From Lishizhenia tianjinensis (GTDB taxonomy: Bacteria > Bacteroidota > Bacteroidia > Flavobacteriales_D > Crocinitomicaceae), in assembly GCF_900116425.1 (NCBI RefSeq), contig NZ_FPAS01000002.1:452537-516536 (forward strand): a stretch of 64,000 nt of DNA, given 5' to 3'. Both the position numbers and the translations under genes were made by a program. Positions within the stretch are counted from its first letter, which is position 1. The number at the start of each line of letters is the position of its first letter. This document shows, piece after piece, positions 1-64,000 of the stretch. The notes below the pieces were generated by a model. It was not told the origin of the DNA. It ran no database searches and saw only the letters and a program-made list of their open reading frames with translations.

Positions 1-30
1 CATGATTACTGCGTAATTATTTGTATCCAT
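1..30 (-). CDS. Mannose-1-phosphate guanylyltransferase, N-terminal fragment (partial)
   Basis: Only the first ten codons lie in the window; the gene runs off the left edge on the minus strand. They read MDTNNYAVIM, which matches the usual start of Bacteroidota GDP-mannose pyrophosphorylases, where YAVIM is followed by the AGG nucleotide-binding loop. The enzyme makes GDP-mannose from mannose-1-phosphate and GTP. The start sits two bases after the stop of the SprT-like gene, so the two are probably co-transcribed. The identification rests on a very short stretch and on the common pairing of these two genes in flavobacteria. Confidence 0.6.
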   Translation of the reverse strand, partial: MDTNNYAVIM

Positions 31-32
31 TT

Positions 33-653
33 TTAATCTTCTATTCGTTTTACTTCGGCAAGGCAGTGTACCAAATATAACTTACCCGTACCTAATTCTT
101 CGCACATGTACCGCTTTCTGCGCAATTTTCCACGTTTAAAGCTTTTGTTGTTGAGTATAAAACATTCGTTCTCTCTGAGCTCCTCTACCGTAAGTACGCT
201 GTCCGTTTGTTTATCATAACGCTTTAGCACTCTACTTAGTGCTACATCCGTACAAGAACTTGCTTTGGGTTTGTTTACACTGTTGCGCAAGGCAAGTTTT
301 ATATCTCTAGGGATTTCTTCCGCTTCTAATAGGGGTGCCAAAAGTTGACTGAACTTCATTTGCCATTCTGCTCCATGCGCTTTTACCTTCCAACCATGAT
401 CTATATAAGTTTGCATATGTGCGAATTCATGCAAAGTTGTAATCAAAAATTGGTAAGGGTTTAAGTCCCCGTTTACCGTTATTCTGTGAAATTCACTTTG
501 GAAAGGCGGTCGGTAATCTCCCAGTTTGGTTTTACGAGGTTTGCTGACCTTAAAAGCTACTTTAGACGAAAAAAGCAAATCGGCTATATAGCCCGTAAAG
601 GCTGCCGGAATAAACTTCTCTAATTTTTTTTCTATTTGTTCTCGTTTGGTCAT
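33..653 (-). CDS. SprT-like zinc metalloprotease domain protein
   Basis: A 206-residue soluble protein with the zinc-protease motif HEFAH at about residues 74-78 and a downstream HGAEW at about 93-97. This HExxH plus later histidine arrangement is typical of the SprT/SPRTN family. SPRTN removes DNA-protein crosslinks in eukaryotes; the role of the bacterial members is not settled, so the substrate is unknown here. The C-terminal part is rich in Lys and Arg, but the zinc ribbon of longer SprT proteins is not evident. It is followed after two bases by the GDP-mannose pyrophosphorylase gene. The family call is firm and the function is open. Confidence 0.8.
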   Translation of the reverse strand: MTKREQIEKKLEKFIPAAFTGYIADLLFSSKVAFKVSKPRKTKLGDYRPPFQSEFHRITVNGDLNPYQFLITTLHEFAHMQTYIDHGWKVKAHGAEWQMKFSQLLAPLLEAEEIPRDIKLALRNSVNKPKASSCTDVALSRVLKRYDKQTDSVLTVEELRENECFILNNKSFKRGKLRRKRYMCEELGTGKLYLVHCLAEVKRIED

Positions 654-766
654 GCAATTTCTAGCAATATCCCTATGTCCTGTAAAGTGTAAACAATTAC
701 ATGTGGGTATAAAATCGCTCTAAAATAAGGATACTTTAGAATAAGCTATTAATTTAGCACGGAGTT

Positions 767-1507
767 ATGAATAATATTCAGAACATAGGGAAATATTTCA
801 TCCTATTAAAGCAGGTGCTAACGCAGCCAGAGCGCTTTCGTGTATATACGAAACGCGTAGCTAACGAGTGGGAAACGATAGGGTTGAACTCTATGGGTAT
901 CGTCGGTATTTTATCTGTTTTTATGGGGGCGGTAATTGCGTTGCAGACAGCCTCAAATATGGATAGTCCCTTATTGCCAAAGTATACCATAGGGTATATT
1001 ACCAGGTCTTCTACTATTCTAGAATTTTCACCTACCATTATCTCGCTTATTTTAGCAGGTAAAGTAGGGTCAAATATCGCCTCAGAAATTGGTACCATGC
1101 GCGTTACCGAACAGATAGATGCTTTAGACATCATGGGGATTAACAGTGCAAGCTATTTAATTCTACCTAAATTAGTAGCCGCCGTTACCATCCTTCCTTT
1201 CTTAATTATCTTTTCTATGGCCTTGAGTATCATGGGAGGATATTACGCAGTAACGCTTTCTAACCTTTGTTCTCACGAAGAGTTTGTATACGGAATTCGT
1301 GCCTTTTTTGAACCAAGTAACATAACCTATGCCTTGGTTAAAACCATGTGTTTTGCCTTTATAATCGTATCTGTATCTGCCTTCTATGGTTATTATACCA
1401 AAGGTGGTGCATTAGATGTAGGTAAATCTTCAACGCAGGGGGTGGTTTGGAGTACAATTACCATTCTTATTGCCAACTTTATATTAACGCAATTAATCCT
1501 CTTGTAA
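767..1507 (+). CDS. mlaE: MlaE-family ABC transporter permease
   Basis: A 246-residue membrane protein with about five to six hydrophobic segments and the MlaE/YrbE family layout. The EIGTMRVTEQIDAL cytoplasmic loop at about residues 106-119 is the family signature and contacts the ATPase. In proteobacteria MlaE with MlaF moves phospholipid between inner and outer membrane through an MCE-domain partner. No MCE gene is seen nearby here; in Bacteroidota it often lies elsewhere or further downstream. The stop codon overlaps the ATG of the next gene by one base (TAATG), so the two products are translationally coupled. Length is normal for the family. Confidence 0.92.
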   Translation: MNNIQNIGKYFILLKQVLTQPERFRVYTKRVANEWETIGLNSMGIVGILSVFMGAVIALQTASNMDSPLLPKYTIGYITRSSTILEFSPTIISLILAGKVGSNIASEIGTMRVTEQIDALDIMGINSASYLILPKLVAAVTILPFLIIFSMALSIMGGYYAVTLSNLCSHEEFVYGIRAFFEPSNITYALVKTMCFAFIIVSVSAFYGYYTKGGALDVGKSSTQGVVWSTITILIANFILTQLILL

Positions 1508-2262
1508 TGATTGAAGTAAAAGGCGTAAATAAATCTTTTGGAGAGAAACACGTGTTGCACGATATCAATGCAGAGTTTCATCCGGGTAAAGTAAACCTTA
1601 TTATTGGTCAATCCGGACAAGGGAAATCTGTTCTTACCAAATGTATCGTTGGTTTAATGGAAGTTGATACCGGAAGTATACATTTCGATGGACGTGATTT
1701 TTCGGCTATGAATAGAAGAGAACGCCGCGAAATTCGTAAGGAGATTGGTATGCTTTTCCAAGGTTCGGCTTTGTTCGATTCTATGACCGTTGAACAGAAT
1801 ATTATGTTCCCTTTGGATATGTATACTAGCATGACCAAGGAGGAGAAAATAGATAGAGCCAATTTCTGTTTAAAACGAGTGAATTTGGAGAATACCAACC
1901 ACTTGTTCCCTGCAGAATGTTCTGGAGGTATGCAGAAACGTATCGCCATAGCCCGCGCCATTTCTATGAATCCAAAGTATTTATTCTGTGATGAACCCAA
2001 CTCTGGTTTAGATCCAAGAACGAGTATATTGATCGATAATCTGATCAAAGAAATTACCTACGAGTATAATATGACTACCGTAGTTATTACCCACGATATG
2101 AACTCTGTAATGGAGATAGGGGATAAGATCATTTTTATCAATGAAGGTAAAGTATGGTGGGAAGGCGATAACAAAGAAATCCTAACTACCAATAACCCAG
2201 AAATTATCGATTTCGTGTACGCTTCTAAGTTCATGAAAAACCTTAAAGGAAAACTATCCTAA
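1507..2262 (+). CDS. mlaF: MlaF-type ABC transporter ATP-binding protein
   Basis: A 251-residue ATPase partner of the preceding permease. It has Walker A GQSGQGKS, the ABC signature CSGGMQKR and Walker B with a D-loop in LFCDEPNSGLDP; the PNSGLDP variant is usual for MlaF-type ATPases. The reading frame stays open upstream to 1447, but the ATG at 1507 was chosen because it overlaps the permease stop by one base and gives the standard N-terminus MIEVKGVNKSFG. It powers lipid transport at the inner membrane. A repeat-rich spacer follows the stop, and no strong terminator was seen. Confidence 0.92.
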   Translation: MIEVKGVNKSFGEKHVLHDINAEFHPGKVNLIIGQSGQGKSVLTKCIVGLMEVDTGSIHFDGRDFSAMNRRERREIRKEIGMLFQGSALFDSMTVEQNIMFPLDMYTSMTKEEKIDRANFCLKRVNLENTNHLFPAECSGGMQKRIAIARAISMNPKYLFCDEPNSGLDPRTSILIDNLIKEITYEYNMTTVVITHDMNSVMEIGDKIIFINEGKVWWEGDNKEILTTNNPEIIDFVYASKFMKNLKGKLS

Positions 2263-2321
2263 ATTAAGAATTCAGAATTAAGAGTTCAGAATTACCCCTT
2301 TGTGAAATAAGAAGTGATTCT

Positions 2322-2563
2322 CTTTTTGAATTTAGTGGAAACTGTAGTAGCAATTTCAAATCTCCAATATCAAATTTCTAATTGTTAGGGCTTCATCCGG
2401 CTATCCGTTTTAGTCCCCCAACCAAAAGTTAAGTAGCACTAAACCCAGCCAACACTTCCTGCGGTCGTATTTGCCGTGTCAAGTCATTCTAAACTTTTAT
2501 TTCGTGGCGCTACCACTGCTATCCGGCGCAAGGGCAGTATTGAGCAAGAGTAAGGAGTATTGA
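2322..2563 (+). repeat. Long direct repeat R1 (about 240 bp)
   Basis: This segment is nearly identical, base for base over long stretches, to 4823-5063, in the same orientation. Shared blocks include CTAATTGTTAGGGCTTCA, TAGTCCCCCAACCAAAAG, TTCCTGCGGTCGTATTTGCC and CCACTGCTATCCGGCGCAAG. Differences are scattered substitutions with few indels. The two copies flank exactly one gene, the CHU_C protein at 2800-4737. There is no open frame of note and no transposase. Confidence 0.85.
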
Positions 2564-2772
2564 AAATAGGAGGGTAAAAGGTTCCCAGGCTAACGTTGTG
2601 GTGAACGAAGTCGAACCATTGGGGAATCTATAGTCAAACAGCGGCGTCGAGAGTTTTAGGCTAAATTTAAGTCTTTAATTTGTCTGATTTTTTGGTTTAG
2701 AGATGTATAGGTTATCATAAATCAATTGACGAAGGAACTTCAGAAGTTAACTTTTGATGTTATATTTATTCC

Positions 2773-2790
2773 TATCACTTTAAAGTGATA
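2773..2790. promoter_or_regulatory. Perfect 18-bp palindrome upstream of the CHU_C gene
   Basis: TATCACTTTAAAGTGATA reads the same on both strands and ends nine bases before the ATG at 2800. Its size and symmetry suit a dimeric repressor site or a compact hairpin covering the ribosome-binding region. No cognate regulator is identifiable in the window. Confidence 0.45.
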
Positions 2791-2799
2791 CCCACCGCT

Positions 2800-4737
2800 A
2801 TGAAAAATATTTACTTAATCTGTATTTTCCTGAGTTGCACATGGACCTGTGCCCAACAACTCATTCACCAAGACATCTTTCATGGTGGGGTAACAGCAGG
2901 TGCTGTTTCGAAGGGAATGTTTGAAAATTTTTATACCGATACTTTGGAGTTGTTTGTAGAACCAGGGAGTTCAATTCGAAATGCAAATTTATACTATTAT
3001 CGTAGAGGCTTTTGTAATGATAAGGTGATTAAGGTGAATGGGAATTCGATAGTTTTAGACTCAACTTCTCATAGTCCTGTTAGTAAAGTAAAGATTTCAG
3101 TTCAAGGAGTTGATACCATATTTGTTTATAAAATAGATTTAACGCGGTATTTAACCTCTCAGGAATTATTAACAGGAGAATTTTATATTTATAACCCACC
3201 AAGTGACATTCCTCAAGGTCCGGGGTTTAGAGCGAATTGGGGTTATTTCATGCCTATGATTTATATTGAATATGAAAAGTCCACTTTACCCATAATTTCT
3301 ACTTCACTGTTTGCAAATAGTAAAGAAGAAACCTCCAACGATTTTTATAGTTTTTCTGGGTTTAATTCAAGAGTGTCAAATTCCCCTTTTGCTTTGAGTT
3401 TATTTCTGGATAGAGTATGTGGTGGAAGCTTAAACGGTAGTCAATTTAAAATTAATGGTGTGAATTGTGGAATCTTGGATTCAGAGGATAGTGTTAGTTA
3501 TAATTATTTTTGTGCAGGAGCTCACGGGACCTACTATTTTCAAAATAATCAAATACAGGGTTTGTATGATGATACACCAGATGCTTTTTTAGGGGGTAGC
3601 GATGCCTTGATAGATCTTAACACGCTTGTGTCTCCTTATAATGACTATAACCTAGAAGAGAAGCATGTAACACATCCGAATACGAATCCAAATAAAGTCA
3701 ACCACAAACTTTTATTTTCCCATGCCTTTAGTACACCTTGCGATACCTTTTCAACGGCAATAACTGCAGATACAAGTATATGTCTGGGGGATAGTCTTCT
3801 CTTAACTGCTATAGGAGGCAGTCAGTACAAATGGATAAATCATCAAAGTTTAAGTGACAGTTTAGGGGCTTCTGTGTGGGCGAAACCCCAAAAGATTTCT
3901 TATTATACCGTACAAATTGAGAATGTTCCGGGTTGTTCTAGAACAGAAAATGTTTCTGTGAAAATACACCCTTCCCCCAAATTGAAAGAAGTTATAATTG
4001 ATACCGCCAGTTGTGGCGAAAGTAATGGCTCATTAACCGTTTATACTACACAAAATGTAGCTTTCGAGTTTAATATAGGGAATGGGTATCAAAATTCTCG
4101 TTTTTTTAACGGTTTAGCGGCAGGTGAATATGTGGTTCAGGCCAGAGATTATTTTGGATGTGTTCAAGAAATGCTAGTGGACGTTCCCTTTAAAATAGAC
4201 GTGCTTGCCAATTTTGAAAGCAGCATTTTAGATGGTGCAAAACCATTAAATGTGAACTTAACCAATACATCAGAGAATGCAACAAATTATCAGTGGTATA
4301 TCAATGGAGATTTTGAAAGTTATAATGTGGATGAGAATATAACGATTACTCAAAGCGGCGATCATTATATCGATTTAATAGCTTATAATCAAGATACTAT
4401 ATGTTCAGACACGGCAACTTTGGTAATAAGGGTTTACGATAGTTTAATCTTAAATATTCCCAATGTGTTTACACCCAATAATGATGGCAAAAATGATTTT
4501 TTCAGTATTCAACAAACCGGTGTTCATTCCTTAAATTATGAGGTTTATAACCGTTGGGGAAATACAATGAAATTGGGTGAGGTAGACGAACCTTTGCAAG
4601 AAATAGAATTGTGGGATGGTACAGATCAGGATTCTCAGAAAATGGTAACCTCAGGTACGTATTTCTATCGCATAACTGCTAAAAACAAACAAGGGGAAGA
4701 AAAGAAATTCGAAGGTTTTGTACAGGTGATAAGGTAA
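2800..4737 (+). CDS. Secreted protein with gliding-motility C-terminal (CHU_C / T9SS type B) domain
   Basis: A 645-residue exported protein. The frame can start at a GTG at 2785, but the ATG at 2800 gives a clean signal peptide (MKNIYLICIF...CAQQ), so it was preferred. The middle carries cysteine-containing segments and a PKD/SprB-like adhesin-type stretch at about residues 315-540. The last 90 residues hold the CHU_C sorting domain, recognisable from NIPNVFTPNNDGKNDFF, YNRWG and GTYFYRITAKN. This domain directs proteins through the type IX secretion system to the surface or medium. The binding target is unknown. The gene lies alone between two long direct repeats, as if inserted or duplicated as a cassette. 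Confidence 0.85.
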   Translation: MKNIYLICIFLSCTWTCAQQLIHQDIFHGGVTAGAVSKGMFENFYTDTLELFVEPGSSIRNANLYYYRRGFCNDKVIKVNGNSIVLDSTSHSPVSKVKISVQGVDTIFVYKIDLTRYLTSQELLTGEFYIYNPPSDIPQGPGFRANWGYFMPMIYIEYEKSTLPIISTSLFANSKEETSNDFYSFSGFNSRVSNSPFALSLFLDRVCGGSLNGSQFKINGVNCGILDSEDSVSYNYFCAGAHGTYYFQNNQIQGLYDDTPDAFLGGSDALIDLNTLVSPYNDYNLEEKHVTHPNTNPNKVNHKLLFSHAFSTPCDTFSTAITADTSICLGDSLLLTAIGGSQYKWINHQSLSDSLGASVWAKPQKISYYTVQIENVPGCSRTENVSVKIHPSPKLKEVIIDTASCGESNGSLTVYTTQNVAFEFNIGNGYQNSRFFNGLAAGEYVVQARDYFGCVQEMLVDVPFKIDVLANFESSILDGAKPLNVNLTNTSENATNYQWYINGDFESYNVDENITITQSGDHYIDLIAYNQDTICSDTATLVIRVYDSLILNIPNVFTPNNDGKNDFFSIQQTGVHSLNYEVYNRWGNTMKLGEVDEPLQEIELWDGTDQDSQKMVTSGTYFYRITAKNKQGEEKKFEGFVQVIR

Positions 4738-5148
4738 ACCTTCTTCCCTTTGTTTTGTAAGTGACGCATTAAAACTGTTGTAAATTAAGAGTTCAGTTTT
4801 ATGCTTTTTTTTGAACTTTGATTTTTAAATTTAGTGGGAAAAGCTGTAGCAATTTCAAATTTCCAATTTCAAATTTCTAATTGTTAGGGCTTCACCCGGC
4901 TATCCTTTTTAGTCCCCCAACCAAAAGTTAAGTAGCACTAAACACCGCCAACACTTCCTGCGGTCGTATTTGCCGTGTTAAGTCCTTCTAAACCTTTGTT
5001 TAGCGGAGCTGCCACTGCTATCCGGCGCAAGAGCAGTAGTGAGCAAGAGTAGGGAGTATTGAGCAAGGCTAAATAGATGTTCAATAGCTGAACCGATGGG
5101 CCAATCTAAAAGTCTAAAGGTCTAAAAGTCTAACAGTCTTCAATCTAT
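4738..5148. other. Intergenic region with second repeat copy and an 8-bp-period array
   Basis: This gap separates two convergent genes. No gene is seen. It consists of repeat copy R2 (4823-5063), a short unique segment, and a tandem array with 8-bp period that runs into the stop codon of the minus-strand gene. Confidence 0.7.
4823..5063 (+). repeat. Long direct repeat R2 (about 240 bp)
   Basis: This is the second copy of the repeat at 2322-2563, in the same orientation, and it shares all the conserved blocks listed there. Its 3' end carries GAGCAAGAGTAGGGAGTATT, a GAGCAAGAGTA module that also recurs in the duplicated units at 45363-45821, so the repeat belongs to a wider modular family. Confidence 0.85.
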
Positions 5149-5152
5149 CTAA
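5105..5152. repeat. Degenerate tandem array, 8-bp period (TCTAAAAG type)
   Basis: Units begin at exactly 8-bp intervals: TCTAAAAG, TCTAAAGG, TCTAAAAG, TCTAACAG, then decayed units. The array runs over the stop codon (5149-5151, TAG on the minus strand) of the neighbouring gene. It is one of nine such arrays noted in the window. Confidence 0.85.
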
Positions 5153-6045
5153 TCAAAGAGCTCGTAATTCAACAACTTTAAAATGGTAAACTCGTGGGTG
5201 ATTACATCTCTGCGCATGATGTAATCAATGCGATAAGTTGCTTTGTCGTAAATTACTTCTGTTTTGTAGAGGTACTTACCGTCTTTGTATTCATTACGCG
5301 TGTCTACGTTGCCGTGCTCGTCGTATCTATAGGTAATGATGGTCATAGATCTTCTTGGGTCTTTAACCTCTATAGAAACGCTGTCTATACGTGCCTCGTA
5401 ATTGTAGAAATATTTGGTGCGTTTTAAATGGGTAGATTTATCATACTTTTCATACTCTTCCACTTTAAAACCTATACTGTCTGTAGTTTCAGTTTTGTAT
5501 TTGTAAGGCAGGTTTAAGTTGTTGTAAACCACCTGTCTTTCTTTTCCACTTACCTTTTTGTAGGTGTAACTTTCTTTAGAGACCAAGTATTTTTCACCAA
5601 CTTCGAAATCTATCTTTCTGCCGTTTTTGTTTTTCAAACGGTAGAACTCTGTACTGGTTGGTCTTCCTATAGAATCGTAGGTGTAGATGTAGGCAGAGAA
5701 ACCGTGTTTATCGCTAAAACGTTCACTGGTAAGTTGACCATCATTGTTGTATTCAAACATGGTTACAACGGTATCTAATTTGCCATTCTCACGTATGGTT
5801 TCGTAAGATTTAATCATCCTTCCTTCTCTATCGAACTCATACACGCGTTCTAAACCATTGGTGCGCATGTTTTGTCCCGTTCTTTTGGTCATAAACTCTC
5901 CAGATATACGCTTGATATTGTTCTTTTTTATGTATTCTGGATTGAAAGAAGTTTGCTCGCCTAGGGCATGACCTTCTTCATTAGATATGATTTGTCCGTA
6001 GCTAATAGTACTTATGAAGAGTACGATGAAAAGAAATGATTTCAT
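5149..6045 (-). CDS. Secreted protein with YD/RHS-like repeats, function unknown
   Basis: A 298-residue exported protein. The frame extends upstream to 6105, but the ATG at 6045 starts a standard signal peptide (MKSFLFIVLFISTISYGQ) and was chosen. The mature part contains several short tandem motifs of the form YD..GR or Y...G.. (for example YEFDREGRMIK, FEYNNDGQLT, YTYDSIGRPT), which resemble the YD strand repeats of RHS-type beta-cage proteins. It has no toxin or T9SS tail. Its stop codon lies within an 8-bp tandem array. No function can be assigned; an envelope or periplasmic beta-rich protein is likely. Confidence 0.6.
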   Translation of the reverse strand: MKSFLFIVLFISTISYGQIISNEEGHALGEQTSFNPEYIKKNNIKRISGEFMTKRTGQNMRTNGLERVYEFDREGRMIKSYETIRENGKLDTVVTMFEYNNDGQLTSERFSDKHGFSAYIYTYDSIGRPTSTEFYRLKNKNGRKIDFEVGEKYLVSKESYTYKKVSGKERQVVYNNLNLPYKYKTETTDSIGFKVEEYEKYDKSTHLKRTKYFYNYEARIDSVSIEVKDPRRSMTIITYRYDEHGNVDTRNEYKDGKYLYKTEVIYDKATYRIDYIMRRDVITHEFTILKLLNYELFD

Positions 6046-6140
6046 AAAGTGTGTTTTTACAAAATATCCCGAACACCAAGGGTATTCGGGATAATAAATT
6101 TCCAATGTCTTAATAGTATGACAAAGGAGAATAAAGCATT

Positions 6141-6596
6141 TTAAAGATTGTTTAAACCTTCTTTCACCAATGTAGAAATCATTTTCCCATCAGCTTGTCC
6201 GGCTAATTTCTTGCTTAAAGCTCCCATTACTTTACCCATGTCTTGTGGACCTTGAGCTCCTAAGTCTGTAATGGCTTGTGCAACTTCAGCTTTAACTTCT
6301 TCTTCGCTCATCATTTTTGGCAAGTAAGCCTCAATGATATCAGCTTGGAATTTTTCGTCAGCTGCTAAATCTTCTCTCCCTTGTTCAATGTACAAAGCGT
6401 ATGATTCCATACGTTGCTTGTGTAACTTCAAGATAATTTTGTTCTCTTGTGCCTCAGAAACTTCTTCCTGTGCTCCGCTTGCTGTTGCTTCCAACAACAA
6501 TTTAGCCTTAATATCTCTCAATGCATTCAGCTTCTCTTTTTCGCGAGCTTTCATTGCATTTTTGATATCCGTATTAATTTGTTCTGTTAAACTCAT
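6141..6596 (-). CDS. GatB/YqeY-domain protein
   Basis: A 151-residue protein of the YqeY family, which resembles the helical tail domain of GatB, the tRNA-dependent amidotransferase subunit. The N-terminus MSLTEQINTDIKNAMKAREK and the conserved LRDIKAK segment are typical, and the length is normal. Its role as a stand-alone protein is unproven, though tRNA-related work is often proposed. It starts three bases after the ftsZ stop, so it is the last gene of the division cluster transcript, a placement common in Bacteroidota. Confidence 0.88.
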   Translation of the reverse strand: MSLTEQINTDIKNAMKAREKEKLNALRDIKAKLLLEATASGAQEEVSEAQENKIILKLHKQRMESYALYIEQGREDLAADEKFQADIIEAYLPKMMSEEEVKAEVAQAITDLGAQGPQDMGKVMGALSKKLAGQADGKMISTLVKEGLNNL

Positions 6597-6599
6597 TTG

Positions 6600-8252
6600 T
6601 TAGTCTACGTTATCGTGTAAAAAAGAGTTGTTACCTCTTAGTGTAATATCATCGTTATTTCCTTCAGAAACATTGAAACGAGAAACTGGGTTCTCTGTAG
6701 AGTGCGGTGCATCCTCTAAACGGATTTGTCTTCTCTTAAAAGCAGGTACATTTTCAATTTCTGTAATCCCGTCTGCAGATTTGATTTTATCCGTGTAACG
6801 TTGGATACGCTCCATGCGCTCTTGGTGTTTTCTTTGTTGTTCTTCCGGACTCAAAGTAGGACGTGCCGTAAAGCTCTCAGGCTGTTCGTTACGTACTGTA
6901 TTTTGTACAGGTGCAGCAGTAGCTTCTGGAGTTTCCTCTTCTTCTACTTCATCCAAAAAGTAACGCTTTACTTCTTTTTCCTCTTGAGGAGCAGGAGTTT
7001 CTTGCGCTTGAGGAGCAACAGGAGCCTCTTCTTCTTGAACCTCTGTACGAACTTCAAACTGCGTTGCAGGTTTTACTTCCCAGTTGTAGCTTTTCTTTTC
7101 TTCAACTTGTGGCTGTTCTTCCTGTACCGGAGTTTCTTCTACTTTTAAGTAAGGCTCTTCTACTTTTTCTTCCTCAACTTTTGCTTCAACTTGACGTGAA
7201 GTTGCTTGTGTTAAGGGAGTTGTGATTTCCTTCTTTACTTCATCCTCTAATGAACGTCTTTTTTTTTCAGGGGCTTTTTCAAACCCTGTAATTGGAGAAG
7301 AGTTGAAGCCGGTAGCGATTAAGGTTACCCCTAAACCATCTCCTAAGCTCTCGTCATAACCGTGACCCCAAATAACGTCTGCTGTACTTCCAGCTTCATC
7401 TTGGATGTAGTCAGTTATATCCGAAATCTCGTCCATTAAGACTTCTTTGTTTCCGTAAGTAATATTCAACAACACGTATTGAGCACCTGCGATGTCGTTG
7501 TCGTTCAACAACGGAGAAGTTAAGGCTTCTTGTACCGCTTGTATCGCTCTATTTTCACCCTCAGAAATTGCAGAACCCATAATTGCAACACCGCTATCTT
7601 TCATTACCGTGTTAACGTCATTAAAGTCAACGTTAATTGCACCCGTAACAGAGATAACTTCTGCAATACCTTTAGCAGCAGTTGTTAAAACGTTATCTGC
7701 TTGGGCAAAGGCATTTCCTAGAGTAAGGTTTCCAGAAATCTCACGTAAACGCTCATTGTTGATCACCAAAAGTGTATCCACGTTTTCACGCATGTTTTCT
7801 AAACCGTCTTCTGCTTGTTGTCTTCTTTTTCTACCTTCAAAACTAAAAGGAACTGTTACAATACCAACCGTTAATATACCCAACTCTTTTGCGACTTGAG
7901 CGATTACAGGAGCAGCACCTGTACCAGTACCACCACCCATACCGGCAGTAACGAATACCATCTTCGTTTCTTTCGATAAGAATTCTCTAATTTCATCTAT
8001 GTTCTCCACAGCTGCGTTCATTCCAATTTCAGGAATAGAACCTGCTCCACGACCTTCAGTTAAAGAGGGTCCTAATTGAAGTTTGTATGGCACTGGAGAA
8101 ATATCTAATGCTTGTCTATCTGTATTGCAAACGATGAAATCAACACCTTTGATTCCTTGGTTATACATGTGGTTTACGGCATTGCTACCTCCACCACCAA
8201 CTCCTATCACCTTAATGATAGAAGATTGTCCTTTTGGTAAATCGAATTCCAT
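6600..8252 (-). CDS. ftsZ: Cell division protein FtsZ
   Basis: The tubulin-like GTPase that assembles the division ring. The GTP-binding loop GGGTGTG is at residues 106-112 and the T7 catalytic loop NVDFND at 207-212. At 550 residues it is longer than the enterobacterial protein because of a Glu/Pro/Val-rich linker at about residues 335-480, as is usual in Bacteroidota. The C-terminal peptide ends [16 protein letters not shown], the conserved tail for FtsA and other partners in this phylum. It is followed after three bases by yqeY and preceded by ftsA with a 66-bp gap, the longest gap inside the cluster. Confidence 0.97.
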
Positions 8253-8318
8253 ACTATTTAGTTTTGTTTCTTGTTTTCACAAGAGTGTTGTTGTTTGTTC
8301 TTAATTTGTTTCGGGGCT

Positions 8319-9593
8319 CTATTCGTCCTCATCAAACCAGCTCTTGCTTTTATTGATGATGGTGTCGAAGAAAGATCCTTTTGTTTTCTTAGAATGCGTT
8401 TTGATGGCAGAAGCACGCTTTGCTCTGTTTTGGCGTTCGCTGCTTTCAAACCCTTTCAAAACTAATCCTATACCTGTTGCATACATAGGTGATGTTATCG
8501 TTTCAGCAATTGGAGATTGTCCTAAATGCTCGTTCGGGTAACCGATACGCGTATCCATTCCTGTAATGTATTCAAACAATTGTGTGATGTGCTTCAATTG
8601 AGCACCACCACCTGTTACTACGATACCACCGATTAACTTTTTCTCGTAACCAGAGTTTTTAATTTCGTAGTAAACGTGCTCGATAATTTCTTCCATTCTG
8701 GCTTGAATGATACTCGCCAAATTCTTGATAGAAATTTCTTTTGGCTCTCTTCCTCTCAATCCTGGGATACAAACGATTTCGTTTTCCTGAGATTCTGATG
8801 CCAAGGCACTACCAAACTTCACTTTTAAGAGTTCTGCTTGGCGCTTTAAGATGGTACATCCCTCTTTGATGTCTTCAGACAAAATGTTACCTCCAAATGG
8901 AATAACAGCCGTGTGTCTGATGATTCCTTCGTGGAAGATAGCAATGTCAGTTGTACCACCTCCTATATCCACCAATACGATACCCGCTTCTCTTTCTTCA
9001 TCCGAAAGTACAGCTGCGGCACTCGCAAGGGGTTCTAAAATTGTTTCTTGTACTTCTAATCCAGACTTTGTAACACATTTCTGGATGTTTTTAGCAGCGG
9101 CAATTCTTCCGGTAATGATGTGGAAGTTTGCCTCTAAACGCACACCTGACATACCGATAGGATCTTTAATTCCTTGCTCGTTGTCTATGATGTACTCTTG
9201 CGGCAATACGTGGATGATTTCTTCACCTGGTTCCATCACCAATTTGTACATATCTTCGATCAACGCGTCTATGTCCAATTGTGAGATTTCATCATCAGTA
9301 GCGGTACGTGTGTGTATACCTCTGTGTTGTATGCTGTTGATGTGTTGTCCAGCAATTCCTACATTCACTACACCAATAGTCAACTCTCCTTCCACTCTGT
9401 CTTGAGCTTCTTGAACAGCTGATTTAATAGATTGAATAGTCTTCTCAATGTTGGTAACAACACCGCGCGTAACACCCAAAGATTCCGTTTTACCCATAGA
9501 TAAAATTTCTATCTTCCCGTGTTCATTTTTTTGGCCTACAAAGCATGCAATCTTTGTTGTTCCAATATCTAAACCAACTACAATTTCAGACAT
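8319..9593 (-). CDS. ftsA: Cell division protein FtsA
   Basis: An actin-like ATPase of 424 residues that anchors FtsZ filaments to the membrane. The phosphate-1 motif GLDIGTTK is at residues 8-15, the phosphate-2 motif VDIGGGTTDIA near 209-219 and the adenosine motif VTGGGAQL near 332-339. The C-terminus ends in a basic and aromatic stretch (KTKGSFFDTIINKSKSWFDE) suited to be the membrane-targeting amphipathic helix. It starts five bases after ftsQ and precedes ftsZ, the standard order. Confidence 0.97.
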   Translation of the reverse strand: MSEIVVGLDIGTTKIACFVGQKNEHGKIEILSMGKTESLGVTRGVVTNIEKTIQSIKSAVQEAQDRVEGELTIGVVNVGIAGQHINSIQHRGIHTRTATDDEISQLDIDALIEDMYKLVMEPGEEIIHVLPQEYIIDNEQGIKDPIGMSGVRLEANFHIITGRIAAAKNIQKCVTKSGLEVQETILEPLASAAAVLSDEEREAGIVLVDIGGGTTDIAIFHEGIIRHTAVIPFGGNILSEDIKEGCTILKRQAELLKVKFGSALASESQENEIVCIPGLRGREPKEISIKNLASIIQARMEEIIEHVYYEIKNSGYEKKLIGGIVVTGGGAQLKHITQLFEYITGMDTRIGYPNEHLGQSPIAETITSPMYATGIGLVLKGFESSERQNRAKRASAIKTHSKKTKGSFFDTIINKSKSWFDEDE

Positions 9594-9598
9594 ATTCT

Positions 9599-10390
9599 TT
9601 ATTTTTTCTTTCCTACAATTTGTTCCTCAAACCTCAAGTCTATGCTTTCGTATTTTTCCCATCCTTCGTAAGGGATGATTTCATCGTAAAATATCTTGAG
9701 TTTGTTAAACTTTTTATCAACTTCTTCGTCACTTTGCGCTAAACCAAAAACTATTTCCTGATTTCCTACGCGTGGTATGAGTTTGAAACCCTTGTTGTTA
9801 TCATAGTGCAATTGGGTAAACAAAGCATTGAAAAAGGTACTATTACAAACATACTTTGAAATACGGTACAAATCATCGAGCTTGCTTATAGTTATTAAAC
9901 TGTCGTTGTTAATTAAGCGTTTATAACTCGCATTCTCCATGGTTAATTCGTCTAACCCCGTGGCTATCAATACATGAGCTGGGAAATCTGAAAGCTGCAT
10001 AGCTTCTCCTTTGTCGTCTATATAGAAGCCAGAATTGCCCTCTGGTAACACCCTTACAATGGGTCTTCTTATTTGAACATCTATCTCCCAATTTCCACCT
10101 AAATTGGTGTAAACATTTACACTGTCAACCACATTTAATTTCTGTATGTAAGCTTCTATGTTTTTAATTTTTAAGCTATCAACTGTGGTGTTTTCATTCC
10201 ATAATCCTGCTCTTTTTAACTGTGTGAGTAATTCTTCTTCTGTTAAAAAGGACATACCCGGATGTTCGTGTATGTGCATTTTTGGAGTGCTGGTTTTCTT
10301 TTTACTTACGCTGTATTGACTCGCAACTAAAAGTACAAGCACAGCAGCTGCAAATATGCTCCATAGTGTTGTTCTTAACCAAGGCTTCAT
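9599..10390 (-). CDS. ftsQ: Cell division protein FtsQ
   Basis: A 263-residue bitopic membrane protein: a short cytoplasmic N-terminus, one membrane helix at about residues 8-26, then a periplasmic POTRA-like and beta region. Divergent sequence is normal for FtsQ; the call rests on topology, length, the R-x-P-I-V-R-V-L-P segment near residues 108-116 that is typical of the family, and position between murC and ftsA. It scaffolds the FtsL/FtsB-type complex that activates septal wall synthesis. The start overlaps the end of murC by four bases. Confidence 0.9.
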   Translation of the reverse strand: MKPWLRTTLWSIFAAAVLVLLVASQYSVSKKKTSTPKMHIHEHPGMSFLTEEELLTQLKRAGLWNENTTVDSLKIKNIEAYIQKLNVVDSVNVYTNLGGNWEIDVQIRRPIVRVLPEGNSGFYIDDKGEAMQLSDFPAHVLIATGLDELTMENASYKRLINNDSLITISKLDDLYRISKYVCNSTFFNALFTQLHYDNNKGFKLIPRVGNQEIVFGLAQSDEEVDKKFNKLKIFYDEIIPYEGWEKYESIDLRFEEQIVGKKK

Positions 10391-11742
10391 GATAGTTTCG
10401 CTTTTAAAGGTTGTATCAATCTGTCTATATCTCCAGCACCTATGGTTAAGTACACGGCGTTGTCTTCTATCGCTAAGGCATCAAGAAGATCTTCTTTAGC
10501 TAGAAGCCGCTTGGTTGTATTTGTGGTTTTTTGGAGCAAAACTTCACTCGTTATACCTGGTATAGGTTCTTCTCTTGCAGGATAAATTGGTAGTAAAATC
10601 AATTCATCTAAACGACTCAATTCTTGCGCAAATTCCTCCATGAAGTCTTGTGTGCGTGAAAATAAATGAGGTTGAAAAATCCCAATGATCTTTTTTTCGG
10701 GGTAAAGGAGCTCTATGGATTTCAATAGAGCCTTTACCTCCGTTGGATGATGCGCGTAATCATCTATATATATCCTATTATCTGTTTTAATGTGGTATTC
10801 AAATCTTCTCTTAACCCCTTTGAAACTCGAGAGTCCATTTCTTATTTCCGTTTCACTTAAGCCTAAGAATTGACAAAGAGCGATAATTGCTGTTGCGTTT
10901 TCTGCGTTATGAATACCTGGAATTCCCAATTCTATATTTTCCCAAGTTTTGTTTTGGAAGTGGTAATCGAAAAGGAATTTACCCTTAACGTACCTTAACT
11001 TGTCACTATATACTTTAGCCTTTTGGTTTACGGCATAGGTGAGTGTTTTGCCTGGTCCTGAAACTTCCGTGTCAACTTGTTGGATCAACAAGCCGGCCGG
11101 ACTAGTTAAATCGCAGTAAGCTTGAAAATTTTCCTTCAAGGTTTCGGCGTCCCCATAGATGTCTAAATGATCGGCATCAGTAGAGGTGATGATAGAAGCA
11201 AAGGGTTTTAACTGTAAAAATGAACGGTCGAATTCATCGGCTTCTACTACAGTGTATTCGCTAGTAGGATGAAGTATTAAATTGCTGTTGTAGTTGGAGC
11301 TGATTCCACCTAGAAAGGCATTACATCCTAAATGTGATTGTTGTAAAACATGAGCAAGTAGGGTGGAAGTTGTCGTTTTTCCATGAGTACCTGCTACACC
11401 TAAACCTTTGCTGCTTTGCGTTAACAAGCCCAGTGCTTTAGATCGCTTAATTATAGTAAAGCCTGCTTGCTCTAAGGCGATTAATTCACCTAAATGCTTG
11501 TTCACCGCTGGGGTGAAAATTACCAGTGTTTCTGCTTTGTTAAGTTCTTCCAGTAAAGCTTCTCCCTTGTCGTGGTAGTGAATTGCTATGCCTTCTTGAC
11601 TCAGGGTTTGGGTGAGTTCACTCTCCGTTTTGTCGTAACCACTTACCACAAATTTATTGACATGAAAATAACGGGCTAGTGCCGACATACCTATGCCACC
11701 TATTCCTAAAAAGTAGATATGTTTAAAATCTTCTATTCTCAT
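10387..11742 (-). CDS. murC: UDP-N-acetylmuramate--L-alanine ligase MurC
   Basis: A 451-residue Mur ligase that adds L-Ala to UDP-MurNAc with ATP. It has the N-terminal nucleotide-sugar loop FLGIGGIGMSALA at about residues 11-23, the ATP loop GTHGKTTT at 118-125, and a C-terminal domain containing IDDYAHHPTEV near 318-328, where the HH pair is characteristic of MurC. It overlaps murG upstream and ftsQ downstream by four bases each, which indicates tight translational coupling. Confidence 0.97.
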   Translation of the reverse strand: MRIEDFKHIYFLGIGGIGMSALARYFHVNKFVVSGYDKTESELTQTLSQEGIAIHYHDKGEALLEELNKAETLVIFTPAVNKHLGELIALEQAGFTIIKRSKALGLLTQSSKGLGVAGTHGKTTTSTLLAHVLQQSHLGCNAFLGGISSNYNSNLILHPTSEYTVVEADEFDRSFLQLKPFASIITSTDADHLDIYGDAETLKENFQAYCDLTSPAGLLIQQVDTEVSGPGKTLTYAVNQKAKVYSDKLRYVKGKFLFDYHFQNKTWENIELGIPGIHNAENATAIIALCQFLGLSETEIRNGLSSFKGVKRRFEYHIKTDNRIYIDDYAHHPTEVKALLKSIELLYPEKKIIGIFQPHLFSRTQDFMEEFAQELSRLDELILLPIYPAREEPIPGITSEVLLQKTTNTTKRLLAKEDLLDALAIEDNAVYLTIGAGDIDRLIQPLKAKLS

Positions 11743-12836
11743 GCTTTCAAATCCATCAATACTTGAACGATATCTTGTGTTGCGTTTGGTCGTGCCAACG
11801 CTTTTAAGTTTCCTTTTAATTTATTTTGGAAGGCTGGGTTGTTGAGTAGTTGTAAGCTCAAGGGTATCAATTCTTCAACGGCTGTGTTGTCTTTTACCAA
11901 TAATGCAGCACCTTCATTTACCAAAGAATTTGCATTGTGGGTTTGGTGGTCTTCTGCCACATTAGGAGAAGGTACCAAGATGCTAGGTTTACCAACCAGA
12001 GCTATTTCCGAAACCGACAAGGCACCTGCGCGAGAGATAATAACATCTGCTGCGGCATAGGCCAATTGCATTTCCGGTATAAAATCGGTTAAAACGATAT
12101 TGCTGTATTTGTTGGTGTCAACTTCTTTGCTTAGTCTTTCTTTGTAGAATTTACCACATTGCCAGATGACTTGTACATCGGCTTTGTGTAGGCTGTCTAA
12201 ATGTTTTTGAACACTATTGTTTAAGGTGAGTGCGCCTAAACTTCCGCCCAAAACTAATATCGTTTGTTTATCCGTAGAAAGGTTGAAGCTTTTCAAGGCG
12301 AGTTCTCTTTTACCTTCTATAGCTGCTACTTCAGTTCTTACTGGGTTACCCGTAAAAACGATTTTGTTAGCAGGGAAAAAGCGTTCTAACCCTTTGTGGG
12401 CAACGCATATTTTATTGACCTTCTTTGAAAGGTAGATGTTTGTTTTTCCAGGAAAAGAATTTTGCTCTTGTACAACACTTGGTACTCCCAAACGAGTTGC
12501 GGCAATCAAGGTTGGAGCAGATGCATAACCACCTACACCTACAACCACATCGGGTTTGAAATCTTTAATAATCTTTTTAGCCATGAAGTAAGACTTTAAA
12601 ATCTTAAAGGGCAAAGCAAGATTACTTAAGGTAAGTTTGCGCTGTAAACCACGAATGGGTAAACCAATGATTTTGTAACCGGCAGCTGGAACCTTTTCCA
12701 TTTCCATTTTGCCTTCGGCACCCACAAAGAGAATTTCTATGTTGGGGTTTTGTTCCTTTAAACCATTAGCGATGGCAACGGCAGGGAATATATGTCCACC
12801 CGTTCCTCCTCCTGATATAATTGCTTTTTGTATCAT
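11739..12836 (-). CDS. murG: UDP-GlcNAc:lipid I transferase MurG
   Basis: A GT28 glycosyltransferase of 365 residues that converts lipid I to lipid II on the inner face of the membrane. The N-terminal glycine loop SGGGTGGHIFPA is at residues 8-19, a second GVGGYAS loop near 100-106, and the donor-binding segment ISRAGALSVSEIA near 262-274. All three are diagnostic. It overlaps both ftsW and murC by four bases (ATGA junctions). Confidence 0.97.
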   Translation of the reverse strand: MIQKAIISGGGTGGHIFPAVAIANGLKEQNPNIEILFVGAEGKMEMEKVPAAGYKIIGLPIRGLQRKLTLSNLALPFKILKSYFMAKKIIKDFKPDVVVGVGGYASAPTLIAATRLGVPSVVQEQNSFPGKTNIYLSKKVNKICVAHKGLERFFPANKIVFTGNPVRTEVAAIEGKRELALKSFNLSTDKQTILVLGGSLGALTLNNSVQKHLDSLHKADVQVIWQCGKFYKERLSKEVDTNKYSNIVLTDFIPEMQLAYAAADVIISRAGALSVSEIALVGKPSILVPSPNVAEDHQTHNANSLVNEGAALLVKDNTAVEELIPLSLQLLNNPAFQNKLKGNLKALARPNATQDIVQVLMDLKA

Positions 12837-14014
12837 TCTGCTATGCTGTTTTTAAGTGTAGGAGAGGATACTACTTTTCCTTTGTTTTGTTGGTTGGCAA
12901 TAGATTGAACTATACCAACGGCAGCGCACGCTGTTACCATAGCAGAACCTCCCATGGCTAAAAAAGGAATGTTCTGTCCGGTAACAGGTATGATGCGCGT
13001 GCATACCAACATATTTATGGAAGCCTGTAACATTAACAAGGAACCAATTCCAATACACACATAGGTATGGAAGAGTTTATCGGCTTTGAGTCCAATTCTA
13101 AATATGCGGTACATCAAACTCATATAGAGTAAGATTAATATTACGGCCCCGAAAATTCCGAATTCTTCTACAAATGAAGAGAAGAAAAAATCGGCGTATG
13201 CTTCGGGTAAATATTCTTTGAGTCGACCTTTACCCACACCTTCTCCAAACAAACCACCAACGTGTATGGCAAGTTCGGCATTAATGGCCTGGGCATTTTC
13301 TATAATACTGGTTTCTTCTCCAAAAGCTTTGGTGTAACGAGATACCCAAGTGTCCAGTCGTGGAATTAATTCTATGTCTGGTTTGAGGGCAAAGTGCAGT
13401 AGTACGGCGATGGATACCAATCCTAAACCACCGGCGACTAGCACACCTATTCTCTTTAAAGGATACTTTCCTACAAATAACAAAAGGAAGGCAATCGTAG
13501 CCAATAATACGGCTGTTGAGAAGTTGTCTTTAAATATTAAACCACAGATTACTACTATGGCAGAAGCGATAGGTACGAAGCCTGTTTTCCAATCTAAAAA
13601 GTTGTCTTTCTTAACAGCAAGTTGCTTGGAGATGTAAAGTATTAAAGCCAATTTGGCAAAGTCTGAAGTTTGGAAAGTTAACCCTACTATAGGGATTTTT
13701 ATCCATCTACTTGCGTTGTTAATCGTTACCCCGAAAAAGAAGGTAAAGATGAGCAGGAAGACGGCCATGATGAGTCCGAACTTCGAAAGTTTAGAAAAAT
13801 ATTTAGGGTCTAAGCGATGTAAATAGTACATCACAGCAATACCTATCACGATATAAATAACGTGTTTAAAGAGGTATTTGAAGGGTGATCCTCCTTCTGT
13901 TTTTACCAAGATGGGAACAAAAGAGAATACACAAACCAAAGAGATGAGCATGAGCAAAAAGACGATAATCCATATCCCCTTGTCACCTCCTAAATATTTT
14001 AATACTGACTTCAA
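12833..14014 (-). CDS. ftsW: Septal peptidoglycan glycosyltransferase FtsW
   Basis: A SEDS-family polytopic membrane protein of 393 residues with about ten hydrophobic segments. It polymerises lipid II at the septum in partnership with FtsI. The large extracytoplasmic loop near residues 205-260 holds GVGKGRLKEYLPEAYADFFFS, in which the PEAYADFFFS stretch is the FtsW hallmark, and the C-terminal part has the conserved PVTGQNIPFLAMGG motif. It starts directly after the orphan MurD-like gene with no spacer and overlaps murG by four bases. Confidence 0.96.
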   Translation of the reverse strand: MKSVLKYLGGDKGIWIIVFLLMLISLVCVFSFVPILVKTEGGSPFKYLFKHVIYIVIGIAVMYYLHRLDPKYFSKLSKFGLIMAVFLLIFTFFFGVTINNASRWIKIPIVGLTFQTSDFAKLALILYISKQLAVKKDNFLDWKTGFVPIASAIVVICGLIFKDNFSTAVLLATIAFLLLFVGKYPLKRIGVLVAGGLGLVSIAVLLHFALKPDIELIPRLDTWVSRYTKAFGEETSIIENAQAINAELAIHVGGLFGEGVGKGRLKEYLPEAYADFFFSSFVEEFGIFGAVILILLYMSLMYRIFRIGLKADKLFHTYVCIGIGSLLMLQASINMLVCTRIIPVTGQNIPFLAMGGSAMVTACAAVGIVQSIANQQNKGKVVSSPTLKNSIAE

Positions 14015-14485
14015 TTATTGGTTGTCTTTTAAATAGTTCAAGAAAGTTGTTTCCATTTCCTTTGCCTGTTTCCCTAATCCAGGAGCAAAGAATACGGTAT
14101 TTCCTTCGTGGGCTACTTTAGTTAACATTTCACAAGCTTCTAAAATGTCGTTTTTACGTGTGAAGAAGGTAACTTGTGCTTCTAAATCGTATCTAAACTT
14201 TTTATTGGCTTGTCCGAAAGAAATAATCGCTTCTACCTCTTGGCTTAACCACGGTCTTTCTTCGTTAAAATCGTGTTCTAGATCACTACTCATGATCCAG
14301 ATTACAGGATTGTCTAATTGTTTTAAGGCTTCAAAACATTCATTTAAATTGGCACCCGACCAAGAGTATATTTTCATACCTCTAAAATCTTCGTGTTGTG
14401 TTAAATGCTTGTTAGCTTCCTTTAATGCGTTCTGACGTGCAGAAAGTAAACTATCCTGCAAGGTCTTTTTATCTAGTTTTTGCAT
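14015..14485 (-). CDS. Orphan protein resembling the MurD C-terminal domain, non-catalytic
   Basis: A 156-residue protein between murD and ftsW. From about residue 38 to 136 it can be laid over the third domain of the adjacent MurD. WSGANLNECFEAL aligns with MurD DSKATNVNSTWYAL, PVIWIMSS with PTVWIVGG, EVEAIISFG with KVKAIICLG, and NTVFFAPG with DEIVLLSP. The residues that matter for catalysis are lost: MurD Asp-Ser-Lys becomes Trp-Ser-Gly, and the SPACASFD loop becomes APGLGKQA. The ATP-binding central domain and the UDP-binding first domain are absent, and the first 37 residues form a predicted charged helix. It therefore looks like a duplicated, inactivated Mur-ligase domain kept as a scaffold or regulator; that role is inference. 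The frame is intact and abuts ftsW without a gap, which argues against a decaying pseudogene. Confidence 0.7.
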   Translation of the reverse strand: MQKLDKKTLQDSLLSARQNALKEANKHLTQHEDFRGMKIYSWSGANLNECFEALKQLDNPVIWIMSSDLEHDFNEERPWLSQEVEAIISFGQANKKFRYDLEAQVTFFTRKNDILEACEMLTKVAHEGNTVFFAPGLGKQAKEMETTFLNYLKDNQ

Positions 14486-14507
14486 GACGTTACGTTTTAA
14501 TGTGTTT

Positions 14508-15851
14508 TTATAATGCTCTCACGGCATCTTTAAATTGGTTACCTCTGTCTTCGTAGCTTTCGAATAAATCGAAACTTGCACAAGCTGGAGATAACAATAC
14601 GATTTCATCTTTCTTTGCTAATTGGTATCCAAAACCAACTGCTTCCATAGCAGATTTTGCTTCTACTATCGTTTCAATTTTTCCTTGGAAAGCCTCAATG
14701 ATTTTTGAGTTGTCAACTCCCAAGCAAATAATAGCTTTCACTTTGTCTTGAACAAGTTCTGCTAACTCTTCGTAGTTGTTTCCTTTGTCTACACCACCAA
14801 CGATCCAAACAGTTGGTTTTTCCATGCTTTCTAAGGCGTACCAAGTAGAGTTTACGTTGGTTGCTTTTGAGTCATTGATGAATTCAATACCGTGAACTTT
14901 GGCTACGAACTCCAAACGGTGTTCAACGTTTTTGAAATCAGATAAACTCTCTCTAATTGTTTCTTTTCTAATGTCGAGGATTCTTCCTGCGATCCCTGAG
15001 GCCAAGCTGTTTTGAGTATTGTGCTTGCCTTTCAATGCTAAATCGTGAATAGACATAGTGAATTGGTTTTTTATTGTTATTGTTATTTGTTGTTCGTTTG
15101 CGTGTGCTCCTTGCGTTTGTTCTTCTTTTAAAGAGAAAGGAGCGAGCTGAGCTTTGGTGTTTGTTAGTGCCAAGTGCTCAGTGATGATAGGATCATCTGC
15201 ATTGTAGATGAACCAATCGTTTGCTGTCATGTTTTGTAGAATTCTAAACTTCGATGCCGTGTAGTTTTCCATTTTGTAATCATACCTGTCTAAGTGATCT
15301 GGTGTGATATTTAATAGTATGGCAATGTCCGCTTTGAAGTCGTACATGTCATCCAATTGGAAACTGCTCAATTCTAACACGTAGTACTCGAATTCGTCAG
15401 CTATGACTTGTTTGGCCAAACTTTGACCGATGTTTCCAGCTAATCCTACATTAAGTCCTGCCTTTCTTAAAAGGTGATGCGTTAAAAGGGTAGTGGTAGT
15501 TTTTCCATTGCTACCGGTAATGCATATCATTTTTGCTTGTGTGTAATAACCTGCAAATTCAATTTCAGATATGATTTTAATTCCTTTTGCTACCGCCTTT
15601 TGAATGATAGGTGCTTTGTGTGGAATACCTGGAGATTTCACAATTACATCACTCGTTAAGATGATATCTTCTGAATGTTGTTCTTGCTCAAATTGTATGT
15701 TGTTGTTTGTTAGTTCTTGTTGGAATTTATCCTTGATTTTACCGAAATCTGAAACAAAAACATTCCACCCCTTAGCTTGTGCTAAAAGTGCAGCGCCCAC
15801 TCCGCTTTCGCCTGCGCCCAAAATGCTGATATGTTTGTTTGTTCCGTTCAC
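14508..15851 (-). CDS. murD: UDP-N-acetylmuramoyl-L-alanine--D-glutamate ligase MurD
   Basis: A full-length Mur ligase of 447 residues that adds D-Glu. The N-terminal loop ISILGAGESGVGAAL is near residues 8-22, the ATP loop GSNGKTTT at 113-120, the central-domain motif NITPDHLDRY near 181-190, and the C-terminal catalytic segment DSKATN at 327-332 followed by SPACASFDLFESYEDRG. All key residues are present, so this is the working enzyme and the neighbouring short gene is an extra domain copy. It starts three bases after the mraY stop. Confidence 0.97.
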   Translation of the reverse strand: MNGTNKHISILGAGESGVGAALLAQAKGWNVFVSDFGKIKDKFQQELTNNNIQFEQEQHSEDIILTSDVIVKSPGIPHKAPIIQKAVAKGIKIISEIEFAGYYTQAKMICITGSNGKTTTTLLTHHLLRKAGLNVGLAGNIGQSLAKQVIADEFEYYVLELSSFQLDDMYDFKADIAILLNITPDHLDRYDYKMENYTASKFRILQNMTANDWFIYNADDPIITEHLALTNTKAQLAPFSLKEEQTQGAHANEQQITITIKNQFTMSIHDLALKGKHNTQNSLASGIAGRILDIRKETIRESLSDFKNVEHRLEFVAKVHGIEFINDSKATNVNSTWYALESMEKPTVWIVGGVDKGNNYEELAELVQDKVKAIICLGVDNSKIIEAFQGKIETIVEAKSAMEAVGFGYQLAKKDEIVLLSPACASFDLFESYEDRGNQFKDAVRAL

Positions 15852-15854
15852 GGT

Positions 15855-17096
15855 TTATCTCAATTTCAAGGTTACTATCGTAATTACTGCTAAGAGTATC
15901 CCTACGATCCAGAAGCGCGAAACTATTTTAGCTTCGTGTATTCCTTTCTTCTGGTAGTGGTGGTGAAGTGGGGCCATGCGTAAAATGCGTCGACCTTCAC
16001 CGAATTTCTTTTTGGTGTATTTGAAGTAGCTAACCTGTAGTATTACTGAAGCGTTCTCTATGATAAAAATTCCACATAATACAGGGATTAATAATTCTTT
16101 ACGGATAGAAATGGCAAATACTGCGATGATACCTCCTAGGGCTAAGCTTCCTGTGTCTCCCATGAAAACTTGTGCTGGGTAAGAGTTGAACCATAAAAAT
16201 CCTATACAAGCTCCTACAAAGGCAGAGATGAAGATTACCATTTCTTCTGCAAAAGGGATGTACATCACATCTAAGTAATCTGCGAACTTTAAGTTAGAAC
16301 TTACATAGGCCAATACAGCTAGTGCCAATCCTATGATGGCTGAACTTCCTGTTGCTAGTCCGTCTAATCCGTCTGTCATGTTGGCTCCGTTAGAAATAGC
16401 TACAACGATGAAGATGACCAATAGGGTGAAAAGCCCAAATCCTATCCAAACATTATCACTTAAAAGCGAGTAGTTAACCTCGTTGTTCTTTACGAAAGGA
16501 ATGGTTGTGGTCTTGTCTGTTGTCATGATCCACTTGTTGTCTGTTCCTTTGTTAAACTCTGCGTGTTTGTCGGTAACGTCCACTTCGTTTGCAGCAAGAA
16601 CGTACTGACTGTCTACTTTCTCGTGTGCCTTAACATCAGGGTGGAAGTAAAGAATAGATCCTACAATAACTCCTACACCGATTTGACCTATGATTTTGAA
16701 TTTTCCTGCTAAACCTTCTTTGTTCTTTTTGAAAACTTTGATGTAGTCATCTAAGAAACCTATCAACCCTAACCAAACCGTTGCAATCAACATGGTGATG
16801 ACGTAGATGTTGTGAAGTTTCGCAAATAATAAAGTAGGGATTAAGATGGCGCTTAAAATGATAAGTCCACCCATTGTTGGAGTTCCTTCTTTTTCTTTTT
16901 GTCCCTCTAAACCTAAGTCTCTTACAGATTCTCCAATTTGTTGCTTTCTCAATGCATTAATGATGCGTTTTCCGAAGATCATAGAAATGATCAAACTCGT
17001 GATTAATGCAGCGGCTGCTCTAAAGGAGATGTAGTCGAATACACCGGCTCCAGGGAAGTCAATTTCGTTGAGGTATTGAAATAAATAGTATAACAT
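15855..17096 (-). CDS. mraY: Phospho-N-acetylmuramoyl-pentapeptide transferase MraY
   Basis: A polytopic membrane enzyme of 413 residues that makes lipid I from UDP-MurNAc-pentapeptide and undecaprenyl phosphate. FLDDYIKVF carries a conserved Asp pair, [12 protein letters not shown] is the second Asp motif, and [12 protein letters not shown] near the C-terminus is the HHH motif. It is longer than the E. coli enzyme (360) because of an insert at about residues 160-210 between membrane segments, a feature usual in Bacteroidota. The start codon shares one base with the murE stop (TAATG). Confidence 0.97.
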
Positions 17097-18559
17097 TACT
17101 TGTCAAGTTTTTTAAATAATTCTTTCGTAATTGCCATGTCGTCAAAATCATGTTTAACGCCATTGATTTCTTGGTAGGTTTCATGACCTTTCCCAGCTAT
17201 CAAAATGATGTCGTTGGGTTGTGCCATGCTGATTGCTGTCTTAATCGCTTCTTTACGGTTGGTAATGGAGAGGGTCTTTTTGTAGTGCTGACCTTCCACT
17301 CCCGTCATCATTTCTTCAATGATGGTCTCTGGATTTTCCGTTCTCGGATTGTCTGAAGTAATCACAACTTTATCACTGTTCTCACAAGCAATACCTGCCA
17401 TTAAAGGACGCTTTGTTTTGTCTCTATCTCCACCGCATCCTACTACCGTAAAAACCGTTTCGTTTTTCGTTCTGATGTTGTTGATTGTTCCCAAGACATT
17501 GGCCAAGGCATCTGGCGTATGCGCGTAGTCTACAATGGCAATAATTCCACTTTCACTTTTGGTGTATTGGAACCTTCCGTCTACACTTTCTAGCGTGCTT
17601 AATTGTGTCAATACTTCCAGCTCGTCTTCTTCCAAAGTAATTGCAATTGCATATACTAAAAGCAAGTTGTAAGCATTGAAGTCACCAATTAATCTCGACC
17701 ATAATTCCGTACCGTTCATGTTTAAAACCAGTCCTGTAAATTGGTTTTCCAACACTTTAGCTTTGAAGTCAGATACAGACTTTAAACTGTAGCTTAATTT
17801 CTTAGCTTTCGTGTTTTGTAGCATTACAGCCCCGTTTTTATCGTCGAGGTTAGTGATGGCAAATGCCTCTTTGCTTAAGTGATCAAAAAAGCTCTTTTTA
17901 ACGTTGATGTATTCCTTAAAGGTTTTGTGGTAATCCAAATGATCGTGTGTGATATTTGTAAAACCACCTACTTTAAAGTCTAAACCTGTTGTTCTGTGCT
18001 GGTGGATGGCATGCGAGCTTACTTCCATAAAACAGTGCGTGCATCCTTCTTCTACCATTTGTGCTAAAAGGGCGTTCAAACCTACAGCGTCTGGGGTAGT
18101 GTGTGTAGAAGGAATTTCTTTGTCTCCTATTTTATTTACAACAGTTGAAAGGAGTCCTACTTTATATCCAAGCTGGGTAAATAACTTGTGAAGTAGGGTA
18201 GTGCACGTTGTTTTACCGTTTGTTCCTGTAATACCAACCAAGGTGAGTTTTTTACTCGGTTCATCGTAGAAATTGTTGGCCATTAAAGCCAAGGCTTGAT
18301 GAGAGTCTTTTACCTGTATGTAGTTTACGCCTTCAGATGTTTCTGTTGGAATTGCCTCACAGATGATAGAAGTACAGCCTAATTCTATTGCTTTAGAGAT
18401 GTAATTGTGTCCGTCAACTGTAAATCCTTTGATGGCAACAAAAACAGTATTGGCTGTCGCTTTTCTGGAATCGAAAACGATAGCTTCAATCGCCACATCT
18501 GTGCTACCTATCACTTGGATGAGGTTTACACCGTATAATATGTCTCTTAACTGTTGCAT
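17096..18559 (-). CDS. murE: UDP-MurNAc-tripeptide synthetase MurE (meso-diaminopimelate type)
   Basis: A Mur ligase of 487 residues that adds the third peptide residue. The ATP loop GTNGKTT is at residues 112-118, with [10 protein letters not shown] near 202-211. The selectivity motif DNPR at residues 403-406 indicates meso-diaminopimelate rather than lysine as substrate, which agrees with a Gram-negative wall. It overlaps ftsI by one base upstream and mraY by one base downstream. Confidence 0.97.
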
Positions 18560-20658
18560 TACTTTAATTCTATTTCTATGATTCCACCTACTACTGCGGC
18601 GCTACCAGGGGCAAGGCTTTGAGTAATTACTCGTCCTACACCTTTTGATCTTACTTTTAATCCTGCTTGTTCAAGAAGGATGACAGCATCTTTAAGTCCC
18701 ATTCCTATTACTTTTGGGACAAGGCTTTTTTGTATTTCAGCCGTTCTGAATTCAACTCCGTTTGTTTGTTGGAAAGTTCTAACCCATTCTTGAGAAGTGC
18801 TTCCTTCTGTGCGGATGTGTAATTCGTCTAATACGTGTTTTAATTCATACCCATTTCCACTTTTTGTGACAGGAGTATCAAACTTTCCACTGCCTTGGTT
18901 GATGGCATCTTGGTATTGTAAACTTGTACTGTAAACTTTATCGGCAATCTCGGCAAACACGGTTCCGGATACTGAAGCTCCATAGATGTCATTTGTTGGT
19001 GCACTTACTACAACTATACATGAGTAAACTGGGTTTTCTGCCGGGAAGTAGCCACAGAAAGAGGCAATGTATTTTTGGTCGCCTATTTCTCCGTACCCTT
19101 TGTTTCTGTTTGCAATTTGAGCTGTACCTGTTTTTCCAGCTAGTTTAAAGAAGGATTTGCGCAAGGCTCTACCTGTACCGTGTTCTACTACACCTGATAG
19201 GCATTTTTGCAAAGCGTCTATTGTCGGTTGACTGCAAATTTTCTCTCTTAAAACAATAGGTTCATATCTCTTAATTACTTCGTTACCTTGACGAATTTCA
19301 GAAACAAATTGAGGTTTCATGAATTTCCCGTTGTTAGCCACCGCATTATAAAAAGCCAAAGTTTGAAGTGGTGTTTGCTGTACCTCGTAACCTATAGACA
19401 TCCATGCAATAGAACCACCCCACCATTGTGGTGTTCCAGGTCTGTTAATCATAGGTGCTTTTTCACCGGCGATATCTATGCCTAAGGGTTCTGTTAAACC
19501 AAATTGGTCTAAGCGCGATAGGAATTGCTCAGGTTCATTTCTGTAATTGTCGAATATGATTTTTGAGATAACGTTAGACGACTTCTCAAAGGCACGTTGA
19601 ATCGTGATTTTACCGTAGCCCCATTTGTTGTCATCGTTCAAAGCTCTATCGTAGTACTGGTATCTACCCACTGCGTTAACTGTATCCGTCAATTTAATTT
19701 TATCATCTTCCAAAGCCGCCATTAGTGATGCAAGTTTGAAAGTTGAACCCGGTACTTCTATCGTTCCTATTGCGTGGTTGTAGGATTCAGAATATCCGCC
19801 ATCTCTGTTTTCTTCCAAGTTCACCATGGCTTTGATGAATCCTGTTTTCACATCCATTACTATGGCACAACCGTATTTACCTCCTTTGGTTTGAAGTTGG
19901 CGCAACAATTCTGTGTGGGCCACTTCTTGTATGTCTTTGTCTATGGTGGTAACTACATCTGCACCATCTTGTGTTTCTTTGGTGATAGGACCTGTGGTTT
20001 TCCAAGAATTTGAAATCTTTTGTTGGATGATTTCTCCATTTTGACCTTGCAAATACTCATTAAATGCACCTTCAATTCCCACCTCTAGGGTGTCGTCTTC
20101 TCTGTAGCGCACGTAACCCAAAGTTCTTTTTAATAGGTCTTCGTGAGGCTTTTGACGAATAATGATTTCCTCTTGGTCTATGATTCCCCCCTTGTATTTA
20201 CCTAGTTTGAAAATAGGGAGTGCACGCAATTTTTTACGTGTGTCATTGGTTACCCTTCTTTGAATACGGCAATACTGGTTTTTTCTTGCGCGTTCTCTAG
20301 AAAGGTATTCTCTCCATTCTCGAGCTGATTTTTCAGGGAATAACTCAGCTAATCCTTTTGAAAGTCCTTCTATGCCTTCTCTCCAAACATCTTCCTTGAT
20401 GACTTTGGTATCCATGTAGATGTCGTAGAACGAAACAGAAGTAACAAGTGGACTTAAGTTAGCGTCCAAAATCTCACCTCTTCTCGGGATGATTTCAGCA
20501 GTTTTGAATTCGATTTTTTCTGAAGAGGATACAAAAAGGTTGGTTCTACCGTCTTTGTAGATCATGAAAGATTTAACAATAACTGTCAACATGATAGCTA
20601 CAAACCCGAAGTAAATCAGATAGGTTCTTAAAACTATATGTTTGTTGTTCTTGTCCAT
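18559..20658 (-). CDS. ftsI: Septal transpeptidase FtsI (PBP3) with PASTA domain
   Basis: A class B penicillin-binding protein of 699 residues that crosslinks septal peptidoglycan. It has one N-terminal membrane helix at residues 11-29, a dimerisation domain, and the active-site serine in STFK (305-308), SSN at 360-362 and KTGT at 509-512. A single PASTA domain occupies about residues 635-699; FtsI of E. coli lacks it, while Bacteroidota proteins often carry one. It abuts ftsL with no spacer. Confidence 0.96.
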   Translation of the reverse strand: MDKNNKHIVLRTYLIYFGFVAIMLTVIVKSFMIYKDGRTNLFVSSSEKIEFKTAEIIPRRGEILDANLSPLVTSVSFYDIYMDTKVIKEDVWREGIEGLSKGLAELFPEKSAREWREYLSRERARKNQYCRIQRRVTNDTRKKLRALPIFKLGKYKGGIIDQEEIIIRQKPHEDLLKRTLGYVRYREDDTLEVGIEGAFNEYLQGQNGEIIQQKISNSWKTTGPITKETQDGADVVTTIDKDIQEVAHTELLRQLQTKGGKYGCAIVMDVKTGFIKAMVNLEENRDGGYSESYNHAIGTIEVPGSTFKLASLMAALEDDKIKLTDTVNAVGRYQYYDRALNDDNKWGYGKITIQRAFEKSSNVISKIIFDNYRNEPEQFLSRLDQFGLTEPLGIDIAGEKAPMINRPGTPQWWGGSIAWMSIGYEVQQTPLQTLAFYNAVANNGKFMKPQFVSEIRQGNEVIKRYEPIVLREKICSQPTIDALQKCLSGVVEHGTGRALRKSFFKLAGKTGTAQIANRNKGYGEIGDQKYIASFCGYFPAENPVYSCIVVVSAPTNDIYGASVSGTVFAEIADKVYSTSLQYQDAINQGSGKFDTPVTKSGNGYELKHVLDELHIRTEGSTSQEWVRTFQQTNGVEFRTAEIQKSLVPKVIGMGLKDAVILLEQAGLKVRSKGVGRVITQSLAPGSAAVVGGIIEIELK

Positions 20659-21069
20659 TTATTCTCTCTCTTCCTTTTTTATTCTTACAACCTTGGTAGG
20701 TTTTCTTGTTTCTTTTAATCCTAGTGGTGTTAGTTTGTCTACTAAAACCTGTCTTCTTGTTTCTTCTTCTAACTTGGCTTTATTTTCTACATAGTCAGAG
20801 GTCATTTGATTGAGCTCTTTTTCCATGTTGCTGGTTTCCTTTGCCAGTTGGTTTACATAATATCCTTTACCTACTATAAGTATGAGGAGCATTACGATGA
20901 ACACGATGTACGTCAGATTATTCAGTACAAAGTCTTTCGTTAAGAAGTCCCCGTTGATGATTTGCATGAAAGTTTTGGAGCTTTCACCTAAGGGCTTTCT
21001 GCTGCTCTTCTTCTTTTTCTTCGGGTCTTCTTTTTGAACCTCTTCTTTATTTTGGTATTCGTTAATCAT
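20659..21069 (-). CDS. ftsL: FtsL-like division protein
   Basis: A 136-residue bitopic protein with a basic cytoplasmic N-terminus (KKKKKSSRKPLGESS), one membrane helix at about residues 48-67, and a periplasmic coiled coil (about 72-112) ending in a basic tail. Sequence conservation is low, as usual for FtsL; the call rests on position between rsmH and ftsI and on topology. It links FtsQ to the FtsW/FtsI synthase. It overlaps rsmH by eight bases. Confidence 0.87.
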   Translation of the reverse strand: MINEYQNKEEVQKEDPKKKKKSSRKPLGESSKTFMQIINGDFLTKDFVLNNLTYIVFIVMLLILIVGKGYYVNQLAKETSNMEKELNQMTSDYVENKAKLEEETRRQVLVDKLTPLGLKETRKPTKVVRIKKEERE

Positions 21070-21982
21070 CGTTGCGTTCTGCTATTCTTAGTTTGGCGCT
21101 ACGCGAGCGATTGTTTAACTCTAATTCCTCTTCTGTTGGTGTGATGGGTTTTCTTGTTACCTCTGTAAAGGGTTTTAAGATGTTCCCATAAAAGTCTTTT
21201 TCTATTTTGCCGTCAAAGCTTCCGCGCTTCATGAAGTTTTTTACCAATCTATCTTCTAAAGAGTGGTAAGACATAATAACAAGTCTTCCTTGTGGTTTTA
21301 AAACTTCTGTTGTTTGTGCTAAGAATTTCTCCAACACATCCATTTCGTTGTTTACTTCTATTCTTATGGCTTGGTAAATCTGTGCTAAGAATTTGTTTTC
21401 TTTTCTAGCAGGAGCGATAGGTAGGAGTATTTCATTTAATTCTCCTGTAGTTTCTATTTCTTTTCTAGAGCGTGCTCTACAAATTGTACCTGCTACTTTA
21501 CCTGGTGATTTTACTTCGCCATATTTTCTAAGGATGGAAATCAATTCGTCCTCTTCGTAGGTATTCACAATGTGCTTGGCGTCTATGTCGCTAGATTGGT
21601 TCATTCGCATATCTAAAGGATAATCTCCTCGGATGCTAAAACCTCTGCTTCCTTCATCGAATTGGTGAGAAGAAACACCTAGGTCGGCCAAAATACCGTC
21701 TACTTGCTTGATGCCTAAAAGGCGTAAGTGATTTTTGATGAAGGCAAAGTTGCTGGCTACGAAATCAAAGTTTTTCGCGTCCCAAGCATTTTTCTTTGCG
21801 TCTGGATCTTGGTCGAAAGAAATTAAACGACCTGTAGTTAATTTTTCGAAGATAGCTCTTGAATGCCCTCCGCCACCGAAAGTAACGTCAATGTATGTTC
21901 CTTCAGGGTTGATGTTTAACCCGTCCAAACATTCTTGTAACATTACAGGATTGTGGTATGTATAGTCTTTATTCTGTGTCAT
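21062..21982 (-). CDS. rsmH: 16S rRNA (cytosine-1402-N4)-methyltransferase RsmH (MraW)
   Basis: An S-adenosylmethionine-dependent methyltransferase of 306 residues that modifies C1402 in the ribosomal P site. Family markers are YHNPVMLQECLDGL at the N-terminus, the SAM loop DVTFGGGGHS, ILADLGVSSHQFD, and FSIRGDYPLDMRM. The ATG at 21982 (MTQNKDYTYH) was preferred over an upstream GTG at 21994; both lie inside the 3' end of mraZ, so translation is coupled to it. Confidence 0.96.
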   Translation of the reverse strand: MTQNKDYTYHNPVMLQECLDGLNINPEGTYIDVTFGGGGHSRAIFEKLTTGRLISFDQDPDAKKNAWDAKNFDFVASNFAFIKNHLRLLGIKQVDGILADLGVSSHQFDEGSRGFSIRGDYPLDMRMNQSSDIDAKHIVNTYEEDELISILRKYGEVKSPGKVAGTICRARSRKEIETTGELNEILLPIAPARKENKFLAQIYQAIRIEVNNEMDVLEKFLAQTTEVLKPQGRLVIMSYHSLEDRLVKNFMKRGSFDGKIEKDFYGNILKPFTEVTRKPITPTEEELELNNRSRSAKLRIAERNDD

Positions 21983-22430
21983 CTCCAAATTCACCCATTA
22001 CTTCATTTGCCAAATCAGCAAAATCTGCCATGTTGTCTTCAATCATGCTGAAGTACTTAGCTTTGTCCCAAATTTCCACTCTATCGTTGTAAGCGATTAA
22101 CACCAATTCCTTTTTCAATCCAACTTTTTCCATTTGCGCCACAGGAATTAATATTCTCCCTGCTTTGTCTAAGTTGATTTGCTTTGCTCCTTGGTGAAAG
22201 AGTCTGTAAAACATTCTGTTTTGCGGTTTGAACAAGTTTAGCTTGCTCAGTTTAGCGCTTAATTTCTCCCATTCGTTCATCGGAAAAAGTGTAAGGCACT
22301 CCTCAAAACCTTTGTTTAACATGAAATTTTCTTGGGCAGCAGGAGAAAGTTGCTTCCTCAAATCTGATGGAAACATGAAACGACCTTTGGCGTCCATTTT
22401 TACTTCATATTCTCCTACTAATCCTGCCAT
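21969..22430 (-). CDS. mraZ: Division/cell wall cluster transcriptional repressor MraZ
   Basis: A 153-residue AbrB/SpoVT-type DNA-binding protein, first gene of the dcw cluster. Two copies of the fold are visible, with DxKGRFMFPSDLR near residues 14-26 and DKAGRILIPVA near 92-102. In E. coli and mycoplasmas MraZ binds short direct repeats with about ten-base spacing upstream of its own gene. Such repeats are present here at 22465-22490, which supports self-regulation of the whole cluster. Confidence 0.95.
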   Translation of the reverse strand: MAGLVGEYEVKMDAKGRFMFPSDLRKQLSPAAQENFMLNKGFEECLTLFPMNEWEKLSAKLSKLNLFKPQNRMFYRLFHQGAKQINLDKAGRILIPVAQMEKVGLKKELVLIAYNDRVEIWDKAKYFSMIEDNMADFADLANEVMGEFGDDTE

Positions 22431-22464
22431 GACAGTTTATAATGGGTAAAAATACTGGAAAAAA

Positions 22465-22490
22465 TACCACATTTTACCACTTTTCTACCA
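22465..22490 (-). promoter_or_regulatory. Candidate MraZ operator: three TGGTA repeats
   Basis: On the minus strand, TGGTA occurs three times with start-to-start spacing of 11 and 10 bases (on the plus strand, TACCA at 22465, 22475 and 22486), 35-60 bases before the mraZ start. This is the architecture of the E. coli MraZ site, where TGGGN repeats are about ten bases apart; the core here is TGGTA. Spacing puts all copies on one face of the helix. The match is by pattern, not tested. Confidence 0.6.
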
Positions 22491-22586
22491 TTGTTGATAA
22501 CTTGATACGGTAGATGACAAAATAAAGTTTCAATTAATATTTAAAAAGTCCTGTTTTTCTTGGGTTTTAGTGAAAATATAGGTTGG

Positions 22587-22642
22587 TGGTAGAAAGTGGT
22601 AGTAAAATGTCAATGTTGAAAAATATGTGGGAGAAAATGGGA
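22587..22642 (+). promoter_or_regulatory. Second MraZ-like operator group facing ysxC
   Basis: On the plus strand, TGGTA lies at 22587 and 22597, and TGGGA at 22628 and 22638. Each pair is spaced exactly ten bases, and the pairs are 31 bases apart, so all four are near helical phase. The TGGGA pair equals the E. coli MraZ core. The group points toward ysxC and sits just before its promoter, so MraZ may also control that divergent gene. Confidence 0.5.
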
Positions 22643-22676
22643 GGAGAAGGAGGGAGGTGCACGACGAAAATTTTAA

Positions 22677-22684
22677 TACTTTTG
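22677..22684 (+). promoter_or_regulatory. -7 box of ysxC promoter (TACTTTTG)
   Basis: Exact match to the Bacteroidota sigma-70 -7 consensus TAnnTTTG, ending 13 bases before the ysxC ATG, so the leader is very short. No clear -33 element was found. Confidence 0.6.
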
Positions 22685-22697
22685 CAGAAAAAATTCT

Positions 22698-23309
22698 ATG
22701 ATAATCAAGGATGCGAAATTTGTGATCAGTAATACAGACCTAGATAAGTGCCCAACGCCGGATAAGGCTGAGTATGCGTTTATTGGAAGGTCGAATGTGG
22801 GGAAATCATCTTTGATTAACATGCTGACCAACAATGGGAAATTGGCCAAAACTTCTGGGCGACCAGGGAAGACGCAATTGATCAATCACTTCTTGATTAA
22901 CGACGAGTGGTATTTGGTTGATTTACCAGGGTATGGTTTTGCTAAAGCATCGAAAGAGAGTAGGTTTAAGTGGACACAGTTTATTCAAGATTATTTGATG
23001 AACAGAGAAAACTTGTTGAATACTTTTGTTTTATTGGATGCGCGTTTACCACCTCAGAAGATAGATTTGGAATTTATGAACTGGTGTGGACATAATGGAA
23101 TTTCATTCTCCATGGTTTTTACGAAAATTGATAAGTTGTCGAGCACTGCTTTGCAAAAGAACTTGGCTGTTTACCGCAAGGAAATGTTAAAAGTATGGGA
23201 GGAGTTACCACCTGTATTTACAAGTAGTTCTACTTCTAAGTTTGGTAGAGAAAAAATCTTGAACTACATCGATCAGATTAACGTGTTATACGCGGAAAGT
23301 AAAAAATAA
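22698..23309 (+). CDS. ysxC: Ribosome biogenesis GTPase YsxC/EngB
   Basis: A 203-residue GTPase required for 50S subunit assembly. G1 GRSNVGKSS is at residues 30-38, the switch region has [10 protein letters not shown]3 [10 protein letters not shown] lies near 74-83, and G4 TKIDKLS near 141-147. Length is standard. It is transcribed away from mraZ and its promoter neighbours MraZ-like sites, which could link ribosome assembly to division. A terminator hairpin lies about 90 bases downstream. Confidence 0.95.
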
Positions 23310-23400
23310 ATTAAAGGTCAGTGCTCCCAACAGGGACAGTATTGGCATGAAGTGATAAAGGGCTTTAAAGGCACTTGGTTAAAGCTTAGCGACTACCAGA

Positions 23401-23438
23401 AGCTAAATTTAACGTAGTGCGTTTTTAGCTCTTTTTTG
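23401..23438 (+). terminator. Rho-independent terminator after ysxC
   Basis: AGCTAAA pairs with TTTAGCT, with an inner AACG/CGTT stem across a small bulge, and is followed by CTTTTTTG. Confidence 0.65.
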
Positions 23439-23480
23439 CTTTATATAAAGGATGGCCCGGCCGTTGGCCTAAAGAGGACA

Positions 23481-23517
23481 ATTTAAAGATTTAAGAATTT
23501 AACCATTTAAAGATTCG
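23481..23517. repeat. Degenerate tandem array, 8-bp period (ATTTAAAG type)
   Basis: Units in exact register: ATTTAAAG, ATTTAAGA, ATTTAACC, ATTTAAAG, then ATTCGCCC. The array lies between the convergent ysxC and epimerase genes. Confidence 0.85.
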
Positions 23518-23622
23518 CCCCTTGATGGTTCGACTTTGCTTACTTCGACATCGCTCAGCACAACGCACCACAACGCTTCATTGGATAAGCTCCTTATTTA
23601 AGGAAGCAAAGCATCAAAGTAC

Positions 23623-24633
23623 TTATAGTTTTCCTTTTACGGCGTTTTCTAGCATTTCATCTAGGGTGTAAAACTTATAGTCTATCGCTTGCTTAATTTT
23701 CTCGTTGCTGAATACTGCTGTTGCGTAGGTATTGGCAATGGAATCTTTGGTGAGGACGGGAGGGGTAAAAGTGAAGAAGCTTAAAAGTTTTGCTGCTCGC
23801 CAGGCTATGTTTGCCAAAGTTCTAGGGAGGGCAATGCTAGGTGCTTTTGTACCGAGGTGTTTGGCCGCAGTTTTCATCATTTCTTTGAAGCTGGTATTTG
23901 CTCCCACGCACAAATAGCGCTCGGCAGTGATGTTGCTTTCCATTAATTGGACCATGATGTTGGCCACATCTCTAGCGTCTACAAAGGCATTGCTTCCAGG
24001 AGGGTAAAACTTCATGCCTTTTTGTAAAGTTTTGAGTATGGTTAAAGAGCTTTCGTTCCAGTCACCTGGGCCATATACCACACTAGGGTTAACAATCACT
24101 GCATTTAAACCTTCTTCTATGCCGCGCCATACTTCCTTTTCGGAAAGATGTTTGGTCATGGAATAACCACTTACGGGTATATCTGGATTCCATTTTGAAG
24201 TTTCATCTATAGGGATGGTGCTTTCTTTAACGGGTTTACCCACGGCTGCAGTGGAGCTTACATGACACATTTTTTTAATGCCGTGCTTTAAAGCCATGTT
24301 AACCAAATTTGCTGTTCCACCACGGTTAATTTCTACCATGCTCCTGAAGTCCTTTTTCTGATAAGAAACTTTGGCGGCACAATGGTAGATGTAGTCAACA
24401 TCTTGAATTTGTTCTTCGAGTTCTGGTAGATCTAAAACATTACATTCTACCCATGAAATTTTTTCAAAAAGCGCATCGCCTTCTTGTGGGTTGTAGAAGT
24501 TAAACAGGGCTTTAACGCGGCTGATTTTAGACGCATCTCTATACAGAGCACGTATGCTCGTGTTGGTACTTGTAGATAATTTGTAAAGGAGGTGACTCCC
24601 TATTAAACCGCTGGCGCCTGTGACTAAAATCAT
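23623..24633 (-). CDS. NAD-dependent epimerase/dehydratase family protein
   Basis: A 336-residue extended short-chain dehydrogenase. The Rossmann loop TGASGLIGSHL is at residues 5-15, HCAAKVSY lies near 88-95, a Ser-rich strand HVSSTAAVG near 123-131, and the catalytic YSMTK near 156-160. These are intact, so it is probably active with NAD(P). The closest families are 3-beta-hydroxysteroid-dehydrogenase-like and dihydroflavonol-reductase-like proteins; the substrate cannot be read from sequence. It stands alone, convergent with ysxC. Confidence 0.85.
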   Translation of the reverse strand: MILVTGASGLIGSHLLYKLSTSTNTSIRALYRDASKISRVKALFNFYNPQEGDALFEKISWVECNVLDLPELEEQIQDVDYIYHCAAKVSYQKKDFRSMVEINRGGTANLVNMALKHGIKKMCHVSSTAAVGKPVKESTIPIDETSKWNPDIPVSGYSMTKHLSEKEVWRGIEEGLNAVIVNPSVVYGPGDWNESSLTILKTLQKGMKFYPPGSNAFVDARDVANIMVQLMESNITAERYLCVGANTSFKEMMKTAAKHLGTKAPSIALPRTLANIAWRAAKLLSFFTFTPPVLTKDSIANTYATAVFSNEKIKQAIDYKFYTLDEMLENAVKGKL

Positions 24634-24773
24634 GCGGTAAAATTAAGGAAAACTCCTAAAGATTGCGTTGTAAGCGAAAGAGTTTGTTGGAAGATTTCGT
24701 GTATTCGTCTAAAAAAGATGGCCGTTAAAAGACTTTCTTTTTTTAGTTGAAAAAAAGGCCTTAAATTTAAATT

Positions 24774-25025
24774 ATGCAAACTAAACTATTGATCATAGGT
24801 CTCCTATTGGCTTCTACCTACTCCTGCCAATCAGAATATGACCGCCAGATGGAAAAGGCGAGAGCCCACATGAAATCTGTAGAGCTCATGGCTAAACAAG
24901 AACGGCAAATTTTAGAAATGGAAGCATTGATGCGCGAGGTGGACAGAGACATCGCAATATGTGCGGAAATGTCGGGCAACAAACGATTGTTTCTAGAAGA
25001 ACTGGAATACGTTTCGGAAAATTAA
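24774..25025 (+). CDS. Small putative lipoprotein with coiled coil
   Basis: An 83-residue protein. The N-terminus MQTKLLIIGLLLASTYSC is a lipoprotein-type signal with the modifiable Cys at residue 18, though TYSC is a weak lipobox. The rest is highly charged, rich in Glu, Arg and Met, and likely one helix or coiled coil. Its 3' end overlaps the convergent alkyltransferase-like gene by four bases, so both stop codons share sequence. No homologue is recognised; small size makes this a moderate call. Confidence 0.5.
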   Translation: MQTKLLIIGLLLASTYSCQSEYDRQMEKARAHMKSVELMAKQERQILEMEALMREVDRDIAICAEMSGNKRLFLEELEYVSEN

Positions 25026-25378
25026 AGTTTAAGTTCGAGAGCGGGGTCCCAAAAGAGTGTTTTGAATTCTTGCACGGTGTCATTTTTCACCGCAACTCCC
25101 TCTGCCTGTAATTTATCTTCCATGGCCGTGGGTGTTTCGAAATGCATTTTCCCTGTAAGCATTCCGTTTCTATTTACCACTCTGTGTGCTGGTATGTGGG
25201 GCATTCCGTGTGCGTTGTTCATTGCCCAGCCTACCATACGGCTTGAGCGTGCAGCTCCTAAATACTTAGCAATGGCACCATAGCTGGTAACCCGCCCATA
25301 AGGGACGAGTTCTACCACTTGGTACACCCGATCAAAAAAATCGGCGTTTTTTTCGCTAAGCTTTATCGTTTTGCTCAT
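25022..25378 (-). CDS. Alkyltransferase-like protein (ATL, MGMT family without catalytic Cys)
   Basis: A 118-residue protein matching the DNA-binding domain of O6-alkylguanine-DNA alkyltransferases: YGRVTSYGAIAKYLGAARSS near residues 27-46 holds the recognition helix, with the RMVGWAMN segment after it. The acceptor motif PCHRV is PAHRV here, so the methyl-accepting cysteine is replaced by alanine. Such ATL proteins bind O6-alkylguanine without repairing it and hand the lesion to nucleotide excision repair in the systems studied. Its start overlaps the end of trmB by 23 bases, so they are probably one transcript. Confidence 0.88.
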   Translation of the reverse strand: MSKTIKLSEKNADFFDRVYQVVELVPYGRVTSYGAIAKYLGAARSSRMVGWAMNNAHGMPHIPAHRVVNRNGMLTGKMHFETPTAMEDKLQAEGVAVKNDTVQEFKTLFWDPALELKL

Positions 25379-26054
25379 CGTGAATTAAGAATTTACAGTA
25401 TTTGATCTGGTGACCTCTTTCTGTAAATAATTGTTCGTAGTGTGTTTTAATGTGCATGATATCGTGCACTTCTTCTGGCAATTGATCTACGTCTCCGTAT
25501 AAATCCCAAGTTAAGAAAAGTTGTTTGTAACCGTGTTCTTTTATTTCTTCCTCCGTAGATTCAAACAACACATCACTATCTGTTTTTAGGTGAACAATTC
25601 CTCCTGGTTTTAAGATTTGTCTATATCTATCGATGAAGAATTTAGAAGTCAACCTTTTGTTTGGCTTGTTAGGTTGAGGGTCGCTAAAAGTCAACCAAAT
25701 CTCATCAACTTCATTTTCGGCAAAGAAAGAAGTAATGAAATCAATTTTGGTACGCAAAAAAGCAACGTTTGTTAAACCTTCAGCTACACATTCTTTGGCT
25801 CCCACCCACATACGGGCTCCTTTAATGTCAAGTCCAATAAAGTTTTTATCGGCATATTTACGCGCTAATCCTACGGAGTATTCTCCTTTACCACAACCTA
25901 ATTCTAAAATGATAGGGTTGTCGTTTTTGAAATATTTCTCTCTCCACTTTCCTTTCAATTCAAATGCATTTTCTTTGACCTCGTGCATAGAGGGTTCGAA
26001 TACATTTGCCATTTCCTTCATTTCATTAAAGCGACGTAACTTGTTCTTTGCCAT
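25356..26054 (-). CDS. trmB: tRNA (guanine-46-N7)-methyltransferase TrmB
   Basis: A 232-residue SAM-dependent methyltransferase that makes m7G46 in the tRNA variable loop. Recognisable parts are the SAM site LELGCGKGEYSVGLA near residues 50-64, IGLDIKGARMW, and the family motif LTFSDPQPNKPNKRLTS near 120-136. Length is normal. It has a good -7 box about 20 bases upstream and is followed by the overlapping ATL gene. Confidence 0.94.
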   Translation of the reverse strand: MAKNKLRRFNEMKEMANVFEPSMHEVKENAFELKGKWREKYFKNDNPIILELGCGKGEYSVGLARKYADKNFIGLDIKGARMWVGAKECVAEGLTNVAFLRTKIDFITSFFAENEVDEIWLTFSDPQPNKPNKRLTSKFFIDRYRQILKPGGIVHLKTDSDVLFESTEEEIKEHGYKQLFLTWDLYGDVDQLPEEVHDIMHIKTHYEQLFTERGHQIKYCKFLIHDEQNDKA

Positions 26055-26074
26055 TTTTTCCTATTTTGGAGCTG

Positions 26075-26082
26075 CAAAAATA
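26075..26082 (-). promoter_or_regulatory. -7 box of trmB promoter (TATTTTTG)
   Basis: Exact TAnnTTTG match on the minus strand, 20 bases before the trmB ATG. Confidence 0.6.
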
Positions 26083-26098
26083 GAAATCTTCCAAGGAT

Positions 26099-27079
26099 TT
26101 GAACGAAAGTATTTCAACTATCACACATCAAACAGTATTATTTAGTCCTTTAAACTGGGGATTGGGTCATGTTTCTCGTAGTGTTCCACTGCTTAAGCAA
26201 CTCATAGAACAGGGAAATGAGATTATCGTATGCTGTAATTTAGACCAAGAAGATTTCTACCGAGCTTACTTTCCTGAACTTTGGTATGTTAGTCATAAGG
26301 GATATCCTTTTAAGTTTGAAGGCAAGGGGTCTTTTATGAAGGATGTGTTTGTGAATTACTTTCAATTAAAGCACAGGTTGGATGTTGAATTGGAAGAGGT
26401 GAAGGCGCTTGTTAAAGTGTTTACGCCTGATATCATCATTAGCGATCAGCGCTTTGGTTTTCGCCACCGAAAAGTGAAGAGTGTGATTATCTCTCACCAG
26501 TTGCGTTTGAATTTACCCAAGTATGCTTTTCTAGGACAGTGGATCAATAAAAGGTTTTTAAAGAAGTTTGATGAGGTTTGGGTACCTGACGACGAGTTGA
26601 ATTTGAGTGGTGACTTGTCTGTTTCCAAACTCGCGCACAAACGTATAGGTATTTTGAGTCGCTTTCAGCACGAGGTAGAGACCCAAGCGGTGAAATATAA
26701 ATACTTGGTGATTGTAAGTGGACCTATGCCTTATGCCAAAGATTTCTTGCTGGAAATGAGTGAACGTTTGTCTGTTTGTGAAGGCAAGCATGCTGTTATA
26801 GCCGGTTTGGATGCTTTCGATTATGAGGCGACCAAAGATAATGTGGACGTGTACTATCAACCCAACCAAGAATGGATGGAGCGTTTGTTTGGAGAAGCGG
26901 AAATTGTGATTTCTAGAAGTGGATATTCTACACTGATGGATTTAATTCGACTAAAGCGTAAGGCTATATTAATACCCACGAAAGGACAAAGCGAGCAAGA
27001 ATATTTGGCCAAGCACAATGCCCAGCGCAAACAATTTACCTTTGTTACCGAAGAAGAGTTTAAAAATTATCCTCTTTGA
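26099..27079 (+). CDS. MurG-like (GT-B fold) glycosyltransferase family protein
   Basis: A 326-residue soluble protein. The N-terminal WGLGHVSRSVPLLKQL segment near residues 20-35 is a glycine-rich donor/acceptor loop of the GT28/MurG-like superfamily, and ISRSGYSTLMDLIRL near 271-285 is the matching C-terminal UDP-binding segment. Acceptor and donor are unknown. The best start is TTG at 26099; no ATG precedes the conserved loop. Its 3' end overlaps the convergent histidine kinase gene by 13 bases. It is divergent from trmB across a 44-bp gap. Confidence 0.75.
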   Translation: MNESISTITHQTVLFSPLNWGLGHVSRSVPLLKQLIEQGNEIIVCCNLDQEDFYRAYFPELWYVSHKGYPFKFEGKGSFMKDVFVNYFQLKHRLDVELEEVKALVKVFTPDIIISDQRFGFRHRKVKSVIISHQLRLNLPKYAFLGQWINKRFLKKFDEVWVPDDELNLSGDLSVSKLAHKRIGILSRFQHEVETQAVKYKYLVIVSGPMPYAKDFLLEMSERLSVCEGKHAVIAGLDAFDYEATKDNVDVYYQPNQEWMERLFGEAEIVISRSGYSTLMDLIRLKRKAILIPTKGQSEQEYLAKHNAQRKQFTFVTEEEFKNYPL

Positions 27080-28116
27080 TTTCTAGCTCTGGCTAAAGTG
27101 AAAGAAAAAGTAGAACCCAATCCTTTTGTAGAGCGAACATTGATCGATTGATTGTGAGATTCTATAATGTGTTTCACAATAGAAAGTCCTAAACCAGACC
27201 CGCCTTCATTTCTGTTTCTACTTTGTTCAACACGGTAGAATCTTTCAAAAATACGCGGTAGTTTTTCTTCTTCTATACCTGGACCGTCATCAGCTACCTC
27301 ACACATAATGGCATCTTCTAAAGGGAAGAAACGTATGATGGTTTTGCCGTTTTCATTTCCGTAGAAAATAGAGTTGCTAATTAAGTTGGTCAATACTTGA
27401 GCAATCTTGTTTCTATCTGCGTTTACGTAAATAGGGTCGTATTTTTTATTGAAAGCAATGCGTATGTTTTTCTCTTGAGAAGGAATTTCTAAAGATTCCA
27501 TTACTTCTTCTGCCAAATCAACAATGTCAAAGTTTTTAAAGTTAAACTCAACGCGGTCCACCTCCATTTTGGTAATAGAGTCCAAATCATCCAAAATACT
27601 AGCTATTCTATCTGTTGCTTTTGAAGCGCGTTCTAAGAATTTTCGGTTCACGTTTTCATCCTCTAAACCTCCTTCTAAAAGCGTTAAGATATAACCTTGT
27701 ATACTGAAGATGGGAGTCTTTAACTCGTGGGCCAAGTTTCCTAAAAATTCTTTTCTAAAAGCTGCTTGCTCTTTAAGTTTACTGATTTCCTTGTTGCGCT
27801 CCAGTGCCCATTCGTTGGTATCCTTCGCCGCTTGGTCCAAAATGTCACCGTAAATGGTAATGTTGGGGTCGTCGTGGTGGAGTTTTCCTTTACGTATGGT
27901 TCTGTACAGTATTTTGATTTTGTTCGAAATGAACTTGGTAATCAAAATTTGAAAAATGAAAAAGCAGAGTAGACCTATACCAAAGGCTATGACTATCATT
28001 AACTCCAGCTCCAATTGTGCTTTTGGAGCTAAAAACAAGTACATGGCAAGAAAGCCGATTAGTCCTACTAATACACTTCCTATAAAAATCAGTTGATATG
28101 GTTTAATACTTTTCAT
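27067..28116 (-). CDS. Two-component sensor histidine kinase (PhoR-like)
   Basis: A 349-residue membrane kinase. Two membrane helices near residues 5-25 and 35-55 have almost no periplasmic loop between them, so it probably senses a membrane or partner protein signal. The phosphoacceptor box HELKTPIFSIQGY starts near residue 130, the N box is LTNLISNSIFYGN, and G boxes are VADDGPGIEE and GGSGLGLSIVKHI. The ATG at 28116 was preferred to a TTG at 28125. It lies downstream of the regulator gene but has its own -7 box only seven bases before the ATG, which implies a nearly leaderless message. Confidence 0.9.
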   Translation of the reverse strand: MKSIKPYQLIFIGSVLVGLIGFLAMYLFLAPKAQLELELMIVIAFGIGLLCFFIFQILITKFISNKIKILYRTIRKGKLHHDDPNITIYGDILDQAAKDTNEWALERNKEISKLKEQAAFRKEFLGNLAHELKTPIFSIQGYILTLLEGGLEDENVNRKFLERASKATDRIASILDDLDSITKMEVDRVEFNFKNFDIVDLAEEVMESLEIPSQEKNIRIAFNKKYDPIYVNADRNKIAQVLTNLISNSIFYGNENGKTIIRFFPLEDAIMCEVADDGPGIEEEKLPRIFERFYRVEQSRNRNEGGSGLGLSIVKHIIESHNQSINVRSTKGLGSTFSFTLARARNQRG

Positions 28117-28122
28117 GGGCGG

Positions 28123-28130
28123 CAAAAATA
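28123..28130 (-). promoter_or_regulatory. -7 box before histidine kinase (TATTTTTG)
   Basis: Exact TAnnTTTG match ending seven bases before the ATG at 28116. If used, the transcript would start at or within a few bases of the start codon. Confidence 0.5.
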
Positions 28131-28184
28131 GTTTGCCCTTAAATGCGTTGCTACTGTTCTGTAAAGACTTAACAATAAGATAAA

Positions 28185-28865
28185 CTAGGCGATGAATTTG
28201 TAGCCAACACCTTTAACGGTTTGTATGTAGTCAGCCCCAATCTTTTCGCGTAATTTTCTTACGTGCACATCTATGGTTCTGTCTCCTACCACTATTTCAT
28301 TTCCCCAAACAGTATCTAAAATAATTTCTCTTCCAAATACTTTCTGTGGTTTTGAAGCCAAGAGTGAGAGCAATTCGAATTCTTTTTTTGGAAGGTGAAG
28401 CTTTTTCCCTTTTAAGATTACCAAGTATTGTTCTCTGTCTATGATTAAATCTTCGTTGATTTCTGTGTTTTCTTCCTCCGTAGGCGTCATTCCACCACGT
28501 CGCAAAAGGGCATTGATGCGAGAGATGAGTACTTTAGGTTTAACAGGTTTTGAGATGTAGTCATCACCCCCCATGTCTAAACCAGCAATTTGACTATAGT
28601 CTTCGTTTCTTGCGGTTAAGAAACAAATTACCACATCGTTGTACGCATTGTTTTTTCGGATGATTTCACAAACTTCCATTCCGTCCATTTCTGGCATCAT
28701 TACATCCAAAAGGATGAGGTCGGGTTTGCTTTCTTTGAGTTTTTCCAAACCTACTTTTCCATTTTCGGCAGTACTTACTTCAAATCCTTCTTTGATCAAA
28801 TTGTATTGTATCAATTCTCTGATATCTTCCTCGTCATCTATTATAAGTACCTTCTTCATGCTCAT
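28185..28865 (-). CDS. OmpR/PhoB-family response regulator
   Basis: A 226-residue regulator. The receiver domain has the acidic pair in IIDDEED, the phosphorylated Asp in LILLDVMMPEMDG near residue 55, the Thr in FLTARNE and the Lys in YISKPVKP. The C-terminal winged helix (about 130-226) ends VRKLREKIGADYIQTVKGVGYKF, the PhoB/OmpR signature. It pairs with the kinase gene just downstream. A second in-frame ATG at 28859 is possible. PhoB-like by sequence, but the actual signal is not shown; ppk and ppx nearby are only suggestive. Confidence 0.92.
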   Translation of the reverse strand: MSMKKVLIIDDEEDIRELIQYNLIKEGFEVSTAENGKVGLEKLKESKPDLILLDVMMPEMDGMEVCEIIRKNNAYNDVVICFLTARNEDYSQIAGLDMGGDDYISKPVKPKVLISRINALLRRGGMTPTEEENTEINEDLIIDREQYLVILKGKKLHLPKKEFELLSLLASKPQKVFGREIILDTVWGNEIVVGDRTIDVHVRKLREKIGADYIQTVKGVGYKFIA

Positions 28866-28884
28866 CCTTTTTGCTAATTTAATA

Positions 28885-28892
28885 CAAATCTA
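28885..28892 (-). promoter_or_regulatory. -7 box of response regulator gene (TAGATTTG)
   Basis: Exact TAnnTTTG match, 19 bases before the ATG, followed by an AAAAAAGG ribosome-binding region. Confidence 0.5.
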
Positions 28893-29112
28893 ATAATAAG
28901 TTAAGCTCCATTATTGGAATCTAAAATTGATGATGAATAAAGTGCTGTTGATAAATGGAATGTTAAACTGTTAGCTTTGGATGATTATATGCAAGCATAC
29001 TACAATATCCGTAGGTGTAAGTGGATTTACCGTGTTAAACACTCTTTGAATGCTACCATTTTACCTAGGTAATTATTTTTAATTTTTTCCTTTTACATCT
29101 ACAAATCTTGTA

Positions 29113-29120
29113 TATCTTTG
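29113..29120 (+). promoter_or_regulatory. -7 box of candidate small RNA (TATCTTTG)
   Basis: Exact TAnnTTTG match, with transcription expected to begin around 29124-29128. Confidence 0.55.
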
Positions 29121-29124
29121 TGGC

Positions 29125-29195
29125 AGTAGTAGTAGGTTAGGTTGATTAGTGTAACGAGAGCTTTGGACGCCCGTCCGATAGCTCTCGTTTTTTTT
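29125..29195 (+). ncRNA. Candidate intergenic small RNA, about 70 nt
   Basis: A unit with its own -7 box, a short G/U-rich body (GTAGGTTAGGTTGATTAG) and a strong terminator hairpin. It ends before a second promoter that serves the next gene, so it is not simply that gene's leader. No coding frame is present. It could belong to a known flavobacterial family such as Flavo-1, or be an attenuated leader; neither could be tested here. The 5' end is estimated. Confidence 0.6.
29154..29195 (+). terminator. Rho-independent terminator of the small RNA
   Basis: ACGAGAGCT (29154-29162) pairs perfectly with AGCTCTCGT (29180-29188), with an inner GGAC/GTCC stem capped by GCCC, then a run of eight T. Confidence 0.85.
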
Positions 29196-29219
29196 GTGCC
29201 TTGTTTTTTAAGACTCTAT

Positions 29220-29227
29220 TATCTTTG
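29220..29227 (+). promoter_or_regulatory. -7 box of LuxE-family gene (TATCTTTG)
   Basis: Exact TAnnTTTG match, 20 bases before the ATG at 29248. Confidence 0.6.
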
Positions 29228-29247
29228 TTTTAATTCAAAAACACATC

Positions 29248-30225
29248 ATGCAAGATATTGCTGAACGCATATTTTCTATTCAAACCCCAGCAGAATTTGA
29301 AACTTGTGCCTTGGAGGTATTTAAACATCAATACCAGCACAATAAGGTGTACCGAAAGTTTTGTGATTTATTGGGTAGAACGCATCCTAAAAACATAGAA
29401 GAAATTCCGTTTTTACCCATTTCTTTTTTTAAAACGGAAAGGGTAGTATGTGATTATGTACAAACACAAAAGGTTTTTAAAAGTTCAGGTACCACGGGTA
29501 TGGTGCGTTCGGAACATCATGTTCACGATTTAAGTTTGTACGAAACTTCATTTATGAAGGCCTATACCTCTTTTTTAGGGGACGTTAAAGATCATGTGGT
29601 AATTGCCTTATTGCCGAGTTATGTTGCGCAAGGAGAGTCTTCTTTGTTGTATATGGTAGATCATCTCATACAGGCCAGTGGGAATGAATCTTCTGGGTAT
29701 TTCTTAGACGATATAGCACACTTAGAAAATCATATATCAAAAATTAGAACAGAACAACCCAAGAAAAGGGTAGTACTCTTTGGGGTGAGTTATGCTTTGC
29801 TAGATTTTGCAGATCTAAAACCTAATTTAGAAGGTTGTGTGGTAATAGAAACGGGGGGTATGAAAGGTCGCCGAAAGGAGATGCTCAAGGAAGAATTACA
29901 CGATGTATTGAGCAAAGCATTTAATATTCCTGTCATTTCTTCGGAGTATGGAATGACAGAGTTGCTCTCACAGGCCTATAGCGTTGAAGAGCAAATATTT
30001 AAGTCGCCACCCTGGATGGATGTTAGAATTAGAGCGGTGAGTGATGCACTATCGTTTAATAAAAAGGGTAAAACAGGCGGTGTAAATGTGATAGATTTAG
30101 CTAATTTGCACAGCTGTAGTTTCATTGCTACACAAGATTTAGGGAAGCGCGTAGAAGGTGGTTTTAAAATCTTAGGTAGATTTGAAAATAGTGATATTAG
30201 AGGTTGTAACCTTTTGGTGCAATAA
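29248..30225 (+). CDS. LuxE/PaaK-family acyl-protein synthetase-like protein
   Basis: A 325-residue member of the adenylate-forming (ANL) superfamily, LuxE branch. The nucleotide loop KSSGTTGM is near residues 76-83 and the family segment SSEYGMTELLSQAY near 230-243. LuxE activates fatty acids as acyl-AMP and passes them to an enzyme cysteine; in Bacteroidota this relative is common without lux genes and its acyl substrate is unknown. It is followed by a small lipoprotein gene 28 bases on, with a terminator after that, so the two form one unit. Confidence 0.85.
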   Translation: MQDIAERIFSIQTPAEFETCALEVFKHQYQHNKVYRKFCDLLGRTHPKNIEEIPFLPISFFKTERVVCDYVQTQKVFKSSGTTGMVRSEHHVHDLSLYETSFMKAYTSFLGDVKDHVVIALLPSYVAQGESSLLYMVDHLIQASGNESSGYFLDDIAHLENHISKIRTEQPKKRVVLFGVSYALLDFADLKPNLEGCVVIETGGMKGRRKEMLKEELHDVLSKAFNIPVISSEYGMTELLSQAYSVEEQIFKSPPWMDVRIRAVSDALSFNKKGKTGGVNVIDLANLHSCSFIATQDLGKRVEGGFKILGRFENSDIRGCNLLVQ

Positions 30226-30253
30226 TTGATTACAAAACGAAAAATAACATAGA

Positions 30254-30787
30254 ATGAAAAGGGTATTAGGTATAATGATGTTGGTGCTGGTCTTAAGTTC
30301 ATGTGCCACTAGAGAAGCTTACACAAATGCAATTAGAGATGAATGGAATTTAACAGATGCCTCTAAAATGAAGGGGGTGCAGTTTTATACTTCCGATTAT
30401 ATAGAGCTTGTTCGCCAGAAAAGTGAAGGTGTGAAAACCACAGAGTCTGATGGTTCTTTGGTGAAAAGTGAAAACACAACTTCTGATCGTATTATTATTC
30501 CTGCAAGAACCAAATGTGTTTTTGATGGTTACGGAGAAAACGGAGAAATCATTATTCGTTTCGAACCCGGAGCAGGTAGGGTGCTAAGGTTTGCCATGAA
30601 GGAAAATACTACCCTAGATAAGTATTACTTTGTAGCCGTATGGAAAAATGGTAAAGGCTTGGTTGAATACGGTAATGAGGAATACGAAGCTACAGCAGCA
30701 AGTGCCAGAGCTTACTTAGTAGTGAAGCTTCAAAAATGGAAAAAAGAGAAAAGAAAAGATAGAGTGGTGAGAGGTATGAAAGTATAA
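30254..30787 (+). CDS. Putative lipoprotein, function unknown
   Basis: A 177-residue protein with a clear lipoprotein signal (MKRVLGIMMLVLVLSSC, Cys at residue 17). The mature part looks beta-rich, with VFDGYGENGEIIIRFEPG in the middle, and ends in a basic helix. No domain is recognised. It is transcribed with the LuxE-like gene and is closed by a strong terminator. Periplasmic-facing membrane attachment is likely. Confidence 0.75.
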   Translation: MKRVLGIMMLVLVLSSCATREAYTNAIRDEWNLTDASKMKGVQFYTSDYIELVRQKSEGVKTTESDGSLVKSENTTSDRIIIPARTKCVFDGYGENGEIIIRFEPGAGRVLRFAMKENTTLDKYYFVAVWKNGKGLVEYGNEEYEATAASARAYLVVKLQKWKKEKRKDRVVRGMKV

Positions 30788-30806
30788 GCCGCTTTAAAAG
30801 ATAGAG

Positions 30807-30835
30807 AAGTCCCCAATGTGTTGGGGACTTTTTTT
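30807..30835 (+). terminator. Rho-independent terminator
   Basis: AAGTCCCCAA and TTGGGGACTT form a perfect 10-bp stem with a TGTG loop, followed by a T run. Confidence 0.9.
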
Positions 30836-30957
30836 ATGGAAAATTTTCAAGTTTTATTAGGGCATTGTTACCAAAAAGTAACTTTTAAATTAACTTTAGA
30901 AAAAGTCCGACAAGTGAAAGCATAAGTTTTCAATCTTTGCGGCTTTACAGGTAGACT

Positions 30958-33009
30958 ATGGATTTAATCAATAGAGAATTAAGTTGGTTGTCATTTAACC
31001 AACGTGTGTTGCAGGAAAGTTTAGATAAATCGGTTCCCTTGGTGGAGCGTATACGCTTTTTAGGAATTTACTCCAACAACATGGATGAGTTTTTCCGTGT
31101 GCGTGTAGCTACCATACACAGAATGATTGCTTTGCGTAACCGTAAAGTGGAAGGCTATGAGGGGTCTCCATCTGCACTCTTGGATGAAATTCAAACTACC
31201 GTAAAAAGACAACGACGTGTTTTCGAATTGTCTTACGCCCGCATTTTAAAAGAGTTGGGAGAACAAGGCTTTACACAGGTTAATGAAAATACGGTAAGCG
31301 AAGAGAACAAAGAATTCTTGCATGAGTATTACCGCAATGAGCTCAAAAGAGATATAGTTCCCATCATTTTAGGAACAAAAAAGAAGTTTCCTCGCTTAAA
31401 GGATGATGGAATTTATTTGGCGGTGAAGTTTTGTCAGAACGACAAAGAAAAGCAACACTATGCCTTGATACAAATTCCTTCTTCGCACCCGCGATTTATT
31501 ACTTTACCTACCACAGAAGGAAAGCAAAATGTAATATTGTTGGATGATGTAATTCGTTTGCACCTAAGCAACATCTTCTCCATCTTTAAATTCGATGAGA
31601 TCAAAGCTTATACCTTTAAGTTTACCCGTGATGCTGAAATTACTTTGGATGATGATATCTCTATTTCCATGATGGAGAAAATGGAGGAGAGCATCAAGCA
31701 ACGTAAAAAGGGATCGCCCATACGTTTTGTGTATGATCAAAATATGCCGGGTGACTTACTTAAGTTTTTGTTGAAATCCTTAGGTATAGAAAAGTACGAC
31801 CATCAAGATTCTGGGAGTCGTTACCACAATTTTAAAGACTTCATGAAATTCCCTGATTTTGGTATCAAGGAATTTACCTATGAGCCTTTGCCACCTTTAG
31901 AACATCCTGTGTTAAGAGATTCAAGATCTGTTATTAAAACGGTAATGAAGCAAGATGTTTTGTTGCATTATCCTTACCAGAAGTTTGATTATTTGGTAGA
32001 CCTGTTGCGAGAAAGTGCCATTGATCCGAAAGTGTTGAGTATAAAAATCAACATCTACAGGGTGGCACCGAGATCTCAGGTGATTAATGCCTTGCGTGTG
32101 GCCATACAGAATGGAAAAAGTATTACCGTTGTGGTGGAGCTTCAAGCACGTTTTGATGAAGAAAACAACATGTATTGGGCCAACAAATTAAGAGAGCATG
32201 GTGCACGTATTATCTATGGTGTGCCTGGACTTAAAGTTCACTCTAAGCTCATACAAATTACCCGTATGGTTGGGCGTAAAAAGCAATTGGTGGCCCATGT
32301 TGGTACAGGGAACTTCCATGGTGGAACTGCAAAGATTTATGGAGATTATGGCTTACTTACCGCAAATCCTTTAATCACCAATGAGGTAGAGAAAGTATTT
32401 AACCTTTTGGAAAACAACATAGAAAGAGGTTTGTACCGTAAGCTCTTTGTTTCGCCTTTTAATACGCGTCGTAAATTCATCAATCTCATTAACAGAGAGG
32501 TGAAAAATGCCAAGCGTGGATTACCTGCATACATCAATATTAAATTGAACAACCTTGTTGATAAAAAGTTGATACAAAAGCTTTATGATGCGAGTCAGGC
32601 AGGAGTAAAGGTGCGACTCATTATCCGTGGAATTTGCTGTATAGTACCTGGTGTAAAAGGGAAGAGTGAAAACATAGAGGCAATTAGTATTGTTGATCGC
32701 TACTTGGAACACGTGCGTTATTTTTCTTTCTGTAACAATAACCATCCAGAACATTACCTTTCTTCTGCAGATTGGATGACACGAAACTTAGACAAGCGTA
32801 TAGAGGTAACAGCTCCTATCTTGGATAAAAGCATACAGCAAGAAGTAGCTGATATTTTTGAAATTCAATGGCGCGACAATCAGAAAGCGAGAATATTGGA
32901 TAAAACCCAAGCCAATAAGTATAGAGTTGTAGAAGGTGAATTACACCGATCACAATCAGAAATCTATGCGTATTATCAAAATAAATTAGAAAGGGATAAG
33001 GAAGTATAA
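30958..33009 (+). CDS. ppk1: Polyphosphate kinase 1
   Basis: A 683-residue enzyme that builds polyphosphate from ATP. It has the four-part PPK1 layout: N-terminal domain starting NRELSWLSFNQRV, a head domain, and two phospholipase-D-like C-terminal domains. The phosphorylated histidine is in GLKVHSKLIQ near residue 428, and a second conserved His is near residue 590. An ppx-type gene follows after 84 bases, the usual synthesis/degradation pairing for polyphosphate. Confidence 0.96.
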   Translation: MDLINRELSWLSFNQRVLQESLDKSVPLVERIRFLGIYSNNMDEFFRVRVATIHRMIALRNRKVEGYEGSPSALLDEIQTTVKRQRRVFELSYARILKELGEQGFTQVNENTVSEENKEFLHEYYRNELKRDIVPIILGTKKKFPRLKDDGIYLAVKFCQNDKEKQHYALIQIPSSHPRFITLPTTEGKQNVILLDDVIRLHLSNIFSIFKFDEIKAYTFKFTRDAEITLDDDISISMMEKMEESIKQRKKGSPIRFVYDQNMPGDLLKFLLKSLGIEKYDHQDSGSRYHNFKDFMKFPDFGIKEFTYEPLPPLEHPVLRDSRSVIKTVMKQDVLLHYPYQKFDYLVDLLRESAIDPKVLSIKINIYRVAPRSQVINALRVAIQNGKSITVVVELQARFDEENNMYWANKLREHGARIIYGVPGLKVHSKLIQITRMVGRKKQLVAHVGTGNFHGGTAKIYGDYGLLTANPLITNEVEKVFNLLENNIERGLYRKLFVSPFNTRRKFINLINREVKNAKRGLPAYINIKLNNLVDKKLIQKLYDASQAGVKVRLIIRGICCIVPGVKGKSENIEAISIVDRYLEHVRYFSFCNNNHPEHYLSSADWMTRNLDKRIEVTAPILDKSIQQEVADIFEIQWRDNQKARILDKTQANKYRVVEGELHRSQSEIYAYYQNKLERDKEV

Positions 33010-33093
33010 TTCTACTTTTTTGCGTAAAATTTTCATGTTAGTTTTTGAGGTATTGCCGAAAAAATATCTTAGTTTAATACCCAAAAGCAACAC

Positions 33094-33990
33094 TTGATTT
33101 ACGGAGCCATAGATATAGGAACAAACGCTGCCCGACTACTCATTGGTCAGGTAACCAAAATTAACGGTCATTCTTACGTAAAGAAGATCAGCTATACGCG
33201 TATTCCCTTGCGTTTGGGGTTAGAAGTTTTCGAAGATGGTATTATCTCTCCTAAAAAGGAAAAGGAGTTTGTAAAAACCATGCAAGCCTTTAAGCTCATT
33301 GCCGAAGTTTTTAATGTTGATGGCTTGAGAGCCTGTGCAACCTCTGCTATGCGTGAGGCGAAAAACGGAAGAGAAATCAAGGATCATATAGAGAATGAGG
33401 TTGGACTCAAAATAGAAATCATCGGTGGGAAAGAAGAAGCCGATATTATTTTCTCTACTTTCTTTTTATTGAACATAGACAAAGATTCTCCTTTCATTGT
33501 AATAGATGTTGGTGGAGGTTCTACAGAAATATCTGTATTCGAGGACGGACAAAAAGTAGCAGGGAAATCTTTCCGTGTAGGTACCATACGTTTGATGAAG
33601 CACAAAGAAAGCAGGCAGATATGGAAATCGATGAAAAAGTGGATAGCAGACCACGTAGATGCATCTGTACAACACAAAGTGTTTGCAACAGGAGGTAACA
33701 TCAACAAAGTACACAAGTTGTTGGGGAAACAACACATGGAACCCATTAAGTACAGAGAGTTGGATGAGTTACACGATAAACTGGCAGCCTTAGATGTAGA
33801 CCAACGAGCCGAGAAATACCAATTAAAGCCAGATAGAGCCGATGTAATTGTTCCGGCGTGTGAAATCTACTTGTACGCCATGACTTGCCTTAAATCTACA
33901 GAAATGTTCGTCCCCAAGATTGGACTTTCCGATGGAATCATACATCAATTACACGCCAAGGCGGAGAAAAAGAAAGCGAAGAAGGGGTAG
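33094..33990 (+). CDS. ppx: Exopolyphosphatase / pppGpp phosphohydrolase (Ppx/GppA), short form
   Basis: A 298-residue member of the actin-like Ppx/GppA family. AIDIGTNAARLLI at the N-terminus, FIVIDVGGGSTEISVF near residues 134-149 and VFATGGNINKVHK near 203-215 are the nucleotide and phosphate motifs. It lacks the C-terminal HD-type domain of the 500-residue E. coli proteins; the short form is usual in Bacteroidota. The start is TTG at 33094, since the conserved sequence begins immediately. Located after ppk1, it likely hydrolyses polyphosphate. Confidence 0.93.
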   Translation: MIYGAIDIGTNAARLLIGQVTKINGHSYVKKISYTRIPLRLGLEVFEDGIISPKKEKEFVKTMQAFKLIAEVFNVDGLRACATSAMREAKNGREIKDHIENEVGLKIEIIGGKEEADIIFSTFFLLNIDKDSPFIVIDVGGGSTEISVFEDGQKVAGKSFRVGTIRLMKHKESRQIWKSMKKWIADHVDASVQHKVFATGGNINKVHKLLGKQHMEPIKYRELDELHDKLAALDVDQRAEKYQLKPDRADVIVPACEIYLYAMTCLKSTEMFVPKIGLSDGIIHQLHAKAEKKKAKKG

Positions 33991-33992
33991 GG

Positions 33993-34040
33993 GATTTAAA
34001 TTCAAGGATTCAAAAATTTAAGAATTTAATGAATTCATTC
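33993..34040. repeat. Degenerate tandem array, 8-bp period (ATTCAAGG/ATTTAAGA type)
   Basis: In-register units ATTCAAGG, ATTCAAAA, ATTTAAGA, ATTTAATG follow the ppx stop. This is the only array here that lies between co-directional genes. Confidence 0.75.
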
Positions 34041-34074
34041 CTCAGCTCCGCTATAAGATTTGCATTAATAGTAC

Positions 34075-34473
34075 ATGATCAACTTTGATAACATATTAGC
34101 TGCTCGGTTGAAAAGGAATAACTTTTTGGAGTATGCTGGTGAAAATTTTAGATCGAAAGATTCTAAGTTGTTGAGAAGAATAGGCGAAACTACGGACTTA
34201 GAAATATTGTTTGGAGTTGAAAATGATAGCGGTGAAGGTTTTATTTTGACAAGGACCTCAATGTTGATTGTAAGCGACCATTCCGTAGTAAAAAAGATAG
34301 CAAATGCAGAATTTAATAGACTAGTACGAGAAGACATTAGACGGAAAGGCGGTAAACAACAACGAGCAGAATATTTGTATTTAGACGAAGTTACAAAGTG
34401 TTGGGTGAAAAATCCTGAGTTGATTTCGGCAGTGGGCAATACCGTACTTTTCTTAGAGAATTGTTTAGAGTAA
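34075..34473 (+). CDS. Hypothetical protein, 132 residues
   Basis: A soluble protein with alternating charged and hydrophobic residues and no signal peptide, membrane helix or known motif. The frame is intact, and no other good frame covers the region. The middle (GFILTRTSMLIVSDHSVVKK) looks like beta strands; the rest is mostly helical. It opens a block of unrecognised AT-rich genes that reaches to 38687. No function is proposed. Confidence 0.5.
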   Translation: MINFDNILAARLKRNNFLEYAGENFRSKDSKLLRRIGETTDLEILFGVENDSGEGFILTRTSMLIVSDHSVVKKIANAEFNRLVREDIRRKGGKQQRAEYLYLDEVTKCWVKNPELISAVGNTVLFLENCLE

Positions 34474-34538
34474 GAAAGGTCTGAAAGTCAATAAAAATAT
34501 GGAATGTTGGCTTTCTTTTCATCCTAAGAAAAAACATT

Positions 34539-35081
34539 ATGAGAAAACATCTTTTTACTATTCTTTTACTTATGATCACTTATTGGTCTTTAGCATGTTC
34601 TTGCGATGGAAGATCGAAGGTTTCTGTAGCCTATAACAGTGCAGATTTAGTAGTCTTAGCCACTGTAGTTGATTCTCAGATTATACACATTTGGTCGGAT
34701 ACTCTTTTTGCAAGAAGTCTGTACAATGATTCACAGAAATCAATGACTTATCGTGAGTTTAAGGAAAGGCATTTTAGCATAAGAATGATTGATTACAGTG
34801 TGGAAGTAGACACGCTATTTAAGCAAGATACAATCCATCAAGCATCAAAACTTATAATTCGCACAGGATTGGGAGGGGGAGATTGTGGAGTAGAATTCGA
34901 AATTGGAGAAAGCTATTTGATTTATGCCTACAGTGAATCCTCAGTAGTTTATACAGAAGAAAAATTAGGAAGGTCTGAAGAAGAGCTCCAGGGAATATAC
35001 AATACAAATGACTGTACCCGAACGCATTTGAGGAGATTTAGAAAAGAGGATATTGATGAGATATTAAAAATTAAGAAGTAA
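34539..35081 (+). CDS. Secreted protein with NTR/TIMP-like N-terminus
   Basis: A 180-residue exported protein. After the signal sequence (MRKHLFTILLLMITYWSLA) the mature part begins CSCDGRSKVSVAYNSADLVVLATV. A CxC pair at the cleavage site, followed by an S/A-rich helix and the phrase ADLVxxATV, is the pattern of tissue-inhibitor-of-metalloprotease-like (NTR) proteins in bacteria. Another Cys pairs possible sites near residues 116 and 152. Role unknown; inhibition of proteases is only a family-level guess. Confidence 0.6.
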   Translation: MRKHLFTILLLMITYWSLACSCDGRSKVSVAYNSADLVVLATVVDSQIIHIWSDTLFARSLYNDSQKSMTYREFKERHFSIRMIDYSVEVDTLFKQDTIHQASKLIIRTGLGGGDCGVEFEIGESYLIYAYSESSVVYTEEKLGRSEEELQGIYNTNDCTRTHLRRFRKEDIDEILKIKK

Positions 35082-35118
35082 GTCATTTGGCTCGTTTTGT
35101 GGTATGAGTAATACCATT

Positions 35119-36033
35119 TTACGTCCATAACTTCTTAATTTTTCCCCAAAAGCTAGATTTATGAGCAGGTAAAGGTTTTGCGTGTTTAACTCTTTCTTCA
35201 ACTTTATTAAGGTTATCTAAATTTACGGTTCTTCCTTTTGTTTTCAGGATGAAGTCTCTTCTCCAATCATTGACGTTGAAATTATGTCTTTCTTGAAATG
35301 AAGAGGTTTCCCAATACATCATAGAAGCATAGTTCTGATCCATTATTAAAGCCCTGTGTTGCTCTCCAATTTCTTCTAATTCTACGATTATCTTTTTGAT
35401 GATTTTGTAATCATCATTTTCTTTTTTACCTCCAAAATCGAATGTTAACTGATCACGATATTTAATCAACGGATGATTTTCTAATTCTTCAAGGGGTTGT
35501 AATGACTTTAACTTACTAATAGCATTTTGGGAAGGATATTGTATTGCCCAATTAGAAAGAATGGAATTGATTATGCATTTTTGAAATTCTAATTCATTGC
35601 TTATTCTTTTATATTCAGTTGCGAGTCTGTACCAGTTTTCACTGAGTTCTCCGAAATTTTCAGTACTTCTTTTAAAATATTCGAGTGCTTTTTGAGGGTT
35701 GTTTTGTTGTAAGGCTATTTTTCCTTTCTCTAACAAACTTACTGTAAAGTTCTCATCCTTTACTTCCTCATTTCCCCAGTCATAATCATTTAATTTATAC
35801 CATTCGAAAAATTTATCAAGATTAGAAAATCGAGGTACAATAATAGCCTCGTCATGTTCCATTTCGCAAATGATGGGCTCCTGATCTTCTTTTCCAAATT
35901 CCCAATACAATCCGAAACAATCTCCATTCCCTAAGTTTGCTTCCTCAAACATTAAAAACCCATTAGGAGGATAAACTCCAGTTCCGATATTCGAGTCTAT
36001 AGTAATTTCATTTATTTTTTGTGGTAGTTTCAT
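35119..36033 (-). CDS. Protein with SMI1/KNR4-like N-terminal and TPR-like segments
   Basis: A 304-residue soluble protein. The N-terminal 80 residues, with GNGDCFGLYWEFG, EHDEAIIVPRFSNLDKFFEWY, resemble the SMI1/KNR4 fold, which is frequent among immunity proteins of contact-dependent toxins. Residues about 100-140 (LLEKGKIALQQNNPQKALEYFKRSTEN) form a TPR unit. The C-terminal half is helical and ends with basic residues. No toxin gene is adjacent. Function is not established. Confidence 0.55.
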   Translation of the reverse strand: MKLPQKINEITIDSNIGTGVYPPNGFLMFEEANLGNGDCFGLYWEFGKEDQEPIICEMEHDEAIIVPRFSNLDKFFEWYKLNDYDWGNEEVKDENFTVSLLEKGKIALQQNNPQKALEYFKRSTENFGELSENWYRLATEYKRISNELEFQKCIINSILSNWAIQYPSQNAISKLKSLQPLEELENHPLIKYRDQLTFDFGGKKENDDYKIIKKIIVELEEIGEQHRALIMDQNYASMMYWETSSFQERHNFNVNDWRRDFILKTKGRTVNLDNLNKVEERVKHAKPLPAHKSSFWGKIKKLWT

Positions 36034-36108
36034 TATTGAAGAGTTTTTATATGCCGAAGTAAAATAGAACTAAAATTCTTTTGAATTAGGGCAGTTTTCA
36101 AAGTTGTA

Positions 36109-36561
36109 TTAAATCATCCAATTAAGTAAAGTTCCCAAACCTACGAATACAGAAATCGCAATCAAGAATATGGTCAACAAGCAACCAAAAGCAACAGTCG
36201 TATCTTTAATTTTATCAATACGTGATCTACTTTGGGTTTCATATTCTATAAATTGAATAGGTTCAATGGATTGTATAAAAACGTCACTGTGATCGTCTAT
36301 CCAATCGATTTTATCATTTATTAGGTAGCAGCGTTCAAGATCTTCCTTTTCTAATCTTAAACCATAATTTTCAGCAGCTTTTAGTAGGTGTATTGCATAG
36401 TGGATCAGTCCTTCCTTATTGGCCCTAATATGTGTGTCCGGTAGTATGCCTCCATCTTCATATATCCCAAAGAGAGCATTGCTTTCAGCATATTCTGTTT
36501 CGAGTTCTGTGATTATTGATATAAGCTTTTTTTCGTTCAAATTGTAGATTGTTTGGTCCAA
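36109..36561 (-). CDS. Hypothetical tail-anchored membrane protein
   Basis: A 150-residue protein, mostly acidic and soluble, with one strong hydrophobic helix at about residues 125-147 near the C-terminus, so the bulk probably faces the cytoplasm. No family is recognised. It sits between the SMI1-like gene and the YwqK-like gene, all on the minus strand with gaps of about 70 bases. Confidence 0.5.
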   Translation of the reverse strand: MDQTIYNLNEKKLISIITELETEYAESNALFGIYEDGGILPDTHIRANKEGLIHYAIHLLKAAENYGLRLEKEDLERCYLINDKIDWIDDHSDVFIQSIEPIQFIEYETQSRSRIDKIKDTTVAFGCLLTIFLIAISVFVGLGTLLNWMI

Positions 36562-36625
36562 CCAAAATACTAAAAATCTACTCTATTATTTTTAACTTGT
36601 TCACTGTACAATGATTTTTATAGAA

Positions 36626-37930
36626 TTAATCACACTCGTTATCATATTTATTTACAGTATGTTCTTCGCCATTTTCATTATACTGAGTGATAGTTCTAGT
36701 TGTCATATCCCATTCTCTCAATACTTTTCCGTTGGAATAATATGATTTGTTTCCCGAGACAATTTCACCATTTTCGAATGTAAAGCTGGTTTTAATTTTG
36801 CCATTGTCATAGAATGAAGAGTTCTTGCCCTCCATGTATTGTAGAATTGGGAAATATTCATCTTCTATAAATAGTAGTTCCTTTTCACCATATCTATCTT
36901 CAAATTTTATCCAAAATGGAATGTAGAAATTCATAATGCCTTTTTGATTTATTCTGAAGGCATCGTAATCAATCCAATTGTAGCAAGGAGTAAAACCTGT
37001 GACTGTGTCTTTTAAAAGAAAATCGTATTTAATTTGTCCATTTTCATTATACTGTCTGTAATATTCAGAAGGTCTCCCTTTATTAATGACGGTTTCAAGG
37101 AATAAATTTTCATCCAAATAGACTTTAAATTGACCCTTAGGAACTCCTTCTTTAAATGTAGTTTGAAATTTCAGTCTTTTAATGGGTTTACTATTCTCAT
37201 AATATGCTTCATAAAATATCCATAGATCTTCTTTCTTGTTCTTTGTGTAGCTTCCATAAGCTAAAGTGTCCCCATTTGGTGTAAACCAGATTGCATTCCC
37301 CTCTAGAATTGAGTTTTGTATATTGAATATGGCAAATGGACGATCTTCCCAAGATGAGGTTGAGTCATTATACTTTGGGAAGTAATTAATAATGTAGGTT
37401 CCATTTTTGTCGATGTTATATTCATCTAAATTATCAAGCCCCAAGTTTTTAGGTGAAGGCCGATGAAATAGGTCATTATCATTTGGAGAGCCTATGTGAT
37501 AGGTTAAAAATTCGACTTGATTATTTTTTGTTTTTTGAAAGGAATCTGATCTCATTCTTTTTATTTCATTGCTGTCTACCGGAATCTTGTAAAAATCTTT
37601 ATAAATAAAGTACAGAGGGGAGACCGATGATGTTGAAATTGGATTTCCAAAGCAATCGTAATCTGTTATAAATCCCGCGAGAAGTTTATACTTAATACTG
37701 TCAAGATTTGTCGTTTGAATTCTTTTGGAAATACTCAATAATTCGTCATATACATCCTTTGTAAAAAGGTCTGTTGAAAGTGTTTTTCGATAATTTTGAA
37801 TAATAATAGTGTCATTGATTTCTATTAGTTGAGCTGTGTTGTACATGCTAGGTTTGGTCTGTGAAAGAAAACTCAATGTTGACAAGGAAAAAACAGTTGC
37901 GACCGCAAAGGAAATAAGTTTATTAATCAT
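36626..37930 (-). CDS. Secreted protein with YwqK/MORN-like repeats
   Basis: A 434-residue exported protein with a signal peptide (MINKLISFAVATVFSLS). The second half holds repeated units of the form Y.NGK....W.. (for example FTPNGDTLAYGSY, YNENGQIKYDFLL, FYDNGKIKTSF, YYSNGKVLREW, YNENGEEHTV), as in MORN/YwqK-type proteins. YwqK relatives act as antitoxins in some systems, but most Bacteroidota copies have no known partner. No toxin is visible beside it. Confidence 0.65.
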   Translation of the reverse strand: MINKLISFAVATVFSLSTLSFLSQTKPSMYNTAQLIEINDTIIIQNYRKTLSTDLFTKDVYDELLSISKRIQTTNLDSIKYKLLAGFITDYDCFGNPISTSSVSPLYFIYKDFYKIPVDSNEIKRMRSDSFQKTKNNQVEFLTYHIGSPNDNDLFHRPSPKNLGLDNLDEYNIDKNGTYIINYFPKYNDSTSSWEDRPFAIFNIQNSILEGNAIWFTPNGDTLAYGSYTKNKKEDLWIFYEAYYENSKPIKRLKFQTTFKEGVPKGQFKVYLDENLFLETVINKGRPSEYYRQYNENGQIKYDFLLKDTVTGFTPCYNWIDYDAFRINQKGIMNFYIPFWIKFEDRYGEKELLFIEDEYFPILQYMEGKNSSFYDNGKIKTSFTFENGEIVSGNKSYYSNGKVLREWDMTTRTITQYNENGEEHTVNKYDNECD

Positions 37931-38009
37931 ATTTTGTTGATTCTATGTTCAATCCATAAATACAAAATCTAAAAAGAGTAACGAAAGTTAATTCTTTATT
38001 TATGGTGAT

Positions 38010-38687
38010 ATGTCAAAAACACTTATCTATTTAGTCCTTTTTTATCTAGTTCAGAATCACTGTTTTGGTCAATATTATGAAAATTGGGATCCGATAAGTT
38101 TGCAACCTTTGGGTGCGGTTTCAGATAGTGGTAAAGTTTATTTCAATGAGACCGGAGATACCATTTTAGTGTTTAATCATGCTCAAAGGTGTTATTGTGG
38201 TGAGAAAATAGATTCTAATATTTACATCCGATATAATGATTCTATTTGGAGACAAATGTATGGAGGTAAAAGTTTTGTAAATAGAAAAAGTAGGGAAAGA
38301 TTAGTTGTTTTCTCATCGTCAATGATTTATCAAAATGACAGCACTTTCATTTATTCCGTTAGAGGTAAGGATAGGTCCACAAACGAAAGGTTTAACATCC
38401 ATTTGGATTCATTTTCCTTACAACTTTATTCTATACATGTGGAGATTACACAAGGAGATGATATGTTCTCGTTGAAATACGAGAAAAGTGGAACGCGTTG
38501 GAAGTTTTTATATGGTTTAAAAAATCAAAAGAAATTAAAAGGGAAGGAAAAGAAATACTTTAAAAATGAATTCCAAATCAACTTAAACCTTGAAGAATTC
38601 CCAATTTCCGATAGTTCAATTCAATACTTGCCTGCTAAATCTATTGACTATGGAAAGCAAATAGATGAAGATTTAAAGTATCGCTAA
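38010..38687 (+). CDS. Hypothetical secreted protein, 225 residues
   Basis: An exported protein with a signal peptide ending near NHCFGQ (residue 21). The mature part is rich in Tyr, Ser and Asp and probably beta-stranded; two Cys occur as CYCG near residues 60-63. No domain is recognised. It faces the YwqK-like gene across a 79-bp gap and converges with tyrS. Confidence 0.5.
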   Translation: MSKTLIYLVLFYLVQNHCFGQYYENWDPISLQPLGAVSDSGKVYFNETGDTILVFNHAQRCYCGEKIDSNIYIRYNDSIWRQMYGGKSFVNRKSRERLVVFSSSMIYQNDSTFIYSVRGKDRSTNERFNIHLDSFSLQLYSIHVEITQGDDMFSLKYEKSGTRWKFLYGLKNQKKLKGKEKKYFKNEFQINLNLEEFPISDSSIQYLPAKSIDYGKQIDEDLKYR

Positions 38688-38731
38688 CAACGTCTACCCC
38701 TTCAGAAATCTAGGCATCTATTTATCGAACC

Positions 38732-38765
38732 AAAAAAGGGACAAACCCTAAAGTTCATCCCTTTC
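38732..38765 (-). terminator. Rho-independent terminator of tyrS
   Basis: On the minus strand GGGATGAAC pairs with GTTTGTCCC (two G-U pairs) around a TTTAGG loop and is followed by a T run. Confidence 0.8.
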
Positions 38766-38782
38766 AATATTTCTAACTTTTA

Positions 38783-38832
38783 GGTTCTCGAGCTCGAGCG
38801 CCGCACTGAGCGTAGCCGAAGTGTCGAGAGAC
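38783..38832. repeat. Nested TCTCGA/TCGAGA hairpin element
   Basis: Outer arms TCTCGA and TCGAGA enclose CACTGAGCGTAGCCGAAGTG, itself a near-palindrome. A shorter relative, TCTCGATCGGAATCGAGA, is at 46079-46096. Confidence 0.65.
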
Positions 38833-38860
38833 TAAATATCTAACCGTCTAAAAGTCTATT
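38831..38860. repeat. Degenerate tandem array, 8-bp period, containing the tyrS stop
   Basis: ACTAAATA, TCTAACCG, TCTAAAAG, TCTATTCC in exact register. The stop codon of tyrS (38856-38858) lies in the last unit. Confidence 0.8.
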
Positions 38861-40142
38861 CCACTATTAACAAGTAGTTATTCTTCTTTCCTTTTCCAAG
38901 CAATACGTACTTGTCGTTGATCAATTGCTCTTCTGTAATTACGAAGTCTTCTTGCACTTTCGCTTTGTTTACAGCAATGGCGTTTCCTTTCAATTCTCTA
39001 CGTGCTTCTCCGTTTGATTTCAAGAAGTTGGTTTCGCTCCCTAATGCGTTCACGATACTCAAACCTTCTTTTACGATATCACGAGAAACTGTAGCCGATG
39101 GAATTCCATCAAATACGGCCAAAAATGCTTTTTCATCCAAGCTTCTCAAATCTTCTTCAGATGATTTTCCGAATAAAATTTTAGTCGCTGCTTTGGCTAC
39201 AACCAAATCTTCTGCACTGTGTACGCGTGTTGTTAACTCGTCTGCAATGGCATTTTGTAAAATACGCTTGTGTGGAGCTTCGTTGTGCGCTGCTTCCAAT
39301 GCTTCTATTTCTTCTCTTGTTTTGAAGGTGTAGAAACGAATCAATTTCTTGGCGTCTTCGTCTGTAGCATTTAACCAGAATTGGTAGAATTGGTAAGGCG
39401 TCGTTTTTTCTGGATCTAACCAAATTGTACCACTTTCTGTTTTACCAAACTTTCCTCCGTCTGCTTTTGTAAGTAACGGACAAGTAAAGGCAAAAGCAGA
39501 TTTACCTAACATTCTACGCATTAATTCTGTTCCAGTAGTGATATTTCCCCACTGATCAGAACCACCCATTTGCAACATACAGTTGTATGTCTTGTTTAAG
39601 TGTACAAAGTCATGACCTTGGATCAACTGATAGGAGAATTCTGTAAACGACAAACCAGTTTCTACACGTTTCTTTACAGAGTCTTTCGAGCTCATGTAAT
39701 TGATGGTAATGTGTTTACCTACATCTCTAATGAATTCAATGAAAGAAAACTCCTTCATCCAATCGTAGTTGTTCACCAAAAGGGCCGCGTTTTCTGCGTT
39801 CGTATCGAAATCCAAAAACTTCTTCAGCTGTGCAGTTTGACCTGCAATATTTTTTGCCAAAGTTGCTTCGTCCAATAAGTTACGCTCATCCGATTTCCCA
39901 GATGGATCTCCAACCATACCAGTAGCTCCACCTACTAAAGCGATAGGTCTGTGCCCAGCTCTTTGTAAGTGCATTAATAAAGTAATGGGTAACAAATTAC
40001 CAACGTGTAAAGAATCAGCTGTCGGATCAAACCCCACATAACCAGTAGTCATTTCTTTCTCTAGTTGTTCTTGGGTTCCGGGCATGATATCCTGTACCAT
40101 ACCTCTCCATTCTAATTCATCTTTAATAAAATTTGTTGGCAT
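38856..40142 (-). CDS. tyrS: Tyrosyl-tRNA synthetase
   Basis: A class I aminoacyl-tRNA synthetase of 428 residues. The HIGH motif appears as HVGN near residues 46-49 (DSLHVGNLLPITLL), and the KMSKS motif as KFGKT near 230-234. An S4 RNA-binding domain occupies about residues 350-428. Tyrosine recognition is supported by QMGGSDQWGNI near 196-206. It is a single-gene unit with its own -7 box and terminator. Confidence 0.97.
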   Translation of the reverse strand: MPTNFIKDELEWRGMVQDIMPGTQEQLEKEMTTGYVGFDPTADSLHVGNLLPITLLMHLQRAGHRPIALVGGATGMVGDPSGKSDERNLLDEATLAKNIAGQTAQLKKFLDFDTNAENAALLVNNYDWMKEFSFIEFIRDVGKHITINYMSSKDSVKKRVETGLSFTEFSYQLIQGHDFVHLNKTYNCMLQMGGSDQWGNITTGTELMRRMLGKSAFAFTCPLLTKADGGKFGKTESGTIWLDPEKTTPYQFYQFWLNATDEDAKKLIRFYTFKTREEIEALEAAHNEAPHKRILQNAIADELTTRVHSAEDLVVAKAATKILFGKSSEEDLRSLDEKAFLAVFDGIPSATVSRDIVKEGLSIVNALGSETNFLKSNGEARRELKGNAIAVNKAKVQEDFVITEEQLINDKYVLLGKGKKNNYLLIVE

Positions 40143-40159
40143 CTTTATCTGTTTTGCTA

Positions 40160-40167
40160 CAAAAATA
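40160..40167 (-). promoter_or_regulatory. -7 box of tyrS (TATTTTTG)
   Basis: Exact TAnnTTTG match, 17 bases before the tyrS ATG. Confidence 0.6.
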
Positions 40168-40241
40168 AAGGGATTTTTAAAATTGAGAAGTCAAATAGGA
40201 GAATTCAAAATTTAATTCCTTATAAAATTGTTTTTCGCGAC

Positions 40242-42050
40242 TTATTGCACATACACAGAATCCGTCAAAGCTTCCATGAACTTTACCAAATCTGCTTTCT
40301 CTTTCTGGGTTAAATTCAATTTGTCTGTGGGTAGTGTTTGGTGAGGAATATCTAATCCTAACCCTGCTCCTCCACCTTCATTGTAGAAGTCAACCACCTT
40401 TTCTAAACTGGTAATTGAACCGTTGTGCATGTAAGGAAAACTGATGCTAACATTTCTAATTGTTGGAGTTTTAAAGGAATTGGCGTAAAACTCGTAGCCT
40501 TCTTTTAATATCCCATTGGCGGCTCTTCCTGCATCTTCATCTAAAACGGGGTTTTCAAAATTCTCATCCTTTAATACACCCAATACTTCTGATTCTGAAT
40601 CTTTGAAATAGGGCGGAACTAAACCCGAAAAAGTAGGCGGGAAGTGACAGGTAGCACATTGAGCTTTTCCCATGAATAAGTTAAAACCATTGATTACATC
40701 TTGGCTTATTGTGACTTCAGGATCAGAGATGGCTCTGTCAAACTCAGAATCGAATGTTGGTAAGGATGCTAAATAGCTTTTGATCACCGTGTACAAGGTA
40801 GTTATAGAAACCGGATGATCTTCTTCTGGGAAACACTGCTTAAACAAGCTTGGGTAAGTGGGGTGATTGACTAATTTTTCTGTAATCTCTAAGGGCGTTG
40901 AATTAAACTCAAGTGGACTCGTAAAGACATGTTCCATCTGATTTTTTAATTCCTGCGCGCGCATGTCGTGGAAATACTGTGTGGCGTATATAGAGTAGTT
41001 CAATGAAGGACTATTTCTTTTCAAGGTATCTTTCATGAAATTCAAACTTTTGGCCACTTGATCTGTAAAGGCCTTGTCTTTGTTGTGGCAAGAAGCACAG
41101 GAAAGATCACCGTTTTGAGAAAGTAACTTATCGTTGAACAATTGTTTTCCCAAGTCAATTTTATCTTGTTCTAACGCGGAGGGTGCTACATGTAAAAAGT
41201 AGCTTTTATTTAAAAATTGAGGTGAGAAGATGTTGGTGAATTTGCTGTTATAGGCCAGCGGATTCATGTGCATTTCTTCTTCACTCTCTATGTTATTTTC
41301 TATTCTAAAAGCTTCCATCTTCCCGAAGGCTGGAAGCAAAACTTCTTTGTAGTAGGCAAATCTGTTGAATTCATCAAAAGAACTATACTCCGTGTTTTCT
41401 AAGTGGGCAACAAGCTCTTTTAAATGTTCACTTTGGTAACGGATGTTGATTTGATTAAAGGCGGTAATTAATGAAGTATTGACACTTTTTAAATCAGTAA
41501 TGGCATGCATACTACCAGGAGTGTCAAAACCTGTTATACCCATGGTGAATGACCGAATCATTTCCAGTTTTAAAGCCACGAGCATTTGCGCCTCGCTCAA
41601 CTTTATGGATTGTAATCTTTTCTGAAAGAAGGAGAGTTCTCTTCCTAATTTCAGTATGATTTCACTGATTTCTTCTTTGTTGATGGTGTCTGAGAAAAGG
41701 CTTTCATCCAGCACTTGAAAACCACCGGGAGCGTGTATTTCTTTTTGGGCAACGCCTTTTAATGGTTTCAATAAAGGAGATTCATTGATGCGTGTTTCGT
41801 AGAGTTCTGCATCAACGTAGGCTATGAGGTATTCTGCTTCTTTAAACAGTTTTCGAACTACGAAATACTGTTGAATTAACTCTTCTTTCGTAAGGTCTTT
41901 TAACTGTGTTTGCAAAGAATTCATTTCTGTATTGAGTTGACTCATCGTATGCACGAAGTTTACTTGTACAGGATGGACACTCTGTTTTTTATCGTAAAAG
42001 GCCAAGCTGAGGATGACAGCGGTTAAGAGAAAAAAAAGCGTTTTGTTCAT
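40242..42050 (-). CDS. Di-haem cytochrome c peroxidase family protein
   Basis: A 602-residue exported protein of the CcpA/MauG superfamily. Two haem-binding motifs are present, CASCH at residues 318-322 and CATCH at 465-469, in the spacing expected for the peroxidase core (about 285-600). The N-terminal 280 residues are an extra helical domain seen in many Bacteroidota homologues. The signal sequence is MNKTLFFLLTAVILSLAF. It reduces hydrogen peroxide or carries out long-range oxidation in the periplasm. It lies just downstream of the PhoX-like gene, separated by a strong hairpin. Confidence 0.9.
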   Translation of the reverse strand: MNKTLFFLLTAVILSLAFYDKKQSVHPVQVNFVHTMSQLNTEMNSLQTQLKDLTKEELIQQYFVVRKLFKEAEYLIAYVDAELYETRINESPLLKPLKGVAQKEIHAPGGFQVLDESLFSDTINKEEISEIILKLGRELSFFQKRLQSIKLSEAQMLVALKLEMIRSFTMGITGFDTPGSMHAITDLKSVNTSLITAFNQINIRYQSEHLKELVAHLENTEYSSFDEFNRFAYYKEVLLPAFGKMEAFRIENNIESEEEMHMNPLAYNSKFTNIFSPQFLNKSYFLHVAPSALEQDKIDLGKQLFNDKLLSQNGDLSCASCHNKDKAFTDQVAKSLNFMKDTLKRNSPSLNYSIYATQYFHDMRAQELKNQMEHVFTSPLEFNSTPLEITEKLVNHPTYPSLFKQCFPEEDHPVSITTLYTVIKSYLASLPTFDSEFDRAISDPEVTISQDVINGFNLFMGKAQCATCHFPPTFSGLVPPYFKDSESEVLGVLKDENFENPVLDEDAGRAANGILKEGYEFYANSFKTPTIRNVSISFPYMHNGSITSLEKVVDFYNEGGGAGLGLDIPHQTLPTDKLNLTQKEKADLVKFMEALTDSVYVQ

Positions 42051-42064
42051 GTTGTATTAAATTG

Positions 42065-42101
42065 AAAAATGGCAAAGGAGACCTAAATGCTCCTTTGCCA
42101 T
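42065..42101 (-). terminator. Strong hairpin terminator between phoX-like and peroxidase genes
   Basis: ATGGCAAAGGAG and CTCCTTTGCCAT form a perfect 12-bp stem around an 8-nt loop. On the minus strand a T run follows. It should end or attenuate the PhoX-like transcript before the peroxidase gene. Confidence 0.85.
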
Positions 42102-42122
42102 GAGAGATGTTGAAGTGTTTGC

Positions 42123-43952
42123 TTACTTCGTTACTATAATTTTTTGCGTAGTTCCTGCGTCGTTTTGTACGTAGTAAATACCTGCAGGTAATTCGCTAAC
42201 ATCAATTTGTTGTACGTTTCTGTATACACGCATTCTCTGACCTTGAGCGTTGTACAATGCAAAGTCACCCGCTACCTTAAAGTTTAAAGTTTGAGAAACT
42301 GGATTTGGGTAAACATCAAACTTCGCTTTGTTCTCTTCCATTTCCTCTAAGCTAGCAGTTAACTGATCCCATCCTGTGATAGCGTAAGTTAACGAGTGGT
42401 TGTAAGGGAAAGGGTTCGTAGTTGCTGGGTGCTGAGAGTTAACAAAGATCGTTTTACCATCTTTAGACGCAACAGCTCCTGTAATTTCAGCTCCTTCTGG
42501 AACAACAGAGATACGGATCAAATCACTTACATCTGGTGTAGTATCTTCCATATCGAATAAGTATAATTCACATGTTCTGTTAGAAATTCCATTTGGTACT
42601 CTACCGTGAGATGTACCGTTTAAGTCCTCACAAATTAACATGTAAGATTTACCATTTACATGTAAGAAGTTTAATCCATCAGGGTTAGATAAGTGTACGC
42701 TTGGGTAAGCTGATTGATCTGGAGAGTTAGCAAAGTAAGGTCCAGCTTCAATGAAAACTGACATTTCGTTGTTTGTTGGATCGAATTGTAATACTCTACC
42801 GTAGTAATCCCAGTAATCTGGCGCATCTGGTGTAGTACCTTGTCCATTTGTAGCTCTGTTTACGTGGTGAGCAGCAAATGTACCACCTGCATTGTGTGCT
42901 CCTGACCAAGCTCCTGCTGGGTTATCTCTACCTGTTTCTGTGATGTATACCAAACCTGTGTTAGGGTCTTGTGCTACCCACTCCAAACGGTTGTACATTG
43001 TTGCACCTGCAGCAATCGCTAAATCGCTTAAGTTTAACATGTTGTCAAGGTTAGAGTTGTCTATCTCTATCCATGGGTTAGCTGCATCTTCTTTAAAAAC
43101 ATAAGTGTTACCTGATGTGAAGTCACCCGCAACATCAGCAACGAACTTTGTAAAGAAAGCCGGTGTAGCATCTTGAGCCAAGTAAACTGTTTTATTGTCT
43201 GGCATTACTGTACCACCTTCAAAAGGTTGTCTACCCCAGTTGTATTGCTTACGAATAGCTCTAGCCTCACGCGGATCTATCTCCGTCATGTAGTTTAAGT
43301 TCTGGTATTTTTTAATGGTTTGACCATTGTATCCAGGAAATCCTGCGTCTGAAATTTGACCGTTGGCAGTACCAGTTCCAATCGTGAAATCAGAGGTGTC
43401 TCTGTTTGCAATACCTTCATTTGAACTTTGCCACCATTCTTCAGCTGTCCAAATTCTACCGTCAACGATAGATGAAATACCACCACAGTTCATACCTGTT
43501 TCTCCTGTGTAGTTTACGAAGTCAACATTGAAGAATTTACCACTTCTTCCGTCAGACAAAGTTTGGTTAACTACCTGAATACTGTCTGTATTTGCATCTC
43601 TTCTAATGGCAAAAACAGTCATTCCTCCACCGTCACCTAATTTGTCATCACTTTCAATTCTTTCGTGGTTAACAGATAACCATCCTAAGTAGTTTCCAGT
43701 TGGATCAGGAGTAAATCCTATAAAGTCATTCCAAGATTTAGACAAAGCCATGCCTGCCGCATTTCCGTACGTAGCTGTTGTTGCTACAGAATCATAACCT
43801 CCAATAAAGATCACCTGAGAGCTTAAAGGAGATGCGGGCATTACCACGGTTGTATTTGTGAAACTTGGGTCAATTTCTGGGTCAAAGTTGAACTGCGCGC
43901 TTGCTGCGTATGCATTCAAACCTAAGGCCGCTAAGAGTAAAGTCTTTTTCAT
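42123..43952 (-). CDS. Secreted PhoX-like (DUF839) protein with T9SS type A tail
   Basis: A 609-residue exported protein. The frame is open to 44015, but the ATG at 43952 starts the signal peptide MKKTLLLAALGLNAYAASAQ and was chosen. The body matches the DUF839/PhoX family, whose characterised members are calcium-dependent phosphatases; markers include GWLSVNHER, WTAEEWW, EGGTVMPDNKTVYLAQDATP and LEWVAQDPNTGLVYITETG. The last 75 residues (from FDVYPNPVSQTLNF to the end KIIVTK) are a type A T9SS sorting domain. Enzyme activity is likely but not certain. Confidence 0.85.
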   Translation of the reverse strand: MKKTLLLAALGLNAYAASAQFNFDPEIDPSFTNTTVVMPASPLSSQVIFIGGYDSVATTATYGNAAGMALSKSWNDFIGFTPDPTGNYLGWLSVNHERIESDDKLGDGGGMTVFAIRRDANTDSIQVVNQTLSDGRSGKFFNVDFVNYTGETGMNCGGISSIVDGRIWTAEEWWQSSNEGIANRDTSDFTIGTGTANGQISDAGFPGYNGQTIKKYQNLNYMTEIDPREARAIRKQYNWGRQPFEGGTVMPDNKTVYLAQDATPAFFTKFVADVAGDFTSGNTYVFKEDAANPWIEIDNSNLDNMLNLSDLAIAAGATMYNRLEWVAQDPNTGLVYITETGRDNPAGAWSGAHNAGGTFAAHHVNRATNGQGTTPDAPDYWDYYGRVLQFDPTNNEMSVFIEAGPYFANSPDQSAYPSVHLSNPDGLNFLHVNGKSYMLICEDLNGTSHGRVPNGISNRTCELYLFDMEDTTPDVSDLIRISVVPEGAEITGAVASKDGKTIFVNSQHPATTNPFPYNHSLTYAITGWDQLTASLEEMEENKAKFDVYPNPVSQTLNFKVAGDFALYNAQGQRMRVYRNVQQIDVSELPAGIYYVQNDAGTTQKIIVTK

Positions 43953-44303
43953 TATTTGGTTTTTTAAGAATAATGTTTGGGCAAAGGTCTTTATATGATC
44001 CTGAAATAATTTCAAGCCAGGTTTATAGCTTTATTAAATGTCTATAAAGTATGTTAAGTCAATTCTAAGAAAATAGATTTTTGAGTGCTGTATCTACGTA
44101 ATTCTTGATTGGAGTTAAGTAGAAAATTAAGGTGAGAGTTAGGTTAATAGTAAGTTAACGAAGGGAGGAGTTTCTTTGCTTGCCTTGATTCAAGCAATAT
44201 TTAACAATTGATAGAATATCTTTTGTAGAAGTTAAGGATTTCTGACTTACATTTGATGTAGCCACCAGCATAGTGTTGAGGCTTAACTAAATAACCATTT
44301 ATT
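43953..44303. other. Divergent gap with promoter of the T9SS protein at 44304
   Basis: No gene is seen in 351 bases. The right part holds a -7 box and candidate -33 element for 44304; nothing further is recognisable. Confidence 0.5.
44221..44255 (+). promoter_or_regulatory. Promoter of T9SS protein gene (TTTTG ... TACATTTG)
   Basis: -33-like TTTTG at 44221-44225 and exact -7 box TACATTTG at 44248-44255, 22 bases apart, with the ATG 48 bases further on. Confidence 0.6.
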
Positions 44304-45290
44304 ATGATTAAAAATTTACTGCTATTCGGAGCTGTGAGCTTCTCATTAACTGCCACTGCTCAGGATTACAATTTGAGTGTAAGTTCACAGAATTATACAG
44401 ATTTAACCGGTGAAATAAGTTTAACGCATGGACAGGTTTGGGACGACCCCTTTGATACCATTCCCATAGGTTTTGATTTTGATTTTTTTTCGAGAACGCT
44501 AGATACCCTATATCTATCTGATTTTGGTTTGGGAGGAATGTTGCTCGATAAGGCTGATGATGGCGTGAACCCCATGGGAGACGTTGCAGTATTTCTTCCT
44601 TATGGAACGGATATTATAGATAGAGGAGATTTTACAGGAAGTTCTGAATCTGAAATTTCTTATAAGGTAGAGGGTGCTGTTGGAAACAGAATAACCAAAA
44701 TCCAATGGAAAAATGTTGGGTTTTACAGCGGTCCCTATGCAGATTACACAAATTTTCAGTTATGGCTTCATGAGGCAGATGGAACTTTTGCCATTCATTT
44801 TGGACCGACTTCGGTTTCTCAACCTATGAATAGTTATGAAGGCGAAACAGGAACAGCCATAGCTTTTGTTCCTCTTATGGAATTTGATTCAGAAGTTATT
44901 TCGGAAGATGGTTTTTACCTTTCGGGAGATCCTGCATCACCTACTATGGAAGTTATGAGTACAGGAGATGTTATTGAGTATTTAAACGGTACAATAGACG
45001 ATGGTACGGTTTATACTTTTTCAAGATCAGACGCTTCTGTTACTGATGTAAATGAAAAAGGTTTGGCCTTTAAAATTGCTCCAAACCCATCGCAAGATTT
45101 CTTACAAATTTCTTTGAAAGAGGAGGTTGAAACGGAATCTATTGCTATCGTTGATCTTCAGGGGAAGGTTGTGTTAAGTGATTTAACTATTAACCAGAAA
45201 ATTGATGTAAGCACTTTAGAAGCTGGAGTGTACATGGTACAAATTCAAACCGCTGACGGGTTATCTACCCAAAAGTTTATAAAGAAATAG
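44304..45290 (+). CDS. Secreted protein with T9SS type A tail, function unknown
   Basis: A 328-residue exported protein. The signal peptide ends at TATAQ (residue 19). The body is acidic and looks beta-sandwich-like, with no recognised domain. The last 75 residues, from AFKIAPNPSQDFLQIS to TQKFIKK, form the type A T9SS sorting domain: PNP near the start, LQGKVV, and LEAGVYMVQI before the basic end. It has its own promoter and a terminator directly after the stop, so it is a single-gene unit. Confidence 0.8.
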   Translation: MIKNLLLFGAVSFSLTATAQDYNLSVSSQNYTDLTGEISLTHGQVWDDPFDTIPIGFDFDFFSRTLDTLYLSDFGLGGMLLDKADDGVNPMGDVAVFLPYGTDIIDRGDFTGSSESEISYKVEGAVGNRITKIQWKNVGFYSGPYADYTNFQLWLHEADGTFAIHFGPTSVSQPMNSYEGETGTAIAFVPLMEFDSEVISEDGFYLSGDPASPTMEVMSTGDVIEYLNGTIDDGTVYTFSRSDASVTDVNEKGLAFKIAPNPSQDFLQISLKEEVETESIAIVDLQGKVVLSDLTINQKIDVSTLEAGVYMVQIQTADGLSTQKFIKK

Positions 45291-45310
45291 TAGAATTATT
45301 TGTTGAAGAA

Positions 45311-45336
45311 AAGGTCGGGGTAACTCGACCTTTTTT
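45311..45336 (+). terminator. Rho-independent terminator
   Basis: AAGGTCG and CGACCTT pair around an 8-nt loop, followed by TTTT, 20 bases after the stop of the T9SS gene. Confidence 0.8.
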
Positions 45337-45540
45337 ATGTTCAAAGTATACGTTATCACTTTGTCGGTTTTCGAGACCTCTCCTTCCTCGAACCTGAAAA
45401 CAGTTTTGAGCAAGAGTAATGAGCAAGATGTTTAGACTTGATTATAACCACAAAGTAAGCGGAGGTTTGCACAAAGGACACGGAGTAAGGATTTTGTTTG
45501 GATGGAGAACGGGAGTATGGTTTAATAAAGTCTCCTCATG

Positions 45541-45588
45541 TTAAATCATTGAATTGTTGAATTTTTGAATCATTGAATCATTGAATCC
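45541..45588. repeat. Degenerate tandem array, 8-bp period (TTGAATCA type), in copy A
   Basis: TTAAATCA, TTGAATTG, TTGAATTT, TTGAATCA, TTGAATCA, TTGAATCC: six units in exact register. Confidence 0.9.
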
Positions 45589-45751
45589 CTGGATGTCGGT
45601 TTTCGAGATTTCTCCTTCCTCGAACCTCAAAACAGTTTTGAGCAAGAGTAATGAGCAAGGTGTTTAGACTTAATTATAAGCACAAAGGACACGGAGTAAG
45701 GTTTTTGTTTGGATGGAGAACTGGAGTATGGTTGAATAAAGTCTCCTTATG

Positions 45752-45818
45752 TTAAATCATCAAATCCCTCAAATCTTTGAATTGTTGAATCTTTGAATTG
45801 TTGAATTGTTGAATCCCT
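45752..45818. repeat. Degenerate tandem array, 8-bp period (TTTGAATT type), in copy B
   Basis: Eight units in exact register, from TTAAATCA to GTTGAATC. It has two more units than the same array in copy A, so unit number varies between duplicates. Confidence 0.9.
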
Positions 45819-45911
45819 GGAGTCGGCCTTCGAGACTTCTCGTTCTGACGTCGACTATAAATACCACAATACAGGCCATAATCAAAGTTCTCAGACATTG
45901 TTGTCAAAGAA

Positions 45912-45991
45912 TCTAAATATCCAAAAGTCTTACCGTCTCACCGTCTATAAACCCATTCTAGCTATCTAGAAATCTAGTTATCTAGCCATCT
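45912..45991. repeat. Degenerate tandem array, 8-bp period (TCTAAATA / AGAAATCT types)
   Basis: Ten 8-bp units. The first five begin TCT (TCTAAATA, TCCAAAAG, TCTTACCG, TCTCACCG, TCTATAAA); the last four end in TCT (AGCTATCT, AGAAATCT, AGTTATCT, AGCCATCT), with one phase shift between the blocks. Confidence 0.85.
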
Positions 45992-45995
45992 AAAT

Positions 45996-46030
45996 AAAAA
46001 AAGGGACAAACAATAAATGTTCATCCCTTT
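45996..46030 (-). terminator. Rho-independent terminator of the mrp operon
   Basis: On the minus strand GGGATGAAC pairs with GTTTGTCCC, the same stem as after tyrS, but the loop differs (ATTTATT). A T run follows. Confidence 0.8.
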
Positions 46031-46097
46031 TCAATATCAATGCTTTTAACAGTTTATATCCCCTTTATTATAGGAGGTTCTCGATCGGAATCGAGAG

Positions 46098-46129
46098 ACT
46101 AAGCGTCTAAAAATCTAAATGTCTAACTA
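46098..46129. repeat. Degenerate tandem array, 8-bp period, containing the stop of the NifU-like gene
   Basis: ACTAAGCG, TCTAAAAA, TCTAAATG, TCTAACTA in exact register. The stop codon of the minus-strand gene is at 46127-46129. Confidence 0.8.
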
Positions 46130-46384
46130 TGCCGTAGCCATATCCACCGCTTCTACGCGAATGATTTCTGGAGCTACTTTCTTTACGGCTTCTTCTAAAC
46201 CTGCTTTCAAAGTCATAGGACTCATAGAGCATTCAGAACATGCACCCAACAATTTAACTTGAGCTACACCTTCATCAGTAATGTTTACCAATTCCATGTC
46301 TCCACCATCAGCTTCTAAGAAAGGTCTTAGATCTTCTAATGCAGCATTAATTTTTTTGGTAATTTCTTCTTTATTCAAGGCCAT
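46127..46384 (-). CDS. NifU C-terminal-domain (Nfu-type) iron-sulfur carrier
   Basis: An 85-residue protein consisting of the Nfu domain alone. DLRPFLEADGGDMELV near residues 18-33 and the CSECSMSP motif with its CxxC at residues 55-58 are diagnostic. Two monomers share a 4Fe-4S cluster and pass it to target proteins. It is two bases downstream of the mrp gene, another Fe-S carrier, so the pair likely acts together in cluster delivery. Confidence 0.93.
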   Translation of the reverse strand: MALNKEEITKKINAALEDLRPFLEADGGDMELVNITDEGVAQVKLLGACSECSMSPMTLKAGLEEAVKKVAPEIIRVEAVDMATA

Positions 46385-46386
46385 AA

Positions 46387-47472
46387 TTATGCTTTTTCAG
46401 CAACCTTAGCTGCTTTTTTAGTTTCAACTTCTACCACAAATTTACGAACTAATTCGTCAAAGGCATTTGCAGTCGGTGTGTTTTCTTGGAATACTGCCGG
46501 TCTACCCACGTCTCCAGATTCTCTTACACTCTGTACTAATGGAATGTGACCCAAGAAAGTTTCGTTCATTCCTTCTGCCAAATTCTTCGCTCCATCTCTA
46601 CCGAAAATGTAGTATTTGTTCTCAGGTAATTCTGCAGGTGTAAACCATGCCATGTTTTCAATTAAACCAACAACAGGAACTTTGATTCCGTCTAGTTTAA
46701 ACATGTTCACTCCCTTACGCGCATCTGCCAAAGCCACTTCTTGTGGAGTTGAAACAATTACAGCTCCATCCAATGGAACAGTTTGTACCAATGATAAGTG
46801 AATGTCTCCTGTTCCTGGAGGTAAGTCGATTAACAAGTAATCCAATTCTCCCCAGTAAGTATCTGTAAACAATTGCGTTAATGCTTTAGAAGCCATAGGA
46901 CCTCTCCAAACTACCGCATTGTCTTGCTCAGTAAAGAAACCGATAGACATAATTTGTATACCGTAGCTCATTACAGGAACCATCTTCTTTTCACCCTCCA
47001 CTTCTATCATGGTAGGTCTTTCTCCAACTACGTCAAACATGGTTGGCATAGATGGACCGTAGATGTCAGCATCCACAATACCAACTTTGTAACCTGCCTT
47101 GGTTAATCCACCTGCAAGGTTAGCTGTAACTGTAGATTTTCCTACTCCACCTTTACCAGAGGCAACGGCTACAATGTTTTTCACTTCAGGTAAGATTCTT
47201 CTGCGCGTTGCAGTTTCAGCAGTACTCATACCTTTTACAGTACATTCTACCTCTATATTTTTTCCTAATACTCTTTCCAATGCAAACTCAACTGCTTCTT
47301 CCATACGCTTTCTAGCGTGTAGAGCAGGGTTGGTAACATTAACGGTAAGTGAAATTGTGTTTCCCTCTATTACTAAGTCTTCTACTAAGTTCTGAGAAAC
47401 GATATCCTTCTTTAAATCAGGTTCTAAAACATTGCCCAAGGCCTCTAATACCTTGTCTCTTGTAATTGCCAT
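46387..47472 (-). CDS. mrp: Mrp/NBP35-family Fe-S cluster carrier ATPase
   Basis: A 361-residue ATPase. The N-terminal 90 residues form the MIP18 (DUF59) domain; the rest is the P-loop core with the deviant Walker A VASGKGGVGKST near residues 107-118 and IDLPPGTGDIHLSL near 217-230. The CxxC found in many ApbC proteins is not evident, as in a number of Mrp homologues. It has a -7 box upstream and is followed directly by the Nfu-type gene. Confidence 0.94.
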   Translation of the reverse strand: MAITRDKVLEALGNVLEPDLKKDIVSQNLVEDLVIEGNTISLTVNVTNPALHARKRMEEAVEFALERVLGKNIEVECTVKGMSTAETATRRRILPEVKNIVAVASGKGGVGKSTVTANLAGGLTKAGYKVGIVDADIYGPSMPTMFDVVGERPTMIEVEGEKKMVPVMSYGIQIMSIGFFTEQDNAVVWRGPMASKALTQLFTDTYWGELDYLLIDLPPGTGDIHLSLVQTVPLDGAVIVSTPQEVALADARKGVNMFKLDGIKVPVVGLIENMAWFTPAELPENKYYIFGRDGAKNLAEGMNETFLGHIPLVQSVRESGDVGRPAVFQENTPTANAFDELVRKFVVEVETKKAAKVAEKA

Positions 47473-47491
47473 AGCTATTCTTTACGTCCCG

Positions 47492-47499
47492 CAAAAATA
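47492..47499 (-). promoter_or_regulatory. -7 box of mrp operon (TATTTTTG)
   Basis: Exact TAnnTTTG match, 19 bases before the mrp ATG. Confidence 0.6.
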
Positions 47500-47677
47500 A
47501 GGCTAATACTTTAAGATGTAAAGGATAAAGTGGGGAATGTTTAATGGGTGACTAAGAATGGGAGGTAGGAGGGTGAAAAGCGAGTTCAGATATGTATAGA
47601 ATGAACTTTTTTTTGAATGTTTTTCTTAGATATATACTGGCTATATTCTTTAATTTGGAAGTCTAAAATAAACCATC

Positions 47678-48340
47678 ATGAAAAAATCATTAATGCTTTT
47701 AACACTCTTTGTTTGCACTGCAGTTTTTAGTCAGAATACAAACAAACACAGTGTAAGTCTATTTACAGGAATCATACAGAACTATGCTGATGGAACCCTT
47801 CCGTTTAATACAAAATCACTTTATCCAGGTAATGGCGTGTTCAATGGTTTACTGAACAATTCCATAGGTGTGTCCTATAAAAATTATAGTTCCAAAGGGT
47901 ACTGGTGGTCTGGTTCTGTACAATATTTAAACGAATGGAGTTATATTGAAAGGTTAAAGTCAGAACGACCAATTATCAACAGGCTTCACCTTACCACTGC
48001 GATGAATTTGGGTAAAACCAAAGTATTAAATGAACACTTTAGTATAGATTACGGAATGGGATTGTTGTATAGATATGCCGAAGAAGAGGTGTTAACACCT
48101 ACTACGAACAATTATTTTTTAGGGGAAGACATTTTACTTCACAGTACAGGTGTTAACCTTCAGTGTGCTTTAAATTATAAACTTGGAGATCATATAAATT
48201 TGTTCACAGGTCTGAACGCTAGGGCTTATCTTTTTGGAGTTGAGCAAGGGGAGACTGAGTTTCTACCTTTGAGTAGGAAGGTAAGTGAAGGGGAGACCCT
48301 TAATTTTAGTCTCGACTTAGGTTTATCTTTTACTTTTTAA
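47678..48340 (+). CDS. Putative outer-membrane beta-barrel protein, function unknown
   Basis: A 220-residue exported protein with a signal peptide ending TAVFSQ (residue 19). The mature part alternates polar and aromatic residues (for example GYWWSGSVQYLNEWSY, SLDLGLSFTF at the end), and the aromatic final residue is typical of small outer-membrane barrels. No specific family is recognised. It is divergent from mrp and converges on the DUF4296 gene. Confidence 0.65.
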   Translation: MKKSLMLLTLFVCTAVFSQNTNKHSVSLFTGIIQNYADGTLPFNTKSLYPGNGVFNGLLNNSIGVSYKNYSSKGYWWSGSVQYLNEWSYIERLKSERPIINRLHLTTAMNLGKTKVLNEHFSIDYGMGLLYRYAEEEVLTPTTNNYFLGEDILLHSTGVNLQCALNYKLGDHINLFTGLNARAYLFGVEQGETEFLPLSRKVSEGETLNFSLDLGLSFTF

Positions 48341-48356
48341 TGATTTCTAGGCCCTT

Positions 48357-48520
48357 TCCTTATCCCCAAACAATTTGGGGAGGGTCGCGCTTTTCATCCT
48401 ACGCTTCGGTAGTCAACTAAAAAAGCTGGGTGCTTTCTGTGGCTTCTTTGGTCGCCCCAAAAGCATTGGCTTTTCAAAGTTTCCTCCCTGCAGGGTATCC
48501 TTACAATCGCTAAGGGAATT
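48357..48520. repeat. Possible degenerate intergenic repeat element with TCCCCAAA/TTTGGGGA hairpin
   Basis: An 8-bp perfect stem TCCCCAAA/TTTGGGGA with a CAA loop lies at 48364-48382, followed by GGTCGCGCTTTTC, CTACGCTTCGGTAG (a second hairpin) and TCCCTGCAGGGTATCCTTAC. It sits between convergent genes and lacks the octamer array found in the other long convergent gaps. No coding frame is supported. Confidence 0.4.
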
Positions 48521-48913
48521 TTATTTGGTGGTTACCAAAGTATCTTCTTTCTGTGTCGTGTTGTTTTCAATTGAAAATGAGCGCATGTTCAATGAATCAG
48601 AAATTTTGGTGTAGATATCATTCAATACCTCTTGCTCTCTACTGTAGTAGGTAAAAGAGGTGTTGAAACGTGCGCTGTCTAGGTTGTACTTGGCAAATAT
48701 GTCCTGACCTTCGCGCTTTAAAATTTTGTAGTAGTTGGGTAAACTTCTGTACTTGTTTTGTACATAACCTTCTAACACGAGAAGGTCTTGCAAAACATAC
48801 TGAAAAGTGTCTTGCGGTATTAAATCATAAGGCCTAGGGTTTTCTTCCAAATTGTTTTGGCAAGCCGTAAAAATGAAAGAAAACCCTATAAGAAATAGCC
48901 CTAATTTTTTCAT
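48521..48913 (-). CDS. DUF4296 lipoprotein
   Basis: A 130-residue lipoprotein (signal MKKLGLFLIGFSFIFTAC, Cys at residue 18). The DUF4296 pattern is clear: RPYDLIPQDTFQYVLQDLLVLEGYV followed by a Tyr-rich middle and YYSREQEVLNDIYTKISD. The family is confined to Bacteroidota and uncharacterised. It starts two bases after the dihydroorotase stop, an arrangement that is conserved in many flavobacteria, so it may share regulation without sharing a pathway. Confidence 0.88.
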   Translation of the reverse strand: MKKLGLFLIGFSFIFTACQNNLEENPRPYDLIPQDTFQYVLQDLLVLEGYVQNKYRSLPNYYKILKREGQDIFAKYNLDSARFNTSFTYYSREQEVLNDIYTKISDSLNMRSFSIENNTTQKEDTLVTTK

Positions 48914-48915
48914 GT

Positions 48916-50247
48916 CTATCTATCGAAAGTAATACGTTGACCATTACCAACTTCAACAATAGCGTTGTTGTGGTAAACTGTTTTTCCGTTTACAATAGTT
49001 CTATCAATTACGTGAGAGAATTTAGTTCCTTCGAAAGGAGACCATCCACACTTGTACAATAAGCTTTCTCTAGTAACGGTTTGGTCTTGCTTAGGATCTA
49101 CGATTACGATATCGGCAAAGTAACCTTCTCTTAAGTATCCTCTTTCTTTTACTTGGAAACAATCTGCAGGCGCGTGAGCCATTTTCTCAACCACTCTTTC
49201 TAAAGGAATAATTCCTTCTTTAGATTTCTCCAACATGGCCAATAAAGCGTGCTGTACTAACGGACCACCAGAAGGTGCGTTAAAGTAAGTGTTTGCTTTT
49301 TCTTCCAAAGTATGAGGAGCGTGATCTGTAGCAACAATGTCAATTCTGTTGTCTAACAAAGCTTTCCAAATCTGGTCTCTATCAACCGCAGTTTTTACCG
49401 CTGGGTTCCACTTAATGAAAGTACCTTTTTCGTCGTAGAATTCATCTGTAAACCACAAGTGGTGTACACAAGCTTCAGCTGTAATTCTTTTCTCTTTTAA
49501 AGGAATATCATTTCTGAATAATTCAGTTTCTTTTCCTGTAGAAATATGTAAAATGTGTAAACGTGTATCGAATTTTTTAGCCAATTCTACCGCTTTACTA
49601 GAAGATAAGTAACAAGCTTCTTCACTTCTAATTTCTGGGTGGTATTTAATTGGCATGTCTTCACCGTATTTTTCACGGTAAATTTCTGTGTTTCTACGTA
49701 TAGTTGCTTCGTCTTCACAGTGCGTAGCAATTAACATAGGAACTTCAGAGAAGATTTTTTCCAAGGTTGCTGTTTCATCTACCAACATATTACCTGTACT
49801 CGACCCCATGAAAACTTTTACACCACATACGTTGTGAGGATCTGTTTGTAAAACATGTTCTATGTTGTCGTTAGAAGCTCCCATAAAGAAGCTGTAGTTA
49901 GCAATACTTGTATTAGCTGCAATGTCGTATTTGTCTTGCAACAATTGCTGCGTTAAAGCATTAGGAACCGTATTTGGCATTTCCATGAAGGTAGTAATAC
50001 CACCTGCAACAGCAGCTCTACTCTCTGTACCTATGTTGGCTTTGTGCGTTAAACCTGGCTCTCTAAAGTGAACTTGATCATCTATACATCCTGGAAGTAC
50101 ATATTTTCCATCAGCATTAATTTCTTCTGCATTGGCTTCAGAAATGTTTGCCGCGATTTTGGTAATTCTACCGTCCTCTATAAGTATGTCTAAATGTTCC
50201 TTTTTTCCTTCGTTTATTACTAAACCTCCTTTGATAACTGTTTTCAT
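48916..50247 (-). CDS. pyrC: Dihydroorotase
   Basis: A 443-residue zinc amidohydrolase of the dihydroorotase/allantoinase group, third step of pyrimidine synthesis. The metal motif appears as QVHFREPGLTHK near residues 58-69, other metal ligands in THCEDEA and HILHISTG, and the Asp in ATDHAPHT near 308-315. PFEGTKFSHVI near the C-terminus is common in this group. Allantoinase is the alternative, but the gene neighbourhood favours dihydroorotase. Confidence 0.92.
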   Translation of the reverse strand: MKTVIKGGLVINEGKKEHLDILIEDGRITKIAANISEANAEEINADGKYVLPGCIDDQVHFREPGLTHKANIGTESRAAVAGGITTFMEMPNTVPNALTQQLLQDKYDIAANTSIANYSFFMGASNDNIEHVLQTDPHNVCGVKVFMGSSTGNMLVDETATLEKIFSEVPMLIATHCEDEATIRRNTEIYREKYGEDMPIKYHPEIRSEEACYLSSSKAVELAKKFDTRLHILHISTGKETELFRNDIPLKEKRITAEACVHHLWFTDEFYDEKGTFIKWNPAVKTAVDRDQIWKALLDNRIDIVATDHAPHTLEEKANTYFNAPSGGPLVQHALLAMLEKSKEGIIPLERVVEKMAHAPADCFQVKERGYLREGYFADIVIVDPKQDQTVTRESLLYKCGWSPFEGTKFSHVIDRTIVNGKTVYHNNAIVEVGNGQRITFDR

Positions 50248-50305
50248 ATGTACTTCTTTTGTATGTATAGTGGTATAGAAAGGTGTTCAACCTTGTTTAC
50301 CTCGG

Positions 50306-50313
50306 CAAAGGTA
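50306..50313 (-). promoter_or_regulatory. -7 box of pyrC (TACCTTTG)
   Basis: Exact TAnnTTTG match, 58 bases before the pyrC ATG, so this gene has a separate promoter from the GT2 gene upstream. Confidence 0.55.
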
Positions 50314-50345
50314 AGTCTCAAACCAAGGATATCCCAGAAATGAAC

Positions 50346-51059
50346 TTATAATTTTAATCCACGCATTTTCCAAACACCAAAAAGTGCTTCTTTGAAAATA
50401 CCAGAACTCATTTTAGATTCTCCGTAAAGTCTATCCACAAAAGTGATAGGAACTTCTACGATTTTAAATTTGTGTCTTTTCACCGCATACTTCATACAGA
50501 TTTGAAAAGCGTATCCTCTAAAGGTAATAGCATCGAAGTTTACGGCTTGCAAAGCTTCTTTGGCGTAACATTTAAATCCTGCAGTGGTGTCTTTTATTCC
50601 TATCCACAAAATCATCCTTACATAAATAGAAGCGAAATAAGACATTAAAACTCTGTCCCAAGGCCAGTTGCTTACTTTTCCTCCTTTGCAGTAACGAGAT
50701 CCTATGGCTAATCCAGCGTTCTTCTCCTTACATGCCGTGTAAAGGCGAATCAAATCATCTGGGTTGTGAGAGAAGTCACAGTCCATTTCAAAAATGTAGT
50801 CGTAGTTTCTTTGTAAAGACCATTTAAAGCCATGGATGTAAGCTGTTCCCAATCCCAGTTTTCCTTCCCTTTGTTCAAGGTGGAGTTGAGTGGGGAATTC
50901 TTTTTGCAGTTCTTTAACGCGTTTTGCCGTCCCATCGGGTGAATTATCGTCGATAATTAACAGGTGAAATTCTTTTTCTAAAGAGAAAACTTTACGTACC
51001 ATTTTCTCTATGTTCTCGATTTCGTTATATGTGGGGATGATTACTACGCTGTCTGACAC
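50346..51059 (-). CDS. Polyprenol-phosphate mannosyltransferase-like GT2 enzyme
   Basis: A 237-residue GT2 glycosyltransferase of the dolichol-phosphate mannose synthase (DPM1) type. VIIPTYNEIENI near residues 6-17, IIDDNSPDGTA near 35-45, and MDCDFSHNPDDL near 94-105 (DxD-like) are diagnostic, with ITFVDRLYGESKM near the C-terminus. It lacks C-terminal membrane helices, as in the short DPM1 form. It probably makes polyprenyl-phosphate sugar for O-glycosylation or lipid modification. Confidence 0.9.
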   Translation of the reverse strand: MSDSVVIIPTYNEIENIEKMVRKVFSLEKEFHLLIIDDNSPDGTAKRVKELQKEFPTQLHLEQREGKLGLGTAYIHGFKWSLQRNYDYIFEMDCDFSHNPDDLIRLYTACKEKNAGLAIGSRYCKGGKVSNWPWDRVLMSYFASIYVRMILWIGIKDTTAGFKCYAKEALQAVNFDAITFRGYAFQICMKYAVKRHKFKIVEVPITFVDRLYGESKMSSGIFKEALFGVWKMRGLKL

Positions 51060-51180
51060 TGCATTATTTTTTTAGTGTTGCTAATATAATGGAATTATTG
51101 AAGAAAGAAAACCTGTGTATTTGCTTTGTGATTTATTAACGAAGGTGCGGTAAATAGGGAGGAGAGGTGGAGGCAAGGAA

Positions 51181-51669
51181 TTAATTTTCTTCTCCTGAGA
51201 AAAGGTCGTTGATTACTTCGTAAATTAAGTTTTGCTCGTAGCCCTTACTGTGCAGGTAACGCATCACTTTTGCGCGTTGTTGCCATTGATTTTCAGAGCT
51301 TTTGAGGCTGGCTTTTTTGCGTTCAGCTAATTGAACAAGTGTAGAAAAGTAAACTTCGGGTTCTATGATGGCCATTCCTTTTTTTATGGTATATTCAGAA
51401 ACGCGTTTTTGTTTAAGGTGTTGCTTGATTTTGTTGCGCCCCCATTTTTTGATGTTGAATTTACCTGAAACAAAACTTTCGGCAAAACGTTCTTCGTCTA
51501 AAAAACGATTGCTTATTAAGTCAGCGATGAGCACATTTCTGTCTTCCTCATCTAATCCCCAAGAAAATAATTTGTTTTCAACCTCAGAATGGCAGCGGTC
51601 TTGATAGGCGCAGTAGGCTTCGATTTTTTGCTTAGCCTCTAAAAGCGAGTATTTGCACTCCGACTTCAT
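51181..51669 (-). CDS. recX: RecA regulator RecX family protein
   Basis: A 162-residue all-helical protein with the RecX three-helix repeats: AYCAYQDRCHSEVENKL near residues 17-33, NRFLDEERFAESFV near 54-67 and RNKIKQHLKQKRVS near 79-92. The frame is open upstream to 51705, but the ATG at 51669 was chosen because it starts one base after the stop of the RNase gene and gives MKSECKYSLLEAKQKIEAYC. RecX modulates RecA filaments in recombination and SOS. RecA is not in the window. Confidence 0.9.
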   Translation of the reverse strand: MKSECKYSLLEAKQKIEAYCAYQDRCHSEVENKLFSWGLDEEDRNVLIADLISNRFLDEERFAESFVSGKFNIKKWGRNKIKQHLKQKRVSEYTIKKGMAIIEPEVYFSTLVQLAERKKASLKSSENQWQQRAKVMRYLHSKGYEQNLIYEVINDLFSGEEN

Positions 51670-51670
51670 G

Positions 51671-53218
51671 TCAGAGTGCAATTTCCTCATTTTTTTTGTT
51701 GACAAAAGAGTACTGCATAAAATGGTTGGCTGTAATTCCTCTTACAGGAATCCACTTTTTATATTTGAAGAACCATTTCAATTGCTTACTGATTAGTCCA
51801 CGCTTGAAGTAAGCTTCTATATAAGGGTGAACTAATAACGTAATATCAGTTTCTTTTTTGTCTTGGATTAAGAAATCCAAATTCGTTTCAATTTCTTCGG
51901 TGAAGAGTATACTTGCTGTAACCTCTCCTGTACCGTTACATGCCGGACAAGTTTCATTGGTATTGATGTCAGTTTCCGGTCTTGTGCGTTGTCTTGTTAT
52001 CTCAATAACCCCAAAACGCGATGGAGGAAGGATGTTGTGTTTTGCGCGGTCCGGTTTCATGAATTCCTTCATTTTCTCGTACAACGCTCTGTTGTTTTCC
52101 TTCTCGTGCATGTCTATAAAATCAACAGCTACGATACCACCCATGTCACGCAATTGCAATACTCTTGCTAATTCTTCAGCCGCCTCAATGTTGGTAGCTA
52201 AAGCATTGCTTTCCTGATTGTCTGCGCCCTTTCTGTTACCACTATTCACGTCAACAACGTGCATAGCTTCTGTGTGTTCAATAATTAAGTATCCACCACT
52301 AGGTAATGGAACCTTCTTACCAAACAAAGCTTTAATTTGGCGGTTAATGCCAAACTTTTCGAAAATTTCTAATTTTCCGTTGTAATGCTTTAAAATTTTC
52401 TCTCTTCCAGGAGCTATACTTTCTATGTAATCGCTCATTTCTTCAAGAAGCTGTTCGTCGTTTACATGTATGTTTGTAAAACTACTGTTGAGAAGGTCTC
52501 TTAATAAACCAGATGCTTTTCCAATTTCACCTAAAACGCGTTTGGGTGGTGTGGATTGTTGCAAATTCTGGTGCATTATTTTCCACTTCTCTAAGAGATT
52601 TTTTAAGTCATTATCTAGTTGCTCGACCTTTTTATTTTCTGCTACAGTTCTGATAATAACCCCGAAATTTTTCGGTTTAATATCGCGCATTATGTCTCTC
52701 AATCGATCGCGTTCTTTGTGATCTTTGATCTTTTGTGAGATGCTCACTTTTTCAGAAAAGGGTACTAAAACCAAAAATCTTCCCGCCAAAGTTACCTCGG
52801 CGCTAAGACGCGGTCCTTTACTTGAAATAGGCTCTTTTGCTACTTGTACCAATATAGGTTGAGTAGAAGAAACTATGTCTGTAATCTTCCCGTCTTTAGG
52901 AATGTCTTCTTCTGACTTAAAATAAAGAAGGTCGGCCACGTTCTGCTTGCTTTGCAAGGTTTGTCGTGTAAACTTATCGAGTGATCTAAATTGTGGACCC
53001 AGGTCTAAATAGTGCAAAAACGCATCTTTTTCGTACCCAACATCAACAAAACAGGCATTCAAACTCGGAACAACCTTTCTAACTTTCCCCAGGTAGATAT
53101 CACCTACAGAAAATTCAGTTTGCCCTTGTTCTTCATGCAACTCAATCAGCTTTCCATCCTTTAACAAAGCAATCCAAACTCCATTTGGTCTGGAGTCGAT
53201 TACTAATTCGTAATTCAC
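51671..53218 (-). CDS. rng: Ribonuclease E/G family protein
   Basis: A 515-residue endoribonuclease of the RNase G size. An S1 RNA-binding domain is near residues 38-125 (GDIYLGKVRKVVPSLNACFVD), the catalytic DNase-I-like core includes VDVNSGNRKG near 330-340 and VDFIDM near 370, and the Zn-link CPACNG is near 418-423. It processes rRNA 5' ends and turns over mRNA. It is followed after one base by recX. A 91-bp gap separates it from the small basic gene. Confidence 0.95.
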   Translation of the reverse strand: MNYELVIDSRPNGVWIALLKDGKLIELHEEQGQTEFSVGDIYLGKVRKVVPSLNACFVDVGYEKDAFLHYLDLGPQFRSLDKFTRQTLQSKQNVADLLYFKSEEDIPKDGKITDIVSSTQPILVQVAKEPISSKGPRLSAEVTLAGRFLVLVPFSEKVSISQKIKDHKERDRLRDIMRDIKPKNFGVIIRTVAENKKVEQLDNDLKNLLEKWKIMHQNLQQSTPPKRVLGEIGKASGLLRDLLNSSFTNIHVNDEQLLEEMSDYIESIAPGREKILKHYNGKLEIFEKFGINRQIKALFGKKVPLPSGGYLIIEHTEAMHVVDVNSGNRKGADNQESNALATNIEAAEELARVLQLRDMGGIVAVDFIDMHEKENNRALYEKMKEFMKPDRAKHNILPPSRFGVIEITRQRTRPETDINTNETCPACNGTGEVTASILFTEEIETNLDFLIQDKKETDITLLVHPYIEAYFKRGLISKQLKWFFKYKKWIPVRGITANHFMQYSFVNKKNEEIAL

Positions 53219-53309
53219 GGAAGCCGTTTTAAAATGTGAATAAATACAAATGACTTAGCGATACGAAATCACTAAGTCAATTTGCTAATAACTCTAAAAT
53301 GTCAGAAGA

Positions 53310-53402
53310 TTATTTTTTCTTCTTGTGACGGTTTTTTCTAAGTCTTTTCTTTCTCTTGTGAGTAGACATCTTATGTCTTTTTCTTTTCTTACCACTTGGC
53401 AT
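53310..53402 (-). CDS. 30-residue basic protein, AURKAIP1/COX24-type ribosomal-protein-like
   Basis: A short complete frame, MPSGKKRKRHKMSTHKRKKR plus RLRKN-type sequence to the stop, of which over half is Lys, Arg or His. It matches small Bacteroidota proteins annotated with the AURKAIP1/COX24 domain, which resemble tiny ribosomal subunit proteins. The start and stop are clear, and the position between HU and rng is usual. It has its own -7 box upstream. Its size means it is easily missed by gene finders. Confidence 0.85.
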   Translation of the reverse strand: MPSGKKRKRHKMSTHKRKKRLRKNRHKKKK

Positions 53403-53458
53403 AACTCTATGTATTAAATGTTAGTATTCTTATTAAAAAATCATCTTCCGCACGGGGC

Positions 53459-53488
53459 GAAAAAACTCCCGTTCTTCCAAACGGGAGT
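53459..53488 (-). terminator. Rho-independent terminator after HU, overlapping the next promoter
   Basis: ACTCCCGTT and AACGGGAGT pair perfectly (9 bp) around a 6-nt loop, followed on the minus strand by TTTTTT. It lies immediately downstream of the -7 box at 53490-53497, so a transcript from that promoter would begin in or near the hairpin. Confidence 0.85.
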
Positions 53489-53489
53489 G

Positions 53490-53497
53490 CAAAGGTA
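53490..53497 (-). promoter_or_regulatory. -7 box of the small basic protein gene (TACCTTTG)
   Basis: Exact TAnnTTTG match two bases upstream of the HU terminator hairpin; it drives the gene ending at 53310 with a leader of about 80 bases. Confidence 0.55.
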
Positions 53498-53529
53498 TAA
53501 AATATTTAGTAAAATATCCGAATAAGGGA

Positions 53530-53820
53530 TTATTTTACAGCAACTTTAGTTTTTACTTCTTCAACGAAAGTCTTTGCAGGCTTAAATGAAGGTATGTTGT
53601 GCGCAGGAATTATGATTGTTGTGTTCTTAGAAATGTTTCTACCCGTTTTCTCAGCTCTTTCTTTCACAACAAAGCTACCGAAACCTCTTAAATATACGTT
53701 CTCTCCCTTAGTTAAAGACGATTTGATAGATGCCATAAAAGCCTCTACTGCCTTTTGTGCTTCAACTCTCTCTAATCCTGTTTCCTCAGAAATTTCAGCA
53801 ATAATGTCTGCTTTAGTCAT
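53530..53820 (-). CDS. hup: HU-family DNA-binding protein
   Basis: A 96-residue nucleoid protein. MTKADIIAEISEETGLE at the N-terminus, VEAFMASIKSSLTKGENVYLRGFGSF in the middle, and the DNA-arm region ending NIPSFKPAKTF are the HU signature. It binds and bends DNA as a dimer. A -7 box lies 45 bases upstream and a terminator follows, so it is its own unit, divergent from mutY. Confidence 0.96.
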   Translation of the reverse strand: MTKADIIAEISEETGLERVEAQKAVEAFMASIKSSLTKGENVYLRGFGSFVVKERAEKTGRNISKNTTIIIPAHNIPSFKPAKTFVEEVKTKVAVK

Positions 53821-53865
53821 TTTTGTAATTTTTATTATTTATAACAACAATGTGATTTTCAGGCG

Positions 53866-53873
53866 CAAAAGTA
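53866..53873 (-). promoter_or_regulatory. -7 box of HU gene (TACTTTTG)
   Basis: Exact TAnnTTTG match, 45 bases before the HU ATG. Confidence 0.6.
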
Positions 53874-53932
53874 ATTAGCTTTAATGGTTTACCTTTGCTT
53901 TTTCTCAAAAAAAATTAAAAAAAAATTAATCT

Positions 53933-54955
53933 ATGTCAGATTTCGGTCGTCAAATTATCGATTGGTACAAAGAAAATAAACGTGTATTACCTTGGCGTTC
54001 AACGCAAGAGCCTTACCGTATTTGGCTTTCAGAAATTATACTGCAACAAACCCGAGTAGCACAAGGTTTGAGTTACTATGAACGATTTGTTAAGGAATTT
54101 CCGCAGGTAGAAGATTTGGCGAATGCTTCCGAACAGGAAGTTTTGAAACTTTGGCAGGGCTTGGGCTATTATAGTAGAGCAAGAAATTTACATTTTGCCG
54201 CCAAACAAGTAGTGGAAGATTTTGGTGGAGTTTTTCCTCGCGACTATAAAAGCATCAAAAGTTTAAAGGGAGTAGGTGATTATACAGCTGCGGCCATTGC
54301 CTCCTTCGCCTTTCATTTACCCCATCCTGTTGTAGATGGAAATGTGTATAGGTTATTATCGCGCTATTTTAATGATGATACGCCTATAGATACTACTCAA
54401 GGTAAAAAGCAATTTCAAGCCTATGCGGATGAATTAATGCTAACAGATGAAATCGCTGATTTTAATCAGGCCATGATGGAAATGGGAGCCATCGTTTGTA
54501 CACCAAAAAATCCAAGCTGTGAAACCTGTCCTTTACAAAATTCTTGTAGTGCTTTAAAAGAGGGTTCGCAATTGGAGCTTCCCATCAAGGCTAAAAAAGT
54601 AAAAGTACAGGATAGATTTTTACATTATATAGTAGTTGATGCTAATGGGTATTACCTCCAGCAAAGAGATGATAAAGGGATATGGCGAAATATGTTTGAG
54701 TTTCCTTTAATTGAGTCGCAAAAAGAAGAAGAGGATATAAGTGTTTTGGCAAAGAAGGAAGGTTTTGAGATTTTAGGTTCACCGCTTTATGAAACTAAAC
54801 ACATATTGAGTCACCAAAAACTACACGTTAAGTTTTGGAAGGCAAAGGCAGATGAAGCCGTTTTGGAAAAATATATACAGGTAGATCATTTAGAAGACCA
54901 CGCCATACCTAGAGTGATAGATAGGTTTTTAGAAGAGATGATGGAGAAGGTCTAA
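53933..54955 (+). CDS. mutY: A/G-specific adenine glycosylase MutY
   Basis: A 340-residue DNA repair glycosylase that removes adenine opposite 8-oxoguanine. The catalytic Glu is in SEIILQQTRV (E34), the helix-hairpin-helix GVGDYTAAAIASFA near residues 113-126 and the catalytic Asp in VVDGNVYR (D135). The 4Fe-4S cluster ligands are C189, C196, C199 and C205. The C-terminal NUDIX-like domain runs from about 230. It heads the mutY-ssb-gldE-gldD block typical of the phylum. Confidence 0.96.
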   Translation: MSDFGRQIIDWYKENKRVLPWRSTQEPYRIWLSEIILQQTRVAQGLSYYERFVKEFPQVEDLANASEQEVLKLWQGLGYYSRARNLHFAAKQVVEDFGGVFPRDYKSIKSLKGVGDYTAAAIASFAFHLPHPVVDGNVYRLLSRYFNDDTPIDTTQGKKQFQAYADELMLTDEIADFNQAMMEMGAIVCTPKNPSCETCPLQNSCSALKEGSQLELPIKAKKVKVQDRFLHYIVVDANGYYLQQRDDKGIWRNMFEFPLIESQKEEEDISVLAKKEGFEILGSPLYETKHILSHQKLHVKFWKAKADEAVLEKYIQVDHLEDHAIPRVIDRFLEEMMEKV

Positions 54956-54979
54956 AGTGTATAGAGATAGGGGCTGTTA

Positions 54980-55017
54980 TATTTTTGCCTCCTGCTATTT
55001 ACTTTATACTATCTTTG
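54980..55017 (+). promoter_or_regulatory. Two -7 boxes before ssb (TATTTTTG, TATCTTTG)
   Basis: Exact TAnnTTTG matches at 54980-54987 and 55010-55017, 46 and 16 bases before the ssb ATG, suggesting tandem promoters. Confidence 0.5.
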
Positions 55018-55033
55018 TTTTACATTTGTTATT

Positions 55034-55501
55034 ATGGCTGGAAGCGTAAATAAAGTTATTTTGATAGGGAATCTAGGAAGAGATCCCGAAGTAAGAATGT
55101 TAGATAATAATGTGAAATTGTGTAGGTTCTCTATCGCAACTTCTGAATCTTATACAGATAGAAATACAGGAGAAAGAAGAGATAATACAGAGTGGCACAA
55201 TGTAGTAGTTTGGAGAGGTTTGGCCGATGTTGCTGAAAAGTACTTGAAAAAAGGAAATAAGGTATACATAGAGGGTAAACTTAGAACTAGAAACTGGCAA
55301 GATGAAAATAACCAAACGCGTTACGCTACAGAGATAGTTGCTGATAATATGACCATGTTGACTTCTAGAGCAGAAGCACAATCTATGCAACAAAACGCTC
55401 CTTCACCTGCACCTTATAATAACGCAGGTACACCACAACAACCAACAGAAAGGTTGGCTAATGATTTAATTGACGATCAGGACGACGATTTACCATTCTA
55501 G
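55034..55501 (+). CDS. ssb: Single-stranded DNA-binding protein
   Basis: A 155-residue SSB. An OB-fold occupies about residues 1-110, starting SVNKVILIGNLGRDPEVR with the conserved WHNVVVW near 54-60, then a Pro/Gln-rich linker, then the acidic tail DDDLPF that recruits repair and replication partners. Length is normal. It begins 78 bases after mutY with its own promoters and is followed after five bases by gldE. Confidence 0.97.
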   Translation: MAGSVNKVILIGNLGRDPEVRMLDNNVKLCRFSIATSESYTDRNTGERRDNTEWHNVVVWRGLADVAEKYLKKGNKVYIEGKLRTRNWQDENNQTRYATEIVADNMTMLTSRAEAQSMQQNAPSPAPYNNAGTPQQPTERLANDLIDDQDDDLPF

Positions 55502-55506
55502 AATCT

Positions 55507-56838
55507 ATGGATATTGAACCCGCCAGTTGTTTTCTTGCGATATTAAACGTTGATATTGAGCTTGGGATAAGTTTTGTTATCCTTGCTGTTTTATTGCTTT
55601 TATCGGCCATGGTCTCAGGATCGGAAGTGGCCTTTTTCTCTTTAGGTCCAACCGAAAAAGAAGAACTGAAAACAGGCAAGAGTAAGTCCGCAGAAACTAC
55701 AATTGCTTTAATTAATGATCCCAAAGAGTTGTTGGCAACCATATTGATTGCAAATAACTTTATTAATGTGGGTATCGTTATTTTGTCGAGCTACGTATTC
55801 GGACAAATTTACCCAGAAGATTATGGTATTCCTTGGGTGCGAACCTTAATAGAGGTTGCTGGTATTACCTTTATCATCTTATTAATAGGTGAAGTTATAC
55901 CAAAGGTCTACGCCAATAGAAATCCTTTGAAACTTTCTTTATTCATGTCTAAACCTATCTATTCTATAGGTAGAATTCCTCCAATTTCTTGGATGAAGTT
56001 AGGTTTAGTGCGCGGTACAGATTTCATCAATAAGGCAGCAAAGAAAAGATCTTTGGATGTGTCTACTGATGATTTGGAAAACGCCTTGGAGTTAACCCGT
56101 GAGGAAAATGATACTGAGGATGATCACAGAATTTTAGAAGGAATAGTAAAATTTGGAAATACAGATGTTCGTCAAATCATGCGTTCGCGATTGGATGTAA
56201 CGGCCATTGAAGAAAATGCGAGTTACAAAGAATTGATGGATGTGATTTTAGATGCTGGTTTTTCTAGAATACCTGTCTATAAAGAGAATTTCGATGACGT
56301 AATAGGAATCGTTTACATTAAGGATTTATTGCCGCATTTAAATGAGGCGGAAGATTTTAACTGGCAGTCTCTTTTAAGAACGCCTTTCTTTGTTCCGGAG
56401 AATAAAAAGATAGACGACCTTCTGAAAGAATTCCAAGATATGAAAATGCACATGGCTGTTGTAGTTGATGAATACGGCGGTGCTTCTGGAATTGTAACCT
56501 TGGAAGATGTTTTGGAGGAAATCGTAGGTGATATAACCGATGAGTTTGACGACGATGATTTAGTGTACACCAAAGTAGATGATAGCACCTATGTCTTTGA
56601 AGGAAAAACTCCTTTAGTAGATTTGTACAAAGTCTTGGATATAGATGGTAAGAACTTCGAAGAAGCCAAGGGTGAGTCTGATTCTATTGCAGGTTTCATT
56701 ATAGAACAAGCCGGAAAGATTTTAAAGAATAACGAATACATCATTTTTAACCACTACAAATTTGTGGTAGAGTCTTCAGATAAGCGTAGGGTGAAAATGG
56801 TTAAAGTAATTGTATTGAATGATGTGGAAAGTAAGTAG
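55507..56838 (+). CDS. gldE: Gliding motility-associated protein GldE (CNNM/CBS)
   Basis: A 443-residue membrane protein. The N-terminal CNNM (DUF21) domain with four membrane helices covers about residues 15-180 (including SAMVSGSEVAFFSL), followed by a CBS pair at about 210-335 (RQIMRSRLDVTAIEE and VVVDEYGGASGIVTLEDVLEE) and a CorC/HlyC C-terminal domain. Its position directly before gldD, overlapping it by 20 bases, is the usual gldE context. In flavobacteria it is linked with gliding and T9SS function; the transport substrate is unknown. Confidence 0.93.
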   Translation: MDIEPASCFLAILNVDIELGISFVILAVLLLLSAMVSGSEVAFFSLGPTEKEELKTGKSKSAETTIALINDPKELLATILIANNFINVGIVILSSYVFGQIYPEDYGIPWVRTLIEVAGITFIILLIGEVIPKVYANRNPLKLSLFMSKPIYSIGRIPPISWMKLGLVRGTDFINKAAKKRSLDVSTDDLENALELTREENDTEDDHRILEGIVKFGNTDVRQIMRSRLDVTAIEENASYKELMDVILDAGFSRIPVYKENFDDVIGIVYIKDLLPHLNEAEDFNWQSLLRTPFFVPENKKIDDLLKEFQDMKMHMAVVVDEYGGASGIVTLEDVLEEIVGDITDEFDDDDLVYTKVDDSTYVFEGKTPLVDLYKVLDIDGKNFEEAKGESDSIAGFIIEQAGKILKNNEYIIFNHYKFVVESSDKRRVKMVKVIVLNDVESK

Positions 56839-57388
56839 TGTATTCATTGTTTTAAGTATACTTTTAATGGGGTGTGATGATGAAAATTACATACCCAAAC
56901 CTTCTACTTATTTTAAATTGAATTTCCCGGAAAGGGTTTACGATAATTACCAAGATACTTGCGGGTTTAGTTTTACCATTCCTTCTTATTTTGAAGTGGT
57001 AGAAAAAAAGGATGAAAGAAACCCTTGTAACAGAGATATAAACTTCAAAGGCTTTAACGGAACCTTGTTTTTAAGCTACATTCCAATGGAAACGGAATTG
57101 TATCGCTATATCGACTATTCTCTTTCTAAGGTTGATGAGCACAAAATAAAAGCTTCTTTTATTGAAGATACTACCTTGCTTTATCCTGAGCACGGGGTCT
57201 ACGGAACCTATTTTTTCTTAGGTGGAGATGTGGCTAAACCTATACAGTTTTATTTAACTGATTCTACAGATATTTTTATGAGTGGTTATGTAATGTTTAA
57301 TGCTGTACCCGCTTATGATTCTATAAAACCTGTACTTGAATTCGTTGAGGAAGATATTTTAAAGATGTTGGAATCAACTAAATTTTAA
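56819..57388 (+). CDS. gldD: Gliding motility lipoprotein GldD
   Basis: A 189-residue lipoprotein. The signal ends LLMGC (Cys near residue 19), and the mature start IPKPSTYFKLNFPERVYD matches GldD. GldD is required for gliding and for type IX secretion in Flavobacterium johnsoniae. The ATG pair at 56819/56822 makes the exact start uncertain by one codon. The gene overlaps gldE, so the two are translated together. Confidence 0.94.
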   Translation: MMWKVSSVFIVLSILLMGCDDENYIPKPSTYFKLNFPERVYDNYQDTCGFSFTIPSYFEVVEKKDERNPCNRDINFKGFNGTLFLSYIPMETELYRYIDYSLSKVDEHKIKASFIEDTTLLYPEHGVYGTYFFLGGDVAKPIQFYLTDSTDIFMSGYVMFNAVPAYDSIKPVLEFVEEDILKMLESTKF

Positions 57389-57489
57389 ATCTAAAACCAC
57401 CCTTCTTAATTTTAGACGTATGTAGTATAAGAAATCAATAAGTTGATTTATCATTATAAATCCTTATTTTTAATTCTAAATACTACATT

Positions 57490-59817
57490 ATGAGGTTGTT
57501 ATTACTTGTCTGCTTATCATTTCTTTGTTTTTTTTCGATTGCTCAAGAATATTCGCGAGTAAAAATATGGTCTACTACAGATCAGTTACAAGAATTGAAT
57601 GCGTTAGGCTTAGCACTGGATGATGTTCAGTACAAAAAGAACACCTTTATAATAGGAGATTTCTCAACCCAACAAATAAGCGCAGTTCAAAACGCAGGCT
57701 TTCAAGTAGATATTTTAATTGAGGATGTTGTAGAGTACTACGTTCAAAATAGTACTTCCCCTTTGGTGAAAAATACAGGATGTGCCCTTTCTGTTTTAGA
57801 TACACTTACAAACCCAACGAATTTTCATAACGGAACCTATGCGGGGTACTATACCTACAATGAGTTTCTTACAGAGCTCGATGAAATGTATGCTGCTTAT
57901 CCGAATTTAATTTCTCAAAAGGCAGCCATAGCCGCAAGTCCGGTAGATACCACCCTCGAGGGTAGACCGCTTTATCTAGTGAAGATCTCAGATAACCCTA
58001 ATCTGGATGAAGCTGAACCTGAAGTTTTATATACTTCCATTCACCATGCCCGAGAACCGGGGTCTTTAATTCAGAATATTTACTTCATGTGGTATTTGTT
58101 AGAAAATTATGGTAGTGATCCTGCCGTTACTTATTTATTGGACAATACAGAATTGTATTTCATACCTATGATTAATCCTGATGGATATGTTTATAATGAA
58201 ACAACCAATCCTTTTGGTGGAGGAATGCATAGAAAGAATAGGCGTAATGTAGGGACGTTTAACAAGGGAGTAGATTTAAATAGAAACTACTCTTATCAGT
58301 GGGGAACAACAGGAGTTGATTTGTCCAACCAAAACTCTGATGTTTATCCAGGTACAGGAGCTTTTTCGGAGAACGAAACACAAATCGTAAAATGGTTCAT
58401 AGAAAACCATAACATATTGTTTGCTTCTAATGCACATACACATGGAGATTTGTTGTTGTATCCTGTAGGTGCAACCGTGGCGGAGTTAGCAGTAGATCAC
58501 GATTACTTTCACAACTACACCCATCATATGGCTGAGTTTAATGGGTATCAGGCCATGAAGAGTTCTGGACTTTACCCGGCCTCAGGAGATTCTGATGATT
58601 ATATGTACAAAGACCATGGTGTTTATGCCATTACACCTGAAATAGGAAATGGATTTTGGCCACCCGTAAGTGCAATTGAAGGGATGTGTAAGGAAATGTT
58701 GCATCCGAATTTGACTACAGGACTTTTAACCCACAAATATGGAACTATTGAAGATCAAACCCCACTGTTTATATCGGCAACAACGGGTGATTTTTCTTAT
58801 GAATTTCAGCGTCTAGGGTTAGAAAATGGAGCAATAGACGTCACTATTCATCCTATACAAGGTATCCAAAGTGTGGGCAATGGGAATAGTCATGATATAG
58901 CATTCAACACCCCTGAACAAGGAACAATAAGTTATCAATTGGATGCCAATTTACAGCTTGGAGATCTAATTGTATATGAATATCATCTGGATTTTGGAGG
59001 CTACGTTAAGAAAATTAGAAAACAAAAGTTTTATGGCGTCCAGAATACTGTTTTTCAAGATAACATTTCCTCCATTCAAAATAGTAATTGGTTAGGTATC
59101 TGGGGGGCTACGCAAGAAGCGTTTGTTTCTGCTAATTATTCCATGACAGATTCACCAAACGATAATTACTCGGATAATGTTTTCAATGAGTTGGTCTTAA
59201 ACGATACCATAGATTTAACAGATGTTGAGTTGGCGAGTGTAAGTTTCTTTGCGAAGTGGGACATAGAAAAGGCCTATGATTATGTTCAATTCCAAGTGAG
59301 TACAGATTTCGGTTTAACTTGGCTAGGACAATGTGGTTTGTATACAGTACCTGGAGCTGATAATGGATCGATTCAACCCATAGGTTTGCCCTTGTATGAT
59401 GGAACTCAAAGTGAATGGGTTGAGGAATACATAGATCTTTCCGATTATTTCGGTCAGCAAATTATGTTGAGATTCATTTTAAGATCAGACAATTTTACAA
59501 CAGGAGATGGGTTCTATTTCGATGATTTTAGAGTCAATGTAAATTATACCAATAGTGTAAACAATCCCGTGAAGGACTTTTTGCAGATTTATCCTAATCC
59601 TACAGCTGAAAACTTAACGGTAAAACTGGGTGCAACTCTAGAAGATGCTTCTTTTAACATCTATAGTTTAGAAGGTAAGTTGTTACAAGTTGTGGAAGTT
59701 AACCCGCAAGATTTACAACAAGAACTTAAGGTGGCAGATCTGGCTAAAGGAATGTACATCCTTAAGTTGGTTCAAAGTGAGAAAGAATTGATTCAAAGGA
59801 AATTTGTAAAACTTTAG
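57490..59817 (+). CDS. Secreted M14 zinc carboxypeptidase with T9SS type A tail
   Basis: A 775-residue exported protease. The M14 domain spans about residues 115-410: zinc ligands H186 and E189 in HHAREP, a later His in NAHTHGD (316 or 318), substrate Arg/Asn in VDLNRNY (264-265), and catalytic Glu at E384 in ITPEIG. After it come beta domains, including an MAM/jelly-roll-like segment at about 540-690, and a final 80-residue T9SS sorting domain (from IYPNPTAENLTV to RKFVKL). It likely degrades peptides outside the cell. Confidence 0.93.
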   Translation: MRLLLLVCLSFLCFFSIAQEYSRVKIWSTTDQLQELNALGLALDDVQYKKNTFIIGDFSTQQISAVQNAGFQVDILIEDVVEYYVQNSTSPLVKNTGCALSVLDTLTNPTNFHNGTYAGYYTYNEFLTELDEMYAAYPNLISQKAAIAASPVDTTLEGRPLYLVKISDNPNLDEAEPEVLYTSIHHAREPGSLIQNIYFMWYLLENYGSDPAVTYLLDNTELYFIPMINPDGYVYNETTNPFGGGMHRKNRRNVGTFNKGVDLNRNYSYQWGTTGVDLSNQNSDVYPGTGAFSENETQIVKWFIENHNILFASNAHTHGDLLLYPVGATVAELAVDHDYFHNYTHHMAEFNGYQAMKSSGLYPASGDSDDYMYKDHGVYAITPEIGNGFWPPVSAIEGMCKEMLHPNLTTGLLTHKYGTIEDQTPLFISATTGDFSYEFQRLGLENGAIDVTIHPIQGIQSVGNGNSHDIAFNTPEQGTISYQLDANLQLGDLIVYEYHLDFGGYVKKIRKQKFYGVQNTVFQDNISSIQNSNWLGIWGATQEAFVSANYSMTDSPNDNYSDNVFNELVLNDTIDLTDVELASVSFFAKWDIEKAYDYVQFQVSTDFGLTWLGQCGLYTVPGADNGSIQPIGLPLYDGTQSEWVEEYIDLSDYFGQQIMLRFILRSDNFTTGDGFYFDDFRVNVNYTNSVNNPVKDFLQIYPNPTAENLTVKLGATLEDASFNIYSLEGKLLQVVEVNPQDLQQELKVADLAKGMYILKLVQSEKELIQRKFVKL

Positions 59818-59818
59818 T

Positions 59819-60442
59819 ATGAAATCACTTGCGCTACTACTCACTTTTTCTTTGCTCGCTTTGGTCGGTAATACGCAAGGTGTGATGGAGCGCAAAGGAT
59901 GTTTTGGTTTGGAGTCGAGCGTATATATCAATCAGAACAACAAGAAGAGTTTGTGTAGCAACATAGGTGTAAGCTTAACCCTTGATTTTAAAAAGCTGCG
60001 CGTGGGAGGTTTGATGAATTTTGTAATGGTTAAAAAACCTGATAAAGTTCTGAGAGGTGCCTTTGCTCCCGCTTTTGAATATACCTTGGGATATCGTTTG
60101 GTGCAATTCTCTGAAAATGATTTGCATTTCGGATTGCGAGGAGGTATACGCACAGGAGTGTTTAAATTTGAAGAGTACAACAATACTGGAGATATCTACA
60201 CAGTTCCAGAACTTCAAAGTACCAGTTATTTGGGACCTGCTTTAAGTTTAACGCGTTATTATCACCCCAGCTTTATCCGAGGAGCTTATCTACAGTTTAA
60301 CTTCGAGGTGAATTATATGTTCGCCCTCAATGCTTACAATTCAGACGATAGAGTCTTTGACTACAAAATCGATAAAAAACAAGCTTTATTGGGCAATGCT
60401 CTTCACCTTAAGCTTCAGATAGGTTGGGGAAAAGGCATCTAG
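59819..60442 (+). CDS. Putative outer-membrane protein, function unknown
   Basis: A 207-residue exported protein with a signal peptide ending GNTQG (residue 21). The mature part is beta-rich with repeated GGLMNFVMV, FAPAFEYTLGYRLV and HFGLRGGIRTG strands, consistent with an outer-membrane barrel. No family is recognised. It starts one base after the M14 protease gene, so they are probably one transcript. Confidence 0.65.
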   Translation: MKSLALLLTFSLLALVGNTQGVMERKGCFGLESSVYINQNNKKSLCSNIGVSLTLDFKKLRVGGLMNFVMVKKPDKVLRGAFAPAFEYTLGYRLVQFSENDLHFGLRGGIRTGVFKFEEYNNTGDIYTVPELQSTSYLGPALSLTRYYHPSFIRGAYLQFNFEVNYMFALNAYNSDDRVFDYKIDKKQALLGNALHLKLQIGWGKGI

Positions 60443-60524
60443 TTAAATGAGATTCTATCTTTAAAAGGACCGCTTAGCTCGGCTGAAATTAGTATTTTAG
60501 CGACCTCAAAGAAGAATTATTCAA

Positions 60525-62621
60525 ATGGCACAAACAAAGTCAACAAAAACTTCAAAGAAAAAGATAAAAACATCAAAAGAAAACATTGCAAAAGGGTTTG
60601 AATTGATGTGTACTGCTAAAACATTAGCAGAGAAATACGAAGCAAATAAAGAGGTTACATCTAAATACGTTCACGCTACATCTCGTGGTCATGAAGCTAT
60701 ACAATTAGCGATGGGTATGCAGCTAAAACCTCAAGACTGGGTAGCTCCATATTACAGAGACGACAGTATTCTTTTAGGAATTGGTATCACACCTTACGAA
60801 TTAATGTTACACATTTTCGCTAAGAAAGATGAGCCATTTTCTGGAGGTAGAACTTATTACTCGCATCCATCTTTAAATAGAGATGATATGCCTAAAATTC
60901 CTCACCAATCTTCTGCAACAGGTATGCAAGCCATTCCTATGACAGGGGTTGCAATGGGGGTTCAATACAAAGAAAAGCAAGGCTTGGCAGAAGACTACAA
61001 CGGAGAAAATCCTGTAGTAGTTTGTTCTTTAGGAGATGCTTCTTGTACAGAAGGTGAAGTTTCTGAAGCTTTCCAAATGGCGGCATTAAAGCAGTTCCCC
61101 ATCATATACTTGGTACAAGATAACGAGTGGGATATTTCTGCAAATTCTAAAGAAACAAGAGCACAAGATATTACGCACTATGCCAAAGGTTTCAAAGGTA
61201 TAGAGGTTAGAACAATTGATGGTACAGACTTCGAGGAGTGTTACCAAACAGTAGAAGAGGTAATTGCTATCATCCGTAAGGAAAGAAGACCATTTATCAT
61301 TCACGCGAAGGTTCCATTATTAGGTCACCACACTTCTGGTGTACGTAAAGAATGGTACAGAGATGATTTAGAAGAAGCTGCAACGCGTGATCCATATCCA
61401 AAGATCAAAGAATTGGCAAGAGAAGCAGGTTTAAGCGAAGCAGATATTATCAATACTGAGGCTGATGTTAGAGCATTGGTAGATGAGGTGTACGAAAAAG
61501 CTGCCATGGCAGAAGATCCATCACCAGAATCCGTTACAGATCATTACTTTGCGCCAACGCCAATTACAGAAGAAAAAGGAGAAAGAGAACCGAAAGGGAA
61601 AAAGAAAACTATCATGGTAGATAGTGCTTTGTTTGCCGTTAGAGAATTAATGGAGAAACACCCTGAGAGTTTATTATACGGACAAGATGTTGGGGGACGT
61701 TTAGGTGGTGTGTTTAGAGAAGCAGCTACTTTGGCCCAAACTTTTGGAGACGATAGAGTATTCAATACACCTATCCAAGAGGCTTTCATTATTGGTTCAA
61801 CAGTAGGTATGTCGGCTGTAGGTTTAAAGCCTATCGTTGAGGTACAGTTTGCCGATTACATTTGGCCAGGTTTAAACCAGTTGTTTACAGAGCTTTCTAG
61901 ATCTTGCTACTTAAGTGGTGGAAAATGGCCTGTAAGCTCTATCATTAGAGTACCTATTGGTGCTTACGGTTCTGGTGGACCTTACCACTCTTCAAGTGTG
62001 GAGTCTGTATTAACAAACATCCGTGGTATTAAAATCGCTTACCCTTCTACAGGAGCCGATTTAAAAGGATTGATGAAAGCTGCTTTCTACGATCCAAATC
62101 CAGTGGTATTGTTAGAGCACAAAGGATTGTACTGGTCTAAGATTCCTGGAACAGAAGGTGCAATGTCTATAGAGCCAGATGAAGATTACGTAATTCCTTT
62201 CGGAAAAGCGCGTATCGTTACGGAAGCTACAGAAGAAGCTATTGCCAATGGAGAATCTTGTGCGGTAGTTACTTACGGTAGAGGTGTTTACTGGACTTTA
62301 GAAGCTGCGAAGCAATACGAAGGTAGAGTAGAGATTATCGACTTGAGAACCTTGAGTCCGTTAGATATGGATACAATTTACGCTGCAGCAAAACGTCACA
62401 ACAAGATGATGTTGGTTACAGAAGAATCTGTAGAAGCGAGTTTCACCTTAGGTTTAGCAGGAAGAATCCAAAGAGAGTGTTTCGAACACTTGGATGCACC
62501 GGTTGGACTTTGTGGATCTATCGATACACCAGCGATTCCATTGAACTCAACTTTAGAAGCGACTTTATTACCAAACGCTGAAAAAGTAGGGGTAGAATTA
62601 ACAAAATTGTTGAAGTACTAA
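60525..62621 (+). CDS. 2-oxoacid (branched-chain type) dehydrogenase E1, fused alpha and beta subunits
   Basis: A 698-residue thiamine-diphosphate enzyme. The alpha half (about 25-330) has the HEAIQLAMG start motif and the cofactor-binding GDASCTEGEVSEAFQMAA near 168-185. The beta half (about 360-698) has the transketolase pyrimidine domain (YGQDVGGRLGGVF) and C-terminal domain (PLDMDTIYAAAK). Fusion of the two subunits is common in Bacteroidota. It decarboxylates branched-chain or related 2-oxoacids for the multienzyme complex; exact substrate unproven, and no E2/E3 gene lies in the window. A basic Lys/Thr-rich leader precedes the domain. Confidence 0.92.
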   Translation: MAQTKSTKTSKKKIKTSKENIAKGFELMCTAKTLAEKYEANKEVTSKYVHATSRGHEAIQLAMGMQLKPQDWVAPYYRDDSILLGIGITPYELMLHIFAKKDEPFSGGRTYYSHPSLNRDDMPKIPHQSSATGMQAIPMTGVAMGVQYKEKQGLAEDYNGENPVVVCSLGDASCTEGEVSEAFQMAALKQFPIIYLVQDNEWDISANSKETRAQDITHYAKGFKGIEVRTIDGTDFEECYQTVEEVIAIIRKERRPFIIHAKVPLLGHHTSGVRKEWYRDDLEEAATRDPYPKIKELAREAGLSEADIINTEADVRALVDEVYEKAAMAEDPSPESVTDHYFAPTPITEEKGEREPKGKKKTIMVDSALFAVRELMEKHPESLLYGQDVGGRLGGVFREAATLAQTFGDDRVFNTPIQEAFIIGSTVGMSAVGLKPIVEVQFADYIWPGLNQLFTELSRSCYLSGGKWPVSSIIRVPIGAYGSGGPYHSSSVESVLTNIRGIKIAYPSTGADLKGLMKAAFYDPNPVVLLEHKGLYWSKIPGTEGAMSIEPDEDYVIPFGKARIVTEATEEAIANGESCAVVTYGRGVYWTLEAAKQYEGRVEIIDLRTLSPLDMDTIYAAAKRHNKMMLVTEESVEASFTLGLAGRIQRECFEHLDAPVGLCGSIDTPAIPLNSTLEATLLPNAEKVGVELTKLLKY

Positions 62622-62646
62622 ACTTTAGCTAGAACATAAATTTGAA

Positions 62647-62676
62647 AAGGCTGTCTCGCAAGGGATGGCCTTTTTT
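62647..62676 (+). terminator. Rho-independent terminator after the E1 gene
   Basis: AAGGCTGTCTC pairs with GGGATGGCCTT (some G-U pairs) around a GCAA tetraloop, followed by TTTTTT. Confidence 0.85.
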
Positions 62677-62677
62677 G

Positions 62678-62763
62678 ATTCAAAGATTTAAGAATTCAAA
62701 GATTCAAAGATTTGAAAAATTTGAGGACTGAGGTTCGACGCAGGGGAAGTCTCGAAGGCCGAC
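62678..62763 (-). repeat. Octamer array plus GTCGG head element, reverse orientation
   Basis: Plus-strand units ATTCAAAG, ATTTAAGA, ATTCAAAG, ATTCAAAG, ATTTGAAA sit in exact 8-bp register from 62678. They are followed by GGTTCGACG and, on the minus strand, GTCGGCCTTCGAGACTTC ending at 62763, the same head as the duplicated units at 45363, 45595 and 45822. Relative to the head, the array has the same polarity in both places. Confidence 0.75.
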
Positions 62764-62853
62764 AGATTGATTCTGAGTTTGATTTTTATTTCTCGGCACT
62801 TTTACTTTTGACTTGTCACTTTTCTCTTATCACTTATTTTTTTAACCATCAAA

Positions 62854-63966
62854 CTACTTAACTCCCAGACTCTCCTCAGTAAACCAATGAAAATCATCCT
62901 GCAAATAAGGAGACGAACTAAAATCAATTTTTTCAAGTTTTAGTGTATCATCCTCTTTTATCCAAAAACTATTTTGATCTCTTTTAAGAATCTTGTGATA
63001 TGTTTCTTCTGTTCTAAAATTTATATACGAGGCATCTATGCTTAATATATGAAAAGACCTGCTGGTGAAATCACCATCTTTTTCTTCAATTAAAAATGCA
63101 TCTGAATGGAGGTGAATGAAGTGATTTTTATCTCCTTTTATAACATAGCTTTTCGCCCATGATTTTGGGGTGTTATCATTTACAAAGTGTTGAACCGCAC
63201 CTTCTGATATCACAAAAATCATAAAAAAGGAAACCAACCATTTGTTGAGTTGATGGGGTGCTTCTTCTTTGTAGATGAAGACAATTTCTGCGGTGGGGAG
63301 CAATACTTTTTTAAGGTGATTGAAATAAGGACTCAGAGCATAAATACTTTGAGCGAGCAAATAGAGTGAGAGTAATTTTACATTAATGTCGAAACTGAAG
63401 TTGAGTAAGACCACAAAACTCATGGAAAGTAGAGATAGTAGGATGCCCAGTTTGCGTAGATCTTTATTCAATAAAAATAATCCACCGAGTAGTTCAATTG
63501 CACCTGTAACGTGATTGAATAAAGCAGAACTTTGAAGGGTAGACCACAATAATAGATCTTTGGAAAAGTCTTTCAATTCTTTGTGCAGCAAGTTGCCTTC
63601 TACAATGTCAAATTGTCCTCCTATGATTTTGTCTAAGCCATATTTAATCATGAAAAAGGAGAGCACAAGTAGGTTTGCTTTGTAGAGAAAGCCAATGATT
63701 TTCTCTTTGTGTAGCTTTGATTTTAGGAGAAGTAAACCTATGATAATGCTGAATACAAAAACTAAACTTAGAGATAGGTATTGCAACTTTCCATCCGATA
63801 GAAATTGTGGGTTGTATGCTATGTTGAAGCTGTTTGCTAGGAATTGAAGCAAGGGAGCAATTACGGGATAAAACAACCCTTCCCGTAAATTGAAAGTCCA
63901 ATAAGGGAAGGGAAGAACTATAAAATTGAGGAATAAAAAAAGTCCTACGAATAGTTTAAGCTTCAT
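62854..63966 (-). CDS. DoxX-like membrane protein with C-terminal soluble part
   Basis: A 370-residue protein with about eight hydrophobic segments in the first 250 residues and a soluble C-terminal part from about 255. The segment IKYGLDKIIGG and the following TGAIELLGGLFLL resemble the DoxX/MauE-type fold found in many small Bacteroidota membrane proteins. Substrate or redox role is unknown. It stands alone at the right edge, convergent with the E1 gene, and its start MKLKLFVGLFLFLN is a clear membrane entry. Confidence 0.65.
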   Translation of the reverse strand: MKLKLFVGLFLFLNFIVLPFPYWTFNLREGLFYPVIAPLLQFLANSFNIAYNPQFLSDGKLQYLSLSLVFVFSIIIGLLLLKSKLHKEKIIGFLYKANLLVLSFFMIKYGLDKIIGGQFDIVEGNLLHKELKDFSKDLLLWSTLQSSALFNHVTGAIELLGGLFLLNKDLRKLGILLSLLSMSFVVLLNFSFDINVKLLSLYLLAQSIYALSPYFNHLKKVLLPTAEIVFIYKEEAPHQLNKWLVSFFMIFVISEGAVQHFVNDNTPKSWAKSYVIKGDKNHFIHLHSDAFLIEEKDGDFTSRSFHILSIDASYINFRTEETYHKILKRDQNSFWIKEDDTLKLEKIDFSSSPYLQDDFHWFTEESLGVK

Positions 63967-64000
63967 GCTTTTTAATTTGGATAAAAGGAAGGAAGGCGAG

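Follow-up and report, generated by a model that had tools for sequence, protein, structure and literature searches.

A stand-alone degenerate MurD domain 3 encoded between murD and ftsW in Lishizhenia tianjinensis and its relatives in class Bacteroidia

In the dcw cluster of Lishizhenia tianjinensis, murD and ftsW, both of them essential for the cell wall, are separated by an open reading frame of 156 codons whose product resembles the last part of MurD. This arrangement raises the questions of (i) whether the short protein is indeed a homolog of a single MurD domain; (ii) whether it is peculiar to this organism or shared with other Bacteroidia; and (iii) what such a protein might do in a bacterium that also encodes a complete MurD.

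The window analyzed here is a stretch of 64,000 nucleotides of the L. tianjinensis genome (NZ_FPAS01000002.1, positions 452,537 to 516,536), and all coordinates below refer to it. On its minus strand, murD (14508..15851), which encodes a complete three-domain ligase of the family from which the duplication described below derives, and in which the NDSKATN, GGVDK, EHR, and SPACAS motifs are all intact, is followed by a 22 bp spacer (14486..14507), the stand-alone gene (14485..14015; 156 aa, ATG to TAA), and ftsW (12833..14014). The TAA codon of the stand-alone gene (14017–14015) is immediately followed by the TTG start codon of ftsW at 14014, and the short spacer between the murD stop and the start of the stand-alone frame is consistent with a single operon. 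These coordinates agree with the original prediction, made from the sequence of the window, that the frame is intact, lies between murD and ftsW, and adjoins the latter. Besides MurD itself, no further copies were found in the L. tianjinensis genome.

It had also been predicted that the protein can be aligned with the third domain of the adjacent MurD and that it lacks the ATP and UDP domains, and both statements were borne out. In a BLASTP comparison, the window protein matches residues 332–423 of the adjacent MurD (E = 3e-8, 23% over 92 aa), and it matches the NCBIfam model TIGR01087 (murD) at profile positions 331–418 of 441 (E = 6.4e-9), with a score of 35.4 bits that does not reach the model's cut-off of 211.95. 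As its 156 aa match the domain 3 region only, the protein has neither the P-loop central domain nor the UMA-binding N-domain that make up the rest of a three-domain MurD. Used as a single query, it obtained nothing useful from a PDB sequence search and no Pfam match at E ≤ 10, PF02875 (Mur_ligase_C) included. Profile searches (Z = 4000) gave 43.7 bits (E = 5.8e-12) against a MurD domain 3 profile and 65.0 bits (E = 1.4e-18) against a profile of similar lone proteins of other Bacteroidia, to which the window protein is closer; none of 1060 shuffled sequences reached E 1e-3 in such searches. Using hhalign, 22 Crocinitomicaceae homologs were matched to 21 MurD domain 3 sequences (probability 95, E = 2.4e-8), and the Crocinitomicaceae profile was matched to the stand-alone profile over 140 columns (E = 2.7e-13). 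We consider it close to certain that the window gene is a homolog of MurD domain 3.

The comparison of an AlphaFold model with MurD domain 3, proposed with the original prediction, revealed the same fold. In the model of the window protein (pLDDT 81, pTM 0.74), an N-terminal helix (approximately residues 6–25) matching the linker helix between MurD domains 2 and 3 precedes an alpha/beta fold like that of domain 3. Of the 29 best PDB matches to this model, nearly all are Mur ligases, aligned in their C-domains, and they span MurC, MurD, MurE, MurF, and Mpl alike, with a TMq of up to 0.59 for MurD. A less degenerate member was also modeled, and its structure superposes on domain 3 of Pseudomonas aeruginosa MurD with an rmsd of 1.6 Å over about 145 columns. 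The stand-alone protein has no apparent transmembrane segment. The window protein therefore shares with MurD the domain 3 fold, the linker helix, and residual sequence identity, but differs from it in lacking domains 1 and 2 and in having lost the catalytic residues. MurT, of MurT/GatD, is likewise a Mur-ligase-like subunit that has a partner, and its C-domain shows weak structural similarity to the window model (rank 18); however, the less degenerate stand-alone members resemble MurD more closely, and MurT keeps its central ATPase domain and is catalytic.

A frame of approximately 150 aa occupies the slot between murD and ftsW in most of the genomes read from the Crocinitomicaceae, a family that includes Fluviicola. 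Several Crocinitomicaceae genera (e.g., g2, g11, and g20) gave no match to the stand-alone gene, and at the loci read in genomes of this family without it, murD lies 11–88 bp from ftsW. A scan of genome contigs with a single sequence yielded no matches; an alignment-based scan succeeded. To describe the class as a whole, we used an even sample of 130 genomes, of which 125 could be scored for the murD–ftsW interval and five could not. The gap lengths fall into two peaks, with 84 genomes at or below 250 bp, 38 above 450 bp, and three intermediate. Frames of 119–214 aa are present in the gap in 40 of the 125 scorable genomes, representing 17 of 55 families (f43 among them being doubtful), and searches beyond the even sample added families f4, f5, f6, f9, and f63. 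The gene is absent from most genomes of the class and is therefore dispensable; where it is absent, murD is mostly next to ftsW. Even within the gene-bearing families f1 (Crocinitomicaceae), f16, f30, and f50, some members are without it; in one f50 genome (L195), an unrelated small frame fills the slot and no remnant of the stand-alone gene is present.

Outside the Crocinitomicaceae and the doubtful f43, the proteins encoded in the slot are plain MurD domain 3 proteins. Each of 25 stand-alone proteins from other families matches PF02875 (E ≤ 0.1), unlike the window protein, and each matches TIGR01087 as well; their profile aligns with MurD domain 3 from one end to the other (E = 2.8e-68). In its well-known members, PF02875 is part of a multi-domain ligase. 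By position and length (between murD and ftsW, about 120–215 aa), the window gene is a member of this family. Beyond the class, the genomes sampled from the phylum yielded essentially one match apiece, namely MurD, with two genomes showing two matches. In the samples taken, the stand-alone family appears to be restricted to class Bacteroidia. The named replicons of a plasmid collection contained full MurD only.

Several variants of the locus were observed. In f4, f5, and f6, which belong to the window's own order, two tandem stand-alone genes lie between murD and ftsW (L138–L141). Copies away from the dcw cluster were detected at L164 (G337:C59) and L167 (G333:C11), and G337 has one in the cluster too. 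In genus g40 of f9 (L144, G236:C44), the stand-alone gene still adjoins ftsW but is separated from murD by approximately 2 kb containing lipoprotein-like frames. At four f23 loci (L281, L287, L288, and L292), an extra frame of 71–92 aa, apparently encoding a single-span membrane protein, is located between the gene and ftsW. The frames of 119–123 aa in the gap of two f43 loci (L201 and L225) are weakly similar to the family (probability 81, E = 1.2e-5) and are possibly further reduced members of it.

In an unrooted tree of 53 stand-alone and 67 MurD domain 3 sequences, one branch separates the two kinds (98/86). When rooted with six outgroup MurDs, a tree that leaves out the long-branch Crocinitomicaceae rows, which fall on the stand-alone side of the unrooted tree (98/86), unites 34 stand-alone sequences in one clade (96/90) inside Bacteroidia MurD. 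Since the trees give a single stand-alone clade, we rejected several independent duplications as the source of the family. Some groupings recur in both the stand-alone and the MurD tree (f15/f55/f21 and f34/f63/f16), so descent looks mainly vertical. The trees point to one old partial duplication of the murD 3' end within class Bacteroidia, with repeated loss since. What had been described as a single gene thus appears to belong to a class-wide family of one origin, many members of which are less degenerate than the window protein.

The change of the DSK catalytic triplet to WSG in the window protein, noted in the original prediction, was confirmed in the alignment, where a one-residue gap stands just after it. 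At the positions of R302, D317, K319, K348, and S415 (E. coli numbering), the window protein has H, W, G, L, and A, and every substrate residue tested is lost. Crocinitomicaceae copies in general have lost nearly all of the tested residues, and a motif of this lineage, HGKxxGMDxFSW, stands where MurD has GIxFINDSK. Across the family, K348 is lost nearly everywhere and K319 often, while N, S, SP, and RG are kept in most families. Families such as f34, f63, f15, and f23, and part of f16, have unaltered EHR/AHR, NDSKAT, and SPA motifs; the K348 equivalent is retained in f23 and in one f37 sequence (L205), and the f23 copy lacks none of the tested catalytic residues. The D-Glu and ATP residues have been lost progressively in the stand-alone family.

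Nearly all of 145 neighboring MurDs have their domain 3 substrate residues unchanged. Four otherwise intact MurDs (L212, L220, L277, and L298) carry alanine at the S415 position, and there is one change of F to Y. We therefore rejected the idea that the stand-alone copy rescues a MurD with a broken domain 3.

Close stand-alone pairs, which exclude the window gene because the samples hold no other member of its genus, mostly have dN/dS values of 0.02–0.2 (Nei–Gojobori); one close pair, L007/L011, has a value of 0.72. Stand-alone dN is several-fold above that of MurD domain 3, and purifying selection is usually weaker than on domain 3. This relationship is reversed in f23, where the stand-alone copy is more conserved than domain 3 of its own MurD (99 versus 92%, 97 versus 84%, and 76 versus 54%), a pattern that would suit a surface to which several partners bind. 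Overall, the stand-alone gene appears to be under purifying selection. Absence from all close relatives, together with relaxed selection, had been named at the outset among the findings that would refute the prediction; instead, the gene is found in the dcw slot of relatives, and their close pairs bear the mark of purifying selection.

Ligase activity needs UMA-binding and ATP-binding domains and, because both are absent, the stand-alone protein is no ligase alone. We propose that it may serve MurD as a non-catalytic partner by way of the closing face of domain 3, a reading to which we assign a probability of roughly 0.4, and that it possibly links MurD to FtsW and MurG. One partial duplication of the murD 3' end appears to have produced the stand-alone domain, which has then been inherited between murD and ftsW; this domain would dock in trans on MurD via the face by which domain 3 closes over domains 1 and 2, and docking would tune MurD or place it beside the membrane enzymes encoded next. 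The Crocinitomicaceae copy, which has kept mainly the fold and the GMDxFSW motif, is as expected if a binding role alone remains. Retention in the slot under purifying selection while substrate residues vanish argues for such a role. It is through rotation of domain 3 that the MurD active site is closed (PMC4816537); a copy of this domain acting in trans could hence plausibly modulate the enzyme. A more far-reaching version, in which the lone domain of many Bacteroidia would bind MurD, control its open–closed cycle, and couple it to FtsW and MurG, is rather doubtful. Against a MurD partner are the absence of the gene from the majority of class genomes and from some members of gene-bearing families, and the copies outside the dcw cluster (L164 and L167), and the g40 arrangement, with the gene parted from murD but beside ftsW, fits a role on the FtsW side at least as well.

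A domain acting on the FtsW side might bind FtsW, MurG, or both, and possibly a Mur ligase as well, bringing precursor synthesis to the division machinery, with the MurD fold serving merely as a convenient recognition module. Such a membrane-side scaffold would agree with the stand-alone stop abutting or overlapping the ftsW start, with the gene directly preceding ftsW in g40 despite the approximately 2 kb that part it from murD, and with the small apparent membrane protein encoded before ftsW in f23. The protein itself, however, has no visible transmembrane segment, and its conserved residues, to judge from motif position, would be those of the MurD active-site face; we regard this reading as rather unlikely, although second only to a MurD partner. 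Binding data from Bordetella have led to the proposal of a scaffold of Mur ligases and MurG (PMC6420597). The Bordetella MurE–MurF fusion and MurG scaffold resemble the present case in concerning the physical organization of cytoplasmic Mur enzymes, but there full-length enzymes are fused (PMC6420597), whereas here a single dead domain is separate. Of the three roles suggested in the original prediction (MurD partner, scaffold, and decoy for the UDP-precursor), the decoy is unlikely, since MurD domain 1, the seat of UDP/UMA binding, is absent.

The EHR, DSK, T, and SP residues kept in some families, and the K348 equivalent of f23 and of L205 in f37, would suit a domain that binds D-Glu (or a nucleotide), signals the supply of substrate, and regulates either MurD or the synthesis of lipid II. 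A ligand sensor of this kind is improbable, since nearly every family is without K348, many are without K319, and the Crocinitomicaceae, including the window protein, have lost all of these residues. It is hardly probable, either, that the gene is a decaying relic of the partial murD duplication, open solely because translation of murD and ftsW is coupled through it. Fast, degenerate evolution in the Crocinitomicaceae, the several genera without the gene, the dN/dS of L007/L011, and a G101 copy called with an in-frame stop in the scan (the same region nevertheless reads as one open frame) would fit decay; yet dN/dS is far below 1 in nearly all pairs, the same slot is retained in 17 even-sample families (f43 doubtful) plus f4, f5, f6, f9, and f63, copies have been relocated and additionally duplicated, and genomes without the gene mostly have murD beside ftsW. 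Finally, intact copies such as that of f23, with every tested catalytic residue and a conservation exceeding that of its own MurD's domain 3, might act as domain 3 for domains 1 and 2 of another Mur ligase. This is very improbable, as the f23 MurD has an intact domain 3 as well, and it is inapplicable to the window protein.

No description of such a gene was found in the literature searched, which included few subscription journals and consisted mostly of titles and abstracts; in automated annotation, most members would probably be labeled as truncated MurD or as hypothetical proteins. The evidence points to an accessory protein of wall synthesis, so far unrecognized, rather than to a genetic leftover. 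The dcw cluster is among the best-studied bacterial gene clusters, and what looks like a dead piece of MurD, found across the class, sits in the middle of it. The Mur ligases are antibiotic targets and are regarded as self-sufficient enzymes. The family is a natural record of an enzyme domain that has shed its substrate residues and has nevertheless been retained, and the gene provides a direct handle on whether and how cytoplasmic Mur enzymes form complexes beside FtsW and MurG. If the stand-alone domain is indeed a partner of MurD, then MurD in many Bacteroidia would be a regulated hetero-complex with a dedicated non-catalytic subunit.
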